Positions 1 to 64,000 of a stretch of DNA of 64,000 nt are shown here, one piece after another. The DNA lies in assembly GCF_026240095.1 (NCBI RefSeq), contig NZ_JAPIVG010000002.1, positions 1-64,000 of the forward strand, in the 5' to 3' direction. Positions within the stretch are counted from its first letter, which is position 1. Each line of letters starts with the position of its first letter. A program made the position numbers and the translations under genes. This stretch comes from Pedobacter sandarakinus. Lineage in GTDB: Bacteria > Bacteroidota > Bacteroidia > Sphingobacteriales > Sphingobacteriaceae. A model generated the notes under the pieces. The model had not been told where the DNA came from. It saw nothing but the letters and a program-made list of their open reading frames with translations, and made no database searches.

Positions 1-1
1 C

Positions 2-436
2 ACTTACATCGACATCGATCGGTATGCATTTATTCCACAGCCCAAGCCACACTATTACCTTACTGCAGGCGCACTTTTTCCACTGTCAGAAGATTTTGGT
101 ATCAAACCATCGTTTTTGTTGAAAGACGATAGGGGTGGTCCCACCAGTTTAGACCTGAATGCATTCCTGCTTATCAAAGATTACCTATGGGTTGGAGGTT
201 CTTACCGAACAGGTGTTAAGCTTTACGATAAGAGCTACCTGCAACGAGATCTTACACCGAGAAATTCTGCGGTGGCGGCGCTACAGATTTTTCCATCGCA
301 GCAGCTACGAATTGGTTATGGTTACGATTTTTCCATCGGCCCGTTACAAGGTTACAGCGGCGGTACACACGAAATATCAATTGCTTATTCTTTCTTCAGA
401 CCGAATGTTAGGATAGCAACGCCGAGGTATTTTTAA
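2..436 (+). CDS. PorP/SprF family type IX secretion membrane protein (3' part)
   Basis: The frame is open from base 2, so the gene begins outside the window; only the last 144 codons are present. The visible part has the alternating hydrophobic pattern of an outer-membrane beta barrel and PorP/SprF-like phrases: HYYLTAG near the left edge, FLLKDDRGGPTSLDLNAFL, a WVGGSYR strand and a final AYSFF strand. PorP/SprF proteins are outer-membrane components tied to type IX secretion and gliding in Bacteroidetes. The next gene, 43 bp downstream, has the PorE domain order, and the two are commonly paired. Family call is firm; whether this paralogue serves secretion or another surface task cannot be told. 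Confidence 0.85.
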   Translation, partial: TYIDIDRYAFIPQPKPHYYLTAGALFPLSEDFGIKPSFLLKDDRGGPTSLDLNAFLLIKDYLWVGGSYRTGVKLYDKSYLQRDLTPRNSAVAALQIFPSQQLRIGYGYDFSIGPLQGYSGGTHEISIAYSFFRPNVRIATPRYF

Positions 437-479
437 ATCTCAAATTTTTAAGTATTTTACGCCGTTAACCAAACAAACA

Positions 480-2438
480 ATGAATAAGATTTTACAAGGC
501 ACATTTCTGCTCTTCTACTGCCTTCTTGCGCCAAATTTCGCACTTAAAGCGCAATATGTAATCAAAGAAGCTGATCAGCAGTTTGAATTATTTAACTACA
601 CAAAGGCAATAGATTTGTATGAGCAGGCATACAAAAAGAAAGAAACTTTGCATGCTGCAGAGCGTTTAGCTAATGCCTACGCATTAACCAACAACTACAA
701 GCAGGCAGAAAGTTGGTATGCCATCGCCGTAAAAATGCCAGGCAGTAGCGCAGAAAATATGCTAGGTTACGCAAGGGCTTTGCAAAATAATTCTAAATAC
801 AGCGAAGCAAAAGTGCAATACATCAATTTCATCGACAAGAACAAATCAGTATCAGACAGGCAGCGAAATGCCTGGCTTTCTTCCTGCGATTCTGCGCTGA
901 AATGGATGAAGAACCCCACAAGTATCGAGTTAATCAATCAAAAAGATTTAAATAGTTCGCAGTCAGACTGGGGGGCAGTAAGCTACCAGGGCAATGTGGT
1001 GTTTACTTCAGATAGAACGAATACCGGGATGGAAACCAAAGAAGGTACACCGTTTTTAAAATTTGATGGTGCTAAAATGCCCGATAAAAATATTTATGGA
1101 TGGACAGGGAACGGCTACCTTAAACTCTATATCAAATCTCCAAACGATAGCTTAAAGCTATTCCCCATCCAAACTGGTACACGCTACCATGTTGGCGCAG
1201 CAACATTTACAGCAGATGGCAACACCATGTTTTTTACCATGACGCCAATTCCCGATCGTTTAGAAAAAATCAAAAATAAACCCAGCACGGTTAACATAGA
1301 AATTTACAGCAGCAACAAAGCTGTCGATGGAACGTGGAGTAAACCAATTCCTTTTCCATACAACGATTCCAACCATTACTCTGTTGGCGATCCTTTTATT
1401 TCTGCAGATGGCTCGAGTTTATACTTCGCCTCTAATATGCCGGGCGGTAAAGGCGGTACTGATATCTATGCGTGTATGAAAACAGAGGCCGGAGATTGGG
1501 GAAAGCCAATTAACCTGCAGGAGATTAATACCGAAGGCAATGAAAGAAGCCCCGTGTTCGATGCCCATAATAATTTGTTTTTCGCCAGCGATGGATTTAT
1601 AGGTATGGGTGGCTTAGATGTGTTTCGTGCCCTCAGAATGGGCGATAAAATTGGCCCGGTCGAAAACCTTCGCTATCCTTTTAATTCGCCGCAAGACGAT
1701 TTCGCTTTTAGCTTAAACGAAAAAGGTGGTATCGTGTACTTGTCATCGAACCGGAGCGCCGGTTTAGGTAACGATGATATCTATGTTATCGATCAAAAAG
1801 CAATTTTGGCCTTTAAACTCGAAGGTCGCGTTTACGATAAAAAAGCGAACCAGCCGATACCAGGTGCTTTGGTAACCCTTGCCAAAGTAAGCGGCAACGA
1901 ACTGAAAGCTGAGGCAGACGATAACGGTAACTTTAAATTTAACTTGGCTACCGATGCATCATACCGCCTCACCGGAGAAATGACGGGTTATCGCGCCAGC
2001 GTAGAAGATGTTTCCACTGTAGGCCTAAATCAATCTCAAGTGTTGGTTAAAGACTTGTATCTAGATCCAATCGAACTCAACAAAGGCATCAAGATCGAAA
2101 ATATTTATTACGATTTTGATAAATGGAACATCCGTCCGGATGCTGCCGTTGAGCTAGATAAGTTAGTAAAAATCATGGTCGATAACCCCACCATATGGAT
2201 CGAGCTTGGTTCACACACTGATAGTCGCGGTAAAGATGGTTACAACATGTCTTTATCGCAAAAAAGAGCTGAGTCTGCCGTTCAGTACATCATTTCTCGC
2301 GGAATCGAAAAGAACAGAATTACTGCAAAAGGTTACGGAGAAACACAGCTCCTAAATAACTGTAGCAATGGCGTTAATTGCAGTGAAGCCGATCATCAAC
2401 TCAACAGAAGAACTGAATTTAAGATCGTTAAACAGTAA
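480..2438 (+). CDS. PorE-like OmpA-family protein (TPR, beta-propeller, CRD, OmpA)
   Basis: 652 residues. Residues 1-24 form a signal peptide ending in LKA. About 25-140 is TPR-like helical repeats, about 160-450 is WD40/PD40-type propeller repeats, about 455-535 is a carboxypeptidase-regulatory-like beta sandwich (FKLEGRVYDKKANQPIPGA), and about 550-652 is an OmpA C-terminal domain. The peptidoglycan-binding signature is visible as GSHTDSRG, with D581 and R596 in the expected places. This order matches PorE of the type IX secretion system, thought to anchor the PorP/K/L/M/N complex to peptidoglycan. It follows the PorP/SprF-like gene in what is probably one operon. Bacteroidetes carry several paralogues of this pair, so a role in secretion proper is inferred. 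Confidence 0.88.
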   Translation: MNKILQGTFLLFYCLLAPNFALKAQYVIKEADQQFELFNYTKAIDLYEQAYKKKETLHAAERLANAYALTNNYKQAESWYAIAVKMPGSSAENMLGYARALQNNSKYSEAKVQYINFIDKNKSVSDRQRNAWLSSCDSALKWMKNPTSIELINQKDLNSSQSDWGAVSYQGNVVFTSDRTNTGMETKEGTPFLKFDGAKMPDKNIYGWTGNGYLKLYIKSPNDSLKLFPIQTGTRYHVGAATFTADGNTMFFTMTPIPDRLEKIKNKPSTVNIEIYSSNKAVDGTWSKPIPFPYNDSNHYSVGDPFISADGSSLYFASNMPGGKGGTDIYACMKTEAGDWGKPINLQEINTEGNERSPVFDAHNNLFFASDGFIGMGGLDVFRALRMGDKIGPVENLRYPFNSPQDDFAFSLNEKGGIVYLSSNRSAGLGNDDIYVIDQKAILAFKLEGRVYDKKANQPIPGALVTLAKVSGNELKAEADDNGNFKFNLATDASYRLTGEMTGYRASVEDVSTVGLNQSQVLVKDLYLDPIELNKGIKIENIYYDFDKWNIRPDAAVELDKLVKIMVDNPTIWIELGSHTDSRGKDGYNMSLSQKRAESAVQYIISRGIEKNRITAKGYGETQLLNNCSNGVNCSEADHQLNRRTEFKIVKQ

Positions 2439-2457
2439 ACCAAACCAACTATATTTC

Positions 2458-2491
2458 AAAAGCTTTGATCGTACAGGTCAAGGCTTTTTTT
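2458..2491 (+). terminator. Rho-independent terminator after the PorE-like gene
   Basis: An 11-bp stem (AAAAGCTTTGA pairs with TCAAGGCTTTT, one G-T wobble) with a 9-nt loop runs straight into a T tract. It begins 20 bp past the stop of the OmpA-family gene. Confidence 0.8.
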
Positions 2492-2817
2492 ATATCCTTA
2501 ACTTTTATTTTTGGAAAGCAAATTGCTGCACAGGGGTTACACCCGTCCTGCCCTCCGTTTAATAGTCCTCGGTTCGTACCTCACCTCCGGGCTAACACTC
2601 GGTCAGGTTTAAACACCTCCGTCTAGCTAACCAGGCTACTTTCTCCCTGCCACCGCGTCATCTGAAACTGCAAAAACAATAGCTCCAAGACACAACCAAC
2701 CTTGTTAATCAACAACCAAAATTGTTGGCAAAATGTGGATAAATCTCATCGCATAAGATGATAAAATACTAAATATATTAGTAATTTAGCGCTTGTTGTT
2801 TATTTAATTTTGAAGTT
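2492..2817. other. Gene-free spacer with a C-rich block
   Basis: No credible coding frame. Bases about 2535-2660 are clearly richer in C and G than the surrounding AT-rich spacer, with many CCTCC/CCTGCC runs on the plus strand. I cannot match this block to an RNA gene. Right of it are a small hairpin (TTGTT-aatc-AACAA, 2702-2715) and the promoter region of dinB. Confidence 0.5.
2768..2782 (+). promoter_or_regulatory. Inverted repeat upstream of dinB, possible operator
   Basis: ACTAA-N5-TTAGT lies 36 bp before the GTG start of dinB, within an AT-rich promoter-like stretch. Translesion polymerases are usually under damage control, so a repressor site is plausible. No repressor gene lies nearby, and I do not know a consensus damage box for this group. 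Confidence 0.3.
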
Positions 2818-4119
2818 GTGGAAGAGAAAGAGAAGCACATTATTCACATGGATCAGGATGCCTTTTTTGTATCGGTAGAGTTGCGGAAAAATCCTAAGCT
2901 ATTGGGTAAACCGGTTATTGTGGGTGGTACTGCAGATCGGGGTGTAGTTACTTCTTGTAGTTATGAAGCCAGAAAATTCGGGGTACATGCGGCAATGCCC
3001 GGTAAAATGGCTAAGCAACTTTGCCCGCAGGCCATTTTTGTCCGCGGCAATATGGACGATTATTCCAAAGCCTCCCACGAGATCACTGAAATCATTGCCG
3101 AGCGGGTGCCGCTCTTTGAGAAAGCCAGCATTGATGAACACTATATTGACATGACTGGTATGGACAAATTTTTTGGCTGCATGAAATTTGCTTCAAACCT
3201 AAGGCAAACCATTATCAGGGAAACTGGCTTGCCTATATCGTTTGGTTTATCTGTCAATAAAACGGTTGCAAAAATCGGTACAAACGAGTGTAAGCCAAAT
3301 GGGCAGCTAGAGGTTCCCTATCCACAGGTTAGACCATTTCTAAATCCGTTAGCCGTACATAAAATTCCCGGCGTTGGCGATGCTACTTATAAGAAGCTTA
3401 GTGAAATGGGGGTACGTAAAATACAAACCCTGGCAGAAATTCCAAGAGAGCTGATGTTTAAGATTTTGGGTCAGCATGGCTTATCCTTATGGCAGAAGGC
3501 CAATGGCATCGATCTCGCTCCGGTTGTGCCATACCGCGAGCGGAAGTCCATAGGCACGCAAACCACTTTCGAAAGCGATAGCATGGACATCGAAAAAATG
3601 AAATCCATTTTAAGCGGAATGGTTACAAACTTAACTTACGAACTCAGGAGTCAACAGAAATTAACGGCATGCATTACAGTTACCATTCGTTACTCTAACT
3701 TTGAAACGGTAACACAGCAAGCCAGAATTCCTTACACAGCGCTCGACTCTTTCCTCATTACCAAGGCACAAGATCTATTCAAAAGGCTTTATACCAAGCG
3801 AATGCTATTGCGCTTAATTGGCGTCAGGCTTTCGCATCTGGTAAACGGCTTTGAGCAAATAGGCTTGTATCACACATCAGAACAAGAATATGATTTATAC
3901 CAGGCCATGGATAGGGTGCGGGCAAACTACGGTATAGAATCTGTTGTAAAAGCCTGTATTGTCAATCCGCCCGTAAAGGATGAAAACAATAAAGTGATCA
4001 AATATAATCCACGAAAAAATAAGGTTAAGCCAGTTGATGATGAAGTTGATCCAGAAGTTAGAAAGAAATCCAGAATACGAACATTTATAAATACCGACCA
4101 CGGCAGCAAATTTAACTGA
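2818..4119 (+). CDS. dinB: DNA polymerase IV (Y-family translesion polymerase)
   Basis: 433 residues, GTG start; the next in-frame Met (residue 11) lies inside the catalytic motif, so GTG is preferred. Catalytic residues are visible: D12 in HMDQDAFF, with F16/F17 in the region of the steric gate, and D106-E107 in ASIDEHYID. Helix-hairpin-helix residues follow (HKIPGVGDATYKKL), then a little-finger domain and a basic C-terminal tail. It inserts nucleotides opposite damaged template bases. It lies 108 bp upstream of an error-prone type dnaE on the same strand; such pairs form mutagenic repair modules in many bacteria. No imuA-like or lexA-like gene is in the window. The upstream inverted repeat may be an operator. 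Confidence 0.93.
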   Translation: MEEKEKHIIHMDQDAFFVSVELRKNPKLLGKPVIVGGTADRGVVTSCSYEARKFGVHAAMPGKMAKQLCPQAIFVRGNMDDYSKASHEITEIIAERVPLFEKASIDEHYIDMTGMDKFFGCMKFASNLRQTIIRETGLPISFGLSVNKTVAKIGTNECKPNGQLEVPYPQVRPFLNPLAVHKIPGVGDATYKKLSEMGVRKIQTLAEIPRELMFKILGQHGLSLWQKANGIDLAPVVPYRERKSIGTQTTFESDSMDIEKMKSILSGMVTNLTYELRSQQKLTACITVTIRYSNFETVTQQARIPYTALDSFLITKAQDLFKRLYTKRMLLRLIGVRLSHLVNGFEQIGLYHTSEQEYDLYQAMDRVRANYGIESVVKACIVNPPVKDENNKVIKYNPRKNKVKPVDDEVDPEVRKKSRIRTFINTDHGSKFN

Positions 4120-4227
4120 GGTGGTTATCACCATGAATTGATTCGAGTGGTCTAAGTTATGCAGCCAGGTCTGCTGTCCATGTACATATTTACAATAGGT
4201 GTCAGTCACTAAAAATATAATTGCATA

Positions 4228-7200
4228 ATGTTTCTGAATGTACATTCCTCATACAGTCTAAAATATGGTACGATGGATGTTCCAACCCTCGTATCAACAG
4301 CACGTGCCCTGGGTATTGGGCAAATGGTGCTAACAGATATAAATAATTCAAGTGGGGCCGTAGAATTTATTCGAACCTGTTATCAACAAGGAATTGCTAA
4401 ACCTGCCGATGAAAACCAGAGCGGGAACCTGCCTTACGAAATCAAACCTATCACGGGTATCGAATTTCGTGCGGATGGGGTATTGCTTTATGTGGGCATT
4501 GCCAAGAGTAAAACCGGCATGCGGCTGCTGAACGAATTTTTAAGCACCCACAATATAGATGGCATTCCGTTACCAGTCCTGGCACCACAGCTAAAAGACA
4601 CATTTTTCATCTATCCATTTAGCAGGACTTTTACACGAGAACTAGCCGAAAACGAGTTCGTTGGCATCAGATCTAATCAACTCAATCAACTTTACCAGCA
4701 TCCGCTGATGCCTAATCAAAAGCATAAGCTGGTAGTATGGCATCCTATAACGATTAGTGATAAAGTCGCTTTTCGGATTCATCAATACCTCAGGGCAATA
4801 GCACTAAACACCCTGCTAAGTATGGTTCCTGAGGCTGAAACCTGTAGCCCTAAAGAGTGTTTTATTGGAGAGGAGGAGGTTAAAGAGCAGTTTAAGCATT
4901 ATCCTTTCATTATCGATAACACTCAAACGCTATTGGATGCATGCGATTTAAGTGCTTATTTCGAGCCACATGTGCAATCTAAGAATCGATTTTCTTACAC
5001 AAAGGAAGGTGCAAATTTTGACACACTTTTGCTTCGTCGTATTGCATACAAAGGCCTTGCTTACCGATACGGAAACGATAATGCCACGGCAAGAGCCAGA
5101 ATGGAGAAGGAACTTCGCATCATAACGCTTAAAAAATATTGTGCCTATTTTTTGATAACGTTTGATATTGTTCGCTACGCCATGGGTAAATGTAAGTTTT
5201 ACCATGTAGGCCGGGGTTCTGGTGCCAACAGTATTGTGGCTTACTGTTTGCGCATCACCGATGTAGATCCAATCGATCTTGATCTATATTTTGAGCGATT
5301 CCTTCACGAAAAGAGGACAAGTCCGCCAGATTTCGATATCGATTTCGCCTGGGATGAAAGGGAAACCATCCAGCGTTATATTTTTAACAAATACCCCAGG
5401 TGGCATGTTGCTTTTCTAGGTACAATGAGCACCTTTAAAGATCAGGCAGTAATCAGGGAGATTGGTAAGGTTTTAGGTTTGCCAAAAGATGAAATCGATG
5501 GTTATAGCGATCCATCACGGGCTCATGAGCATGCTCACAGTCGTACTTATCAGCAACTGTTGGCCGTACATCAGCATCTTAAAGATATGCCCAACCAACG
5601 TTCCATCCACGCTGGAGGGATTTTGATATCAGAAGAGCCGCTCACTTATTACACGGCATTAGATCTGCCACCAAAAGGCTTTCCAACGGTGCAGTGGGAT
5701 ATGTATGAGGCCGAATCTATTGGCTATGAAAAATTTGATATTCTTAGTCAACGGGGTATCGGGCATATTCGGGAAGCCGTTCAAATCATCAGGCAGAATA
5801 AAAATGTGAATGTCGATATCCACGATTTTAAGCGTTTCAAAGATGATCCCAATTTGAATGCTATCCTCAAAGCAGGACAACCAATTGGTTGTTTCTATAT
5901 CGAATCGCCAGCAATGAGGCAGTTGCTTAAGAAATTAAACTGCGATAATTACATCACGTTGGTAGCTGCCAGTTCCATCATCCGCCCGGGCGTGGCCAGT
6001 TCCGGGATGATGAAAGCATTTATTGAGCGTTATCATGCCCCGCATCAGGTAGTTTATCTCTGTCCTGAAATGGAGGAGCAGCTTAAAGAAACCTATGGGG
6101 TAATGGTGTATCAAGAAGACGTGATAAAGGTTTGTCACTACTTTGCAGGCCTCGATTTAGCTGATGCGGATGTGTTGCGGAAGGCCATGAGTGGCAAGTA
6201 CCGATCGAAGCTGGCTTTCGAAGAATTGGTGAACAAATTTTTCAGCTCTGCCCGAAAGCAAGGCCATTCCATGGAACTGATTACGGAGGTGTGGCGACAA
6301 ATTTCCTCTTTCGCTGGCTACAGCTTTTCTAAAGCCCACTCGGCATCTTTCGCAGTGGAGAGCTACCAAAGTCTGTTTCTCAAAACATATTACCCCAAAG
6401 AGTTTATGGTGGCAGTTTTGAATAATTATGGTGGTTTTTATAGTCGTTGGGTATATGTTTACGAATTACAAAAGGCGGGTGCCCAGGTGCATTTACCCTG
6501 CGTAAACCACAGCGATGAGGCTGTAAATATCAATGGAAACGATGCCTATCTTGGTTTTATTGGCATCCAAGGGCTGGAAAATAAGTTTATTGGCTTAATT
6601 CCACTAGAGCGAAGGCGCAACGGGCTATACAAAGATTTAGGGTCCTTCGTTAAACGCACACAAATTACGCTAGAGCAAGCAATTTTATTAATTCGCCTTG
6701 GTGCCTTAAGATTTACGGGTAAGGATAAGAAAACGCTGCTCTGGGAAATTTATAACTACCTCGGGCATAAGCAGAAACAACCTAATACCTTAGCGCTTTT
6801 CGAGTCTACACAACGAAGCTATCGACTGCCAGACCTTGATAACTCGGCATTGGAAGATGCTTACGTCGAACTGGAATTATTGGGATATCCTTTAAACTTC
6901 AAGATGTTCGATTTTTTGAAAACGCAGTATCGTGGCGATGTCATGGCTGCAGATCTGCACAAACATGTTGGTAGCAGTGTAAGAATGGTTGGAAATTATG
7001 TCTGTGAAAAAACCGTTAGAACAGTCAAAAACAGCAAGATGTGGTTTGGAACATTTTTAGATGCCAACGGAGATTTTTTTGATACCGTTCATTTTCCAAA
7101 TGCCACCCCGATGTATCCCTTTAAAGGCAAAGGATGCTATCTCATCCTGGGCAAAATTGTAGAAGATTTTGGTTTTCAAAGTGTTGAGGTTTTAAAGTTT

Positions 7201-7242
7201 GCAAAATTAGATATTCAGGTAAACCCGGTTGCTGCTAATTAG
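4228..7242 (+). CDS. Error-prone DNA polymerase III alpha subunit (DnaE2-like)
   Basis: 1004 residues, shorter than a replicative DnaE (about 1160). It begins with a PHP domain (NVHSSYSLKYG) whose first metal His is Asn, so PHP nuclease activity is probably lost. The polymerase core has the GRGSGANS stretch and the catalytic PDFDIDFAW motif with D368 and D370; HAGGILIS and YQEDV follow. A helix-hairpin-helix part and a C-terminal OB-like part complete it. It lies downstream of dinB with no other gene between, which fits a translesion pair rather than the replicative copy. A 14-bp palindrome (CTGCTAATTAGCAG, 7232-7245) spans the stop codon. Confidence 0.9.
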   Translation: MFLNVHSSYSLKYGTMDVPTLVSTARALGIGQMVLTDINNSSGAVEFIRTCYQQGIAKPADENQSGNLPYEIKPITGIEFRADGVLLYVGIAKSKTGMRLLNEFLSTHNIDGIPLPVLAPQLKDTFFIYPFSRTFTRELAENEFVGIRSNQLNQLYQHPLMPNQKHKLVVWHPITISDKVAFRIHQYLRAIALNTLLSMVPEAETCSPKECFIGEEEVKEQFKHYPFIIDNTQTLLDACDLSAYFEPHVQSKNRFSYTKEGANFDTLLLRRIAYKGLAYRYGNDNATARARMEKELRIITLKKYCAYFLITFDIVRYAMGKCKFYHVGRGSGANSIVAYCLRITDVDPIDLDLYFERFLHEKRTSPPDFDIDFAWDERETIQRYIFNKYPRWHVAFLGTMSTFKDQAVIREIGKVLGLPKDEIDGYSDPSRAHEHAHSRTYQQLLAVHQHLKDMPNQRSIHAGGILISEEPLTYYTALDLPPKGFPTVQWDMYEAESIGYEKFDILSQRGIGHIREAVQIIRQNKNVNVDIHDFKRFKDDPNLNAILKAGQPIGCFYIESPAMRQLLKKLNCDNYITLVAASSIIRPGVASSGMMKAFIERYHAPHQVVYLCPEMEEQLKETYGVMVYQEDVIKVCHYFAGLDLADADVLRKAMSGKYRSKLAFEELVNKFFSSARKQGHSMELITEVWRQISSFAGYSFSKAHSASFAVESYQSLFLKTYYPKEFMVAVLNNYGGFYSRWVYVYELQKAGAQVHLPCVNHSDEAVNINGNDAYLGFIGIQGLENKFIGLIPLERRRNGLYKDLGSFVKRTQITLEQAILLIRLGALRFTGKDKKTLLWEIYNYLGHKQKQPNTLALFESTQRSYRLPDLDNSALEDAYVELELLGYPLNFKMFDFLKTQYRGDVMAADLHKHVGSSVRMVGNYVCEKTVRTVKNSKMWFGTFLDANGDFFDTVHFPNATPMYPFKGKGCYLILGKIVEDFGFQSVEVLKFAKLDIQVNPVAAN

Positions 7243-7378
7243 CAGGCGTCTTGACTTTTGAAGATCAATCTAAAAAATGATTGCTTGGCAGAAATGACCA
7301 TAACTGTTCCATAAATAACGATAGGCAATTTAAAGTATTAAACAAAATGTTTAGTTTTGGTTTGCTGGATAGGTACCG

Positions 7379-7468
7379 ATGCTGTTCCAAAAGGAATATA
7401 CTTTCCTGGTGGATGATTCAGACCAGGAGGGAAGTACCATTTATGCGTTATTAACAATTAAGAGTTGA
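7379..7468 (+). CDS. Possible 29-residue leader or small protein
   Basis: ATG at 7379 opens a 29-codon frame (starts MLFQKEYTFLVDDSD, ends ALLTIKS) whose TGA at 7466-7468 shares its last base with the ATG of the next gene. A TAG lies three codons before the ATG, so it is not a longer gene cut short. The one-base stop/start overlap suggests translational coupling. The same DNA can fold into a 12-bp hairpin (7399-7436, with a GGG bulge), so the reading frame could be incidental to an RNA structure. I recognise no family. Confidence 0.35.
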   Translation: MLFQKEYTFLVDDSDQEGSTIYALLTIKS

Positions 7469-7974
7469 TGATTTACCTTCAAGCAGAGATAGAACGTTTT
7501 GATAAAATGGGTGAAAAAACAGGTTGGAGTTATGTTTTTATCCCGGCGGCAGTAGCAGCCCAAATTAAACCTGATTGTAAAGTATCATTCCGGGTAAAAG
7601 GGCTAATGGATCAAACGGAGATCGCTGGAATGGCTACCACGCCAATGGGTGATGGAGACTTCATACTTGCCCTAAAATCAGATCTGCGCAAAAAACTAAA
7701 AAAAGAGGCTGGTCATAAACTTGAACTTTGGTTAGCAGAAGATAAAGACTTTAAAATGGAGCTTCCGGAAGATCTGGAACTTTGTTTAGCTGACGGAGAG
7801 GGATTGTTGCAACGGTTTCTTAAACAACCTAAATCTCACCAGCATTACTTTATCAGGTGGATAAATGAAGCCAAAACAGAAACCACCAGAACCAAGCGGT
7901 TAACCATGACGATTAAAGCGATGGAAGAATTACAGGATTTCGGTACAATGATCAGGGCAAGCAAGCAGAAATAA
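7468..7974 (+). CDS. YdeI/OmpD-associated family protein with DUF1905 domain
   Basis: 168 residues from the ATG at 7468; a TTG just before it is a less likely start. Residues about 1-90 form a DUF1905 beta-barrel-like domain (IERFDKMGEKTGWSYVFIP, then VKGLMDQTEIAG). The end is the YdeI/OmdA helical region, with FLKQPKSHQHYFIRWINEAK and TKRLTMTIKAM. Family members are small cytoplasmic proteins of uncertain role, sometimes linked to resistance to peptides. It stands alone apart from the overlapping mini-ORF upstream and converges with the mannosyltransferase gene. Confidence 0.8.
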   Translation: MIYLQAEIERFDKMGEKTGWSYVFIPAAVAAQIKPDCKVSFRVKGLMDQTEIAGMATTPMGDGDFILALKSDLRKKLKKEAGHKLELWLAEDKDFKMELPEDLELCLADGEGLLQRFLKQPKSHQHYFIRWINEAKTETTRTKRLTMTIKAMEELQDFGTMIRASKQK

Positions 7975-8019
7975 GCAAACGCTGCGGAGCGAACAACTTA
8001 GCTGAATTTTCGTAGGGAG

Positions 8020-8751
8020 TTATTTTCGGTCGTACTTCCGAAACCAGCTGTTAACCTTCATTTGAATCACACCTAAAAAAGCTTCTCTGAAGATACGGGT
8101 GCTCATTTTAGATGTTCCTTCTGTCCTGTCAGTAAAAATAATAGGAACTTCTACAACCTTGAACCCAAATTTTATTGCCGTAAATTTCATTTCAATTTGA
8201 AAGGCATAACCCACAAAGCGGATTTTGTTCAGCGGTATGGTTTCCAAAACCAGTCGGCGGTAACATTTAAAGCCTGCGGTAGCATCCTGGATGTTAATCC
8301 GCGTAATAAAGCGCACATACATCGAAGCGAAGTAAGACATTAGCACCCTACCCATGGGCCAATTCACTACATTAACACCTTTTACATAACGCGAACCTAT
8401 AGCAACATCTGCCCCATTAACACAAGCCATCCGCAGTTTGCTCAGATCGTCAGGATTATGAGAGAAATCGGCATCCATTTCGAAAATAAATTCGTAATCG
8501 CGTTGAAGTGCCCAGTTAAAGCCATAAATGTAAGCCGTTCCCAGTCCTTGTTTCCCAGCACGCTCTTCGATAAAAAGATGACCTGCATACTCTTCCTGTA
8601 GAGCTTTCACGATTCCAGCAGTGCCGTCTGGCGATCCATCGTCAATAATCAACACATGAAAAGGCTGGGTTAAAGAAAATACCTTTCGGATAATCTTTTC
8701 GATATTTTCCTTTTCATTATAGGTAGGTATGATTACTAAACTGTCTGACAC
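8020..8751 (-). CDS. Polyprenol-phosphate mannosyltransferase (GT2)
   Basis: 243 residues. A GT-A fold glycosyltransferase of family 2: IIPTYNEKENI at the N-terminus, IIDDGSPDGT (D37, D38) for nucleotide binding, and the metal-binding MDADFSHNP (D93, D95). The length and the lack of long membrane anchors match the dolichol-phosphate mannose synthase type, which moves mannose from GDP-mannose to a polyprenyl phosphate on the inner membrane face. Sugar specificity is inferred from family resemblance. Single gene with its own upstream region. Confidence 0.87.
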   Translation of the reverse strand: MSDSLVIIPTYNEKENIEKIIRKVFSLTQPFHVLIIDDGSPDGTAGIVKALQEEYAGHLFIEERAGKQGLGTAYIYGFNWALQRDYEFIFEMDADFSHNPDDLSKLRMACVNGADVAIGSRYVKGVNVVNWPMGRVLMSYFASMYVRFITRINIQDATAGFKCYRRLVLETIPLNKIRFVGYAFQIEMKFTAIKFGFKVVEVPIIFTDRTEGTSKMSTRIFREAFLGVIQMKVNSWFRKYDRK

Positions 8752-8815
8752 GTTTTTATCCTGATTAATTTCTGGCTTTAAGTTTCAATGGGCGAAAGTA
8801 AATATTATCTATGAA

Positions 8816-8848
8816 AAAACCCTTATCAGGTCTGTTAATACGGGTTTT
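8816..8848 (-). terminator. Terminator after the distal POT transporter
   Basis: On the minus strand, AAAACCC and GGGTTTT pair around a loop of about 19 nt and run into six T. It starts 18 bp past the stop of the transporter gene that ends at 8866. Confidence 0.6.
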
Positions 8849-8865
8849 AATATTGTCACAATTGC

Positions 8866-10347
8866 TTACCTAACTTCGTACATCAACTTTTTAATCAATT
8901 GTGATAAAAGGATTAATCCTAAGCCAGCAATAAGCGAGTAAAGCGCCAAATCCTTGTAGCCATCGGTATAGGCAATGAGTCTGGTAGCACCAGAGGCGCC
9001 ATCAACACTAGACATTTCTGCGCCTAATTTGCCTGCTGCCAGTTGGCCAAAAGCGCTGAAGAGGAACCATAAACCCATCATCATTCCAAACATCCTTTTT
9101 GGAGAAAGCTTTGTGATGATAGACATGCCAATTGGGCCTATACACAACTCGCCCAAGGTTAATAACAAATATGCGAAGGTGAAAACGTTCAATGAACTAA
9201 TGCCCTCCGAGTTTGCAAAAAACCTTGTTGCGTAAAACACATAGAAACTGGCCGCCAGCAGGATAAAGCCTAAACCAAATTTTACGATGGTATTGGGCTC
9301 CACCTTGCGCTTGTAAAGGCCAAGCCATAAAATGCCGACAACCGGACTAAACACTATGATAAAAAATGAATTAACACTATTGTTAACCACGTTAGGATCT
9401 ATATTAAAGAATAGTATTTTACTGTCTAAATTGTCTTTTGCAAATAAAGATAAAGAGCCGCCGCTTTGCTCTGAAATTGCCATAAAGATGAAATAACAGA
9501 AAATAAATACGAATGCAGCCATTAGCTTGTATTGGGCAGTCTTATCCTTTATCTTCACCGTTTCATAGATAAAATAAAGAAGTGCCACCACGCCAATACT
9601 ATACATAAAATAGTCGGTAAAAGCTGTGTTTTTTACCATGATAAAAATTAACGGGATGCAGAGTAACGACCCAATATATACGGCAGTCTCTGCAAAACGC
9701 TGCTTGAAGGCGGTTAAATGTAGCAGGGGAGAGCTTCCAATTGGGCCTAAATGTTTTTTGGTGAGGATAAAGGTGCCTAAACCGAAAGCCATTACCAGTG
9801 CCGCAGATAGGAAGCAATATTGCCAAGAATAATATTTTCCAAGGTAAATGCATAAAGCACCGCCCAGTAAGCCCCCCACATTAATCCCCGCATAAAACAA
9901 ACCATATCCGGCATCTCTTCTGTTGTCATTTTCGTGGTAAAGTTCTCCTACCATTGAAGAAATATTGGGCTTGAAGAAACCAGTGCCAATGATGGATAGC
10001 GTAATGCCCATATAAAAAAGATCTTTTGGAGAAAACGCTAGGATGAGATTGCCCACAATCATCAATGTGCCACCCCAGAACAGGGATTTCTTGAATCCCA
10101 ATACCTTATCGGCAAATATTCCACCAATAAAGGTAAAGGCATACACAAAAGCCTGGATAGCACCATACTGTAAGTTCGACTGCTGATCTGTTAGGCCCAG
10201 TTGTTCGACCATAAAAAAGGCAAGTACGCCACGCATACCATAGAAGCAAAAGCGCTCCCACATTTCAACTAATGATAGATGCCAAAGTTGCTTGGGGTAT
10301 TTCCCTTCGAAATTTTGAATCTGCGATATGGTAATTTCTTTTTCCAT
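8866..10347 (-). CDS. POT family proton-dependent oligopeptide transporter
   Basis: 493 residues with about 12-14 hydrophobic helices. The POT signature is clear near the N-terminus (EMWERFCFYGMRGVLAFF, the ExxERFxYYG motif) and in GNGFFKPN-like form (IGTGFFKPNISSMVGELY). The family imports di- and tripeptides with protons across the inner membrane. It is the distal member of a tandem pair with the gene ending at 10413, but a strong terminator lies between them, so it may have its own promoter. The two copies differ substantially in sequence and length, so the duplication is not recent. Confidence 0.92.
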   Translation of the reverse strand: MEKEITISQIQNFEGKYPKQLWHLSLVEMWERFCFYGMRGVLAFFMVEQLGLTDQQSNLQYGAIQAFVYAFTFIGGIFADKVLGFKKSLFWGGTLMIVGNLILAFSPKDLFYMGITLSIIGTGFFKPNISSMVGELYHENDNRRDAGYGLFYAGINVGGLLGGALCIYLGKYYSWQYCFLSAALVMAFGLGTFILTKKHLGPIGSSPLLHLTAFKQRFAETAVYIGSLLCIPLIFIMVKNTAFTDYFMYSIGVVALLYFIYETVKIKDKTAQYKLMAAFVFIFCYFIFMAISEQSGGSLSLFAKDNLDSKILFFNIDPNVVNNSVNSFFIIVFSPVVGILWLGLYKRKVEPNTIVKFGLGFILLAASFYVFYATRFFANSEGISSLNVFTFAYLLLTLGELCIGPIGMSIITKLSPKRMFGMMMGLWFLFSAFGQLAAGKLGAEMSSVDGASGATRLIAYTDGYKDLALYSLIAGLGLILLSQLIKKLMYEVR

Positions 10348-10363
10348 CAGTTATTTAAAAGGA

Positions 10364-10388
10364 AAAACCCGCTGTAGAAGCGGGTTTT
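10364..10388 (-). terminator. Terminator between the two POT genes
   Basis: A perfect 10-bp stem (AAAACCCGCT with AGCGGGTTTT) and 5-nt loop; on the minus strand it continues as a run of five T. It ends transcription from the upstream POT gene. Confidence 0.85.
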
Positions 10389-10412
10389 AGTTTAATGTTG
10401 TTGTAGCTATTT

Positions 10413-12008
10413 TTAGTGTACGCCATGCATCCATTTACGTAAAATAGGGCTTATTGCAAACATAATAAAGCCCGCTACCACTGGAATAATGGTAAATATT
10501 AAGAAAAATGTGGCAATTGAATATTCACTACTAATCTTATCGATCATAGAACCGGTTGCGCCAGCAAGGTAATTACCAATTGCGGTACAGGTGAAGAACA
10601 CACCGAACATCAAACCTACCAGATTTGCCGGTGCCAATTTACTTACATAAGATAAGCCTACCGGAGAAATGCAAAGCTCGCCAACGGTGTGGAAGAAATA
10701 GGCAAAAATAAGCCAGAACATACTTACCTGTGCTGATGTTGCACCTTGTGGAATATTCGAACCTCCATATGCTAATCCGGCGAAGCCGATACCTACAAAT
10801 ATTAACCCGAAACCAAATTTAACAGGTCCGCTGGGATTAAATTTACTCTCCCAGAATTTCGAAAAAATAGGTGCCAAGGATACGATAAAGAAGCTGTTTA
10901 GCACGCTAAACCAAGAAGCTGGAACCTCTGTGCTTACAGAACCCAATTCCCTGTCTACCTTCCAAATCGCTAATGCCCAGATAATTAGAAAACTTAACAA
11001 TGTAAATAAAATTGTAGCAGGGTATTTTTTAAAGATCTTCGATGCTAAGCTAATGAGCACCACAGTTACCGCTACCAATGGAAAAATGGTTAAAATACTG
11101 TCAATCCATTTAAAAGTTGTTGCAGCACCTCCGGTAAGATTTCTTAAGGTATAATCTTTTGCAAAGATGGTCATCGATCCTCCAGCTTGTTCGAACACCA
11201 TCCAAAAGAAGATAGTGAAGATCGAAAGAATGGCAATCACCCATAAACGTTGTGTTCTCACATGTTTTGGGATTTCAACGGCTGTAGGGTCTGCTTTTTC
11301 TTTTTGGTCAGCTTTATCTACTGAAGCGCCAATTACCCCGAAAATTTTTTGAGCAAAATAAAATTGCAACATCCCGAAGAGCATAAAAATACCCGCCAGT
11401 CCAAATCCATAATGCCATCCCACTTTTTCGCCAATGTAACCACACATCAACATCCCAATAAAAGCGCCAGAGTTAATACCCATATAAAAAATAGCATAGG
11501 CGCTGTCTTTTTTATCACTAATTGGTGGATACAACTTTCCTACAATTGATGAAATATTTGGCTTAAAGAAACCATTACCGATAATCAGAAATAATAGACC
11601 TACATAAAAGAAATTGGTGTTAACACCTTCTAAGGCCATTGAAGCGTGACCTAGAGTCATGATGGCTGCGCCAATAATTACCGCTTTTCTGTATCCGGTA
11701 AACCGATCGGCTATTAGTCCTCCCAAGATTGGCGTAAAGTAAACGAGACCTGTATATAATGCATAAAGTTGTAAGGCTTCCGGGCGAGGCCAACCCCAAC
11801 CATTTTTACTAATGTCGCTAATAAGAAACAATACCAAAATGGCACGCATTCCATAGTAACTAAAACGTTCCCACATTTCGGTAAAGAAGAGTACGAACAA
11901 GCCTACAGGGTGACTAAATAACTTCTCGCTCGATACACCCTGACTAGCTAGATGGAGATCAAGCTCCTTATCGTGGTCAATAGCGATGGTTTCGTTATGT
12001 TTTTGCAT
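10413..12008 (-). CDS. POT family proton-dependent oligopeptide transporter
   Basis: 531 residues, polytopic. The POT motif is EMWERFSYYGMRAILVLFL, followed by IIGNGFFKPNISSIVGKLYPP and a C-terminal GELCISPVGLSYVSKLAP segment typical of the family. It is a proton-coupled importer of short peptides in the inner membrane. The hydrophilic N-terminus of about 30 residues and the mid-protein insertion make it longer than its neighbour. It is transcribed on its own, ending at the terminator 25 bp downstream. Confidence 0.93.
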   Translation of the reverse strand: MQKHNETIAIDHDKELDLHLASQGVSSEKLFSHPVGLFVLFFTEMWERFSYYGMRAILVLFLISDISKNGWGWPRPEALQLYALYTGLVYFTPILGGLIADRFTGYRKAVIIGAAIMTLGHASMALEGVNTNFFYVGLLFLIIGNGFFKPNISSIVGKLYPPISDKKDSAYAIFYMGINSGAFIGMLMCGYIGEKVGWHYGFGLAGIFMLFGMLQFYFAQKIFGVIGASVDKADQKEKADPTAVEIPKHVRTQRLWVIAILSIFTIFFWMVFEQAGGSMTIFAKDYTLRNLTGGAATTFKWIDSILTIFPLVAVTVVLISLASKIFKKYPATILFTLLSFLIIWALAIWKVDRELGSVSTEVPASWFSVLNSFFIVSLAPIFSKFWESKFNPSGPVKFGFGLIFVGIGFAGLAYGGSNIPQGATSAQVSMFWLIFAYFFHTVGELCISPVGLSYVSKLAPANLVGLMFGVFFTCTAIGNYLAGATGSMIDKISSEYSIATFFLIFTIIPVVAGFIMFAISPILRKWMHGVH

Positions 12009-12152
12009 AAAACTTTTATTGGTTTTAGTTGATGATTTCAGAATTTGTGTGTTGTTTAAGTTAGTTTGAACGGCGCAATATAGTCAGCGATTGCCAAACT
12101 CACAAATTTTAAGTTAGTGCTTTGAAAATGAGGGTAGTTCAGATTAAAGATG

Positions 12153-13046
12153 TTAAAACTTTCTAATCGGTTTAACATTTTTCTTCGGGTCGGCGTATTG
12201 TTCATCCATGGCATTTGGATCATTGTTCAGTTCTAAGCCTTCCTGCCATTTCAATTTACCGCCTATAATTTTAAAACCATCAAAAGTGCCGTCTGAACCG
12301 TAAAAATCATATCTCCCAACCATTTCAGGATCGATTGGAGCGAGGTGATCGAAAACAATCATTCCGGCTTTTTTATCGGTTTTCAAAGTCATCGCATTAG
12401 ATTTCGTGTACTCGAATATGAACCGGTTTTTTGTTTTTAAATCTTTTCCATCAAATACTGGTGCGCCAAACTTCAACCCATCTTTTTCAATAGTAAGGAT
12501 TTCAATTACTTTTTTCGTGGTGGCCTGGGTATTTCCCTTCCAGCCGAGCAACACATAATAGGGGAGGCGACTAGCTCCGGTTACCGGAACAATTTCGTAA
12601 TAACGTGCGCCATACCAATTTTGGTTAGTAGTGATGATGTTGGGATCTTTAAGATTATCGCTTTGATCGATCAGTGGGTACAACTTTAGCGGACCCTTTC
12701 CTGTATTCATTTGGATGGTGCCATAGTAACGATAGGTGCCACCCTCTTGCGGCACATACCAACTTAAGGATCTAAAGGCCTGGTCTGGGGATTTAATTAC
12801 AGACACGCTCTTTAAAGAATCAAATCCATAATCGAAGGAGTTAGAAACTTTCAAAGCCTCTACGAGCGTTTTGATAAACTTGCCATTTAATTCTGCCTTT
12901 TTTGCATCACTCTCGGCAGCCAGTGTGGCATCGAAAATTTTTACCAAGGAATCCTGAAATACATCAAGACCTGGTTTTGCCTGTTGGGCCTGAGTGTTCA
13001 GGCACAATAATATAATCGCTAAAAAAAATAAGTGCTTTCGCTTCAT
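12153..13046 (-). CDS. Secreted protein of unknown function (297 aa)
   Basis: The N-terminus MKRKHLFFLAIILLCLNTQA is a signal peptide, with cleavage likely before QQAKPG, so the product is exported. The rest is soluble and beta-rich, with the phrases GTYRYYGTIQMNTGKGPLKLYP and YYVLLGWKGN. I recognise no named domain. Its start codon directly follows the stop of the thiolase gene (no spacer), so they share a transcript, but no functional link to thiolysis is evident. Confidence 0.75.
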   Translation of the reverse strand: MKRKHLFFLAIILLCLNTQAQQAKPGLDVFQDSLVKIFDATLAAESDAKKAELNGKFIKTLVEALKVSNSFDYGFDSLKSVSVIKSPDQAFRSLSWYVPQEGGTYRYYGTIQMNTGKGPLKLYPLIDQSDNLKDPNIITTNQNWYGARYYEIVPVTGASRLPYYVLLGWKGNTQATTKKVIEILTIEKDGLKFGAPVFDGKDLKTKNRFIFEYTKSNAMTLKTDKKAGMIVFDHLAPIDPEMVGRYDFYGSDGTFDGFKIIGGKLKWQEGLELNNDPNAMDEQYADPKKNVKPIRKF

Positions 13047-14225
13047 TTATGCTAATTTTTCTATAACCAGCGCACTGGCACCGCCCCCTCCATTGCAAAT
13101 TCCTGCCACGCCAATCTTACCCTTATTTTGCTCCAGAACTGAAAGTAAGGTAACTACTATCCGTGCTCCAGATGCCCCAAGGGGATGACCCAATGCAACC
13201 GCACCGCCATTTACATTTACTTTATGATCATCTAAATTCAACTCCTGGTTATTGGCAATCGCCACTACAGAAAATGCCTCATTAATTTCAAAATAATCCA
13301 CATCAGCCATAGCCACATTTGCACGAGCTAATGCCAACGGAATCGCTTTAGATGGTGCGGTGGTAAACCATTCGGGAGCCTGTTGTGCATCTGCAAAACC
13401 TAAAATTTTGGCCAGTGGTTTTATGCCTAATTCTGTTGCCTTTTCTGCACTCATTAACACGAGGGCTGCGGCACCATCATTTAAGGTTGAGGCGTTGGCG
13501 GCAGTAACCGTTCCATCTTTCTGGAATACGGGCTTCAGGCCTGGTATTTTATCAAACTTTACAGCGCTTGGTTCGTCATCTGTATCGATAACTGAAACAT
13601 CACCTTTTCTATCTTTTACTTCAATCGGTACAATTTCTTTAGCAAATCTACCTTCGGCCTGTGCAGCTTGCGCCCTTTGGTAAGATGTTATCGCGAACTG
13701 GTCTTGATCTGATCTGCTGATATTACAAGTACTTGCGCAAAGTTCTGCTGCCGAACCCATGTGGTAATCATTATACACATCCCATAAGCCATCTTTTACC
13801 AATCCATCTGTAAGTTGGCTATGACCAAGGCGGTAACCATTTCTTGCTTTATCTAAATAATAAGGAACATTGCTCATGCTTTCCATACCGCCAGCCACCA
13901 CAATATCAATAAACCCAGTGGCGATGCTTTGTGCCGCCAGCATAATGGCTTTAGTGCCAGAAGCGCAAACTTTATTAACAGTTGTTGCAGGCAGATCAGG
14001 AAGTCCGGCAAGCTTAGCAGCCTGTGTAGCAGGTGCCTGACCTAAATTGGCAGACAATACGTTGCCCATATACACTTCCTGTATTTGTTCGGGTTGTAGG
14101 TTTGCCTGTTCTACAGCCGCCTTTATGGCAAAACCACCCAATTGAGGCGCAGAAAATTGAGACAGTGTGCCTCCAAAACTACCAATAGCGGTTCTTACAG
14201 CTGATACGATTACAACTTCTCTCAT
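13047..14225 (-). CDS. Acetyl-CoA C-acetyltransferase (thiolase)
   Basis: 392 residues, the usual length of biosynthetic or degradative acetoacetyl-CoA thiolases. The nucleophile C87 lies in NKVCASGTKA. GHPLGASGAR carries the catalytic His, and CNGGGGASA at the C-terminus carries the second active Cys. It condenses two acetyl-CoA or cleaves acetoacetyl-CoA in the cytoplasm. It is the first gene of a two-gene unit with a secreted protein. No other beta-oxidation or ketone-body gene is near, so direction of flux is open. Confidence 0.93.
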   Translation of the reverse strand: MREVVIVSAVRTAIGSFGGTLSQFSAPQLGGFAIKAAVEQANLQPEQIQEVYMGNVLSANLGQAPATQAAKLAGLPDLPATTVNKVCASGTKAIMLAAQSIATGFIDIVVAGGMESMSNVPYYLDKARNGYRLGHSQLTDGLVKDGLWDVYNDYHMGSAAELCASTCNISRSDQDQFAITSYQRAQAAQAEGRFAKEIVPIEVKDRKGDVSVIDTDDEPSAVKFDKIPGLKPVFQKDGTVTAANASTLNDGAAALVLMSAEKATELGIKPLAKILGFADAQQAPEWFTTAPSKAIPLALARANVAMADVDYFEINEAFSVVAIANNQELNLDDHKVNVNGGAVALGHPLGASGARIVVTLLSVLEQNKGKIGVAGICNGGGGASALVIEKLA

Positions 14226-14364
14226 GAATAATTATTTTTATGAATTTTTGGTTAGGCTGCTAAGTTATCAATTTTTCCTATTTCAATAACGCCTTTTGGG
14301 TTAATTTAGCGTAAAATGACATGCATCCTTGCTATCTCTTTCGCTCATGCTCGAACAAGATGCT

Positions 14365-14538
14365 TTATTTTTCTTCTTCTTTTACCTTTCCCTTTTTCCT
14401 TGCTTTTAAAGCTTGAGTAAGGAGAAATTCTATCTGTCCGTTTGTACTTCTGAATTCATCGGCAGCCCAAGTTTCTATATCTTTAAGCAACCCGGGGCTT
14501 ATCCTTAATACAAATGCTTTTTTCTCTTTTTCCGCCAT
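14365..14538 (-). CDS. Small Arc-type DNA-binding protein (57 aa)
   Basis: A 57-residue frame. FVLRISPGLLKDIETWAADE, then an NGQIEFLLTQAL helix, matches the ribbon-helix-helix plan of Arc-like proteins, with a basic/acidic tail KARKKGKVKEEEK. Its ATG shares one base with the TGA of the upstream membrane-protein gene, so translation is coupled. RHH proteins bind DNA as dimers through the N-terminal strand. Placed third after SPFH and PH-like genes, it may autoregulate this operon. No toxin partner is seen. Confidence 0.75.
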   Translation of the reverse strand: MAEKEKKAFVLRISPGLLKDIETWAADEFRSTNGQIEFLLTQALKARKKGKVKEEEK

Positions 14539-15062
14539 CACTGCTGAATTGCTTGTATGTTAATCTCTTTCTTCAGGTTCACCAGGAAAACGTTCAGTTC
14601 CTCAATTTTATTGGAGCTGAACAATACTTTCAAATCATTTTTTAACTCGAGCTGCAAGCCCATATTATGGTCGTTTAACAAGTATGCTTTATCTTTTAGC
14701 TTGAACCAAAGCCTGTATCTTACACCATAACCGCCGTATTCCGAAAACGCATCATATTTTCGGATGTAGGCTTTGTCAATTTCTCGCCAGGGGATGTATT
14801 TAAGTTTCCAGCTTACCAGTGCGTAACGATAGGAAACTCCATCATCATCAATCTTCAGCGTTAGCTTACATTGTGCTAACAGGTAAATCAAAGCGAATGG
14901 TATCAGGCCCGCCCATATAGGTGCAAAATAGGATGCGGTTAATTCATTCCAGCCCATTCCGCCATTGTAAAAAAGGGCGATAGCCACTGTTGGAAAGATG
15001 GTTGTTGCAGCAATCAAATATAACCACCAGATTTTTAAGCCCTGTTTTTCTATAAATACCAT
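14538..15062 (-). CDS. Membrane protein with two TM helices and a PH-like domain
   Basis: 174 residues. Two hydrophobic helices (about 12-33 and 42-63) are followed by a soluble part that starts LKIDDDGVSYRYAL and has WKLKYIPWREIDKAYIRKY, resembling bacterial PH-like domains. No enzyme motif. It lies one base after the SPFH gene and overlaps the Arc-like gene by one base, so the three form a tight operon. It is probably an inner-membrane partner of the SPFH protein; this is inference from position. Confidence 0.65.
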   Translation of the reverse strand: MVFIEKQGLKIWWLYLIAATTIFPTVAIALFYNGGMGWNELTASYFAPIWAGLIPFALIYLLAQCKLTLKIDDDGVSYRYALVSWKLKYIPWREIDKAYIRKYDAFSEYGGYGVRYRLWFKLKDKAYLLNDHNMGLQLELKNDLKVLFSSNKIEELNVFLVNLKKEINIQAIQQ

Positions 15063-15063
15063 G

Positions 15064-15921
15064 CTAGTTGTAAAGCGTACCTGTATTTACTACTGGCTGT
15101 ACATGTCTATCACCACAAAGCACAACCAATAAATTGCTCACCATCGCGGCTTTGCGTTCTTCGTCTAAATCTACAATGCCTTTCTGCGAGAGCTTTTCGA
15201 GGGCCATTTCTACCATACCCACCGCACCTTCAACAATAAGTTTCCTTGCCGCTATTACTGCGGTAGCCTGCTGGCGTTGTAACATTGCACTGGCAATTTC
15301 AGGGGCATAAGCCAGATGGGAAATACGGGCTTCCAGTACATCTATTCCAGCCCTCGATAACCGTTCATTCAGTTCTTTTTCAAGAATTTCGCTCACCTGC
15401 TCTGCGCCGTCTTTTAGCGTAATGCTCGATTCTTCACCCTCAGCATGATCGTAAGGAAAAATGTTGGCAAGGTGTCTTACAGCCGCTTCACTTTGAATGT
15501 TAACGTATTGCGTGTAATTTTCAACAGAAAACACCGCTTTAGCAGTTTCGTTTACTTTCCAAACCACCACAGCGGCAATTTCAATAGGGTTACCCAGTTT
15601 GTCGTTAACCTTCAATTGCTGGCCATTTAGGTTATTTGCCTTTAATGACAGGCGCCTCTTAGCCGTCAGCGGATTTACCCAGAAAAATCCGTCGGCTTTT
15701 ACTGTGCCAATGTATTTTCCAAATAGGGTAAGCACCATCGATTGATTCGGGTTAATAATGAGAAAACCTGGAAAGATTAGAAAGACGTCTACAGTTAACA
15801 GTACTCCTCCCAGTACAAAATAAGTTATAATGAAGCAGTAAATACTTGCTCCCAAAAGAATTAGCGATGCCACAAAAGTAAGGTAGCCTGAGGGCGGATT
15901 AATGATTTTTTCCTGATACAT
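15064..15921 (-). CDS. SPFH/Band 7 domain protein
   Basis: 285 residues from the ATG at 15921; the frame is open further up to 15978, but that extension reads as AT-rich spacer. Two N-terminal membrane helices are followed by an SPFH domain ([18 protein letters not shown] near its start, then [19 protein letters not shown]) and a helical tail ([19 protein letters not shown]). SPFH proteins form membrane-associated rings or scaffolds. First gene of the operon with the PH-like and Arc-type genes, divergent from the PgpH-like gene. Confidence 0.88.
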
Positions 15922-16039
15922 GATTGATATTAATTTGATATCATAAAGTAAAATATAATTTGCCGTAATTGCAAACAAAATGAGTAAAATGTATATTAGA
16001 TAAATTTGTTAATTTTGACAGTACAATAATTAAATCATT

Positions 16040-18118
16040 TTGGCCAAAATCAAAAAGAACTCCCACAAAATACTGTACCGTAAATATTCATCGAACCTGA
16101 AATATGTGATGATGCTTTTTACGGTTTTCGTAATCACCTTGTTTCTTCCCAAGCAGCCCCGTTTTAGGTATGAGTTTGAAAAGGGAAAGGTATGGATGAA
16201 TAAAGACCTGATTTCTCCCTTTAGCTTCGCGATCTTAAAAACTAATCCACAGGTAAACAGCGATAAGAAAAATGCCCTTAAAGATGTGCTTCCTGTATAT
16301 CAACTTGATAAATCGCTGGCTGAGAATAATTTGGAGCAGTTTTCTAATGAGTTTGATATTAAATGGAAATCCACTCAACTGGATGAGAAAGACAAGGAAA
16401 AATACAAAACTACCGCTTATGCTTTGCTGGCCGATATTTATAATAAAGGTGTAATCAGTTTAAACGCAAAACAGCAGACCAATGGGAAAAATTATGATTT
16501 TTCATTGATGGAGCGCAACATCTCGCGACAGAAAAATACCCAGGATGTTTTTACTACCGAAACGGCGCTTCTGTATTTTAAATCAAAATTCCAGTCTCCA
16601 AACCCAGTGATGAGTGACTTGGTTGCAAACCTTGCGGAGGATCACTTGAGTCCGAATATTGTGTATGATGAACGTTTAACACAAGTTATTCAACAAAATA
16701 CTGTAGATAATATTTCTACCACCAAAGGGATGGTACAAAGGGGAGAGTTAATTGTTTCTAAGAACGATGTGATCGATGAAGAAATTTATCAGAAGCTGGA
16801 ATCTTACAAAGCAACATACGATGCCCAAACCAAGACCATTGGCAGCCGGGCGTTGGTATATTTAGGGCAGGTGATTTTGGTGGCGTTCATTGTAGCCATC
16901 CTGATGTCGTTCCTGTTTTTGTTTCGCAAAGATATTTTTGCTGATAACCGGCAGCTTTCCCTAATCCTGATTGTAACCACAGGCATGTTGCTGGCACTTA
17001 CATGGGCCATCAAGATGGAGATACCGAGTTTGTATTACATTCCATTTTGCGTAGTTCCGATCATTATACGGATTCTGTTTGATACCCGTTTGGCGCTTTA
17101 TCTCCATATGTTGGTCATCTTAATCGCCGGATTCTTCGTGGCCAATAGCTTTGAATTTGTTTTCTATCAGGTTACAGCCGGGATGGTGGCGATCTTTAGT
17201 ATCAAGAATTTTGTTAAAAGAGAACGTTTCCTGGTTTCGGCTTTACTTATTCTGTTGTCATATCTGGTGGCTTTTGTGGGCATTGCCTTGCTTAGAGAGG
17301 GCTCGTTCAGGGAAATCGAATGGATTAATTTTGTGCCATTTGTATTCAGCGTATTACTATCGCTTCTGGCTTACCCCTTGATTTATCTTTTCGAAAGAAT
17401 TTTTGGAATTACCTCTGATGTCGCTTTAATTGAGCTGACCAATACCAATAACAAACTGCTGCGTGAGCTCGCTTTCAAGGCTCCGGGTACTTTCCAGCAT
17501 TCGTTACAAGTGGCCAATCTTGCCGAAGCTGCGATCTTTAAAATTGGCGGCAATTCTGTACTGGTAAGGGCAGGTGCGCTATACCACGATATCGGTAAGG
17601 TAGACAACCCTCAGTATTTCATAGAGAACCAAAATACAGCCGTTAGTCCGCATGATAAGTTGCCTTATGAGCAAAGTGCACAAATTATTATCCAGCACGT
17701 GCATAAGGGCATTGAAATTTTAAGGAAAAATCAAATTCCGGAAACCATTATTGATTTTATAAGGACGCACCACGGCAATACCCGGGTAGATTATTTTTAT
17801 CAATCGTTTCTGAAAAATTCACCGGAGAAATTTGTAGACGAAAACATTTTTCGTTATCCCGGGCCAATACCTTTCAGTAAAGAAACAGGTGTGTTGATGC
17901 TTGCTGATTCGGTAGAAGCGGCCTCAAGAAGTCTTAAAAATCCGGATGCGCAGAACATAAATGACATCGTTGAGCGCATCATTAACTACAAATTGGAGCA
18001 AAATCAACTAGATGACTGCGATTTGACATTAAAAGATATTGAAACTATCAAATTGATATTCAAGACGATGCTCATGAGTATCTATCATGTTCGCATAGAT
18101 TATCAACAAGTTTTGTAA
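16040..18118 (+). CDS. 7TMR-HD family HDIG phosphodiesterase (PgpH-like)
   Basis: 692 residues, TTG start. The first downstream Met codons fall inside the first membrane helix, after a basic stretch that should belong to the protein. Order: short basic N-terminus, one TM helix, an extracytoplasmic 7TMR-HDED domain (about 50-270), a block of seven TM helices (about 270-450), and a cytosolic HD domain with TFQHSLQVANLAE, ALYHDIGKVDNP and RTHHGNTR. PgpH-type proteins hydrolyse cyclic di-AMP. The substrate is inferred from the family. Confidence 0.9.
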   Translation: MAKIKKNSHKILYRKYSSNLKYVMMLFTVFVITLFLPKQPRFRYEFEKGKVWMNKDLISPFSFAILKTNPQVNSDKKNALKDVLPVYQLDKSLAENNLEQFSNEFDIKWKSTQLDEKDKEKYKTTAYALLADIYNKGVISLNAKQQTNGKNYDFSLMERNISRQKNTQDVFTTETALLYFKSKFQSPNPVMSDLVANLAEDHLSPNIVYDERLTQVIQQNTVDNISTTKGMVQRGELIVSKNDVIDEEIYQKLESYKATYDAQTKTIGSRALVYLGQVILVAFIVAILMSFLFLFRKDIFADNRQLSLILIVTTGMLLALTWAIKMEIPSLYYIPFCVVPIIIRILFDTRLALYLHMLVILIAGFFVANSFEFVFYQVTAGMVAIFSIKNFVKRERFLVSALLILLSYLVAFVGIALLREGSFREIEWINFVPFVFSVLLSLLAYPLIYLFERIFGITSDVALIELTNTNNKLLRELAFKAPGTFQHSLQVANLAEAAIFKIGGNSVLVRAGALYHDIGKVDNPQYFIENQNTAVSPHDKLPYEQSAQIIIQHVHKGIEILRKNQIPETIIDFIRTHHGNTRVDYFYQSFLKNSPEKFVDENIFRYPGPIPFSKETGVLMLADSVEAASRSLKNPDAQNINDIVERIINYKLEQNQLDDCDLTLKDIETIKLIFKTMLMSIYHVRIDYQQVL

Positions 18119-18124
18119 TTTTTT

Positions 18125-18154
18125 TTTGTGGAATAACTTGTTTTACTATATTTG
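18125..18154 (+). promoter_or_regulatory. Promoter of the tRNA cluster
   Basis: A TTTG at 18125-18128 and a perfect Bacteroidetes -7 box TATATTTG at 18147-18154 are 18 bp apart. Transcription should start near 18160, about 40 bp before tRNA-Ser. Confidence 0.6.
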
Positions 18155-18198
18155 CAGACCTCAAAACAAGGTCGGTATGACGGCGTTTGAGGTTAAAC

Positions 18199-18285
18199 GG
18201 TGAGGTGCCTGAGAGGCCGAAAGGAACAGTTTGCTAAACTGTCGTACTGGTAACGGTACCGCGGGTTCGAATCCCGCCCTCACCG
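18199..18285 (+). tRNA. tRNA-Ser(GCU)
   Basis: 87 nt. The acceptor stem GGTGAGG pairs with CCTCACC; the anticodon loop reads TTGCTAA within CAGTTTGCTAAACTG, giving anticodon GCT. A long variable arm (CGTACTGGTAACGGTACCG) and the GGTTCGAATCC T-arm are present. CCA is not encoded. It reads serine codons AGC/AGU. Confidence 0.95.
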
Positions 18286-18376
18286 CGAAAAAAAAGTAAT
18301 AAAAAAAGTGCATTTGTCATTTTAAAACCGTTACTTTGCAGCCCTTAGAAATAAGGAAAAAAGGAGATACCAAGTT

Positions 18377-18450
18377 CGGGATGTAGCGTAGCCCGGTATC
18401 GCGCCTGCTTTGGGAGCAGGAGGTCGTAGGTTCGAATCCTGCCATCCCGA
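18377..18450 (+). tRNA. tRNA-Pro(UGG), copy 1
   Basis: 74 nt. CGGGATG pairs with CATCCCG; the anticodon arm CTGCTTTGGGAGCAG gives anticodon TGG, and the T-arm is GTAGGTTCGAATCCTGC. CCA is not encoded. It is identical to the copy 123 bp downstream, including the ATACCAAGTT just before it. Confidence 0.96.
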
Positions 18451-18499
18451 CAAAAGTTTTGTTCACTTTTCAAAAGAACAATAAAGGTGATACCAAGTT

Positions 18500-18573
18500 C
18501 GGGATGTAGCGTAGCCCGGTATCGCGCCTGCTTTGGGAGCAGGAGGTCGTAGGTTCGAATCCTGCCATCCCGA
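18500..18573 (+). tRNA. tRNA-Pro(UGG), copy 2
   Basis: Identical in sequence to copy 1. It is followed by a strong terminator at 18598-18631. The tandem arrangement and the shared flank point to a recent duplication or gene conversion. Confidence 0.96.
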
Positions 18574-18597
18574 CTAATCCAATTCAATTTGGATACG

Positions 18598-18631
18598 AAA
18601 GCCTCTGAATCATATGATTTAGGGGCTTTTT
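18598..18631 (+). terminator. Terminator of the tRNA cluster
   Basis: AAAGCCTCTGAATCA pairs with TGATTTAGGGGCTTT (two wobbles) around a 2-4 nt loop, followed by T residues. Confidence 0.85.
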
Positions 18632-19410
18632 AGTTTTAAGCGAGCAGCGATAGCTTACGTTTGCCTTGATGGGGCTAGCAGTATACCTGATCTTCGGAAT
18701 AGCATAACCGAGATCATCTGTGTGAGGGTATTTTTCGACACTTTTAACAATATTTCTAGTTAAGTTGAATTTTTTGTACGCCTCATAGGGGGCGGCTTTC
18801 TACGTTTTCCCTGCTGAAAAAGTAGCAGACCTGAGCATAGCGAAAGCATGAAAGCGAATGAGAATAATACAAACGCTGGTATAACTCAAGGTTTGGATCT
18901 GTTGCCGGATCAATTTGTCAAAGTTTTATTTTCGGCATCACAAGTATTGATGCCTAGTTTGGTAGGGTTGTGAATAAGTCTGCACAAAGCGTTAAAGTTT
19001 TTTCCTTCCAATATCTCCTAGGCCGCGGAGCAGAATGCCTATAGCGGGAGTTTACTGTTTGAAGTTGATAGCAGAGGTAGATCTTTCTTCCGCCTCATCT
19101 TCGGCGGTTTTTTTTCTTTTTCATGTTACAGGGTACTATAAAATTTCGCATCAATACGGATTGAAATACCGCGTAATATTGGGAAACTTCCCAAAGGTTT
19201 GGTTACATAAGCGATGTAAAAATGAACTTTAGTACTATTACAGTACTCTATCTATGCTTTATCCCTACTTAAGCTATGCTTCATCTATGCTTTTGCATAG
19301 GCTTTTCACCGCTGGATAAAAGTTCTAGCGCAGCGGATAGATCAACATATGATTTTTGACAAGTATTAACAAAGCCATGATTTTAGCGGCTATTTTTAAT
19401 TATACCGAAA
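18632..19410 (+). other. Gene-free stretch between tRNA-Pro and its remnant
   Basis: No convincing protein gene; a 65-codon frame at 19035-19232 runs through a terminator-like hairpin and is not credible. The sequence is of mixed composition with several GC-richer patches (for example CGCCTCATAGGGGGCGGC near 18780). It could be what is left of an inserted element after decay, bounded by the intact tRNA-Pro on the left and the tRNA-Pro remnant on the right. No integrase frame survives. Confidence 0.4.
19090..19115 (+). terminator. Stem-loop with T tract inside the gene-free stretch
   Basis: CCGCC and GGCGG pair around an 8-nt loop, followed by eight T. It looks like a functional terminator although no gene precedes it now, consistent with a lost or decayed transcription unit. 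Confidence 0.65.
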
Positions 19411-19455
19411 TGCTTTGGGACCAGGAAGTCGTAAGTTCGAATCCTACCATCCCGA
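19411..19455 (+). pseudogene. 3' remnant of a tRNA-Pro gene
   Basis: The 45 bases match the 3' part of the two intact tRNA-Pro(UGG) genes from inside the anticodon arm to the discriminator base, with substitutions in the anticodon stem (GGGACCAGG for GGGAGCAGG), the variable region and the T stem. No 5' half lies upstream, so no tRNA can form. The match continues past the tRNA: the next bases again read GGATAC, a CCTCTAAAT-type stem and GGGCTTTTTAGTT, as after copy 2. Confidence 0.8.
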
Positions 19456-19478
19456 CAACTTCAAGTTCATCAGGATAC

Positions 19479-19513
19479 AAAGGCCTCTAAATATCCCTAT
19501 TTATGGGCTTTTT
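19479..19513 (+). terminator. Terminator copy behind the tRNA-Pro remnant
   Basis: AAAGGCC and GGGCTTT, with an inner AAATA/TATTT stem, form a hairpin followed by T. It resembles the terminator at 18598-18631 and was evidently copied together with the tRNA remnant. Confidence 0.65.
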
Positions 19514-19826
19514 AGTTCTGGCCAGTCCTTTTCGATATATAATATTTTTCCTGTCATGCGAGCAATCAGGTAAACAGATTTAATATTTGTATTTGCTCAT
19601 CATAAACAGTTTAACTAATTGAATATTTACATTTTGATTAAGGTAGCCCCATACACGAGTGCTATCGCCAAGGTAGTATTTATAAAATGGGTATCGCAAA
19701 TATGAGGTAAGAATGAATACATTTAGTAGCTTGGCAGCCCTCAGCACCTGCTGATTCCACTGTTTTACTGCTGTCTGAACCCATAGATTTATTTCTTACG
19801 TTGCATTTTATTTTAGATATGAAATC
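19514..19826. other. Spacer with no recognised feature
   Basis: About 310 bases of AT-rich sequence with no credible frame, RNA gene or repeat. It lies between the tRNA remnant and the convergent end of the GNAT gene. Confidence 0.5.
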
Positions 19827-20507
19827 CTAGTTCTTGCTGAGTATATAAATAATCATTTCACACCTAGTCTTAAAGCCATATTCTTTGTAAATTTCTAAGG
19901 CTCTAGTATTATCGCCTCGAACGTGTAAATACGGGATTTCACCCTGTGACACGATGTTGCGTATTTGACTATCTATTAACGCTCTTGCATATCCCTTACC
20001 TACGTGGTCAGGATGGGTACAAACCGCGCTAATCTCAACATAATTTCCACTATGCAACCTTTGACCCGCCATTGAAACCAATTGTCCGTTAGATAGAATT
20101 CCTTCATAATTTCCGAATTTTATAGTTTCGGATAGAAAAGGTCCCGGATTTGTACTTTTGGTTAGTTCAAGCATTTCAGGAACATGTTGTTCATTTAACT
20201 TTACTATCGCTGTTTGGATAACTTGCTGGGCGGGAACTTTGGGATAAATCATTTGAAAGCCGTCAATCCTATTGATGATTTTCCATGGTTGAGGATAGAT
20301 TAACTTTTCGTTACTGAAAATGGCAATAGGCTCTTTGAAGGGTACCATGTCGTATAACTCTTGAAAATTTGCAAGGTTAAGCTCTTTTATGGCTGAAAAT
20401 GGTGAGATCTCGCGAGAGATATATCGCGCTAAATCATTACCGACCGCGAGATCTGCATTTCCTGATGTCAAGGCTGCCCAAACAGGGTTATTGAGTAAGT
20501 GGCTCAT
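19827..20507 (-). CDS. GNAT family N-acetyltransferase
   Basis: 226 residues. The C-terminal half holds the acetyl-CoA site of the GNAT fold: EISAVCTHPDHVGKGYARAL carries the (Q/R)xxGxG/A motif as HVGKGYA, followed by YLHVRGDNTRALEIYKEYGF, a typical motif B. The N-terminal half is a divergent domain ending in a FQMIY strand, as in FR47-like acetyltransferases. Substrate unknown. It is a single gene on the minus strand beside the HxlR regulator. Confidence 0.83.
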   Translation of the reverse strand: MSHLLNNPVWAALTSGNADLAVGNDLARYISREISPFSAIKELNLANFQELYDMVPFKEPIAIFSNEKLIYPQPWKIINRIDGFQMIYPKVPAQQVIQTAIVKLNEQHVPEMLELTKSTNPGPFLSETIKFGNYEGILSNGQLVSMAGQRLHSGNYVEISAVCTHPDHVGKGYARALIDSQIRNIVSQGEIPYLHVRGDNTRALEIYKEYGFKTRCEMIIYILSKN

Positions 20508-20651
20508 ATTTTAAGATGTTATAAATTCACCTCTTGGTGAAATTGTAGGTGGTATCCTGGCTTAATATGCTCCTCTTAAACAAGCCCTGAAATATTAATT
20601 AACGCAAGCGAACAATCAGATGTAAAACGAGCCGGAAGAACATTAGCTAAA

Positions 20652-21077
20652 CTAAGAGTTGGGTGTTGAAACAATAGATTTCCTAAGTCTGTCCTGATAT
20701 TTTGTTATAGTTCCAACCTTATCGTTTAGAAGTTCTTCTAATAAATTTAGATCTCCTGGAGGATTAAATTTCGAACCCCATAGGGCCAATTCCATAATAA
20801 CAGGAACTAATTCAATACCTTTTTCTGTCATACTGTAAACGAATTTTGATTTCTTATCCTCACCAACTTGCTTATTAAGAAATCCATTGCCTTCCAGCAT
20901 ACTCAACCTGTCTGCTAAAATATTAGTGGCAATTCTTTCATTAGAAGAGCTGAATTCGCCGTATGTGGATTTCCCATGTAACATTATATCTCTGAGAATA
21001 AGTAATGTCCATTTATCACCAATAAAATCAAGTGAGAAGCTAACCGGGCATCCAGATCTTATCTTAATCTCTTTCAT
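20652..21077 (-). CDS. HxlR family transcriptional regulator with N-terminal Cys
   Basis: 141 residues. The HxlR winged helix is clear: CPVSFSLDFIGDKWTLLILRD, then ATNILADRLSMLEGNGFL and KKSKFVYSMTEKGIELVPV. C10 sits in the place of the redox-reactive Cys of YodB and HypR, which sense quinones, diamide or hypochlorite. It is divergent from a nitroreductase operon with a 105-bp shared spacer containing two ACTTGCAAA boxes. The likely role is a repressor released when C10 is modified. Regulon membership is inferred from the operator copy upstream of the MFS gene. Confidence 0.88.
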   Translation of the reverse strand: MKEIKIRSGCPVSFSLDFIGDKWTLLILRDIMLHGKSTYGEFSSSNERIATNILADRLSMLEGNGFLNKQVGEDKKSKFVYSMTEKGIELVPVIMELALWGSKFNPPGDLNLLEELLNDKVGTITKYQDRLRKSIVSTPNS

Positions 21078-21097
21078 AAAAATATATTTTTAAAAAC

Positions 21098-21141
21098 ACT
21101 TGCAAATAAAAAGTAAAACTCATTACCTTTACACTTGCAAA
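21098..21141. promoter_or_regulatory. Putative HxlR operator and promoter (divergent)
   Basis: Two direct ACTTGCAAA boxes start at 21098 and 21133, with AAGTAAAA at 21111 between them. A TACCTTTA at 21124-21131, close to the TAnnTTTG -7 consensus, lies directly before the second box. The same boxes in the same order stand upstream of the MFS gene at 26047-26088. The second box is also part of an inverted repeat (CTTGC-N5-GCAAG). Confidence 0.55.
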
Positions 21142-21182
21142 CCGCAAGCAAATCTACAAATTATTTAAACATTAAAAAAATC

Positions 21183-21812
21183 ATGTCATTACTAAAAGCA
21201 TTCGAATGGCGCTATGCCACAAAAAAATACGACATCAATAAAAAAGTTGATGCGGAATTGTTAGCTGATCTTACAGAAATCGTACGTCTTGCGCCTTCAT
21301 CATTTGGATTGCAGCCTTACAAATTTCTGATCGTAGAGAACGAATCCAAACTGGAAGAGATTAGCAGAGCTGCGCATGGACAACCACAAATTACTACCGG
21401 CGCTCATGTAATGGTATTGGCGGTTGAAACCAATATTGACGAAAAAACGATAGGCAGTTATATTGATAAAGCAGCTGTTGCAAGGCAGACTGATCGCAAA
21501 AACCTGGAACAACGTGAAGGTTTCGTGAATATGATGATCAACAAGTTGGATTATGCGGAACGAATTAAATGGGCAGAAAAGCAAGCATTCCTTGCCGTTG
21601 GTGTATTTGTAAGCGCAGCAGCTGCAGCAGGTGTTGACGCATCGCCTATGGAAGGTTTTGACACTGCAGTGATTGATGAAATCTTAGGCCTGAGAGAAAA
21701 GAACCTCACTTCAGCCCTAATCTTCGTTATCGGGTACCGTGCAGAAGATGACGAATTCGCGACGATCCCTAAAGTTCGCAAGCCTAAAGAAGAAATTTTT
21801 GTAACCATTTAA
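21183..21812 (+). CDS. NAD(P)H-dependent nitroreductase
   Basis: 209 residues from the ATG at 21183; the frame is open up to 21135 but that part overlaps the operator. Nitroreductase fold: WRYATKKYD at the start (FMN-phosphate contacts), LAPSSFGLQPYKFLIVEN, QAFLAVGVFVSAAAAAGVDASPMEGFD, and a C-terminal FVIGYRAEDDEFATIPKVRKP. It reduces quinones, nitro compounds or similar electrophiles using FMN and NAD(P)H. First gene of a five-gene run under the presumed HxlR operator. Confidence 0.92.
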   Translation: MSLLKAFEWRYATKKYDINKKVDAELLADLTEIVRLAPSSFGLQPYKFLIVENESKLEEISRAAHGQPQITTGAHVMVLAVETNIDEKTIGSYIDKAAVARQTDRKNLEQREGFVNMMINKLDYAERIKWAEKQAFLAVGVFVSAAAAAGVDASPMEGFDTAVIDEILGLREKNLTSALIFVIGYRAEDDEFATIPKVRKPKEEIFVTI

Positions 21813-21821
21813 AGTAAGGTA

Positions 21822-22118
21822 ATGGCAAACTCAAAAGTGATCGTGCTTGCAGAAGTTCCTGTACTACCAGAATTCTTGGAAGCAGTTAAAGCTTGTTCTG
21901 CGGCTACGCTTATTCCAACGCTTAAGGAAGCCGGGTGCGAAGTGTTTTACCAAACCGTTAAGAATGACGATCCAAATACTTTAATCTTTTTTGAAGTTTT
22001 TACATCCAAGGCCGCCCTTGACTTCCACATGGAAGCAGATTACACTAAAGAATTTTTTGCCAATGTGCAGGGAAAACTGGCGGGTAAACCGGTGTCAACT
22101 ATTTTAAGTGAATTATAG
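21822..22118 (+). CDS. Small antibiotic-biosynthesis-monooxygenase (ABM) fold protein
   Basis: 98 residues. The ferredoxin-like ABM pattern is visible: a first strand KVIVLAEVPV, the helix region EFLEAVKACSAAT, then GCEVFYQTVKNDDPNTLIFFEVF and FHMEADYTKEFF with the conserved His. Relatives such as YgiN act on quinols without cofactors. It lies 9 bp after the nitroreductase and 10 bp before the MDR gene, so it belongs to the same operon and may complete a quinone cycle. The substrate is unknown. Confidence 0.82.
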   Translation: MANSKVIVLAEVPVLPEFLEAVKACSAATLIPTLKEAGCEVFYQTVKNDDPNTLIFFEVFTSKAALDFHMEADYTKEFFANVQGKLAGKPVSTILSEL

Positions 22119-22128
22119 GCTTGATATT

Positions 22129-23160
22129 ATGGAAACACAATTAAAGGCAGTTGATCAGCCAGTTAAGTTACTGCAATTAACCGCACTAGGCGAAGCGGGA
22201 GAAGTTGTCAAAATTCATAAAGGGCATATTTCAACCATTAATGCAGATGAGGTGCTCGTTGCAATGGAAGCGGCGCCAATACATATCTCGGACATACTGA
22301 TGATTACTGGACGTTATGGAATCAAACCATCATTTCCTGCTGTATTGGGTGCAGAAGGAATTGGACGCGTGATCGCCATTGGATCATCTGTTAACAGCGA
22401 GTGGCATGGAAAACGTGTTGTCATACTGCCTTATTATGAGCAGGGAACCTGGGCAAGTCACATCGTGCTCCCGCTTAAAAATATCGTTCAGGTCAGTGAA
22501 TCCGCTGATGCTACCCAATTGGCGCAAATGACAATCAATGCGATGACCGCCTATTTGTCGCTGAGAGAATATGCTAAGCTGATGCCTGGCGACTGGATCG
22601 GACAGACAGCGGCAAATTCCGCAGTCGGGCAATATGTGATTGGGTTTGCTAAAATGGCGGGAATGAAAACTCTGAATATTGTTCGCAGGAAAGAAGCAGG
22701 AGAATTTGTTTCCGGCCTAGGCGGTGACGCTGTTGTTGTTATCGGTGAATATCTCGAAGAACAGATCGAAAAAATTCTGGACGGCAAGCAACTTAGCCTG
22801 GTATTAGATACCGTGGGCGGCCAATTGGTCGGACAGATCGCGAAATTTTTAAAGAGCAGGTCTGCCATCGTTGGTTATTCCAGCGAAAGCGGACAAACCC
22901 CAGCGATCGCCCCTTTTGACCTTTTTTACAGAAGACTAAGCTATCATGGCTTTTGGGTTATTGATTGGTTCAAGACGACTCCTAAAACAGAAATTGATAC
23001 AGTGATTTACCAATTAAATGAAATGCTGGACACCGGAAAGTTATCTGCTACTGTGGGTGGAACATATTCAATCGACCAATATAAGGAAGCATTCGCCAGC
23101 GCCATGAAAGGTGGCCGTCCCGGCAAAATCTTTTTCACATTTAATCAATCAACGTTATGA
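22129..23160 (+). CDS. MDR-family quinone/enoyl reductase-like oxidoreductase
   Basis: 343 residues from the ATG at 22129; the longer frame from 22108 would overlap the previous gene. GroES-like N-terminal domain with YGIKPSFPAVLGAEGIGRVIAIG; Rossmann domain with AANSAVGQYVIGFAKMAG and DTVGGQLVGQIAKFL. No catalytic or structural zinc Cys cluster is visible, which fits the zinc-free quinone oxidoreductase or enoyl reductase branch. Its stop overlaps the start of the NmrA-like gene (ATGA), so translation is coupled. Confidence 0.87.
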   Translation: METQLKAVDQPVKLLQLTALGEAGEVVKIHKGHISTINADEVLVAMEAAPIHISDILMITGRYGIKPSFPAVLGAEGIGRVIAIGSSVNSEWHGKRVVILPYYEQGTWASHIVLPLKNIVQVSESADATQLAQMTINAMTAYLSLREYAKLMPGDWIGQTAANSAVGQYVIGFAKMAGMKTLNIVRRKEAGEFVSGLGGDAVVVIGEYLEEQIEKILDGKQLSLVLDTVGGQLVGQIAKFLKSRSAIVGYSSESGQTPAIAPFDLFYRRLSYHGFWVIDWFKTTPKTEIDTVIYQLNEMLDTGKLSATVGGTYSIDQYKEAFASAMKGGRPGKIFFTFNQSTL

Positions 23161-24053
23161 AGGATAATTCAACTGTGCAGCCCAGGATTTTAGTGGCTGG
23201 AGCAAGTGGCCATCTAGGCCATAGAGTTACCGAAATCTTACATGAGCAGGGTTATATCAACCTTGTTGCTGCTTCACGGAATCCTTTGAAATTGGGAGAC
23301 CTGAATGAAAAAGGAATCGAGGTTAGAAAGGCAGATTTCGATGATCCGGGCACACTCAAACATGCTTTCCTGGGTATTGATCGTCTGTTGTTAATTTCAA
23401 CGGATGAATTGCATAACCCAGATAAACGGGTGCGTCAGCATACCAACGCCATTAAGGCGGCTAAAGCAGCTGGCATTAAACATATCGTATACACATCGAT
23501 GCCAAGCCCTGAAAAGGCGCATGATATCCCATTTGCATCAGACCACGTGGCTACGGAAAAGGCACTTGAAAACAGTGGCCTGGACTTTACCAGCCTGCGG
23601 GTAAGCTGGTATGCTGAAAACTTGATGGGATTTTTACCACAGATCATTTCAGCAGGAAAATGGCCAACTGTGTCCGGAGATGGCCGTATTCCATATATAC
23701 CAAGAGAAGATGTGGCCCAAGCTGCCGCCAATGCTTTAATGAATAATACTGGTAAAACATATCCTGATATATCAGGTGTAGAATCACTAAGTATTAACGA
23801 TATCGCCAGTATAGCATCGGAAGTTTTTGGTAAAACAATCTCTGTTCTACAGGTTCCTATTAATGCTATCATGGAAGAACTTATTGCCATTGGCATTCCA
23901 GCCGGTTTTGCACCAACAGTGGTAATGACCGATCTAAACATGCGTTCCGGTAATTTTGATATTGTAAGTAATGATGTCAAAAAAGCTACAGGCAGGGAGC
24001 CAAAAAGATTAAATGAATTCCTTATCAATAATAAAAACAAATTTATTCTTTAA
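23157..24053 (+). CDS. NmrA-like NAD(P)-binding protein (QorB type)
   Basis: 298 residues. An atypical SDR with an N-terminal ILVAGASGHLGHRV dinucleotide site, then VAASRNPLKL (NADP preference) and KHIVYTSMPSP. It lacks the classical YxxxK active site. QorB/YtfG-type proteins reduce quinones with NADPH. It overlaps the MDR gene by four bases and is 10 bp before the SDR gene. In this operon a role in disposal of quinones or other electrophiles is likely but not shown. Confidence 0.87.
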   Translation: MKDNSTVQPRILVAGASGHLGHRVTEILHEQGYINLVAASRNPLKLGDLNEKGIEVRKADFDDPGTLKHAFLGIDRLLLISTDELHNPDKRVRQHTNAIKAAKAAGIKHIVYTSMPSPEKAHDIPFASDHVATEKALENSGLDFTSLRVSWYAENLMGFLPQIISAGKWPTVSGDGRIPYIPREDVAQAAANALMNNTGKTYPDISGVESLSINDIASIASEVFGKTISVLQVPINAIMEELIAIGIPAGFAPTVVMTDLNMRSGNFDIVSNDVKKATGREPKRLNEFLINNKNKFIL

Positions 24054-24063
24054 AAAATTAGTT

Positions 24064-24807
24064 ATGAAAATTACAAATAAGACCATTCTAGTTACTGGTG
24101 GCGGATCGGGGATCGGATACGCAACAGCCAAATATTTAAGTGAAAAAGGAAATAAGGTGATCATTTCAGGCCGAAATCCCGAAAAGATTAAAAAAGCAGG
24201 TGAAGCACTTGGCATAACTGCAATCGCCTGTGATGTTACCAAAGCTGAAGATGTAGCTCACCTGGTTGCCCGAATTGAGAGTGAATTTGGCGACCTTGCC
24301 GTTTTGATTAACAATGCAGGTGTTGCCAACCTTTACAAATTAGGTATAGGTGCGGGTGCTTTTGATAAATCTAAACAGGAATTTGAAACCAATTATTTTG
24401 GACCAGTGCGTTTAATTGAGTCCTTACTGCCTTTATTGAAAATACAGCCAGAGGCAGCAATTGTAAATATTACCTCAAACGTCTCTTTCCATCCACTTAT
24501 TGTACTACCGACTTATTCAGACAGCAAGGCCGCCTTACATTCCCATACGGTGGCATTAAGGTTGACATTAGCTAAAGAAACCAACATAAAGCTTTTTGAA
24601 GTAATGCCGTCTCTTATAGATACCGAAGCCACAAAAGATATGGGCGGTGCAAATGGATTACCACCGAGCGTTGTTGCCGAAGATATTTTTAATGGAATCA
24701 ACCAGGATCGCTTTGAGATTTATGTCGGTGATACTAGTAAGCAACATGCAGACTACTTTGCAGATCCTGTGACAGCTGTTAATAATTTTAATAAAGATCT
24801 CCTGTAA
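24064..24807 (+). CDS. Short-chain dehydrogenase/reductase (DltE-like)
   Basis: 247 residues from the ATG at 24064; the frame opens earlier but overlaps the previous gene. Motifs: LVTGGGSGIGYATA for the cofactor, NNAGVANLY, a catalytic Ser in NITSNVSFHP and YSDSKAALHS (YxxxK). Last gene of the HxlR-linked operon. It is a paralogue of the SDR at 27628-28368; the shared PPSVVAEDIFNGI/PPEQVASDLIAGL tail shows common descent. Both SDRs follow presumed HxlR-controlled promoters, so they probably act on related substrates. Confidence 0.9.
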   Translation: MKITNKTILVTGGGSGIGYATAKYLSEKGNKVIISGRNPEKIKKAGEALGITAIACDVTKAEDVAHLVARIESEFGDLAVLINNAGVANLYKLGIGAGAFDKSKQEFETNYFGPVRLIESLLPLLKIQPEAAIVNITSNVSFHPLIVLPTYSDSKAALHSHTVALRLTLAKETNIKLFEVMPSLIDTEATKDMGGANGLPPSVVAEDIFNGINQDRFEIYVGDTSKQHADYFADPVTAVNNFNKDLL

Positions 24808-24982
24808 CAGCTATAACAAATTAATATAGAATGTACAATGGTGTGACATCATTTATTGTGGAAATGTTTATCGTTAGAGTACACGCAGTTTGTACGTTGT
24901 GTAGGGTTTTCCATAATGAAATTAATGTTAAACTCCGGTTAAAAAGCAAACACCAATCTTAATTTGCTAATCAAATGATATT

Positions 24983-25933
24983 ATGAGCAGTAGAAGAAAT
25001 TTTATTAAACAAAGCGGAATTCTTAAAGTTGCCGGAGTTCTTGCGCAAGGTCAGCATTCTGTAGCTCATCCTACTGAAAAACACATCAATCTTGAAGAAA
25101 AAAAATTAAAATGGGAAGATGGTTCACGATTGGTGGTCTCTGTAACTATGCACTTTGAAGCTGGTGGTGAACCAGACAACTTGCAAAGTCCTTTTCCGCC
25201 GAATATGCTTCCAAGATTTAAAGATCTGCCTGGTTCAACTTGGTATGCGTATGGTTACAAAGAAGGGATTCCTCGCATGCTTGATAATTGGGATAAGTTA
25301 GGAATCAAGGTAACCTCTCATATGGTTGGTTCAGCGGTACTGAGAAATCCGGCACTAGCTAAAGAAATAGTAGATAGGGGCCATGAAGCAGCAGCCCATG
25401 GAAAGGGTTGGAACACACAATATAATATGTCCAATGATGAGGAGAAGAAATTTACAAGGGACGGTGCTGAGGCAATAAAGCAAATTACCGGTACCACCAA
25501 TAGGTTAGTATGCAAATTTTCTGCGTCGTGGAGAAAATACACTTAAAATCTTAAACGAATTAGGATTCACCTATCATATTGACGATTTAAGCCACGACTA
25601 ACCATTTATAATACAGATTAATCAAAAGGACTTTGCCGTAGTACCCTACACGTTACGCTGCAACGACATTGCATGTATTGAATTACGCAATTTTTCCGCA
25701 GATTAGTTTATAAATCAGGTTAAGCTTGAATTTGATCAGCTGTATTCTGAGTCTGCGCAACGCAGGCGACAGCTTTCTATTGCTTTTCATGTCAGGATTG
25801 GAGGAACACCGCAAATTGTACAGGCCACTCATCAATTATTAAGCTATATGAAAAAAGCCCTGGTGTAGTATTTAAACGAAAGGATGAAATTGCGAAAATC
25901 ACCTTAAAGGACAAAACCAGTATCCGCGAATAG
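24983..25933 (+). pseudogene. Decayed polysaccharide deacetylase
   Basis: The first frame (24983-25546) has a Tat-like start (SSRRNFIKQSG) and a deacetylase front part: RLVVSVTMHFEAGGEP, KEGIPRMLDNWDKLGIKVTSHM and RGHEAAAHGKGW. The homologous rest is in other frames: from about 25510 ANFLRRGENTLKILNELGF, FAVVPYTLRCNDI and LEFDQLYSESAQRRR, with in-frame stops at 25599 and 25704, then after a second shift near 25860 VVFKRKDEIAKITLKDKTS to the TAG at 25931. At least two frameshifts and two stops; not functional. Relatives are PuuE/allantoinase-like NodB-fold hydrolases. Confidence 0.85.
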
Positions 25934-26046
25934 CTAATATAATCTGTCAATACTCGAATACATAATTTAATTCCTTTTGCGACCAGACAAGAATAACATT
26001 AAAAAGTAAAACTTTAACAATTCGCATTGGTTAACTGCAAATAATA

Positions 26047-26088
26047 CTTGCATTTTAAAAGTAAAATACGATATTTACACTTGCAAAG
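26047..26088 (+). promoter_or_regulatory. Second copy of the putative HxlR operator
   Basis: ACTTGCATT at 26047, AAGTAAAA at 26060 and ACTTGCAAA at 26080 repeat the pattern at 21098-21141, with 13 bp between the starts of the first two boxes in both copies. TTTACACTTGCAAA is identical in both. It lies 49 bp upstream of the MFS start. Confidence 0.5.
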
Positions 26089-26136
26089 TGAAAGCATTTA
26101 TCAAAGGTAAATGTTTTCACAACAATAATTTTATAA

Positions 26137-27549
26137 ATGAAAAGTTCAAAGTGGTTTTCTTTATTACTGATCCTTACAGCTCCATTTCTTTCAGTGTTGG
26201 ATGTGTTCATCATCAACGTCGCCATCCCGGCAATAAAAAAAGGACTTCATGCTACCGAGGCGCAAGTTCAGCTTGTAATTGCTGTTTATCTGTTAGGTTA
26301 TGCTTCATTTTTAGTAACCGGAAGCCGATTTGGTGATTATCTGGGCCGAAAAAAAGTATTTCTTTTAGGCATGCTAGGTTTTACAATTTCTTCGGCGTTG
26401 TGTGGCTTTTCTCAATCTTCACTTGAATTAAATATCGCTCGTTTTATGCAGGGAGTCAGCGCGTCGATGATGGTACCCCAAACAATCGCTTTTATTCAAT
26501 TATTGTTCCTTGATTCCCGTGAGCGAACAAAAGCGTTTGGATGGTATGGTATTGCGCTAGGTTTAGCTAGTATGCTCGGACAGTTTTTGGGAGGTGTACT
26601 TACGACATTCCACTTTTCCACTGAGGGTTGGCGTTTAATATTTTTCATTAATATTCCAGTAGGTTTAGCTGCGATGCTACTAACCGTTTGGAAACTGGAA
26701 GAAACTTTAAAAGATGTTAGTCAAAGATTTGATTTACGTGGCATATTGTTATTAACGATGTCATTGATTTCGATTATTATTCCGCTTATTCAAGGAAGAG
26801 AATTGGGCTGGCCATCATGGTGTATTATTTCACTGTTAGCATCTGTCCTTTTTTTCTGGTCGTTTTTATATGCGCAGCGGCTAACTAAAAAACAAGGAGG
26901 AAAACCTCTTATAGATATTTCTTTGTTTGCGATAAAGGATCTTAACTACGGATTATTGGCTGTAGTTTGTTGCTATATTGTTCATAGTTCATTCTTGATG
27001 ATGAGTGCAATATTGCTACAGAACGGTTTCGGTTTTTCACCTTTACGCTCCGGAAGCTCATTTGTGGTATGGGGTAGCTCCATGTTACTATTTTCCCTTT
27101 GGTCTATAAAACTGGTCAAAAGAAATGGAAGAAGAACCGTTCTTATTGGCGTTGCTTTGATGTTTACCTCAGTTGCTTTGCAGATCTGCTTTTTTACCGG
27201 AGACGTCATTTATTTACCAGTATTACTGGGCATATTAATAATTCATGGAGCAGGGGCTGGTTTAACCTATCCGACACTAATGAACGTAACATTAAAGAAC
27301 GTGCCGCATGAGTTTGCAGGAGCGGCCGCTGGATTGTATTCTACTGCTCAGCAAGTTGCAGGTGCATTTGGTGTTGCTACCGTAGGTGGATTATTTTTCA
27401 CAGTGGTAGAGCATTCAACAACATCAGCAAGATATCAGCAAGCCTTTCTTTATGGTTCCTTAGCGAACCTGTTCATTCTAGCGATAATGGGATATCTGGT
27501 AGCTGCCTTACCCAATGGCGATGTAACTGAGATTGCCTTTGCAGAATAG
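26137..27549 (+). CDS. MFS drug exporter (DHA2, EmrB/QacA type)
   Basis: 470 residues with about 14 hydrophobic helices. Typical signatures: FLSVLDVFIINVAIP (motif D1-like), SRFGDYLGRKKVFLLG (motif A) and MQGVSASMMVPQTIAFI, with the PVG turn in FINIPVGLAAM. It exports drugs or other amphiphiles using the proton gradient. It carries its own promoter with the HxlR-type boxes and is followed by an SDR gene, so export and reduction of the same toxic compound may be linked. Confidence 0.92.
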   Translation: MKSSKWFSLLLILTAPFLSVLDVFIINVAIPAIKKGLHATEAQVQLVIAVYLLGYASFLVTGSRFGDYLGRKKVFLLGMLGFTISSALCGFSQSSLELNIARFMQGVSASMMVPQTIAFIQLLFLDSRERTKAFGWYGIALGLASMLGQFLGGVLTTFHFSTEGWRLIFFINIPVGLAAMLLTVWKLEETLKDVSQRFDLRGILLLTMSLISIIIPLIQGRELGWPSWCIISLLASVLFFWSFLYAQRLTKKQGGKPLIDISLFAIKDLNYGLLAVVCCYIVHSSFLMMSAILLQNGFGFSPLRSGSSFVVWGSSMLLFSLWSIKLVKRNGRRTVLIGVALMFTSVALQICFFTGDVIYLPVLLGILIIHGAGAGLTYPTLMNVTLKNVPHEFAGAAAGLYSTAQQVAGAFGVATVGGLFFTVVEHSTTSARYQQAFLYGSLANLFILAIMGYLVAALPNGDVTEIAFAE

Positions 27550-27627
27550 TTTAAATATTTATAGAGTTCAATTCATGTCAATAAATATCACATTATACCA
27601 ATTCATAAAATCAATAATTTAATTATC

Positions 27628-28368
27628 ATGAACATTAATAACAGAACTGTATTAATTACAGGCGGTGGTTCCGGAATCGGATTTGAAACAGCCAAACTGC
27701 TTAGTCAAAACAACAAAGTTTTGATCATTGGAAGAAATGAAAATAAAATCAAGGATGCGGCTGCTGTACTTGAAAACGCAGATGCGATCGTCTGCGATAT
27801 CACAAACGAAGCAGATATTGACCGCCTGCTTAGTACGATAAAACAAAGTTATCCTGATTTAAGCGTATTGATTAATAATGCAGGCGCAGCTTATGTTTAC
27901 GAGTTATCTGGTAGCGCAGATGCTTACATCAAAGCTAAGGAAGAGATTGATGTTAATTATCTATCACTAATCCGTCTTACTGAAAAACTACTCCCTATTC
28001 TACAAGAGCAACCGGATGCAGCAATTGTAAATGTGAGTTCAGTAGTTGCGTTTTCTCCATTAGCGATAATTCCCTCGTACTCGGCAAGTAAGGCAGCAGT
28101 TCATTCCTATACATTGGCGTTACGCCATGTTTTAGCAAAGAATAGTGCGATTAAAGTTTTTGAATTAATGCCACCTACCGTAAACACTGAATTTGCTAAA
28201 GAAATCGGCGGGGAAGAACATGGTATGCCCCCTGAACAAGTAGCCAGCGATTTAATTGCAGGCCTTGAAAATGACACTTATGAAGTGTACACAGGGATAA
28301 CCAAAGAGTTTCGTGATCTTTTCTTTTCATCTCCAAAAAACGCCTTTGAAATGATGAATAAAGCTTAA
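27628..28368 (+). CDS. Short-chain dehydrogenase/reductase (DltE-like paralogue)
   Basis: 246 residues. LITGGGSGIGFETA, NNAGAAYVY, a catalytic Ser in NVSSVVAFSP and YSASKAAVHS are all intact. It resembles the SDR at 24064-24807 along its whole length, so the two arose by duplication. It lies 78 bp after the MFS gene, probably in the same unit, and a hairpin 11 bp downstream may end transcription. Confidence 0.9.
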   Translation: MNINNRTVLITGGGSGIGFETAKLLSQNNKVLIIGRNENKIKDAAAVLENADAIVCDITNEADIDRLLSTIKQSYPDLSVLINNAGAAYVYELSGSADAYIKAKEEIDVNYLSLIRLTEKLLPILQEQPDAAIVNVSSVVAFSPLAIIPSYSASKAAVHSYTLALRHVLAKNSAIKVFELMPPTVNTEFAKEIGGEEHGMPPEQVASDLIAGLENDTYEVYTGITKEFRDLFFSSPKNAFEMMNKA

Positions 28369-28378
28369 ACTAACAAAG

Positions 28379-28405
28379 CCAGAAACCTCTTTGAGAGGTT
28401 TCTGG
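28379..28405. terminator. Perfect hairpin after the SDR gene
   Basis: CCAGAAACCTC and GAGGTTTCTGG form an 11-bp perfect stem with a 5-nt loop just past the SDR stop. There is no strong T tract on the plus strand, so termination is likely but not certain. Confidence 0.55.
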
Positions 28406-28499
28406 TAACTGTATAACCATACTGGCCAAAACGTGTCACCGATCAAAAGAGAACATCTTAATTTACGGTACTGCTTGCAGCAGTAATGGAAATTATAGA

Positions 28500-28710
28500 T
28501 TTTCGATCGTAAATGTCGCCTTTTCTCAAATGAGCGGGAATCTTGGTGCGACTCTGGAAGACACATCTTGGGTGATTGCAGCTTATGCCATCGCTAACGT
28601 TATCATTATTGCATTAATTGGATTTTTGACTGCCTCGCTTCGGCCGCTAGAACTACTATATCGGATCCATTGTTTTATTTACTTTCTGTTCCTTCATGCG
28701 AACAAAAAAG
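28500..28710 (+). pseudogene. Fragment of a DHA2-type MFS exporter gene
   Basis: One frame reads SIVNVAFSQMSGNLGATL, then EDTSWVIAAYAIANVIII and GFLTA, the first-helix region of EmrB-like exporters. The match continues in another frame as LPRFGR, a stop, then NYYIGSIVLFTFCSFM. Only about 70 codons remain, with no N- or C-terminus, so it is a dead remnant. It is not a copy of the intact exporter at 26137-27549, whose matching segment reads differently. Confidence 0.75.
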
Positions 28711-28855
28711 TGAACAAGGTTGAATAGTTTTTACATACTGATACTGTAAACACGTGTATAACCAAACTCTACTACCTAACGCTTAGGATATGTCAAAACG
28801 TAGTTAGCATTATTAGGAAAATAGTTATGTCTTTTTAAGAGGACGTCTATTACTA

Positions 28856-30013
28856 TTATCGCCTATTTTTTTTAAAAAAAGCTTTTATTGAAAGCGGTAT
28901 GATGAGACCTATTGAAACTATGATCACAGTTATTATGATGCCCATGTTAAATAAATATCTATAATATGAAACGTGCGACCGCAACATGTAAGCCGTTAGT
29001 GGTTTTAGTGCTTTGTTTGTGTCAATTGGGTGCATGCCACTATCTGTATAGAATTCTATCTTTCCATACACCTTCGAATACCAAACTTTCCCTAAATCTA
29101 ATTTGGTAAGTTTATCTGGTGTTGTGATTTTTTTAAAATTTTGCAATCTTTCAATATCTAATGCCATTTTTGGAGTGCTAGTCTCTAGGTTACAAGAAAT
29201 CGCTTCGTATTTATTTCCTGTCCAATACATACATTTTTCATCCTTAGTTACCCTTTCCCGATCAGTCTGATGCTGCCAAAATATAAGTACCCCAATTGCG
29301 ATAATTGCCAAGGTTACCGTTGACAAGATAATATTTAGATTTTGACCTATAAACTTAAATTTGACAGGTTTGTCTGGTTTGCTAATTATTTCTGCTGAGG
29401 TGTTTTTTATATCACCTGAAGATTCATCAACGCCCCCCTTATCTGAATCGGTACCATTTTCAATTGACAAAACTTGCCCAACATCTTCTTTTCCCCCTGG
29501 GAAACGGCCTTGATTTGAACCGCCATTGACAACTTCACAGGTTGAAGTTGTAGGAGAACCTATTCCTCTATCTCCACTTTCTTCTTCATTATTTATCGAA
29601 CTTTCTGCTTTGCGTTGCTCAACAGATTGGTCATTTTCATTTAGTTGATTATTGCGGAGGAATTGATAATACCTAAAACTTGGCCTGGGTTTAAAATCTA
29701 TCAACCAGGCCAGTAATTCACTATTCCGTTCATTTGTTTTGATTGAATCGTTTGAAAGATGATTTAGCAATGCCCTAAAAGCCCCAGTATTCGATTGTGA
29801 TATCACATTTCGAAAGTCATTACCTATTCTATCAACATTAAAGAAAGTGGAAAGTATATCGTCATCTTCAGGAGTATACCGTTGATCATAAGCTTTAAGA
29901 CACTCCTTTTTCAGTTTTGCCGTAGTTGGATTGGATAGAGACAAAGAAAGTTCGCCAGCGGTAAGCTTTCTTTTATAAGTAGCTATTACTAATTCTTGAT
30001 AATCTTGAGGCAT
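28856..30013 (-). CDS. Two-TM membrane protein of unknown function (385 aa)
   Basis: The N-terminal 130 residues are helical and soluble (YKRKLTAGELSLSLSNPTTA, then a region rich in Asn and Ser). Next comes a low-complexity, Gly/Ser/Asp-rich linker of about 80 residues, then a TM helix (LNIILSTVTLAIIAIGVLIF). A domain holding KCMYWTGNKYEAISCN follows, and a second TM helix lies at the extreme C-terminus. I recognise no named family. With both ends on one side of the membrane, the segment between the helices, including the two Cys of CMYWTGN..ISC, would face the other side. It stands alone at the left edge of the signalling/defence island. Confidence 0.6.
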   Translation of the reverse strand: MPQDYQELVIATYKRKLTAGELSLSLSNPTTAKLKKECLKAYDQRYTPEDDDILSTFFNVDRIGNDFRNVISQSNTGAFRALLNHLSNDSIKTNERNSELLAWLIDFKPRPSFRYYQFLRNNQLNENDQSVEQRKAESSINNEEESGDRGIGSPTTSTCEVVNGGSNQGRFPGGKEDVGQVLSIENGTDSDKGGVDESSGDIKNTSAEIISKPDKPVKFKFIGQNLNIILSTVTLAIIAIGVLIFWQHQTDRERVTKDEKCMYWTGNKYEAISCNLETSTPKMALDIERLQNFKKITTPDKLTKLDLGKVWYSKVYGKIEFYTDSGMHPIDTNKALKPLTAYMLRSHVSYYRYLFNMGIIITVIIVSIGLIIPLSIKAFFKKNRR

Positions 30014-30299
30014 TATTTTAAGGGATTACCGGTAAATATAGGTTGGAATTTTTAGAATTTTTACGGTTTTCCGGAATTCAAACGGAATAATGAGTGTAAA
30101 ATAGGAATCTACGGAATTCTCTATCAATAAAGTCTTTACATCACACATCTTTGCTTCAGAAATCAAAGTAGATGTTTACTGGCAAGCAAAGTAAATATCT
30201 CGAAGATTTCACAATGAGCCGATATCGCGGTGGTTCGTAGCCGGTTTGGGAAGCAGTTATATAGCTCCCGCGATGGAAACTCATTACTTCCCAAAAATT

Positions 30300-30315
30300 T
30301 CAGAAGGCCTTCTGA
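30300..30315. repeat. 16-bp perfect palindrome
   Basis: TCAGAAGGCCTTCTGA, upstream of the hairpin and the small peptide gene. It could be an operator or a recognition site; nothing decides. Confidence 0.5.
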
Positions 30316-30324
30316 TTTACAATC

Positions 30325-30358
30325 GTAGTAAACCCCTCGAATGGTCGAGGGGAACTAC
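30325..30358 (+). promoter_or_regulatory. Strong hairpin in the leader of the small peptide gene
   Basis: GTAGT-aaa-CCCCTCGA-atgg-TCGAGGGG-a-ACTAC: 8 bp perfect inner stem with a further 5-bp outer stem, ending 29 bp before the ATG at 30388. No T tract follows, so it is more likely a structured 5' leader than a terminator. Confidence 0.5.
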
Positions 30359-30387
30359 AATGTCTATCATTCTAAAATTTTTGAGTT

Positions 30388-30612
30388 ATGTTTTTACCTT
30401 ATTTTATTGCACTTTTTTTAGGGTTGGTAAACCCATCATCGTATCCTACCAATAGTAATACACAAGCTAGTGCGGTTAATACCGCTAATGGGGGTAACAT
30501 AGATTCTGGTGATACAGAACCAGAGCCCGGACTCGATGATGGCCCAGGTACAGGAACAGGTACTGGAGGTGGAGCAGGTCAAAATCCTCCACCTCCGCCT
30601 CCAAGACCATAA
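30388..30612 (+). CDS. Small exported Gly/Pro-rich protein (74 aa)
   Basis: MFLPYFIALFLGLVNPSS is a short hydrophobic leader. The rest is disordered: Asn/Ala/Thr-rich, then acidic (GDTEPEPGLDDGP), Gly/Thr-rich (GTGTGTGGGAGQN) and a final run of six Pro. No Cys, no domain. A perfect terminator stands 5 bp past the stop and a strong hairpin before the start, so this is a complete short transcription unit. It is followed by a TPR sensor kinase on the same strand; a signalling or surface role is speculation. The frame is supported by the leader and the codon-consistent repeats, not by homology. Confidence 0.6.
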   Translation: MFLPYFIALFLGLVNPSSYPTNSNTQASAVNTANGGNIDSGDTEPEPGLDDGPGTGTGTGGGAGQNPPPPPPRP

Positions 30613-30616
30613 TCTT

Positions 30617-30647
30617 AAATGGGACGATCCAATCGTCCCATTTTTTT
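30617..30647 (+). terminator. Strong terminator after the small peptide gene
   Basis: A 12-bp perfect stem (AAATGGGACGAT with ATCGTCCCATTT), a 3-nt loop and seven T in a row. Confidence 0.92.
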
Positions 30648-30701
30648 ATTTTATTGCTATGAGAGGCTTTTTATTCTATACCTTAGTAGAAAAGATAAAT
30701 T

Positions 30702-32366
30702 TTGAAACGACTCTCTCCCCTTATTTTCTTAATTATTTTCCTACTTGGTTGTCTCGAAGAGCATCCCAATAAAAGTTCGAAAAGACAAAAAAATCTAAAC
30801 CAAAGTAAAGCCTATAATTATTCCATTGCGGGAAAACCCGACAGTGCATTCAAATATTACACGCTTGCAAAAGATGAATTTATAATGCAAAAGGATAGTA
30901 TTGGAATAATTTACAGTATGCTTAGCATTGCAATCATCAGCACTAATCAAGGCGATTATTTTGGTGGACAAGAAATTTCATTAGCTGGACTTTCTTATTT
31001 GAATGACAGGAACAAAGATCATCTTTGGTATATCCATTCCAATTATAATAACCTCGGAATTGCAAATTATCGCCTTAAAAATTATTCAGCAGCAATAAGA
31101 TTTTATAACCTAGCACTAAAATATGCTGCTAATAATGATGACAAATTTTTATATCTGAACAATAAGGCGAAAGTTTATGAAGAGCTTAGGAATTATAGTG
31201 AGGCCATCAAACTTTATACACTTATTATAAGAAGTATCCCGAAGGAAACAACAAATTATGCCCGAGCTTTAGCAAATTTAGCTTCAGCAAAATGGCTCAA
31301 AAATCCTGCTTATAATGCTGAAATAGAATTATTGGTCGCATTAAATATTAACTTAGTGTTGAGAGAAAAATTCGGGCAGAACTTCTGTTATGCCCGATTA
31401 GCAGACTTTTACAGTCAAAAAAATAGTAGCATAGCTATTTCTTATGCTAAGAAAATGTATGTGGTTGCTAAAGAACTTAACAGTCCAGATGATCAATTGG
31501 AAGCCCTGTATAAATTGGTTAAATTGAGTTCAACAAAAGACAGTAAAGAATATTTTGTGCAATATGAAAAACTTAACGATAGCATACAGTTGGCTAGAGC
31601 TAGAGCAAAAAATCAATTCGCACTGATTCGATACGATACGCTCAAACTTCAAAAAGACAATAATGAAAAAAAGTTCCAGATTGCTAAAAGAGATGCAATC
31701 ATTGTAATCAGTTTAGTCATTCTTATTGCATCAGTCATCATTTTCATCTTTTGGTATAGAAAAAGAAAGCAAATAACAGCGCAGGAAACTCAGAATGCTA
31801 TTAGAGAAAATCAGCTCAAGACATCGAAAAAAGTTCACGATGTGGTTGCCAACGGATTATACAGGGTAATGACCGAAATCGAGAATCGGCCAGAGATGGA
31901 TAAAGAAGATTTATTAGACAAAATTGAATATATGTATGAAAGGTCTCGAGACATTTCTTATGAAGCTCCGAAGGCTAATCCGTTAAGCTTTTCTGATCGA
32001 ATAACAGCTTTGATGCAATCTTTTGCATCAGCCAATGTATCAATTGAGCTTAAAGGGAACACCTTTAGCTTGTGGCAAAATGTTAAGGAACATACAAAAA
32101 ATGAAATAGAACATATTCTACAAGAGCTGATGGTTAATATGGACAAACACAGCCAGGCTAACCGGGTAAGCTTGCTATTTAGGGAAGAAGCAAAAGCAAT
32201 TCACGTTTTTTACAAGGATAATGGTATTGGCTTTGCAAAAACTACCAGATTTAAAAACGGATTAAACAGTACGGGAAACCGTATCAAAAATATATCTGGC
32301 ACCATTACTTTTGAACAGCAAAACGAAAAAGGGCTTGAAATTCATATTTCTTTTCCAAATTCATAA
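30702..32366 (+). CDS. TPR sensor histidine kinase, lipid-anchored and membrane-spanning
   Basis: 554 residues, TTG start giving MKRLSPLIFLIIFLLGC; LLGC is a lipobox, so the N-terminus may be acylated. Residues about 35-300 are TPR repeats (NYNNLGIANYRLKNYSAAIR, then EELRNYSEAIKLY). A TM helix is at about 330-350. The kinase follows: H379 in KKVHDVVANGLYRVM and an ATPase domain with ELMVNMDKHSQAN and KDNGIGFA. This is the NarX-like HisKA_3 style paired with LuxR-like regulators in Bacteroidetes. The response regulator follows after 10 bp. The stimulus is unknown. Confidence 0.87.
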   Translation: MKRLSPLIFLIIFLLGCLEEHPNKSSKRQKNLNQSKAYNYSIAGKPDSAFKYYTLAKDEFIMQKDSIGIIYSMLSIAIISTNQGDYFGGQEISLAGLSYLNDRNKDHLWYIHSNYNNLGIANYRLKNYSAAIRFYNLALKYAANNDDKFLYLNNKAKVYEELRNYSEAIKLYTLIIRSIPKETTNYARALANLASAKWLKNPAYNAEIELLVALNINLVLREKFGQNFCYARLADFYSQKNSSIAISYAKKMYVVAKELNSPDDQLEALYKLVKLSSTKDSKEYFVQYEKLNDSIQLARARAKNQFALIRYDTLKLQKDNNEKKFQIAKRDAIIVISLVILIASVIIFIFWYRKRKQITAQETQNAIRENQLKTSKKVHDVVANGLYRVMTEIENRPEMDKEDLLDKIEYMYERSRDISYEAPKANPLSFSDRITALMQSFASANVSIELKGNTFSLWQNVKEHTKNEIEHILQELMVNMDKHSQANRVSLLFREEAKAIHVFYKDNGIGFAKTTRFKNGLNSTGNRIKNISGTITFEQQNEKGLEIHISFPNS

Positions 32367-32376
32367 TTAGAGTTTT

Positions 32377-33042
32377 ATGTTTAAAAAAGTATTAATTGCG
32401 GAGGATCATGAGAGCATCAATATTTCCGTTCAAAAAACATTACAGGATCTGGGTATACCACATGACCCTAGAAATTATGTGTTTTATTGCGATGACGCTC
32501 TATTGAGAATTAAAAAAGCAATTGTTGATCAACAACCTTATGAGTTACTTATCACAGATTTGTCTTTTGAGGAAGATCTAGCGGGTCAGCAGATCAATAC
32601 CGGTCAAGAATTAATTAAAGCTGCGAGAGAAATACAACCAGAGATAAAAGTATTGGTTTTTTCTGTAGATAAAAGGAACAGCGTGGCTACGGCATTAATG
32701 AAAACCTTGGGTATTGATGCTTACGTTCCGAAAGCGAGGAGAGATTCTCAAGACTTGAAATTAGCCATAGAAGCTATTGCTAAAGGAAAGAAATATCTTT
32801 CACCTAATTTAAAGCGAACAGAAACAGGAAAAGATTATGATTTTATTCCAATAGATATCGCTATCATTACCCTGCTTGCGGAAGGCAAATCACAAAAGGA
32901 AATTCCCGCACATTTTCAGGGAATAGGAATTACTTATAGCTTAAGTAGTATAGAAAAACGATTGAAAGCAATTAAAGAAACGCTGGAGTTTACTAAAAAC
33001 GAACAGTTAGTTGCTTACTGTAAGGATATTAAGCTGATTTAG
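32377..33042 (+). CDS. Response regulator with LuxR-like output domain
   Basis: 221 residues. The REC domain has the acidic pair E9-D10 (LIAEDHE), the phosphorylatable D61 (LLITDLSF) and K119 (AYVPKA). The C-terminal 70 residues (IAIITLLAEGKSQKEIPAHF, then SLSSIEKRLKAIKETL) look like a HTH of the LuxR/FixJ kind, but more divergent than usual. It pairs with the TPR kinase directly upstream. Targets cannot be read from the sequence; the peptide gene upstream or the nearby nuclease genes are candidates. Confidence 0.87.
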   Translation: MFKKVLIAEDHESINISVQKTLQDLGIPHDPRNYVFYCDDALLRIKKAIVDQQPYELLITDLSFEEDLAGQQINTGQELIKAAREIQPEIKVLVFSVDKRNSVATALMKTLGIDAYVPKARRDSQDLKLAIEAIAKGKKYLSPNLKRTETGKDYDFIPIDIAIITLLAEGKSQKEIPAHFQGIGITYSLSSIEKRLKAIKETLEFTKNEQLVAYCKDIKLI

Positions 33043-33380
33043 GAGTCTGGTCTCAATTATCCAAATTTTTTTATTCAGTGCAAAGCGATAGAAGCGCAGG
33101 TCAAATTATCAACCTAGATGATTTGAGAATGCACTGATGCGATTAGTTTTTGCTCCATTTGAATAATTATGGGCAAAACCCAGGTATTTATCTAGCCATT
33201 GGATTCTTATGGAGACTAATAATTTAATGTCTTGGTTATCATAAAATTGCATCTCACCAAAAACGTTACCATAAATTTCTTAAAATCTTGTCGCGTTACG
33301 GTTTCCCGTAAATTATGATTGTTTAAAGGGTTTACATTTGATACCATGTTTAGTTAATTAATCCCCTATTCAAAGTTAAC
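33043..33380 (+). other. Spacer with promoter elements before the nuclease gene
   Basis: No gene. Near its right end, TTACGG-tttc-CCGTAA (33296-33311) is a perfect inverted repeat and TACATTTG (33333-33340) is a perfect TAnnTTTG -7 box, placing a start of transcription about 35 bp before the ATG at 33381. A related TTACGG-tttt-CCGGAA stands at about 30059-30074 upstream of the minus-strand gene that ends at 30013. Confidence 0.5.
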
Positions 33381-34442
33381 ATGGATTTTAAAGACGAGGT
33401 AAAACAGCTAGGTATTAGAACCAGTAAGATGATACCACAAATACAAACGGAGGAAGCAACGAAGAATGCACTCATTATGCCGTTCATCAAATTATTAGGT
33501 TTCGATGTTTTTGATCCGTTTGAAGTTAACCCAGAGTTTATTGCAGATATTGGTATAAAAAAAGGGGAGAAGGTAGATTACGCTATTATGAAAGATGGCG
33601 AACCCATTATCATCATCGAATGCAAACATCATTTAGAGAAATTAGATCCGCATAATTCGCAGTTGTTTAGGTATTTCCATGTATGCAAAGCTAAGTTTGG
33701 TTTGTTGACAAATGGTTTGGTTTACCGGTTTTACACTGACTTAAACGATGCGAATAAGATGGATGAAAAACCATTTTTCGAATTCAACATTGCCGAAATA
33801 AAGGACGCCCAAATTGAAGAGTTAAAGAAATTTCATAAGTCTTATTTTGATGTAGAGAATATTTCTAATACCGCATCAGATTTAAAATATACGAATGAAC
33901 TTAAAGCGCTCATCACTTCAGAGCTTAGGGAACCTTCCTCCATTTTTGTCAAACATTTTGCCAACCAGGTTTATCAAGGCAAACTCACCGAAAAGATTTT
34001 AGCACAATTCTCTGAGCTAGTACAGCGATCATCTAATCAGGTTTTAAATGATGCCATAACAGATCGATTAAAAACAGCATTGGGTACAGAGGAAGCCAAT
34101 AGCAACGACAAGGAGACTAAAATTACTGCACAACCAATTATGGCTGAAGACAAGGTGTTAACTACCGAAGAGGAGTTAGAAGCATTTCATATTGTCAAGG
34201 CCATTCTAAGAGAAAAAATACCTTCACAACGCCTCTCACCCCGGGATACGCAGTCGTATTTCGGGGTTTTACTAGATAATAATAACCGTAAACCCATCTG
34301 CAGGTTTCACTTCAATACGACCAATAAATACCTGGAACTTTTTCACAAAGGTAAAGATGCTGGAGAGAAAATACAGTTAAGCAGTTTGGACGAGATTTAT
34401 GGGTTTAAGGAGCAGTTGCAACAGACTTTGGGTAATTATTGA
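33381..34442 (+). CDS. Stand-alone HsdR-N-like nuclease (COG4748 type)
   Basis: 353 residues. The N-terminal half carries a PD-(D/E)xK nuclease site: EKVDYAIMKDGEPIIIIECK, with D71-type acid, E and K in order, preceded by EEATKNALIMPFIKLLGFDV as in the N-domain of type I restriction R subunits. The C-terminal 90 residues form a separate domain (HIVKAILREKIPSQRLSPRD). There is no helicase part. Such proteins often lie in defence islands; the role of this subfamily is not established. Own promoter upstream. Confidence 0.8.
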   Translation: MDFKDEVKQLGIRTSKMIPQIQTEEATKNALIMPFIKLLGFDVFDPFEVNPEFIADIGIKKGEKVDYAIMKDGEPIIIIECKHHLEKLDPHNSQLFRYFHVCKAKFGLLTNGLVYRFYTDLNDANKMDEKPFFEFNIAEIKDAQIEELKKFHKSYFDVENISNTASDLKYTNELKALITSELREPSSIFVKHFANQVYQGKLTEKILAQFSELVQRSSNQVLNDAITDRLKTALGTEEANSNDKETKITAQPIMAEDKVLTTEEELEAFHIVKAILREKIPSQRLSPRDTQSYFGVLLDNNNRKPICRFHFNTTNKYLELFHKGKDAGEKIQLSSLDEIYGFKEQLQQTLGNY

Positions 34443-34522
34443 TTAAAGTGAATATAAATATTTAAATATAAGCTGGATCGAATTTTCCAACCAATCATCT
34501 AAATTAAAGCTCGATACTATAA

Positions 34523-35275
34523 ATGAATGAAATTATCACCAACGGAGCAGAGATTAAGCAAAGAATCATTGCTGAAATTAATAATGCTAAAAAAAGCATC
34601 TACATTGCAATGGCTTGGTTTACTGATAGGGATATTGCAAGTGCGATAATCGAAGCAAAAACTAGAGGCCTAACACTAGATATTGTTCTCTCATCCAATT
34701 CTTCAAATGAAACAGTAAAGCTAATGTTTAAGGGCGCAGAAATTAGCGTTCACGCTTTTGAAACCGGTGATGATCGAGGAATGATGCATCATAAATTTTG
34801 TCTTATAGATAACAAAATTTCAATAAATGGCTCTTATAATTACTCGTATAATGCTAGTAATAACAACGTTGAAAATATACAGGTTTCTGATGACCCAATA
34901 ACATATAGGCAGCTTTTCTCTGAATTCGAAAGGATAAGATATAACATTGATCATAACATAGATGTAAATACAAAAATACCAACGCCCAATAAAACCATCA
35001 CTTTAAAACCAATGAATGTTATCGATGCTTTTTCTCAGCAGCTGCATGACCTTGTCTATTCTGCATCTCAAATTAACACGGAAGAATATAGAATTAAGGG
35101 ATATGAAACCTCAAAAAATAGTGAAGGTAGTATAGAGATTTTCAAGGCAGAATATAATAATATCAAGGAGGAAATTAGAGCTTTCGCCACAGATGATAGT
35201 TTGAGTAGTAAAAAAATTATCTTAACCAACAATATTAAATGCTTTTACAGCTACGAAATCCGACTTAGATGTTGA
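34523..35275 (+). CDS. PLD-like nuclease domain, 5' part of a frameshifted gene
   Basis: 250 codons to the TGA. A single phospholipase D motif (HKD) is intact: H89, K91 and D96 in MHHKFCLIDN, followed by INGSYNYSYNAS. Such single-motif PLDc_2 proteins act as dimers, often as DNA/RNA nucleases or in defence. The last 10 or so residues (CFYSYEIRLRC) read as out-of-frame: the coding pattern continues at once in another frame as ATKSDLDVEKHGKISEAKRD and joins the following ORF, which has no start of its own. The original product was probably about 629 residues: PLD, coiled coil and four TM helices. Confidence 0.7.
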   Translation: MNEIITNGAEIKQRIIAEINNAKKSIYIAMAWFTDRDIASAIIEAKTRGLTLDIVLSSNSSNETVKLMFKGAEISVHAFETGDDRGMMHHKFCLIDNKISINGSYNYSYNASNNNVENIQVSDDPITYRQLFSEFERIRYNIDHNIDVNTKIPTPNKTITLKPMNVIDAFSQQLHDLVYSASQINTEEYRIKGYETSKNSEGSIEIFKAEYNNIKEEIRAFATDDSLSSKKIILTNNIKCFYSYEIRLRC

Positions 35276-36410
35276 AAAGCATGGCAAAATAAGTGAGGCT
35301 AAGCGAGATCATGATTTAGATACTAAACAACTTAGAGATAAAATAGCTGATTTAAAAAAAGATAAATTCATACTGGAGACGGGAAATCCAAATATCGGTG
35401 AAAAAGGATTGTTGCAAATTAACAAAGAGATCGAAAAAAATAAACTAGAAAGAAGAACAATTGAAGAATCGTTCATCGTAAAAAAGTTTTGGTCCGTGGG
35501 AACGATGTTTATCACTTTTCTGCTAGTTATTTTCACATTTTACTTGTCATTCTTTTTCGCTTCTGCCTTTTATAAGATGTTATTTGAAAGCAATGAATAT
35601 AGTGCCGCTTTAGAAGCAGGTGTGGATCTTGGTTTGCCTAAGTTGGTTGATGCAAATGCAATTGTGAAACTATTCAGACAGCAAGGGATTCTGTTTGGAT
35701 TTATCGCTACTATTTTCTTTCTTTTCCCAATTCTTTTGTCGAATATAAAGTTGCTCGGAAGTAAAAATAGCTTAGTAAATGGTTTTTTATTTTGGATTGG
35801 ATTGGCGGTATTTGATATTACAGTAGCAGGCATGATTGCCATCAATACCGACAAGATAAGCTCATTATTACTAGGTAAGCAATCTCAAATGCAAATTTGG
35901 GAAGTTATAAAACATGGTGAGTTTTGGATGTTGTTTATGTTCGGTATGGTTCCATTAATTATTACACATTATTTAATTGAATATATCACGAATGCTTATA
36001 GACTATCAAAGAGAGAATTAGTTGATGCTGAAAAGAACAAAAAAATACAAATCTTAGACGACGAAATGATAGACTTTATTTCTGAGAAAGAAGCACTTTT
36101 TAGCAGGATCAAGATTATACATGACACAGTCGATAGTAAAAACGGGATGATACTCAATTTAGAACTTCAGATCCATAACATTCAAAATCAGATTGAAAAT
36201 AGTTACCAGGAATTACAAAGGGAGGTGAAATTAATTTATGATGATTTTAACAACAAAATATTAAGCGGCAAGATATTTACCGACGTAATCCTAGAAAGCG
36301 TTATCATGGCCTACAATTCTGGATTTATAGAACATCTACCTAAATTTTATGCTACTGGCGAGGTTGCCCGTAGAGTTAGGGAAATTGAACAGTTGATTGC
36401 CAACAATTAA
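35226..36410 (+). CDS. Membrane and coiled-coil 3' part of the frameshifted PLD gene
   Basis: The frame is open from 35226 (a stop lies at 35223) and continues the PLD gene after a +1/-1 shift near 35241-35260 (GCTTTTACAG). The only start-like codon is a TTG at 35409, well inside the coiled coil. It encodes a charged coiled coil (DTKQLRDKIADLKKDK, then KEIEKNKLERRTIEESF), four TM helices (for example WSVGTMFITFLLVIFTFYL), and a second coiled coil of about 90 residues with a C-terminal EVARRVREIEQL. No named domain recognised. Either a real pseudogene, a sequencing error or recoding. Confidence 0.6.
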   Translation, partial: PTILNAFTATKSDLDVEKHGKISEAKRDHDLDTKQLRDKIADLKKDKFILETGNPNIGEKGLLQINKEIEKNKLERRTIEESFIVKKFWSVGTMFITFLLVIFTFYLSFFFASAFYKMLFESNEYSAALEAGVDLGLPKLVDANAIVKLFRQQGILFGFIATIFFLFPILLSNIKLLGSKNSLVNGFLFWIGLAVFDITVAGMIAINTDKISSLLLGKQSQMQIWEVIKHGEFWMLFMFGMVPLIITHYLIEYITNAYRLSKRELVDAEKNKKIQILDDEMIDFISEKEALFSRIKIIHDTVDSKNGMILNLELQIHNIQNQIENSYQELQREVKLIYDDFNNKILSGKIFTDVILESVIMAYNSGFIEHLPKFYATGEVARRVREIEQLIANN

Positions 36411-36420
36411 CCTATAGCAA

Positions 36421-37299
36421 ATGAAAATCACAATAAGAATTAGTATAGCAATTTTACTGTTTACATCTTGCCGAATTGATCCAGAGTGTCAAAATAGGTA
36501 TTTAAAATACCAAAATATTATAATCTTATCTGATATGTCAAGTAGGCTAGATAATAAGTCACCGAAAGATCTTGCAGAAATTCACAAAATCGTTCAATTT
36601 TTCCAGGACGAATGTGTTAAACCTGGTGAAAAAATTGGTGACCGATCTTCTATTTCTTTTTCAGGATTTTCAGGAGACTTAGTCGCAGCTATTGATCTAG
36701 ACAAATTTAAAACGACTAGTGCAAAGCAACAATTCGTTAATTCCACAGGTCCTTATCAGAATGATGGTTTACAAATGCAAATTGGGTTGTTTGAACAAAA
36801 GGCTAAAAGTTTTTATGCCAATACTAGAAATCAGGGTTTAGATTTGATAAGCATTTTGATAGATAAGATTGATAATGATTTAACAATAAAAGAAAATAAG
36901 TATTTAGCGAATGGGGTGGATACCACTTTTTTCGATTATGAAAACCATGTCTATATATTCACAGATGGTTATTTAGAGTATTTAGATAAAGATGCCAATA
37001 GCCAATTTTATTTTGGTAGACTAGAAATTGAGAAGGTTAGAAAGTCGATTATTGCTACAAATATGGATATAACAAAAGTACTTCAAACCAATAATAAGCT
37101 ATGTCTACCTTCTAATAAAAGCAATAAAAATCATTTTATAAATCTCCATATATACGAAACGCATGAAAGAGATAAGAATGAAAAATCACAAAGCTATAGA
37201 TATCCTAAAGGTCAACGAGACAATGAAATTCTTGAAGCGGTATGGAAGAAGTGGGCTACGGAGAGTGGATTTAAAAGTTTCGAATGGAAAAAATATTAA
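36421..37299 (+). CDS. Lipoprotein with a MIDAS-like motif (292 aa)
   Basis: Signal peptide with lipobox LFTSC (C17). The mature part starts with NIIILSDMSSRLDNKS, whose D-x-S-x-R resembles the first motif of a von Willebrand A domain (DxSxS) with the last Ser replaced. A strand/helix succession follows (HVYIFTDGYLEYLD), supporting a VWA-like fold. It starts 10 bp after the PLD-membrane gene, so the two are an operon and may work together at the envelope. Function unknown. Confidence 0.6.
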   Translation: MKITIRISIAILLFTSCRIDPECQNRYLKYQNIIILSDMSSRLDNKSPKDLAEIHKIVQFFQDECVKPGEKIGDRSSISFSGFSGDLVAAIDLDKFKTTSAKQQFVNSTGPYQNDGLQMQIGLFEQKAKSFYANTRNQGLDLISILIDKIDNDLTIKENKYLANGVDTTFFDYENHVYIFTDGYLEYLDKDANSQFYFGRLEIEKVRKSIIATNMDITKVLQTNNKLCLPSNKSNKNHFINLHIYETHERDKNEKSQSYRYPKGQRDNEILEAVWKKWATESGFKSFEWKKY

Positions 37300-37346
37300 G
37301 TCATCAGAATTATTCTATGAGATTGCTTAGCCTCAATTAGAAACAT

Positions 37347-37553
37347 ATGAAATCCCTATTTTTCCTAATTTATCTATTCAGTTCCAACTGCATCCCACCT
37401 ACCAACGCTTATCTCTGCGATAGCCCCAGCGCAAAGAAATACCATTTCGACTCAAAATGTCGCGGGCTCAATAATTGCAGACAAAAAATCATTAAAACAA
37501 CAGTAGATAAAGCTGTAAAACAAGGTAAAACGATATGCAAATGGGAAGAGTAA
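37347..37553 (+). CDS. Small secreted Cys-containing protein (68 aa)
   Basis: A hydrophobic leader (MKSLFFLIYLFSSN) is followed by YLCDSPSAKKYHFDSKCRG, then LNNCRQKII and a final TICKWEE: four Cys in a compact domain. Small proteins of this kind are found beside nucleases in Bacteroidetes, but I know no assigned role. It overlaps the start of the SNase gene by 19 bp, so the two are probably co-translated. Confidence 0.6.
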   Translation: MKSLFFLIYLFSSNCIPPTNAYLCDSPSAKKYHFDSKCRGLNNCRQKIIKTTVDKAVKQGKTICKWEE

Positions 37554-38059
37554 TCTCACAAGTTTTGCTGACTATGTTCATCTTGAGCTGTAGTGCAGAC
37601 AAAAATTATTTGCCTATTGTTGGAAACACTTTCGAAAACCAAACTTTCATTGCTAAGGTCATCCGTATTATAGATGGCGACACCATGGAAGTGCTTTATG
37701 ACGACACACCCGTAAGAATCAGGCTAGCTCATATTGATTGCCCAGAAAAGAGGGGCAAACAACCATTTGGAAATCATGCTAAGCAAGCCCTATCAGATTT
37801 ATGTTTCAAACAGCTGGTTACGGTACACGGCGAGAAGTACGATCGGTATAGAAGGTTAATAGCAGTAATTATTAATAACAAAAAGCAAATCGTTAATCAA
37901 GAACTAGTCAAGCAGGGGATGGCTTGGCATTTTAAACGTTATTCTACCGCTGTTATTTATGACCAACTTGAGGCGGAGGCCAGAAAAAATAGCGTAGGAT
38001 TGTGGCAAGATCCGAATCCAATACCGCCCTGGGACTGGCGGAAGAATAATACGTTGTAA
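37535..38059 (+). CDS. Thermonuclease-family (SNase) lipoprotein
   Basis: 174 residues. Lipobox ILSC (C19) after a short leader suggests surface or periplasmic anchoring. The SNase fold is clear: IRIIDGDTMEVLYDDTPVRI for the metal-binding first Asp, LAHIDCPEKRGKQPF with the active Asp and Glu, and KYDRYRRLIA with the catalytic Arg. It cuts DNA and RNA with calcium. Overlaps the small Cys protein upstream. An envelope-placed nuclease beside a restriction locus may take part in DNA clearance or nutrient scavenging. Confidence 0.88.
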   Translation: MQMGRVISQVLLTMFILSCSADKNYLPIVGNTFENQTFIAKVIRIIDGDTMEVLYDDTPVRIRLAHIDCPEKRGKQPFGNHAKQALSDLCFKQLVTVHGEKYDRYRRLIAVIINNKKQIVNQELVKQGMAWHFKRYSTAVIYDQLEAEARKNSVGLWQDPNPIPPWDWRKNNTL

Positions 38060-38239
38060 AATACAAAATAGAAGGTGAGGCCATAATTTTACTTGTTACC
38101 TCGTCCGGTGATAAGATACAAAACTTCTTTTTCAGGATGGAAAAAGAGCAATCCTATCCTTTATTTGGGATCTTCCAACCATTAAAATTTCCTATTTTAG
38201 TCCGAAATGTTTGATGTAAATATTCATTACAAAATATAA

Positions 38240-40579
38240 ATGAACCAAGCTGTACATAATAAATTAGTTTCCTTTATCTGGTCTATCGCAGATGATTGTT
38301 TAAGAGATGTTTACAACCGAGGCAAATACAGAGATGTGATTTTGCCAATGATCGTACTTCGCAGATTAGATGCTTTACTGGAGCCAACAAAAGAGGCCGT
38401 AATGGAAGAAGTTTCTTTTCAACGTGATGAAGCTGGTTTTACCGAGTGGGATGAAAAGGGCTTAACCGAAGTTACAGGCTATGTATTTTTTAACACTAGC
38501 GAATGGACATTGCAGCGGCTACACAATACTGCCACCAACAACCAACAATTACTTTTAAGCAATTTCGAAGAATATCTAAATGGCTTTAGTCCAAACGTAA
38601 AAGAAATTATAGACAAATTTAAACTGGCCAGCCAAATACGCCACATGGCAGCTAAAGATGTGTTGTTAGATGTGCTCGAAAAATTTACTTCGCTAAATAT
38701 TAACCTAACACCGTTCGAGAAAACCGATGGAGATGGAAGGAAATTGCCTGCACTTTCTAACTTGGGCATGGGCTATGTTTTCGAAGAACTGATCCGTAAG
38801 TTTAACGAAGAGAATAATGAAGAAGCAGGAGAACATTTTACCCCACGTGAGGTAATCGATTTAATGACACATATTATTTTCGACCCGGTTAAAAATAATC
38901 TTCCACCAGTAATGACCATTTACGATCCCGCTTGTGGGAGTGGTGGGATGTTGACCGAATCGCAAAACTTTATCAAAGATGAAGACGGCGAGATCAAAGC
39001 CAAAGGCGATGTGTATTTGTATGGAAAGGAAATAAACGATGAAACCTACGCCATTTGCAAATCAGATATGATGATTAAGGGCAACAACCCCGAAAATATC
39101 CGCGTAGGTTCTACACTTTCTACAGATGAATTTGCAGGAACAACTTTCGACTTCATGTTGTCCAATCCGCCTTATGGCAAAAGTTGGGCAAGTGAGCAAA
39201 AATACATTAAAGATGGCAAAGACATTATCGACAGTCGTTTTCAAATTAAACTAAAAAATTATTGGGGAATTGAAGAAGAAGTGGATGCCACACCACGCTC
39301 AAGCGACGGCCAATTGTTGTTTTTGATGGAAATGGTAAACAAAATGAAACCATTAACCCAAAGTGCTGCAGGCACACGGATTGCATCGGTACACAATGGC
39401 TCCAGTTTGTTTACTGGCGATGCTGGTGGGGGCGAAAGCAATATTCGTAGGTATATTATCGAAAACGATTGGTTAGATGCCATTGTGCAACTACCAAATA
39501 ACCTTTTTTACAATACAGGCATTACCACTTACATCTGGATTTTGAGCAACAACAAAGCCCATGAAAGAAAGGGTAAAGTACAACTGATTGATGCCGGACA
39601 GGCTTTCCGTAAACTCCGCAAAAATTTGGGCAATAAAAACTGCGAATTTTCGCCACAGCACATTAGTGATATTGTTGCGGTTTATAGCCAAATGGAGGTA
39701 AAAAAAGAAGAACAATTGGCTAGCAAACTGTTTGATAACAGCGATTTTGGTTATTACAAAGTCACCATAGAAAGACCAAAACGTTTAAAAGCGCAATTTA
39801 CAGCAGAGCGAATAGCAGATTTACGTTACGATAAAAGCTTACGTGAGGCAATGATTAGCTTGCATGAGCAATATGGAGAAAAGGTATACGAAGATTTAAG
39901 ACCGTTTGCCAAAGACATCGCCAAATGGGCGGATGCTGAAGAGCTAAACTTGAATGCCAAACAACTGGCCATCCTTTGCGATACCAAAATATGGCAAAAA
40001 CAGTTGGATTTGTTAAACTTGGCGCAAGATTTAATTAAAGCCATAGGTGGTGATGAATACAATGATTTTAATGTTTTTAAGAATAAGGTTGAGGAAGAGG
40101 TTAGGAGACTAAAGCTGAAACTTTCTTCATCAGAAAAAAATGCCATACTCAATGCGGTAAGTTGGTATGATGAAACAGCAGAAAAAGTAAAGAAAAGTAT
40201 AGTGAAGCTAAGTGGCGACAAACTGAGCGATTTATTAACTCGTTTAGGTTGCACAGCCGATCAACTGGAAGATTACGGCTATTTTATCACCAACAAAAAA
40301 GGTGAGCATCAAACTTATGAAACCGAAAGCGATTTACGTGATACCGAAAATGTACCCTTAAAAGAAAACATCAACAGCTACTTTTTAAGAGAAGTTAAAC
40401 CTCATGTTGCCGAAGCTTGGATTAACCTAGATGCCACTAAAATTGGTTACGAAATTAGTTTTAACAAATATTTCTATCGCCATAAACCTTTAAGAAGTAT
40501 CGAAGAAGTAACAGCTGATATTTTAGCATTAGAAAATGAGAGTGATGGTTTAATTCGTGAAATTTTAAACCTAGCCTAA
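38240..40579 (+). CDS. hsdM: Type I restriction-modification DNA methyltransferase
   Basis: 779 residues, longer than the classical HsdM (about 530) by a helical C-terminal extension. The N-terminal HsdM_N domain (WSIADDCLRDVYNRGKY) is followed by the N6-adenine methylase core with DPACGSGGM (AdoMet site) and NPPYG (catalytic). GEHFTPREVIDLM precedes them as in other type I M subunits. Protects host sites and is needed for restriction. First gene of the locus; the next starts one base after its stop. Confidence 0.95.
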   Translation: MNQAVHNKLVSFIWSIADDCLRDVYNRGKYRDVILPMIVLRRLDALLEPTKEAVMEEVSFQRDEAGFTEWDEKGLTEVTGYVFFNTSEWTLQRLHNTATNNQQLLLSNFEEYLNGFSPNVKEIIDKFKLASQIRHMAAKDVLLDVLEKFTSLNINLTPFEKTDGDGRKLPALSNLGMGYVFEELIRKFNEENNEEAGEHFTPREVIDLMTHIIFDPVKNNLPPVMTIYDPACGSGGMLTESQNFIKDEDGEIKAKGDVYLYGKEINDETYAICKSDMMIKGNNPENIRVGSTLSTDEFAGTTFDFMLSNPPYGKSWASEQKYIKDGKDIIDSRFQIKLKNYWGIEEEVDATPRSSDGQLLFLMEMVNKMKPLTQSAAGTRIASVHNGSSLFTGDAGGGESNIRRYIIENDWLDAIVQLPNNLFYNTGITTYIWILSNNKAHERKGKVQLIDAGQAFRKLRKNLGNKNCEFSPQHISDIVAVYSQMEVKKEEQLASKLFDNSDFGYYKVTIERPKRLKAQFTAERIADLRYDKSLREAMISLHEQYGEKVYEDLRPFAKDIAKWADAEELNLNAKQLAILCDTKIWQKQLDLLNLAQDLIKAIGGDEYNDFNVFKNKVEEEVRRLKLKLSSSEKNAILNAVSWYDETAEKVKKSIVKLSGDKLSDLLTRLGCTADQLEDYGYFITNKKGEHQTYETESDLRDTENVPLKENINSYFLREVKPHVAEAWINLDATKIGYEISFNKYFYRHKPLRSIEEVTADILALENESDGLIREILNLA

Positions 40580-40580
40580 T

Positions 40581-41600
40581 ATGAGTTCGGAATTAATTTT
40601 ATACCAAACTGAAGATGGACAAACCAAAATACAAACCCGTTTAGAAAACGAAACCGTTTGGCTTACCCAAGCTCAAATGGCAGAGCTATTTGGCAAGGGT
40701 AGAACTACTATAACTGAACATATTGGCAATATTTTTAAAGAAGGAGAATTGGATAAAGAATTGGTAAGTCGGAAATTCCGACATACCACTTCACACGGTG
40801 CAATTGCAGATAAAACCCAAGAAGTTGAAACAACTTACTACAATCTCGATGTAATTATCTCGGTAGGTTATCGGGTAAAAAGTTTGCAGGGCACCAAGTT
40901 TAGGCAATGGGCAACCGCTAGGTTACGCGAATATTTGGTGAAGGGTTTTACCATGAATGACGATTTGCTGAAACAAGCAGGTGGTGGCGATTATTTCGAG
41001 GAGTTATTGGCTCGCATTAGAGACATACGTTCTTCTGAAAAAGTATTTTGGCGCAAAGTATTGGATGTGTATGCAACCAGTATAGATTACGACCCACATA
41101 CCGAAACCTCGCAAACCTTTTTTAAAACCATACAAAACAAAATGCATTGGGCAGCACATGGGCAAACTGCTGCCGAAGTAGTGTATAGCCGCATAGATGC
41201 CGCGAAACCTTTTTTAGGTTTAACCAACTTTAAAGGCGCACAACCTACCCAGCAAGAAATTGCCATTGCCAAAAATTATTTAAATGAGCAAGAATTGAAT
41301 GTATTAAACCGTATGGTAACTGCCTATTTAGAGGTAGCAGAATTACAAGCCTTAAACCGCAAACCCATGCACATGCAAGATTGGCTGCACCGTGTAGACG
41401 ACTTTTTACAAATGACCGGCAATGATATTTTAACTCATGCTGGAACCGTTAGCCACCAACAAGCTTTAAACAAAGCCAAAGAGGAATACAACAATTACAA
41501 GGAAAGCCTAAAAAATGAGCTCTCTAAAGTAGAAAAAGATTTTGTGCAACATTTAGAGCAAAGCACTAAACAGCTTAAAAAGAAAAACAATGGAAATTAA
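40581..41600 (+). CDS. RhuM family protein
   Basis: 339 residues. The N-terminus has a helix-turn-helix (WLTQAQMAELFGKGRTTITE) and continues with the RhuM core YYNLDVIISVGYRVKS and GTKFRQWATARLREYL. The C-terminus is a charged coiled coil (KEEYNNYKESLKNELSKVEK). RhuM was named for a Salmonella virulence-island gene, but most copies lie inside type I restriction loci. It is squeezed between hsdM (one base) and hsdS (11-base overlap), so it is co-translated with them. Function unresolved. Confidence 0.92.
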   Translation: MSSELILYQTEDGQTKIQTRLENETVWLTQAQMAELFGKGRTTITEHIGNIFKEGELDKELVSRKFRHTTSHGAIADKTQEVETTYYNLDVIISVGYRVKSLQGTKFRQWATARLREYLVKGFTMNDDLLKQAGGGDYFEELLARIRDIRSSEKVFWRKVLDVYATSIDYDPHTETSQTFFKTIQNKMHWAAHGQTAAEVVYSRIDAAKPFLGLTNFKGAQPTQQEIAIAKNYLNEQELNVLNRMVTAYLEVAELQALNRKPMHMQDWLHRVDDFLQMTGNDILTHAGTVSHQQALNKAKEEYNNYKESLKNELSKVEKDFVQHLEQSTKQLKKKNNGN

Positions 41601-42822
41601 GCTGAAGAAATACGATGCCTACAAAAATTCTGGAGTAGAATGGTTAGGGGAGATACCGGAGCATTGGGAGGTTACAAGTATTAAAAAGGTAGGTCTAGTT
41701 AAAAATGGTGCTACACCATCATCTTCAAATTTAAAATATTGGGATGGAGACATTGTATGGGTAACACCTACTGATATCAATAATCTGGTTACAATAGTTA
41801 ATTCTGAGCGAAAAATCAGTACTCTTGGCTATCAAAGCTGCGGAACAACTCTTATCCCCAAGGGTTCTATTGTCTTGACTACTAGAGCTCCGATTGGAAA
41901 AGTTGTCATTGCTGGTGTTAATCTTTGTACAAATCAAGGTTGTAAATCAATAATCGCAAATAATCAAACTAATAGTAAGTTTTTGTATTACCTATTTTCG
42001 ATAAATTCTAAAATTTTAAATGGTCTTGGCACTGGTACTACGTTTTTAGAATTGAGTAATAAAGAGCTGAAAAATTTTAATTTACCTAATCCACCCTTAA
42101 AAGAACAAACCGCAATTGCCAAATTTTTGGATAATAAAACAGCAAAAATAGACCAAGCCATAACCATTAAACAAAAACAAATCGGTTTATTAAAAGAACG
42201 CAGGCAAATTTTAATTCATAAAGCAGTTACCCAAGGCATTAACCCAAATGTAAAATTAAAAGATAGTGGCGTAGAATGGATTGGAGAAATACCTGAGCAT
42301 TGGGAGGTGAAGAGGTTGAAGCATGTTGTGAAAATAAATAATGGATCAGATTATAAGCATATTCAAAGTGAAAGTGGATATCCTGTAATTGGATCTGGGG
42401 GTATATTTGCTTATGCAACAGAGTTTATGTATGATGGTGAAGTTCTTTTCTTAGGCAGAAAAGGAACAATTGATAAGCCTTTGTATTTTAAAGGTAAGTT
42501 TTGGGCCGTGGACACAATGTTTTATGCACAGGCAAAATATAAGAATTCAGTTAGGTTTTTGCATTATTTAGCAACCACAATACCGTTTAAGTTCTACAGT
42601 ACAGCAACAGCTTTACCAAGTATGACTCAAAGTGATTTAAATAATCATCCAATAGTTATCCCAAATGTTAATGAGCAGAATTTAATAGTTAAATATTTAG
42701 AAGATTTTAGTCTTAAAATTGACACCGCTATTTCTCTAAAAGAAAAAGAGATAGAGAAATTAAAAGAATATAAGGCAAGTTTAATAAACAGTGTGGTAAC
42801 AGGTAAGGTTAAAATAAGTTAA
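41590..42822 (+). CDS. hsdS: Type I restriction specificity subunit
   Basis: 410 residues with the usual two target-recognition halves, each opened by nearly the same phrase: SGVEWLGEIPEHWEV near residue 13 and SGVEWIGEIPEHWEV near residue 224. Each half ends in a conserved coiled-coil spacer (KEQTAIAKFLDNKTAKIDQ, and VKYLEDFSLKIDTAISLKEK). Recognises the two parts of a bipartite DNA site. The near-identical half openings allow recombinational domain shuffling. Confidence 0.94.
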   Translation: MEIKLKKYDAYKNSGVEWLGEIPEHWEVTSIKKVGLVKNGATPSSSNLKYWDGDIVWVTPTDINNLVTIVNSERKISTLGYQSCGTTLIPKGSIVLTTRAPIGKVVIAGVNLCTNQGCKSIIANNQTNSKFLYYLFSINSKILNGLGTGTTFLELSNKELKNFNLPNPPLKEQTAIAKFLDNKTAKIDQAITIKQKQIGLLKERRQILIHKAVTQGINPNVKLKDSGVEWIGEIPEHWEVKRLKHVVKINNGSDYKHIQSESGYPVIGSGGIFAYATEFMYDGEVLFLGRKGTIDKPLYFKGKFWAVDTMFYAQAKYKNSVRFLHYLATTIPFKFYSTATALPSMTQSDLNNHPIVIPNVNEQNLIVKYLEDFSLKIDTAISLKEKEIEKLKEYKASLINSVVTGKVKIS

Positions 42823-42837
42823 TTAAAAAATATTAAG

Positions 42838-43155
42838 ATGGAGTTAGAAATTGATGAGTTGTACACTCAATTTGAACAATTAGAAGTAAATGCAGATGAC
42901 GAGGAGTTTGATCCAAATCAACTACAAGATGATTTTTATATTTTGTTAGAAAAAGTTGAAGCATTAAAACATTCCGTTTGGGATGATAATGATTTAGATA
43001 GGTTAGATATGTTAAAAAGTAAAATGGAATCATTTAAAAGTGAACAAAATTTTTATGATGCCGATGATGAACTAAACAGAATGTTTCCTAATAGAGGAGA
43101 TGATGATTTTGATGAGGATAGTACTTCTTATGAAAGCGTGTTTGGCAAGGACTAA
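42838..43155 (+). CDS. Highly acidic small protein (105 aa), possible DNA mimic
   Basis: By my count 34 of 105 residues are Asp or Glu (20 D, 14 E) against 9 Lys/Arg, giving a net charge near -25. Acid runs are spread throughout (NADDEEFD, WDDNDLD, RGDDDFDED) between hydrophobic helices, with no Cys. Lying 15 bp behind hsdS, it could mimic DNA and bind the S/M complex. T7 Ocr (about 117 residues, similarly acidic) does this to type I enzymes; sequence similarity is not claimed. Alternatives are an acidic chaperone or a partner of the DUF262 gene. Confidence 0.5.
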   Translation: MELEIDELYTQFEQLEVNADDEEFDPNQLQDDFYILLEKVEALKHSVWDDNDLDRLDMLKSKMESFKSEQNFYDADDELNRMFPNRGDDDFDEDSTSYESVFGKD

Positions 43156-43224
43156 TAGTGACTGTCTCTGTCATAACAAATAAGTAAAAGTTTGTTATTA
43201 TTATTGTAATAAAAAGTACCATAA

Positions 43225-44619
43225 ATGAATATTGAATTAAGAATTGATAACGATAAAGAAATTCTGTTATCCCCCATTAAAAAAAATAATGAGGCTGCTG
43301 ATGCTAATATATTTGAACTTTTTGATGAAAATAATAAGAGTTGGATGGAGCTAAGGCTTATTAATAATTCATTTGAAATTATAGGCAAAGATATTCTTAT
43401 AATCGATAGTGATGATGATTTGCGAATTAAACTTGATAAACTGGTTCTTGAAGTTATTGAGGCTGAACAGTCAGGTACTGAAAGTACCGAAAGCACCTTA
43501 ACAGAGGAAGCCAGTCCATATAATCCTGATAATATCAAAGTTCACTCTAAGCAATTTAGCATAAAGCTTATAGATGAAATGATTGACAACGGAGATATTG
43601 ACTTTACACCTGATTATCAAAGGAATTTTGTTTGGAACAGTCTTCAAAAATCGAGATTGATAGAATCCATCCTTTTAAGAATTCCATTACCAATGTTTTA
43701 CTTTTCTGAGGATGAAGACGGGAAAATATCTGTTGTTGATGGATTACAAAGGCTCACTACCATAAAAGAATTTATGGATAATAAGTTTCCTTTGAAAAAT
43801 TTGGAATATTTGAAGGACAGCTGTGAAGGTAAATATTATACAGCTAAAGAAAAAAATGGCGAATTAAATGGAAAGCCATGTATTGACGCAAAATATTTAA
43901 GGTGGTTTAATATGACCCAATTTTCTGTTAATGTGATTGACCCTAATTCTCCTCCAAAAGTTAAATATGATATTTTCAGGAGGATTAATACTGGTGGTAA
44001 ACCGCTGAACAATCAAGAAATTAGAAATAGTTTGGCCGGTAGAGGTCTTAGAGATACGGTTAAAGAAATGGTTAGCCTAAAGGAATTTAAAGTAGCAACA
44101 GATTATAGCATAAAACCTACTAGGATGGACGATCAAGAAGTTGCGCTAAGATTTGTTCTTTTTTATAATCTACATTCTGAAGATCCAACTATTAATAATT
44201 ATTCTGGATATATGGATTCATCTTTAGATGATCTTACCGAAAATTTATCAAAAACTAGAAATACAGATTTGGAAAAATATGTTCGTCTATTTTCCAATTC
44301 AATGCAAAATGCAGAATATTTGTTTGGTTCTAGACATGCTTTTAGAAAAGTGATATTACACGATATTAAGCCTAATGCTTACAAGCAACTTATTAACAAG
44401 GCACTATTTGTCTGTTGGTCTGTACTATTAGCTGACTTTGATCCTGAGATTATTAAATCAAAGAACCCTATTAAAGGTTTATTGGAGCCATTAGCTACAA
44501 TAATTGAAAACGACATGAAATTATGGGGTTATCTATCATATGGAACTAACTCTAAAGCTAACTTGCTTTACGTTTTTGCTGAATGTAAAAAACTAATAAA
44601 TCAGCACTTAATTTATTAA
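43225..44619 (+). CDS. DUF262 domain protein (ParB/GmrSD-N like)
   Basis: 464 residues. An N-terminal part of about 95 residues of no known fold precedes a DUF262 domain: DFTPDYQRNFVWNSLQKSRL, IPLPMFYFSE and the key DGLQRLTTI motif (D172-R176). FRRINTGGKPLNNQEIRNS completes it. In GmrSD-like enzymes DUF262 uses nucleotides and is joined to a DUF1524 HNH nuclease; that nuclease is absent here. Next gene starts two bases after the stop. Confidence 0.85.
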   Translation: MNIELRIDNDKEILLSPIKKNNEAADANIFELFDENNKSWMELRLINNSFEIIGKDILIIDSDDDLRIKLDKLVLEVIEAEQSGTESTESTLTEEASPYNPDNIKVHSKQFSIKLIDEMIDNGDIDFTPDYQRNFVWNSLQKSRLIESILLRIPLPMFYFSEDEDGKISVVDGLQRLTTIKEFMDNKFPLKNLEYLKDSCEGKYYTAKEKNGELNGKPCIDAKYLRWFNMTQFSVNVIDPNSPPKVKYDIFRRINTGGKPLNNQEIRNSLAGRGLRDTVKEMVSLKEFKVATDYSIKPTRMDDQEVALRFVLFYNLHSEDPTINNYSGYMDSSLDDLTENLSKTRNTDLEKYVRLFSNSMQNAEYLFGSRHAFRKVILHDIKPNAYKQLINKALFVCWSVLLADFDPEIIKSKNPIKGLLEPLATIIENDMKLWGYLSYGTNSKANLLYVFAECKKLINQHLIY

Positions 44620-44620
44620 A

Positions 44621-45754
44621 ATGAACGCTCTTATAATAAAAAATTTCAAGTGTTTTTATGACGCTTGTATCCCCCTTAATAAGCTTACGATACTTGCTGG
44701 GGCAAACGGAAATGGGAAAAGTACGACTATACAAGCTTTGCTTTATTTACGTAGAACAATAGAACATTGTGCTAAATGGGAAGATGAAAAGTATATTCTT
44801 GATATACCAAATAGTCTAAACGTAGAATTAAATGGTGCGTATTGCTTGGCTCTGGGAAATAGTAATTTTGTCTTACCTAGAGACGCAGCTAGAGATGAGA
44901 TTATTTTAGGGGTAAAAAAAAATGAAAATAATTACAGCATTCGATATGATACTAATGATGGTGAACTTTGGTTAACACCAGTAGAGATAATGGGTAACTC
45001 GGATTATAGTGAGCTTTTTAAACAAGAGTTTTATTATTTAAATGCAGAGAGACTAGGACCTAGAATTACACAGAACATAAAATTTTACGATTTTCCCAAT
45101 ACAGGTTATCAAGGTGAATTCGTTGCCCAACTACTAGGTGATACTAATAATAATTATAAGATTAAAATTGAAGAAGAAAGAAAACACCATTCATCTAAAA
45201 GTCCATATCTTGAGCAACAAGTTAATGCATGGCTTGACGAATTGATGCCTGGTGTTTCAGTTTCTTCGAGTTATAATCCAGATACTCATTCAGCACAAGT
45301 TAGGGTAGATAATTATTTTACTAAAGGAGAACCAACACTCTCAACAAACATAGGATTTGGTATCAGTTATGTTTTACCAATTTTGGTTAGTGGTTTAATT
45401 GCTGTAAGAGGAACTTACTTAATAGTTGAAAACCCTGAGGCACATTTACATCCATCAGCTCAATCTAAAATTGGTAGATTTTTAGCAATGGTAGCTAATA
45501 CTGGAGTAAATGTAATCGTTGAAACCCATAGCGACCATGTTTTAAATGGTATTCAAATATCGGTTGCAAAAAATGAAATTAACGCAGAAGATGTTGTGGT
45601 AAATTTCTTTTCTCAAATAGAAAGTGAAAAGCAGCCACATATAGATAGTATTTTAATTAATAACAGAGGAGAACTTTCTATGTGGCCAAAAGGCTTTTTT
45701 GATCAGAGTCAAAGAGATTTTGCTGAACTTTTTAATTTACGCAAGCATGAGTAA
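44621..45754 (+). CDS. AAA ATPase with DUF3696 domain
   Basis: 377 residues. Walker A is GANGNGKST (K33), the ABC/SMC-like late part is YLIVENPEAHLHPSAQSKIG (Walker B and D-loop) and VIVETHSDHVLNG (H-loop). The C-terminus has GELSMWPKGFFDQSQRDFAE, the mark of DUF3696. It belongs to the OLD-like/RecF-like ATPases often found in anti-phage systems, without a TOPRIM nuclease. Tightly linked to DUF262 (2 bp) and overlapping the next gene by 8 bp, so a three-protein complex is plausible. Confidence 0.87.
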   Translation: MNALIIKNFKCFYDACIPLNKLTILAGANGNGKSTTIQALLYLRRTIEHCAKWEDEKYILDIPNSLNVELNGAYCLALGNSNFVLPRDAARDEIILGVKKNENNYSIRYDTNDGELWLTPVEIMGNSDYSELFKQEFYYLNAERLGPRITQNIKFYDFPNTGYQGEFVAQLLGDTNNNYKIKIEEERKHHSSKSPYLEQQVNAWLDELMPGVSVSSSYNPDTHSAQVRVDNYFTKGEPTLSTNIGFGISYVLPILVSGLIAVRGTYLIVENPEAHLHPSAQSKIGRFLAMVANTGVNVIVETHSDHVLNGIQISVAKNEINAEDVVVNFFSQIESEKQPHIDSILINNRGELSMWPKGFFDQSQRDFAELFNLRKHE

Positions 45755-46475
45755 TTTCTTTTTGCTAAATGCTGCTATTGATATTCCAACTTATAATGAA
45801 TTTAAACTAGGAATGTCTGAATTAATTGCGATAGATAAGAAAAAGGATCATGTGTTTTTAAAACATCAATCTATTTATAATCTAAACATTTTCGAAGAGT
45901 TATTTCGTACTTACGGGCCTGTTGAAAGTGCAATTATAATTTTTTTGGAACAACATATAGCTAGTGAAGTTTATGTTGATACTGAGGAAAAAGCTCGCGA
46001 ATTAGATACATCTCTTCCATTTGCTTTTACAGGAATAAATTTTTTAAACCAGGCTATTGCTTTGCAAAAACAAATTGTAGACGACACTTCATATCAGAAT
46101 TTTTGTAGAACACTTTTAGGAAATTTAGATAAATTGAAGGATATTATGGGAGAATGCCTTGTTTCAAAGCAGTTTGAAAAAATGTTTGCTGATTTTAAAC
46201 CTGATGTACAACAATCTATTATTGAAGATTTTGCGAAAGCAAAAGCTAGGGGATTAAAAACTCCTTTTTATCCTGATACGAAAATTATAAAAGACGTTAC
46301 AAAAACAAATCACAAAACAAAAGTTTATGAATTAAGAGTATACACTCCAATTGCCTTAAGAGTTTATTTTAATGAAATCGATGGGGTTGTAAAACTTGCA
46401 TCTATAGAGCAGAAATCAAATCCAAATCAAGATAATGATATTAATTCGGCACATAAAATCTTAAACGAATTATAA
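45747..46475 (+). CDS. Unknown partner of the DUF262/AAA pair (242 aa)
   Basis: ATG at 45747 overlaps the ATPase gene by 8 bp; a longer frame from 45699 would overlap more and is less likely. The N-terminal 140 residues are mixed alpha/beta with no recognised motif (SAIIIFLEQHIASEVYVDTE). The C-terminal segment (HKTKVYELRVYTPIALRVYF, then GVVKLASIEQKSNPNQ) has the strand pattern seen in RelE/ParE-like toxins. No active-site residues can be assigned. Its position before hsdR, with a 6-bp gap, makes it part of the same operon. Confidence 0.6.
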   Translation: MSNFFLLNAAIDIPTYNEFKLGMSELIAIDKKKDHVFLKHQSIYNLNIFEELFRTYGPVESAIIIFLEQHIASEVYVDTEEKARELDTSLPFAFTGINFLNQAIALQKQIVDDTSYQNFCRTLLGNLDKLKDIMGECLVSKQFEKMFADFKPDVQQSIIEDFAKAKARGLKTPFYPDTKIIKDVTKTNHKTKVYELRVYTPIALRVYFNEIDGVVKLASIEQKSNPNQDNDINSAHKILNEL

Positions 46476-46481
46476 GAACCT

Positions 46482-49400
46482 ATGCCATCACAAACTAACG
46501 AACAAGCCCTAGAAGCCGCTATAGAAAAGAGATTGAGTGGTACAAACTTAGAAGAGCTCAAATTATTAAGCGAACCTCTAGAATTGTATAGAACTGGCAA
46601 TGGCTATTACATTGGGCAGGCTTCAGATTTTAATCCAAAGTTTGCGATTGATGAAAATCGTTTTTGGCATTTTTTAGCGACTACGCAAAAAGAAGAGTTA
46701 GCCAAATTGCAAAAGCAGGGCGATTGGAAATTAAAAATTCTGGAGCGTTTTGATCGTTTAGTAAAAAAGTATGGCATATTGCGCATCTTTAGAAAAGGCT
46801 TAGACGTGGACGATGCGCATTTTGCCTTATTTTATGTGTTACCCTTGGCCAGTAGTGGCGAAAAGGTAAAAGAGAATTTTAAAAACAATGAGTTTAGCGT
46901 AACCCGCCAGTTACGATACTCGCAAAGCAATCCCTTAGAAGAGATAGACATGGTGCTGTTTATTAACGGTATCCCATTTGCAACTATGGAGTTAAAAAAC
47001 CATTGGACAGGCCAAAACGCCAAAGTACATGGACAAAGTCAATATAAATTTAAGCGAGATATTAGCCAAACGCTGTTAAACTTTGGGCGTTGTATTGTTC
47101 ATTTCGCGGTAGATACCGATGAAGTTTACATGACTACCAAACTAGATGGTGCCAATACTTTCTTTTTACCATTCAACTTGGGCAATAACTTTGGCAAGGG
47201 CAATCCAACCAATCCCTTTGGGCATAAAACTTCTTATTTATGGGATGAGGTTTTAACCAAAGAAAGCGTAGCCAATATCATCCAACATTTTGTGCGTTTT
47301 GATGGCAAAGATACCGATCCGCTAAATAGCAAAACCTTATATTTTCCGCGTTACCACCAAATGGATGTGGTGAGGCGTTTGGTAAAAGATGCGAGCGAAA
47401 AAGGAGTGGGACAAACCTATTTAATTCAGCATTCTGCAGGCTCGGGTAAATCTAACTCCATTACTTGGGCAGCTTACCAATTGATAGAGGTTTATCCAGA
47501 AAGCGATGATTTGCCGGGAAGTAAGGGGAAAGGTAATCCGTTATTTGATTCGGTAATTGTGGTAACCGATCGTAGATTGCTCGATAAACAATTGCGAGAG
47601 AACATCAAAGAATTCTCTGAGGTGAAAAACATCATTGCGCCAGCCTATACTTCGGCCGAATTGAAAAGCAGTTTAGAAAGTGGCAAAAAAATTATCATCA
47701 CTACCATTCAAAAGTTTCCATTTATTGTAAACGGTATTGCCGATTTAAGCGATAAACGTTTCGCCGTAATTATTGATGAAGCACACAGCAGCCAGAGTGG
47801 CTCTGCAGCCGATAATTTAAACAAGGCAATGGGTGCAGAAACGGAGGAAGATACCGATGATGCACAAGATAAAATTTTATCGGCTATGCGTGGCCGTAAA
47901 ATGAGAGACAATGCTTCTTATTTAGCCTTTACCGCTACGCCAAAAAACAACACGCTCGAAAAATTTGGGGTAGCCCAAGCAAATGGCTCTTTTAAGCCGT
48001 TTCATTTGTATTCGATGAAACAAGCCATTGAGGAGGAATTTATCTTAGATGTATTGGCCAATTATACCACTTATAGAAGCTATTATGAAATTGAAAAATC
48101 AGTAGAAGATAATCCGCTATTTGATACGGCAAAAGCACAGAAGAAGTTAAGGGCTTTTGTAGAACGTCACCCAGAAACTATTGCAACCAAAGCAGAGATT
48201 ATGCTTGATCATTTGATGACCAAAATTGTAAATGCCAAAAAGTTAAAAGGTAAGGCAAAAGCAATGGTGGTTACCCAAAGTATCGAATCTGCTATTCTGT
48301 ATTATCTAGCAATCAAAAAAATATTGGTAGCTAAAGGTAATCCATTTAAAATTGCAATTGCTTTTTCTGGCAAGAAAACGGTTGGAGGTGTAGAGTATTC
48401 AGAAGATAGTTTAAATGGTTTTCCAGAAAAAGATACCCGTGATCGTTTCAATGAGGATGAGTATCGCTTATTGGTTGTGGCTAATAAATACCTAACTGGT
48501 TTCGATCAGCCAAAGTTAACGGCTATGTATGTAGATAAGAAGTTACAGGGTGTTTTGGCGGTTCAGGCATTATCTAGGCTAAATCGGGCTGCAAATAAAT
48601 TAGGAAAAAAGACAGAAGACCTATTTATCCTCGATTTTTTTAATACAACAGATGAAATTAAAGATTCATTTGATCCTTTTTATACTTCAACTACCTTGAG
48701 CAAGGCAACGGATGTAAATGTTTTACACGAGCTTAAATCAATAATGGATGATGTAGGAGTTTATGAATGGGCAGAGGTAGAGGATTTTGTAGAAAAGTAT
48801 TTTAAGGGTGTTAATGCGCAGTTGTTAAGTCCGATTATAGACACTGCTGCCGAAAGATTTAATTCTTCTTTGGCACTTGAAGATAATGATAAAGCCGATT
48901 TTAAGATAAAGGCTAAACAATTTGTTAAAATTTATGGCCAAATGGCAGCCATTTTACCTTACGAAATGTTGGTTTGGGAAAAGTTGTTTTGGTTCTTAAA
49001 GTTTTTGATCCCCAAATTAATTGTGCTTGATCCAAGTAGCCAAATTGATGAATTGTTGGATGCTGTTGATTTATCTACCTATGGTTTAGAGCGTGTAAAG
49101 CTGAATGCGGCAATAGGTTTAGATGATAATGAAACCCTGCTCGATCCTCAAAACCCTAATTTGAGAGGTGCACATGGAAGTACAGAAGAAGCAGATCCGC
49201 TCGATTTAATTATCAATAGTTTCAATGAACGCTTTTTTCAGGGCTGGGAAGCTACACCAGAAGACCAAAGGGTAAAGTTTGTAACCCTGGGCAAGTACAT
49301 TCAAGCACACCCCGATTTCCAGACCAAAGTAGTTGACAATGCTGATGTGCATACCTCAGATTTAGCTTTCAAAAAGATTTTAGACGATGTGATGTCAAAG

Positions 49401-49505
49401 CAACGCAAAAACGAGTTAGATTTATATAGGCTCTATGCGAAAGACGAGGCATTTTATCAGGCATTTTTTGATACGATGAAAAGGATGGTTAATATTGGGA
49501 GATAA
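46482..49505 (+). CDS. hsdR: Type I restriction endonuclease subunit
   Basis: 1007 residues. N-terminal nuclease with EIDMVLFINGIPFATMELK (D, E, K of the PD-(D/E)xK site). Then the two RecA folds of an SF2 translocase: HSAGSGKSNS (motif I), IDEAHSSQSG (II), LAFTATPKN (III), and later VANKYLTGFDQP and QALSRLNRA (V/VI). C-terminal helical domain ends at RMVNIGR. It translocates DNA and cuts at a distance from an unmodified site. Last gene of the locus, separated from hsdS by the four accessory genes. Confidence 0.95.
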   Translation: MPSQTNEQALEAAIEKRLSGTNLEELKLLSEPLELYRTGNGYYIGQASDFNPKFAIDENRFWHFLATTQKEELAKLQKQGDWKLKILERFDRLVKKYGILRIFRKGLDVDDAHFALFYVLPLASSGEKVKENFKNNEFSVTRQLRYSQSNPLEEIDMVLFINGIPFATMELKNHWTGQNAKVHGQSQYKFKRDISQTLLNFGRCIVHFAVDTDEVYMTTKLDGANTFFLPFNLGNNFGKGNPTNPFGHKTSYLWDEVLTKESVANIIQHFVRFDGKDTDPLNSKTLYFPRYHQMDVVRRLVKDASEKGVGQTYLIQHSAGSGKSNSITWAAYQLIEVYPESDDLPGSKGKGNPLFDSVIVVTDRRLLDKQLRENIKEFSEVKNIIAPAYTSAELKSSLESGKKIIITTIQKFPFIVNGIADLSDKRFAVIIDEAHSSQSGSAADNLNKAMGAETEEDTDDAQDKILSAMRGRKMRDNASYLAFTATPKNNTLEKFGVAQANGSFKPFHLYSMKQAIEEEFILDVLANYTTYRSYYEIEKSVEDNPLFDTAKAQKKLRAFVERHPETIATKAEIMLDHLMTKIVNAKKLKGKAKAMVVTQSIESAILYYLAIKKILVAKGNPFKIAIAFSGKKTVGGVEYSEDSLNGFPEKDTRDRFNEDEYRLLVVANKYLTGFDQPKLTAMYVDKKLQGVLAVQALSRLNRAANKLGKKTEDLFILDFFNTTDEIKDSFDPFYTSTTLSKATDVNVLHELKSIMDDVGVYEWAEVEDFVEKYFKGVNAQLLSPIIDTAAERFNSSLALEDNDKADFKIKAKQFVKIYGQMAAILPYEMLVWEKLFWFLKFLIPKLIVLDPSSQIDELLDAVDLSTYGLERVKLNAAIGLDDNETLLDPQNPNLRGAHGSTEEADPLDLIINSFNERFFQGWEATPEDQRVKFVTLGKYIQAHPDFQTKVVDNADVHTSDLAFKKILDDVMSKQRKNELDLYRLYAKDEAFYQAFFDTMKRMVNIGR

Positions 49506-49883
49506 ACACACCCATAATTTCAATGCTACTCTTCAAAACTAAAAAACAAAACCTATCTTCACTTAAAGAGGTTCCTTTCAAGCTAGAGCGAGGTTGATCA
49601 GGGTACTTGAAGTCAATTCAATGCACTTAAGCATTGAAATTTGGTTGTGTCCGATTGCAGTAAAGCAAATTTTGTCAGGAGTATGTTTCGCTATCGTCCT
49701 GTTTGAAGATTTTCTTTGATTTTAGTTATAGCATTCCTTAAAATTTATAAAAGACTTGTTGACGAGGCAATTTGTAGCATTATTTATGCGACAATGAAGA
49801 TGAAAAGCTATTCAAGTGTTGCACAACTAAAATAATGCGCAACATAAATGCTAAAATCAAGTCTATCCCACTGCAGATATCAC
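49506..49883. other. Spacer right of hsdR with one inverted repeat
   Basis: No credible gene. TTCAATGC-acttaa-GCATTGAA (49617-49638) is a perfect 8-bp inverted repeat without a T tract, 112 bp past the hsdR stop. It marks the right end of the defence block. Confidence 0.45.
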
Positions 49884-50774
49884 CTACCCACCAATCTCAA
49901 GCCTGTATCCTTTTCCGCGGATGACGGCGATTTTTATATCTGGATCTAAAGCAAGCTTTTTTCTGAGCTTCGATATGAACATGTCCAAACTTCGACCAAC
50001 GATAACGCCTTCGTCTTCCCAGATTTCTTTTTGTAATCTGCTACGTTCAATCATTACGTTAGGGGATAGCGCAAAGATCTGAAGTACACGGGTTTCAGTC
50101 CCTGTTAATGCTATGGTATGCCCATTGATGCTGAGCTCACGCTTCGAAGTATTAAATAATATCGAACCCAAATTTAACGAAGCCGGATCGATAGTTTTAG
50201 GCAAGGAAATATGCAATTTAGGATTACGCCAGAACATAAAGCCAACAAACGCCAGCACAGGTAAGCAACCCAGGAGATATCCTTTAGCCAGGTTGTTCAT
50301 ACCAGGCGGTTTAAATTTGACGCTCAGCACGTACGGTGCAAATGCTTGCTTTCGACCAACGCAAGAAATCAGGTTATTGTCTTGGTTATTGGATATGGCA
50401 TAGGCATAGGCCACACCAGGCTCGCTGGTTTTGAGCACGTTCACTACATAATCACTTGCGTAAGGATCATGAGCTAAAATAATTTGGGTAATTTTTACGA
50501 GCGCATCAGATTGAAAAGCAAAGGACTTCTCGAAGCGGATCTGGTATTCGTCTTTAGATATCTTTTCAACTGGCAGAACGGTAGATGTGCTGTCGCCCGA
50601 TTGTAAAAGCAATTCATGGCCCACTCTCCGGAGTAAAATTTCTCTTTTCGCGATATTGAATTCGTCATGAGGAGTCGTAAAAAAGGCTAAGCCTACTAAT
50701 GCCACTGTTGAAAGTAACAGGACTCCAATCAAATATTTTCCTCTTCCAGAAGGCAGATTTTTACCAATAAGCAT
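49884..50774 (-). CDS. Membrane-anchored winged-helix transcription regulator
   Basis: 296 residues with an unusual order: a TM helix near the N-terminus (KYLIGVLLLSTVALVGLAFF), an extracytoplasmic domain of about 130 residues, a second TM helix (about 168-188, GYLLGCLPVLAFVGFMFW), and a C-terminal OmpR/PhoB-type winged helix (LTGTETRVLQIFALSPNVMI, then RSLDMFISKLRKKLA and KGYRLEIGG). This is the ToxR/CadC idea with sensor first and DNA-binding domain last. Divergent from a small secreted protein across a 149-bp AT-rich spacer containing three TTTAC repeats (about 50791-50816); that gene is its probable target. Confidence 0.82.
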   Translation of the reverse strand: MLIGKNLPSGRGKYLIGVLLLSTVALVGLAFFTTPHDEFNIAKREILLRRVGHELLLQSGDSTSTVLPVEKISKDEYQIRFEKSFAFQSDALVKITQIILAHDPYASDYVVNVLKTSEPGVAYAYAISNNQDNNLISCVGRKQAFAPYVLSVKFKPPGMNNLAKGYLLGCLPVLAFVGFMFWRNPKLHISLPKTIDPASLNLGSILFNTSKRELSINGHTIALTGTETRVLQIFALSPNVMIERSRLQKEIWEDEGVIVGRSLDMFISKLRKKLALDPDIKIAVIRGKGYRLEIGG

Positions 50775-50923
50775 CGTGTAAAAATTATAATTTACAAAGT
50801 TTACGTTTTTATTTACAATATCCTTTATTCATCCCGAAATATATCCACATATTTTTGTTTAGTCAAGTTCAAGGGTCGAAAAATGGACACTAGACAATAG
50901 CTTGATCATTAAACCTAAGCAAT

Positions 50924-51463
50924 ATGAAAAAAATTATTTATGCACTATTTTTGGTCTTGGTTGCAGCCTACGGATTGGTATTTGCAAATCGTGAATTGAA
51001 AAAGGAACAGCCTGAAGGCGAAATCTCAGCGGCAGCTTCTACAGTTGATGGCGCAGAAGGGTTAAAAAAATGGGAAGCTAGTCCTGATGGCGTTAAGTTT
51101 AAACGGTGGAAAGTTTCCCCGACAGGTAAGCACATTCGTGCAGGTGCGGCGAAGATCAACAAGGCCTTAAATGATTCGACTGAAATGGAAGCTGTAATTA
51201 CATCACTTTCGCTTCCGCCGGGATCTCGTTTGGGTTTCGGGATGTTGGCTAAAATTAATGGTGTCGACTGCATATTAAAACTGGAACCTGATGCATCTCA
51301 GTTAAGACAATTAAAAATGCTAAAAGTTAACGACAAACTTATTCTTAAAGGTCGTCATGTATCCTTGGCACCTTCTTACGCATACCCAATTGTCTGGGGC
51401 GAATCTGTTTTATTTAACGGTAGCGTAATTTATAAACGTGCTCCGCCTAAAGGTGGCTGCTAG
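50924..51463 (+). CDS. Secreted protein of unknown function (179 aa)
   Basis: MKKIIYALFLVLVAAYGLVFA is a signal peptide or an N-terminal anchor. The mature part has a linker rich in Ala/Glu followed by a beta-rich domain (GFGMLAKINGVDCILKLEPD, then KVNDKLILKGRHVSLAPS). I recognise no family. Divergent from the membrane-bound winged-helix regulator and ended by its own terminator, so it is likely a regulated single-gene unit. Confidence 0.65.
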   Translation: MKKIIYALFLVLVAAYGLVFANRELKKEQPEGEISAAASTVDGAEGLKKWEASPDGVKFKRWKVSPTGKHIRAGAAKINKALNDSTEMEAVITSLSLPPGSRLGFGMLAKINGVDCILKLEPDASQLRQLKMLKVNDKLILKGRHVSLAPSYAYPIVWGESVLFNGSVIYKRAPPKGGC

Positions 51464-51549
51464 TATGGAAGTAATCGTCAAAGGAAAATGATATAACTGA
51501 TCCTATTTTAAGTTGCCCATTTGTTGGTAAATGAAGTGAATTCATAAAG

Positions 51550-51583
51550 ATGCCTGGCTGAAACATAACAGCTGGGCATTTTT
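51550..51583 (+). terminator. Terminator after the secreted protein gene
   Basis: ATGCCTGGCTG pairs with CAGCTGGGCAT (interrupted by one T-G step) around an 8-nt loop, followed by five T. Confidence 0.7.
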
Positions 51584-51831
51584 AGTTTTCTTCCTTCTCA
51601 ATGATGGATAAATTAAAACAGTTATTTTTCCTTTATCTGCTTTCTACTACACTCGTTTACATCTTAAATCGAGGTCTCAGCCAAAATGGCTTGACATTTT
51701 TATGACTGGTACCGGGGAAAAAAGATCAAAATCAAACCAAATAGTCTAGGAAGTGTTTTTTCAGCATTGCGTATTTACCTGGTTGGGAGGTGATATACGG
51801 GCAGGAAATAGGGCAAATCAAATCTTCCCAG

Positions 51832-52584
51832 ATGGAAAAAACAAGATATTATAGTGGAACGAGTGGACTTTTGCTTCCCGTACCTAATAAAGCATTTTAC
51901 CCCGAGGCGTTTCAGGAGCGCTCCAGACTTCACTATTATGCATCGATGCGTAATAGCATCGAGATAAACAGTTCTTTCTACAAGATTCCACAAAGTCAGA
52001 CTATTAAAAAATGGGCGGATGATGTACCTGCGAATTTTCGGTTTACCTTCAAACTATTCAAAGGCATTACTCATCAACCCGGGTTAGCCTTCGACGCTCA
52101 TGAGTTAGCACATTTTATGCAGGTGGTTTCAAATGTTGGGGAGAAGAGCGGATGCATTTTGGTGCAATTTCCGCCTAGCATTCGCATTGCACAGCTTCCG
52201 GCAATACAACGGCTCCTTTCGGCATTGAAAACTTCTGATCCAGACTGCAAATGGCCTATCGCCATCGAGTTCAGGCATCCTTCTTTGTACGTAGCCGATG
52301 TGTATGCAATGTTGGAAGATGGAGGATTTGCTATGGTAATTCACGATAAGGGCATATCAACGAGTCCTTTTGAAAATAAAGGCGCAGGACCAGTTTATAT
52401 TCGTTTCCATGGACCCGAAGGCAACTATCGGGGAAGTTATGAATCTGATGTTTTGTATGAATACGCGGGCTACATCCGTGACTGGCTTGCTGAAGGTAAG
52501 TCGGTATATGTGTATTTTAACAATACGATGGGTAATGTGCATGCAAACCTGGAATTATTAAACCAGTTTGTATCATCGGATTGA
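51832..52584 (+). CDS. DUF72 domain protein
   Basis: 250 residues from the ATG at 51832; a GTG at 51790 would add 14 residues of low likelihood. DUF72 signatures: YYSGTSGLLLPV, EINSSFYKIPQSQTIKKWA, FRFTFKLFKGITH, then AIEFRHPSLY and VYIRFHGPEGNY, ending YVYFNNTMGNVHANLELL. A TIM-barrel-like family of unknown biochemical role. Single gene. Confidence 0.88.
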   Translation: MEKTRYYSGTSGLLLPVPNKAFYPEAFQERSRLHYYASMRNSIEINSSFYKIPQSQTIKKWADDVPANFRFTFKLFKGITHQPGLAFDAHELAHFMQVVSNVGEKSGCILVQFPPSIRIAQLPAIQRLLSALKTSDPDCKWPIAIEFRHPSLYVADVYAMLEDGGFAMVIHDKGISTSPFENKGAGPVYIRFHGPEGNYRGSYESDVLYEYAGYIRDWLAEGKSVYVYFNNTMGNVHANLELLNQFVSSD

Positions 52585-52824
52585 GCGAAGAGGGGAAATG
52601 GGTAAAGCTGATTTTGCAAATTCATCATCAGCTTTTTTAAGATCAATTAACTATCAAACATTACATAATAAGTTATGTTCTTTGTTCGAACAAATTGGCA
52701 AGGGCAAGCAATCGAATCTTGTTTGATGGTATATGGTGCTGAATCAACAACGTTCAATTTGCGGCTATTGGATAAAGCCGGCGTAATTTCTTAAATAATT
52801 TAAATTATTATCAATGATATAACC

Positions 52825-53598
52825 ATGGCAGAATTACCAGATTTAACTGTTTTCGCAAAAATACTCACGAAAAGATTCCAGGGAAAGGTGTTGGAGACGC
52901 TTGATGTAAGTGTGGCAAAGAAAATAAAGGTAACAGGAACGGCGTTGAAAAAGGCACTTGAGGGAAGAGAATTACTGAATGTTGAACGTGAGGGCAAAAC
53001 TTTACAATTGATTTTTTCCGGCTCGCAGGTATTGGGTTTACATCTAATGCTGCGAGGGGAGTTGGTTTTGTTTGACCAGGATGAGCCTCCCCGCTACCAG
53101 ATATTGGGCTTTCACTTTGAAGGTGGTGAAGCTTTTTCGCTTGTGGATTTACAAAAGCATGCTACACCCACGCTTAATCCCGAAAAAATAGCGGTGCCCG
53201 ATGCCCTGGATTTGCAGGAAAAAGATTTTTTGGATTTACTTGCCAGGAAGCGAACAACAATAAAAACGCTTTTAATGGATCAACACCTGATTAGGGGAAT
53301 AGGCAATAGTTATAGCGATGAAATATTGTATCAGGCCGGGATCTCACCTCTTTCTATCGCAAAAGCAATTCCTGCTAATCATGCGAAAAAGCTTTTTAAA
53401 AGTATTGGTGAAACACTGCGTACGGCAATCGAACAAATTGCGAAAGAAAATGGCAACGAACTCAAGGGCGAATTGAGAGATTTTATGCACGTGCACCGTT
53501 CATCCATGGAAAAAACGGATAAAGGAGAGAAAATCCTATCAACGAAAATAGGTGGACGCAAAAGTTACTATACTGCCGAACAGCAATTGTTTAAATGA
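52825..53598 (+). CDS. Fpg/Nei family DNA glycosylase, atypical active site
   Basis: 257 residues. Starts MAELPDLTVF; the family norm is MPELPE with Pro2 as the nucleophile, here Ala2 (GCA instead of CCA), while E3 is kept. The beta-sandwich Lys lies in REGKTLQL, the H2TH region in RGIGNSYSDEILYQAGISP with the conserved Asn, and the last segment STKIGGRKSYYTAEQQ keeps the DNA-binding Arg but has no Cys, so it is a zincless finger. Removal of oxidised bases is therefore uncertain. Single gene convergent with an SDR. Confidence 0.85.
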   Translation: MAELPDLTVFAKILTKRFQGKVLETLDVSVAKKIKVTGTALKKALEGRELLNVEREGKTLQLIFSGSQVLGLHLMLRGELVLFDQDEPPRYQILGFHFEGGEAFSLVDLQKHATPTLNPEKIAVPDALDLQEKDFLDLLARKRTTIKTLLMDQHLIRGIGNSYSDEILYQAGISPLSIAKAIPANHAKKLFKSIGETLRTAIEQIAKENGNELKGELRDFMHVHRSSMEKTDKGEKILSTKIGGRKSYYTAEQQLFK

Positions 53599-53709
53599 TT
53601 GCCTTAGCCCGTTCGGATACCTGGATTGGCATTGAATTATCTTGTTTTCAAAAAATTCCTAAACATTCCAGGCTGAGATATTAGTTATAAGTTTGCGCCC
53701 ACTTTTCAA

Positions 53710-54504
53710 TTACTTTTGGTCTCCAGGCTCCTGCACTTTCTCCATTTGTGCCGCTTGTATACTATCAGGGGTTAAATTCCCCATAGCAACCTGCACTTTA
53801 TTTTTAAGTCCTGAAACCACCATGTCTTTGCCAGCCATTAGTGCTTCATAACCATCTTTGGCCACTTTTACCGGATCTGCAAGGTCACCTTCCTGCACGA
53901 TCTTCGCATCTAACATATCTGCTTTTCTAAAGAAGTCAGTATCCGTTGCTCCGGGCAACAGTGATGTAACGCTAACGCCAGTATCCTTCAGTTCATTGCG
54001 AATGGACTCATTAAAAGAATGTACAAAAGCCTTGGTTCCATGATAAACCGCCTGGTAAGGTCCTGGTGTTTTGCCAGCAATGGAAGCCAAATTCAGAATT
54101 TTGCCACTTCCTTTTGCTACCATGTCTTTTGCTACATGTTTTGTAAGGGTTACCAGTGCAGAAATGTTAAGCTGGATAATGTTAAGCTCCCTTTCCAGAT
54201 CGTTTTCAATGAATTTACCATACACACCCTGGCCTGCATCATTTACCAATACATCTATTTCGAGTTGCATTGATTGTACTTGCTGGTAAAGCTCGGTAGC
54301 GGCGCCCGGTACAAATAAGTCTTTACTGATGCACACCACATCTATTCCTTCCTGTTTTAAAGTCGATGCAGTAGATTCTAGTGCTTGTTCATCTCTAGCC
54401 ACAATGATGAGGTTGAATTTGTCTTTTGCAAAAAGTTTCGCAAGCTCGAGGCCGATCCCGCTTGTAGCGCCGGTTATAAGCGCAAACTGTTTTTCGTTGT
54501 TCAT
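53710..54504 (-). CDS. Short-chain dehydrogenase/reductase
   Basis: 264 residues. Cofactor site LITGATSGIGLELA, NDAGQGVYG (NAG variant), catalytic Ser in NLASIAGKTP and YHGTKAFVHS (YxxxK). Closest in style to DltE/YqjQ-like SDRs; not a close copy of the two SDRs in the HxlR region. Substrate unknown. Confidence 0.9.
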   Translation of the reverse strand: MNNEKQFALITGATSGIGLELAKLFAKDKFNLIIVARDEQALESTASTLKQEGIDVVCISKDLFVPGAATELYQQVQSMQLEIDVLVNDAGQGVYGKFIENDLERELNIIQLNISALVTLTKHVAKDMVAKGSGKILNLASIAGKTPGPYQAVYHGTKAFVHSFNESIRNELKDTGVSVTSLLPGATDTDFFRKADMLDAKIVQEGDLADPVKVAKDGYEALMAGKDMVVSGLKNKVQVAMGNLTPDSIQAAQMEKVQEPGDQK

Positions 54505-54816
54505 AATTTTTATAGGTAGATACGCTAATTCAACATATCCTTTATGAAAAAGATTTACCTTTTTTCACTTTATCGCAAATCGTAGCAGCACCTTCAAAAG
54601 CTGGCGAAATAAATTTGATACACAAGACAAATGTGAACCGGCTATCTGAAAGTCTGTATTTTTTGATGCTGATGTGTTTGATACTGAATACGATGCAAAC
54701 TGATGTACTTGTTTTTAACTTTGAATATTTAAAACCTCCAGTTGCTGTGGTTAAAAAAAAAACAGAAACTAACTTAATATGCCAAACTTTCTTCTCTTGG
54801 CAAGGGTTATATCAAC

Positions 54817-56346
54817 ATGCAGATTTCATCCCCAGTTATAACGCCAAGGCGAATTAACAGACTTTATCATTACCAGGAAAACGACATTAATATTCTTTTT
54901 GATAAGCTTTCTACTGGTGGGAAAAACTGCCGATTACTTTATCAGCTTGCAACTGGCGGCGGCAAAACGGTGATCTTTTCAGAACTTGCCGATCGATATA
55001 TCAAAAAATATGGGAAACGGGTGGTGGTGCTTACACACAGGCGTGAACTTTGTAGTCAGACCGCTTCAGCATTGAAGAATACCGGAGTGATCAATAAGGT
55101 AATTAATAGTGCTGTAAAGCGGGTTGCGAAAAAAGATCTTTATACCTGCTATGTAGCCATGGTAGAAACTTTAAAAAATCGCATTAAGGATGGTCTTATA
55201 GATGCGCAAAATGTAGGCTTGGTCATTGTGGATGAGGCCCATCACAACTCTTTTCACAAATTACTGGATAAATTTCCGAACGCTTCGGTTATTGGTGTTA
55301 CTGCGACGCCTTTCTCGTCGGATGTAAACCGCCCTATGAATGGCTTTTACCAGGAATTAATTGTCGGCGAACCCATAAATGGCTTGATAGCGCAAGGATT
55401 TCTGGCAAAACCGAAAACATATAGCTATGAGGTAGAACTTAATACACTTACCAGGGGGATTCATGGTGATTTCACCGTAAGTAGTTCTGATGAACTTTAT
55501 TCATCACCGGCGATGTTAGACCTTTTAGTGCATGCCTATCAGGAGCATTCCTCGCGGAAAAAGACACTTATTTTTAATAACGGAATTTTCACTTCACGTA
55601 AGGTATTAGAACGTTTCGAAGGCTTAGGGCTTCCAATTCGGCACCTCGACAATAAAACAGAGCCTGCAGAGCGGGTTGAGATTTTAAAATGGTTTAAAAA
55701 AACAAAAGGTGCCATTTTAACATCGGTATCTATTTTAACCACCGGTTTCGATGAGCCTTCCGTACAATCTGTAATTCTTAACCGGGCTACGACATCGCTA
55801 ACACTATACCATCAGATGATTGGTAGGGGAGCGAGGCGCTTACCTAACAAAAAGATCTTTAATATCATCGACCTGGGAAATAATGGCGAAAGATTTGGCG
55901 AATGGGATGAGCCAATAGACTGGAAACATGTTTTTGAAAATCCAGACATCTATCACCAGCAATTACACAGGGCAGTCGGGGAAATTCACCAGATGCCCGG
56001 CGAAATGCGCACTGCTTTTCCAAACAGTACCGGAATTTCCTTTGATGTACTCGGAGCTTATCAGGCTGCTGTTGAAAAAGGAGAAAAAGCTAAAATTGTT
56101 CTTAGGGATTCCATCAGGCAGCATGCACTAATGTGCGCCGATAATGCCGATACCGTTTGCCAGGCTTTAGAATTGGCGGAAACGCTTGATAAGGAAATAA
56201 CCTGGCGAATTAAACAATATGCCAAATGCCTTGGTACCGTAACCAGAAACTATGTAAAATGGTTAGGTGAAGATTATAGGAGTCGGTTGAAACAACTCAT
56301 TGAAAAAGTGATGTTTAAACGAGCGACGATGCGTACTGCGGTATAG
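54817..56346 (+). CDS. SF2 DEAD/DEAH-box helicase
   Basis: 509 residues. Motif I ATGGGKT, motif Ia VVVLTHRRELCSQ, II VDEAHH, III VTATPF, V TSVSILTTGFDEP, VI YHQMIGRGARR. The RecA pair fills residues 15-385 and a helical C-terminal part of about 120 residues has no known motif (residues KEITWRIKQYAKCLG). Resembles the RadD/YejH kind of repair-linked helicases. Single gene; the ATG at 54817 is well placed after a long AT-rich leader. Confidence 0.88.
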   Translation: MQISSPVITPRRINRLYHYQENDINILFDKLSTGGKNCRLLYQLATGGGKTVIFSELADRYIKKYGKRVVVLTHRRELCSQTASALKNTGVINKVINSAVKRVAKKDLYTCYVAMVETLKNRIKDGLIDAQNVGLVIVDEAHHNSFHKLLDKFPNASVIGVTATPFSSDVNRPMNGFYQELIVGEPINGLIAQGFLAKPKTYSYEVELNTLTRGIHGDFTVSSSDELYSSPAMLDLLVHAYQEHSSRKKTLIFNNGIFTSRKVLERFEGLGLPIRHLDNKTEPAERVEILKWFKKTKGAILTSVSILTTGFDEPSVQSVILNRATTSLTLYHQMIGRGARRLPNKKIFNIIDLGNNGERFGEWDEPIDWKHVFENPDIYHQQLHRAVGEIHQMPGEMRTAFPNSTGISFDVLGAYQAAVEKGEKAKIVLRDSIRQHALMCADNADTVCQALELAETLDKEITWRIKQYAKCLGTVTRNYVKWLGEDYRSRLKQLIEKVMFKRATMRTAV

Positions 56347-56714
56347 ATGTTGGTAAGCAGGATCTCGCTCCCTGCACTAGCAAAATGTGAAGGATAATAG
56401 GATCGCTATCGTGAAGGTATGTAACGGATTATTATTAAGCGTAAACATATTATTCCTTTTTTCGCCACACCAAATTTATACATCGCAATAGCCTTTTTAT
56501 AATTGCCGATGCATTGCTTAGATCCTTCCACTTTAACTTTAAAGCGCATTATAAATTTTTCATATGGGATAAAAAAAGGCTACACGATCTAAGCAAAATA
56601 AGGGTAATTATTTCAATCGATTGAAAGGAGTTTTGTGCCAAAAAAGATGGAGTAGCTAAATATCAGCGCAGGTAAATTCCCAGGTTTTGGCTATAATGAG
56701 CATAACTAACCAAA
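56347..56714. other. Spacer with no recognised feature
   Basis: About 370 bases, AT-rich. I find no gene, RNA or strong hairpin; it should contain the promoter of the 7TM-DISM receptor gene. Confidence 0.5.
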
Positions 56715-58604
56715 ATGATACTTATGCGTGCTTTAAACCTCCGAACTACTCATACTTATTTCCTTAGGCTATGCCTATTTCAGGCCTTGCTTACATTGCT
56801 ATCAATTACTGTTCAAGCACAAGTTCCAGTTTTTATTAATGATGGAACGCCCCACCAGATCTTAACATTCAACCAAATCGATGTTTTGGAAGATAATGGC
56901 GGAAATCTTACATTGAGCCAGGTACTGACTAAAGGCCTGCAATCAAAATTTAAGCCCAATCAAAATCGTATCCCAAAAAATGAGCATGAGCATTCCGCAT
57001 ATTGGTATCGCTTTCGAATTGGTCATAATTCCGCATCTGCTAACCGGTGGATTTTAGAGTTTTTTGATCAATCCATTAACGATCTCGAACTTTACGTTCC
57101 TGATAAGGCAGGCAATTACCAGGTGAATCACTTTGGAACAGACTATCCATTTTCTCGCAGGATTTATGGCCATAAAAACTTTACTTACGACCTGGAGAAT
57201 AAAACCAATCAGGTTGCTACATATTACATCCGCATAAAATCTCCCAATCCGGTAAGTGCAATTATTGTGCTGCGAGATCTTCGATGGTTTTTAGGATACG
57301 CCGTTGGAGAATATTTTTTCTTCGGATTGTTTTACGGGATGATTATCGTTTTTTGCCTTTATAATCTCTTGATGTATTTCGCGATTAATCGAAAGCAATA
57401 CCTGTATTACGTTATTTATAATCTAGGTATCGGTTTGTATGAGATGTGTAACGATGGTATTGCTTTCCAATACCTTTGGCCATCTTATCCGCAGATGAAT
57501 ACCTATGGTTTCGGTATTGCCCTGTTCATAAGCAGCATTTTCGGGATGCTTTTCACCATTAACTTTCTTTATCTTAAATCGAAGGCCCCAATGTTTTACC
57601 GGGTTTTAGTTGGAATGATTGTTTTAAGGAGCTTATTTTTTATTGCCTGTTTATTTGATACGACGCTTTACAATTTTAAATTAATAGAATTCCTTCCATT
57701 AATGCTTGTTTTTGCAGCCGCGTTGCAAAGTTATCTGAAAAGATACAAACCTGCCTTATTCCTGCTATTTGGCTATGGCGCATTAATATGCGGGTTTACC
57801 ATCAAGATTATGCTTCTACTGAAATGGATTCCTTATGGAACATTGGCTTATTATAGCCTAAGCATTTGTTTTGTAGTGGAGATGGTTCTAATTTCATTTG
57901 CCATTGGAACAAGTATTCGAACACTTAGAAAAAAGAAAAGCCAGGCACAGGAAAGAATTATCGAACAATTGAGCATCAATGAGAAGTTAACACGGGCACT
58001 CAATGAAAAATTGCAAGTGCTTGTGGCAGATCGTACCTATGAGCTGCAACATAAAGCCGAGATTATCGAGCAGCAAAATATCGAAATTTCCGTTATGAAT
58101 AGCATGCTTAAAAAAGATAATATCGAACTCAACTTAAGCATTGAAAAGGTTAATAAGGCGAGAATAATCTCTAAAAGTTTAGATTTTGAAGAATTCAATA
58201 AAATATATCCTGGTAAAGAAAACTGCTTGCAATACATTGCCGATTTGAAATGGAAAGAGGGCTATAGTTGCCGCAAATGTCAGAATGCACATTTCTTATC
58301 CGGACAAACACCGTCAAGTAAAAGATGTACCAAGTGTGGCTACGATGAATCTGCAATTGCGTATACGCTTTTTCAGAATAGCAGAATCCCAATTAATAAA
58401 GCCCTATACATGTTCTTTCTTGTATATAATTCTAAGGGTACGATTTCGTCCTATAAATTATCAGAGATCCTCTCTATCCGCCAGAGTACCTGCTGGAATT
58501 ACAATTCCAAGATGCAAAAACTGTTGGTACAACGCAAAGAGGAGATTAAACAGGCCGGTGATGATGGCTGGATGAAATTACTGCTTGCGCCCATAGAAAA
58601 CTAG
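56715..58604 (+). CDS. 7TM-DISM receptor fused to an IS1595-type zinc-ribbon/HTH module
   Basis: 629 residues. Signal peptide to about 35; 7TMR-DISMED2 sensor (about 45-165, with HSAYWYRFRIGHN); seven TM helices (about 190-395); coiled coil (about 400-475, ADRTYELQHKAEIIEQQN). Residues about 490-600 match the N-terminal part of IS1595-family transposases: EFNKIYPGKENCLQYIADLK, then YSCRKC (C519, C522) and CTKC (C538, C541), then YTLFQNSRIPINKALYMFFL, GTISSYKLSEIL and STCWNYNSKM. The DDE catalytic domain is absent. It is probably a receptor that binds DNA through a former transposase domain. Single gene with its own upstream region. Confidence 0.85.
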   Translation: MILMRALNLRTTHTYFLRLCLFQALLTLLSITVQAQVPVFINDGTPHQILTFNQIDVLEDNGGNLTLSQVLTKGLQSKFKPNQNRIPKNEHEHSAYWYRFRIGHNSASANRWILEFFDQSINDLELYVPDKAGNYQVNHFGTDYPFSRRIYGHKNFTYDLENKTNQVATYYIRIKSPNPVSAIIVLRDLRWFLGYAVGEYFFFGLFYGMIIVFCLYNLLMYFAINRKQYLYYVIYNLGIGLYEMCNDGIAFQYLWPSYPQMNTYGFGIALFISSIFGMLFTINFLYLKSKAPMFYRVLVGMIVLRSLFFIACLFDTTLYNFKLIEFLPLMLVFAAALQSYLKRYKPALFLLFGYGALICGFTIKIMLLLKWIPYGTLAYYSLSICFVVEMVLISFAIGTSIRTLRKKKSQAQERIIEQLSINEKLTRALNEKLQVLVADRTYELQHKAEIIEQQNIEISVMNSMLKKDNIELNLSIEKVNKARIISKSLDFEEFNKIYPGKENCLQYIADLKWKEGYSCRKCQNAHFLSGQTPSSKRCTKCGYDESAIAYTLFQNSRIPINKALYMFFLVYNSKGTISSYKLSEILSIRQSTCWNYNSKMQKLLVQRKEEIKQAGDDGWMKLLLAPIEN

Positions 58605-58787
58605 GCAGGTTAAACAAGAAATTTAAACCAAAAGCTAATCAATAGTATTGGTTAATGAACAGGTATAGTTTCCATACCAAAATTAAATTCTCCGCTAACG
58701 ATGGCCTAAACATACTATTGATGATGTATAGTTCATTGTTACAATCTTTTCGAGGTTATTATCTGTTAGTTACCAAAAAACAGAACT

Positions 58788-59216
58788 ATGTGGATTTTAT
58801 GGGCCGTGCTCGCAGCAATATCTGCTGCACTTGTAATTGTTTTAACCAAAGCTGGTTTAAAGGATGTGGATCCAAGTCTGGCTTTTGCCATTCAGGCAGT
58901 ATTAATTTTATTGATTACCTGGAGCGTAGTTGTTTATCAGGGTAATTTTAGTGCTTGGAAAGGGATTGAAAAAAATGCCTGGATCTTTTTATTGTCGGCA
59001 GGGGTATTCACTTCATTGTCTACGCTATTTTCTTATAAAGCATTATCAATGGGCCCTGCTTCTTATGTGGCCACTATCGAAAGAATGTCTTTGGTAATTG
59101 CAATCGTTTTATCGGTAATTTTTCTTAAAGAAAAACTCACCTGGCAAATTGTGGTTGGAGGTACGGTAATGGTAGCGGGGGCAGTGCTCATTGCCGTTTC
59201 AGATACAGGCGAATAA
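58788..59216 (+). CDS. EamA-family half-size transporter
   Basis: 142 residues with four to five TM helices, one EamA repeat instead of the usual two: MWILWAVLAAISAALVIVLT, DPSLAFAIQAVLILLITW, and the signature FSYKALSMGPASYVATIERM with FLKEKLTWQIVVGG. Such single-repeat members work as dimers like EmrE. Exports small metabolites or drugs. Single gene. Confidence 0.88.
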   Translation: MWILWAVLAAISAALVIVLTKAGLKDVDPSLAFAIQAVLILLITWSVVVYQGNFSAWKGIEKNAWIFLLSAGVFTSLSTLFSYKALSMGPASYVATIERMSLVIAIVLSVIFLKEKLTWQIVVGGTVMVAGAVLIAVSDTGE

Positions 59217-59553
59217 CTTTATACAACATTAGACAATTTATAATGCTCGATTTAGTCATCGAAGCCCATCGTATTCCCATCATAGGTTTTAGCGGCTTGA
59301 TGAAATCAATGCATTGGAAACCGTGTATAGCTCCAGTTTTTCGCTTTCAAAGAATTCGTTTTATTAAACTGCAAAGCGATGGTTCTGAACAACCCATCAG
59401 CACGAATTTCAGCTTAATTCATATCTACTGCAATCCCCGTTCTTGGAAAAATGAGAACAATTGTACGTTATAGGTGTTAGAGAAATAAATAAGGTAACTC
59501 ACCGTCGAGCGAACGTACCCCGATACTTGTCGCCCAGCGCATAATCTATTGTG
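59217..59553. other. Spacer with no recognised feature
   Basis: A 76-codon frame (59243-59473) exists but has no hydrophobic or domain pattern and unusual composition; I do not accept it as a gene. No RNA or strong repeat seen. Confidence 0.45.
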
Positions 59554-61281
59554 ATGTCAAAGAAACTTAATCAATTACAAGCTACCGCAATTTGCGGGAA
59601 TGATATTTCTTCATCCTGCTTGTATGTTTCTGCATTAACAATTGCCTATGCGGGTCAGTATGCATGGGTATCGCTATTGATGGTGGCATTTGTTCTATTC
59701 CTATTTAGAAAAATATATGCCGAAGTTGTTGGTGCACTACCATTAAACGGTGGAGCTTATAATGTTCTTTTAAATACAACTACTAAGCAAACCGCTTCCT
59801 TTGCGGCTTGCTTAACCATCTTATCTTACATGGCAACAGCTGTTATCTCGGCTTATGAGGCTATGTTTTACCTGCACGAAATTATTCACAGCATCCCATT
59901 GATATGGGCAACAATAGGCGTGTTGCTTTTATTCATGTCATTAACTATTATTGGCATCGGCGAATCTGCGAACGTGGCGGTGGGCATATTCATTTTGCAT
60001 GTGGTTTCCTTAAGCTTACTCGTAATTACAGGAATCTGGTTCGTCATCAATAACGGATTGGCTATCTTTCAGTTAAATTGGAATACCCCGGTTTTAGCAG
60101 GTGGCGTTGTTACGGCACTTGTATTAGGTTTTTCAGCAGCCATGCTTGGTATTTCAGGATTTGAGAGTTCGGCAAACTTTGTTGAAGAACAAAAGGATGG
60201 CGTATTTCCTAAAACTCTGAGAAATATGTGGCGTGTGGTGAGCTTCTTTAATCCCACAATCGCACTTCTTGCTTTGGCTATTTTACCCATTATTTCCATA
60301 AACGAACATCGTGAATCGCTTTTGTCATTTCTAGCACAAACTGCTGGAGGAAATTGGCTCGCATATTTGATTTCTGTAGATGCGGTATTAGTATTAGGAG
60401 GCGCAGTACTTACTTCTTATGTAGGTGTAACCGGACTCGGAGAGCGCATTGCATTAGACAGGATATTGCCAAATTTCCTCCTTAAAAAAAACGCAAGAGG
60501 TGTAAATTATCGCATTGTAATAGGCTTCTTTGTACTTTGTTTATCCATACTCCTGGTTACCCAGGGTGATTTAGCTAGTCTTGCAGGAGTATATACTTTC
60601 TCATTCCTCGCTGTAATGGCACTTTTCGGTCTTGGCAATTTGTTGCTGAAGGCGAAAAGGCAGCGTTTACCTCGGCCAGAAAAAGCAGCTATATTCTCTG
60701 TTCTGGTTGCCATAAGTTTCACCATAGCTGCGTTTATTGGAAACATGTACCTTAACATTGTCTCTTTTTTTGTGTTCCTAAAATACCTGATACCAGCCAT
60801 TGCTTTAATATTAGTGATGCTAAACCGTGCACAACTTATAAAATGGCTAATATTCAGCATCGGGAAGATGGGCAACCGTTTCAAAAAGTCGATATTTAGC
60901 AATCTGAAACTTCATAGGCTTCTGGTTAAAATTAACGCCCACGAGCTGGTATTCTTCACCCGTGGTGATAACGTTGCGGTGTTAAACCGTGTTATGATTT
61001 ACGTTGAAGAAAATGAGGTAACCAAGAAACTGAAAATTGTTCACCTGGCCAATGAACATAGCAATAATGATAATCTCAAGAGAGATATAGAAGTTTTAGA
61101 TCGGGCTTACCCGGAAATCGATATTGACTTTGTGGAGATTGATGGCCAATTCGGACCAGAAATAATCGAACAATTATCACAGGACTGGAAAATCCCGAAG
61201 AACTTTATGTTCATGGGATCGCCCGGAGATCGCTTTCCTTACCGCATTGCAGAACTGGGTGGTGTGAGACTTATTATGTAA
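59554..61281 (+). CDS. APC-family amino acid/polyamine permease
   Basis: 575 residues from the ATG at 59554 (a GTG directly before it is less likely). About 12 TM helices; the APC start is LQATAICGNDISSSCLYV, and LPLNGGAYNVLLNTT and LGISGFESSANFVEEQ are family-typical. After the last helix a soluble tail of about 130 residues follows (ELVFFTRGDNVAVLNRVMIY), as in some APC proteins with a regulatory cytoplasmic domain. Substrate not predictable. The MscS gene follows after 39 bp, possibly in the same transcript. Confidence 0.88.
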   Translation: MSKKLNQLQATAICGNDISSSCLYVSALTIAYAGQYAWVSLLMVAFVLFLFRKIYAEVVGALPLNGGAYNVLLNTTTKQTASFAACLTILSYMATAVISAYEAMFYLHEIIHSIPLIWATIGVLLLFMSLTIIGIGESANVAVGIFILHVVSLSLLVITGIWFVINNGLAIFQLNWNTPVLAGGVVTALVLGFSAAMLGISGFESSANFVEEQKDGVFPKTLRNMWRVVSFFNPTIALLALAILPIISINEHRESLLSFLAQTAGGNWLAYLISVDAVLVLGGAVLTSYVGVTGLGERIALDRILPNFLLKKNARGVNYRIVIGFFVLCLSILLVTQGDLASLAGVYTFSFLAVMALFGLGNLLLKAKRQRLPRPEKAAIFSVLVAISFTIAAFIGNMYLNIVSFFVFLKYLIPAIALILVMLNRAQLIKWLIFSIGKMGNRFKKSIFSNLKLHRLLVKINAHELVFFTRGDNVAVLNRVMIYVEENEVTKKLKIVHLANEHSNNDNLKRDIEVLDRAYPEIDIDFVEIDGQFGPEIIEQLSQDWKIPKNFMFMGSPGDRFPYRIAELGGVRLIM

Positions 61282-61320
61282 CAGATTATACAACAAATTA
61301 AAAATTATAATATAAACCAG

Positions 61321-62232
61321 ATGGGTATTGATTTAGATAAAGCTTACGAATTAATAAGTTCCAAACTTACACTTTGGCTTAAAGAATTGATTAGGTTACT
61401 GCCAAACATTGCGCTTGCAGCACTTATATTGGTGTTTGGCTTTTTCATTGCAAAATACATCCGTACTTTCATATTGAAAATTATTCGTCGCATTATTCAT
61501 AACGAAACCCTTGATAACCTCTTTAGCTCCATTATTTATATTTTCTTACTCGGGGTCGTAATTTTCATTGCCCTTAGTGTGCTTCAACTAGACAAGGCTG
61601 TTACCTCGATACTGGCCGGTGCCGGAATATTGGGTTTAGCCCTTGCTTTTGCATTTCAGGATATCGCAGCAAATTTCATGTCGGGCATTTTTCTCTCTAT
61701 CAGAAAGCCAGTAAACCTTGGCGATGTGGTAAAAATTAAGGATTACATGGGCACCATAGAAGAAATTAACCTCAGGGATACTGTAATTAAGACATACCAG
61801 GGGCAACTGGTTATTATTCCAAATAAAGATGTTTTTCAGAATCCCATAGAAAATTATACCTTACTGGGTAAAAGACGAGTTGATTTAACCGTGGGCATCT
61901 CTTACGGTGAAGATTTGGAAAATGTAAAGGCTATTACGCTTGCGGCTGTGCAGGGCATCCCCGGTTTGGTAGAAGAGGAATCGATAACGATGTTTTATAC
62001 GGAGTTTGCAGATAGCTCCATAAACTATGTCATCAGGCTGTGGATTAATTTATCTGAAAAAGTAAATTTTTTAGAGGTTAGGAGCGAAGCCATTATCCAG
62101 ATTAAAAAAGCATACGATGAACATAATATTATGATCCCTTTCCCAATAAGGACCATGGACTTTGGAATAAAAGGTGGCGTTTGTTTATCAGATGCTTATC
62201 AACCAGATACCCAGATCGCTAAAGAAGACTAA
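61321..62232 (+). CDS. MscS-family mechanosensitive channel
   Basis: 303 residues. Three TM helices; the pore helix is AGAGILGLALAFAFQDIAAN, the usual Gly/Ala-rich TM3, followed by the beta domain (RKPVNLGDVVKIKDYMGTIE, then VIIPNKDVFQNPIENYT) and a C-terminal alpha/beta part. Opens under membrane tension to release solutes. The gene is 39 bp after the APC permease. Confidence 0.93.
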   Translation: MGIDLDKAYELISSKLTLWLKELIRLLPNIALAALILVFGFFIAKYIRTFILKIIRRIIHNETLDNLFSSIIYIFLLGVVIFIALSVLQLDKAVTSILAGAGILGLALAFAFQDIAANFMSGIFLSIRKPVNLGDVVKIKDYMGTIEEINLRDTVIKTYQGQLVIIPNKDVFQNPIENYTLLGKRRVDLTVGISYGEDLENVKAITLAAVQGIPGLVEEESITMFYTEFADSSINYVIRLWINLSEKVNFLEVRSEAIIQIKKAYDEHNIMIPFPIRTMDFGIKGGVCLSDAYQPDTQIAKED

Positions 62233-62400
62233 CAATGCTGTTAAAGCGAGGTGATGGAGGATCTCCCAATCGCTTACTAACTCAGTTTACTTACTATTAC
62301 TGGCCGCTATCCTTCCACAGGATGAGTTGGATTTGTTTCTATTTTTTACATTTCTAGTAATCTGAAGGGATTATCTTGTCCGAAATTACCTTAAGACTTT

Positions 62401-62435
62401 ATAGATTTTGTGATGATGAATCATCCAAAATCTAT
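62401..62435. repeat. Long near-perfect hairpin before susC
   Basis: ATAGATTTTG-T-GATGAT-GA-ATCATC-CAAAATCTAT: 16 paired bases with one bulged T, the strongest inverted repeat of the spacer. A run of T (62442-62446) lies seven bases past it, so it may terminate the MscS transcript; it could also be a regulatory site of the susC promoter. Confidence 0.6.
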
Positions 62436-62561
62436 GCTACCTTTTTATTACAATATGATACAGATAGTTGAAAGAATGAACATTTTGTATCAACATTTTT
62501 ACTTTATTTTATTGTAATAAACCTCGCGGGAACCTCCCTGCGATAACCAAACTAACCAATT

Positions 62562-64000
62562 ATGAGAAAAATCTATCAAAAATTTTTTTTGGGCGTCTGT
62601 TGTATGGTCCTGATTACCACTTTGGGTTTCGCCCAAAATCGAGTAAGCGGAGTGGTGGTTGAAGAAACTGGTTTGCCGGTTGCCGGTGCAACTGTGAAGA
62701 TCAAGGGGACCAATGCTGCTCAAATAACTGATAATAAAGGAACATTTAGAATGGACGTTCCTGTAAATGGGGTAATCATTATAACTTATGTTGGCTACCT
62801 CAATCAAGAGATCAATGTAGGAACTAAGCAAGAATTGAAGATTACGCTTCAGCCAGATCGCACATCTTTAGAGGATGTTGTGGTGGTTGGGTATGGCACA
62901 GTAAAGAAGAGCGATGTAACAGGTTCACTAGTTTCTCTGAAGGCTTCAGAGCTAACACCGGGCGCAAATGTTAATGTACAGCAATTAATGCAGGGGCGAG
63001 CTGCGGGTGTTCAGATTTCGCAACGAAGCGGCGAACCTGGTAGTGCCATGAGTGTAAAAATCAGGGGCGTTAGTTCCATTTCTGCAGGCAATGATCCATT
63101 GTATGTAGTAGATGGGATGCCGGTAAATGATGGCGCTCCTGTAACTGGAAATGGTGCGCAGTTTGTTGCAAATCCAAATCCAAGAAATCCGCTTAATACT
63201 TTAAACCCATCAGATATAGAATCAATAGAGATTTTAAAAGATGCTTCTGCTACGGCGATTTACGGATCACGTGGTGCGAATGGCGTGGTTTTAATCACAA
63301 CAAAAAGGGGCGCAGCCGGACAAATGAAGGTGGAATACAACGCTTATTTTGGCTTTCAGGAAGTTGCGAACACAGCCCAGGTATTGAATGCTGTTGACTA
63401 TAAAAATGTGTTAAACGGAATAATCGATGCCGGTGGAGGTTCTGCCGCAGAACGTGTTGCCGAGGATATTGGAGCAGGTACCGACTGGCAGTCGCTTTTA
63501 CTTAGAAGGGCAGGTACCCAAAGTCACGACCTTTCAATCTCAGGCGGCGGGGGGAACAATAAATTCTATGTTTCACTGGGTTATTTTGATCAAAATGGAG
63601 TGGTATTAAGTTCCGGCTTAAAGCGCTACACCGCTAGGGTAAATTTCGAAAATTCGGTAGCCAATAAATATGCCGTAGGCATTAACCTGACCAGCTCTTA
63701 TATCAATGATAAAATTGCTTCTGTAGGTACAGGTATCAACGAATCTGGTAGTGCATTGTATTCTGCTATCTATTACGATCCAACATCTCCGGTTACCAAT
63801 CCAAATGGAAGTTATTTCAGATCTCCTTTCATGACTATCGACAATCCTGTGGCATTGATTTATGGGCAAACTGCCAATAGCGACTCGTACAGGACATTTG
63901 GAAACGCCTTTGCAGAATATTATATTACTCACGACATCTCGGTAAAGGCAAGAATAGGCGGAGATATCAACACCAGTCAGAAAAATGTTTTTATAGATCC
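62562..64000 (+). CDS. SusC/RagA-type TonB-dependent receptor (5' part)
   Basis: The frame runs from the ATG at 62562 off the right edge, 479 codons shown. Signal peptide FLGVCCMVLITTLGFA, then a carboxypeptidase-D-like domain (VSGVVVEETGLPVAGATVKI), the linker SLEDVVVVGYGTVKKSDVTG (TonB box region) and the plug (MQGRAAGVQISQRSGEPG, IRGVSSISAGNDPLYVVDG, then ATAIYGSRGANGVVLITT). Start of the barrel is included. Imports glycans or peptides with a SusD partner, expected just downstream. No ECF sigma/anti-sigma pair lies upstream. Confidence 0.95.
   Translation, partial: MRKIYQKFFLGVCCMVLITTLGFAQNRVSGVVVEETGLPVAGATVKIKGTNAAQITDNKGTFRMDVPVNGVIIITYVGYLNQEINVGTKQELKITLQPDRTSLEDVVVVGYGTVKKSDVTGSLVSLKASELTPGANVNVQQLMQGRAAGVQISQRSGEPGSAMSVKIRGVSSISAGNDPLYVVDGMPVNDGAPVTGNGAQFVANPNPRNPLNTLNPSDIESIEILKDASATAIYGSRGANGVVLITTKRGAAGQMKVEYNAYFGFQEVANTAQVLNAVDYKNVLNGIIDAGGGSAAERVAEDIGAGTDWQSLLLRRAGTQSHDLSISGGGGNNKFYVSLGYFDQNGVVLSSGLKRYTARVNFENSVANKYAVGINLTSSYINDKIASVGTGINESGSALYSAIYYDPTSPVTNPNGSYFRSPFMTIDNPVALIYGQTANSDSYRTFGNAFAEYYITHDISVKARIGGDINTSQKNVFID

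Follow-up and report, generated by a model that had tools for sequence, protein, structure and literature searches.

Regulators of the SusR-like group in Bacteroides are described as having motifs made of direct repeats that lie 67 or 77 bp apart (PMC3878776). That paper explains the spacing by a dimer whose monomers sit on one face of the DNA, and reports for the SusR DNA-binding domain no significant similarity to the DNA-binding domains of other known transcription factors. Receptors of the 7TMR-DISM type, for their part, are named in a figure legend of a second paper among the architectures that occur with the ChiS DNA-binding domain (PMC8092284).

Here we describe a gene of Pedobacter sandarakinus that joins a 7TM-DISM receptor to a zinc ribbon-helix-turn-helix (HTH) of the kind found in IS1595 transposases. 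The gene lies at positions 56715 to 58604 of the window, by which we mean the whole stretch of 64,000 nucleotides that was analysed (contig NZ_JAPIVG010000002.1, positions 1 to 64,000). From its domain architecture, the neighbourhoods of its relatives and a predicted operator, we hold with good confidence that its product would be a membrane-anchored one-component regulator that activates PUL genes. What would be new here is a PUL regulator anchored in the membrane whose DNA-binding domain derives from a transposase; a word-based literature search found no paper that joins 7TMR-DISM with a transposase zinc ribbon or with PUL control.

The window gene and its product

The open reading frame begins with ATG and encodes 629 amino acids, within which the following features were placed.

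56715..58604, + strand: whole gene, 7TM-DISM receptor with IS1595-type zinc ribbon-HTH (open reading frame, Pfam, NCBIfam)
56874..57272, + strand: 7TMR-DISMED2 ectodomain, residues 54-186 (Pfam, E 5e-32)
57309..57908, + strand: 7TMR-DISM_7TM transmembrane domain, residues 199-398 (Pfam PF07695, E 1.5e-38)
57915..58172, + strand: linker, residues 401-486, modelled as a long helix and presumed to form a coiled coil (predicted model)
58218..58343, + strand: four-Cys zinc ribbon PF12760, residues 502-543, with Cys 519, 522, 538 and 541
58392..58532, + strand: helix-turn-helix, residues 560-606 (NF033547 match and modelled helices)

A first-pass annotation had read this protein as a 7TM-DISM sensor that runs on through a coiled coil into a four-Cys zinc ribbon and HTH matching the N-terminal region of IS1595 transposases, with the catalytic domain missing, and had proposed a profile search against those transposases. 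That reading agrees with what we found. Both parts of the sensor, DISMED2 and the 7TM core, are matched in Pfam, and the ectodomain resembles the fold of the RetS periplasmic domain (Foldseek 3jyb_A, E 8.5e-7, target TM 0.82). In the AlphaFold2 model the sensor continues towards the zinc ribbon as one helix at residues 376-486, with low confidence at 468-488, and we presume that its linker part forms a coiled coil. The model further contains hairpin strands at 527-529 and 536-538 and helices at 560-572, 579-586, 590-606 and 608-623, with the segment SIRQSTCW (587-594) opening the third HTH helix. Modelled alone, the C-terminal part gave a pLDDT of 83.7.

The profile search placed the module with IS1595 transposases. 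The window protein matches PF12760 (Zn_ribbon_IS1595) over residues 502-543 with an E-value of 8.6e-5, and its score ranges from 22.9 to 27.7 bits depending on the length given (22.9 for the whole protein, 25.2 for the last 172 residues and 25.5 for the last 154), against a family cut-off of 25.4 bits. As the score is at the cut-off, matches across the family matter: among the 29 C-terminal sequences of our alignment A5, a set of 26 fusion or short-TM proteins and three of transposase type, 27 match PF12760 at E <= 0.01, with every other family limited to one of the 29 at most. The alternative that the C-terminal part belongs to another zinc-ribbon family was rejected on these 29 sequences, none of the families fitting better than PF12760. 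All 30 aligned fusions keep the four cysteines (C519, C522, C538 and C541). Just beyond the ribbon, residues 555-613 match positions 1-60 of the 215 in the NCBIfam model transpos_IS1595 (NF033547) with an E-value of 2.9e-4, at a score far below the model's cut-off because the match is partial. The catalytic DDE domain PF12762 is absent from the Pfam scan of the window protein, as are histidine kinase, receiver and AraC domains, and the chain ends 23 residues past the third HTH helix.

Foldseek returned no PDB match for the C-terminal model at E <= 0.001, and the best VIA-align scores (Z 5.7 and 5.6) were both to homeodomains, whose three-helix arrangement is a common one. Sequence searches of the PDB were likewise without a match, both for the whole window protein (E <= 1) and for the A5 profile (E <= 0.1).

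Gene neighbourhood and predicted operator

Many relatives of the fusion are linked to susCD/glycoside hydrolase operons. Neighbourhoods were tallied at 67 loci, dereplicated at 98%; SusC and SusD were each called with a profile made from 17 sequences that neighbour fusions. SusC is the next gene on the same strand at 36 of the 67 loci, the second or third gene on the same strand at eight and within five genes at another five, one of which is the window, where the SusC is unrelated; at the remaining 18 no SusC was found near the fusion. Nine of these 18 loci are on records of about 19 kb, and SusC is therefore truly missing nearby there. Under a stricter dereplication at 70% (n = 34), SusC is next in 19 cases, second or third in six, within five genes in one and absent in eight. 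Because the loci in this tally and in the operator analysis below are related by descent, and some records represent one species twice, none of these counts should be read as a count of independent events.

The calls themselves were checked against public families, by which 17 of 18 SusC candidates (NCBIfam) and 17 of 17 SusD candidates (Pfam) were confirmed. The genome of P. sandarakinus contains 33 SusC genes above the cut-off in 4.09 Mb; if we assume some 3,500 genes in it, a fusion would stand beside a SusC gene by chance in about one per cent of cases. Twenty saccharolytic-looking neighbour genes were also scanned, of which 17 match glycoside-hydrolase-type families (GH2, 3, 5, 16, 30 and 43, PF10091 and Glyco_hydro_cc), the other three being an alginate lyase, a PKD protein and an esterase-like protein. 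A polysaccharide lyase 14 gene precedes the fusion at L149, which has no SusC, and the gene 3' of the fusion at L068 encodes a fumarase-type lyase and is not a PUL gene. The operons adjacent to the fusions are mostly PULs for several glycans, among which beta-glucans are perhaps prominent, to judge from the enzyme families. Fusions of this kind probably switch on the neighbouring genes for the import and digestion of complex sugars.

The intergenic regions between fusion and SusC share a sequence, aAGCGTATYA, which is found in many of them and usually occurs twice on the same strand. After a 72% filter, which kept 23 of 40 fusion-SusC regions, AAGCGTAT was present in 16 of the 23, compared with 0.33 expected from dinucleotide shuffles, and a pair of repeats 74-94 bp apart was present in 15 (shuffle mean 0.003). 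The spacing is typically 76-78 bp in one Pedobacter group and 90-92 bp in the other Pedobacter group, in Siphonobacter, in Albibacterium and in L053, a record labelled Beijerinckiaceae that is perhaps mis-binned. The CGTAT core is invariant in both repeats of alignment A8 (10 rows) and in the first repeat of alignment A9, the latter taken without row L172:16100-16380, which is mis-placed on coding sequence. Alignment A8, which includes L145:3242-3533, also has a recurring palindrome like CTGATTATCAG between its two repeats, possibly a third binding site.

Pairs of this kind also track the fusion genes across whole genomes. A scan of the 60 genus genomes returned at least 150 pairs, those listed coming from 36 of the genomes. 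Among the 150 pairs listed, 31 are no more than 4.5 kb away from a fusion, compared with 0.25 expected for a mean genome of 5.3 Mb, and 29 of these 31 are on the strand of the fusion. Seen from the fusions, 28 of 36 in the 36 genomes listed have a pair nearby, in one case only on the opposite strand. Two operator-like pairs among those listed, at G017:C4:37142 and G029:C6:269915, are away from fusion genes and are candidate trans targets.

At 34 loci with another gene order or without an adjacent SusC, the pair was sought ahead of four genes: SusC, the first gene downstream, the fusion and the gene that precedes the fusion. It was present at 16 (L035, L038, L041, L046, L056, L058-L060, L070, L148, L152, L157, L171, L173, L174 and L176), a figure that includes four Cyclobacteriaceae records and counts some species twice, and no pair was found at the other 18.

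The window gene has no such site within 400-450 bp upstream of itself, of the preceding gene or of the next four genes. Directly downstream, at 58788-59216, is a gene for an EamA-domain protein of 142 residues, half as long as transporters of this kind usually are. The SusC/SusD pair that begins at 62562, 4 kb downstream of the fusion, and whose gene runs to C12:65612, was considered as the target and rejected: no pair of repeats accompanies it, and its SusC reaches an identity of no more than about 35% with those that adjoin fusions.

Across the P. sandarakinus genome (G000) as a whole the pair pattern shows no enrichment, with 13 hits compared with 25 for the reversed control, and it stands within 1 kb upstream of two of the 33 SusC genes. 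One of these belongs to the PUL of the paralogous fusion at G000:C1:49836-51740 (C1:51814, then SusC, SusD and GH30). The other, at G000:C12:176096, lies at a distance of 117 kb from the window gene; its sites are 209 and 130 bp before its start, and GH76 and ROK genes lie just upstream of it. Over 1009 residues its product shares 69% identity with the SusC directly beside the fusion in Pedobacter nutrimenti. We regard it as the window gene's displaced target, and the window gene probably acts in trans on this susCD operon.

A competing reading takes the window copy for an orphan in decay, without a target, its relatives still being PUL regulators. Neither an operator nor a related SusC is found beside the window gene, which speaks for it, yet the open reading frame is intact, all four cysteines and the SIRQSTCW helix are kept, and the second operator-bearing susC is still in the genome. 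We judge decay to be rather unlikely and favour action in trans.

Proposed mode of action and origin of the zinc ribbon-HTH

In the mechanism that we propose, the ectodomain would bind a glycan fragment in the periplasm, and the 7TM domain and coiled coil would pass the signal to two DNA-binding heads of the transposase type, paired as a dimer. The two repeats, separated by 7 to 9 helical turns and placed upstream of the promoter, would each be held by a single head, and binding of the heads would turn susCD transcription on. When A8 and A9 are inspected by eye, both repeats are upstream of TTG and TAnnTTT elements, which to us look like a Bacteroidetes -33/-7 promoter.

The same arrangement could be read as that of a PUL repressor or dual regulator, since paired distant sites can support repression loops. 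Pairs are also found upstream of the fusion gene itself at six of 75 loci (L035, L036, L041, L044, L148 and L171), which is compatible with autoregulation. We nonetheless favour activation and think repression improbable, because the repeats, as placed by eye, lie upstream of the -33/-7-like elements and because SusR, which has similar sites, activates its targets (PMC3878776).

A more radical alternative is that the zinc ribbon-HTH no longer binds DNA and is a protein-interaction or dimerisation module, the promoter repeats belonging to another regulator that acts on these loci. Zinc ribbons often mediate protein contacts, but three observations leave this reading with a small share of our belief. 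First, the operator tracks the recognition helix: among regions related by descent, the pair is present in 15 of 17 whose fusion carries an IRQ[SG]TCW (or MRQ) helix and in none of six with other helices. Second, pairs track the fusion genes, as the genus scan indicated. Third, the zinc ribbon-HTH appears to be conserved by selection. Its dN/dS is 0.017-0.048 in six of eight pairs of fusions, two pairs having saturated dS and the pair L032/L033 being near saturation, and in all eight pairs dN is highest in the ectodomain; by these ratios, the module of the fusions is under purifying selection. For the other recognition helices (six clades or loci), LRRNTIW, LGTNTVW and LRQGTCW among them, no operators were found, and repeated 8-mers sought in seven regions of these clades gave nothing convincing.

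A survey of the fusion, which the first-pass annotation had also suggested, found it conserved in the genus, with candidate members in five families of the class. With a genus match defined as at least 42% identity over most of the module, 50 of 55 matches fall within open frames at least 600 residues long, a set of 55 that leaves out one 38-residue fragment in G055. In the GTDB collection an open reading frame of at least 580 residues is present at 36 of 47 loci, the rest comprising two short membrane versions, one broken version and eight that are of transposase type or fragments. At the level of the class, judged by module match and open-frame length, a match within an open frame at least 600 residues long occurs in 16 of 395 genomes, which belong to five families. 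The P. sandarakinus genome has two diverged fusions, and at E <= 0.001 nothing else in it matches PF12760 or PF07695. At L070:2480-6393, in Pararcticibacter amylolyticus, two fusion genes stand in tandem. A recent and non-functional joining of receptor and insertion sequence, by chance or in assembly, to which the transposase-derived C-terminal part might point, is rejected as next to impossible, given that the fusion is present in 37 of 60 sampled genus genomes (own genome counted; six single-contig assemblies), is conserved across species, is found in its own genome as two diverged copies with no further PF12760 protein, and has very low dN/dS where this is computable.

The module also has recognisable relatives among transposases. 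It is 32-39% identical to four transposase-type sequences, with (R/K)RCTKCGYDES as the shared core, and L134 is itself a transposase, in which the module, with PF12760, is followed by the IS1595 DDE domain PF12762. In a tree of 77 out of 120 domains (85% filter within label, 125 columns), which is rooted at the midpoint only and in which many forks are unsure, a branch with support 94/91 sets apart 39 7TM-fusion rows together with one short-TM row and one solo row, and the group adjoining this clade is of transposase type (87/74). As the fusions form one clade with transposases adjoining it, a single capture of an IS1595-type DNA-binding module fits their origin. The earlier suggestion of a captured transposon module gains support from profile searches, the alignment with transposases and the tree. 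The direct link to DNA that the first-pass annotation proposed is made more plausible, indirectly, by the PULs found next to relatives and by the paired promoter element that goes with the recognition helix.

The ends of related insertion sequences were compared with the predicted operator. Twenty related elements were tried, two of them without enough flank; L072, L077 and L137 have GGGTTACC-like inverted ends, and the scores of inverted ends are barely or not above those of shuffles, except in L142, an outgroup element with clear ends. None of the ends resembles aAGCGTATYA. The transposase L134 has no clear ends and contains one CGTATYR, about chance level.

Several other proteins carry related domains. 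One genome, G256, encodes eleven IS1595-like proteins of 306-339 residues (L085, L109-L116) that closely resemble the fusion domain. Eight of them were read, and their catalytic motifs seem to have decayed (PCELG and TTGW, for instance, compared with VDE and TDGW in transposases); L110, the one scanned, matches the DDE model below its cut-off. Another family has, in five genomes of a single genus, stand-alone zinc ribbon-HTH proteins of about 154-203 residues without a catalytic domain (L119-L123), which are likely a second domestication. Two short Pedobacter versions (L057:3497-4462 and L061:3638-4462, 321 and 274 residues) lack the 7TM domain and consist of a membrane segment and a helical stretch that lead up to the zinc ribbon-HTH seen in the fusions; scanned whole, neither matches PF12760.

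Comparison with known systems

The fusion shares a zinc ribbon and HTH with IS1595-family transposases, and differs from them in having no DDE domain, in being fused to a receptor and, in its relatives, in having a conserved neighbourhood. In common with 7TMR-DISM receptors it has a DISMED2 ectodomain, a 7TM core and a helical linker to a cytoplasmic output. The other outputs of such receptors (kinases, cyclases, GGDEF, LuxR or LytTR HTH) are not known to be transposase-derived. HTCS regulators resemble the fusion in placing a membrane sensor and a DNA-binding domain on one chain and in controlling PULs, and their motifs are also direct repeats with a long spacer (PMC3878776); unlike them, the window protein lacks the histidine kinase, receiver and AraC domains in the Pfam scan.

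If our reading is true, a bacterial signalling receptor has been built by domesticating the DNA-binding domain of a transposase, and a receptor family known here by its domains alone would gain a predicted operator and regulon. Glycan sensing and eating in Bacteroidota would then involve an added class of regulator. We think it likely, with somewhat less assurance than for the role of the window gene itself, that the fusions represent a further class of PUL regulator beside the SusR-like, HTCS and ECF types, arising from one capture, present in several Bacteroidota families and placing two heads on paired repeats.

A close parallel is with the SusR-like regulators of Bacteroides. A Bacteroides control genome contains no match to PF12760 or PF07695. 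SusR-like regulators, like the fusion, are single membrane polypeptides with a periplasmic sensor and a C-terminal HTH (PMC3878776). They are also often linked to susCD, as are many relatives of the fusion, the SusC near the window copy being unrelated. The repeats lie 67 or 77 bp apart in SusR-like operators, compared with 76-78 and 90-92 bp in those predicted for the fusions (PMC3878776). Unlike SusR-like regulators, the fusion has a 7TM-DISM sensor, and its DNA-binding domain is an IS1595-type zinc ribbon-HTH. That the fusion would work like SusR is the best-supported reading by analogy, the likeness being one of architecture and repeats, and we claim no membership of the SusR family. The long-spaced direct repeats that the fusions are predicted to use, and that SusR-like regulators also have, suggest a shared mechanical constraint.
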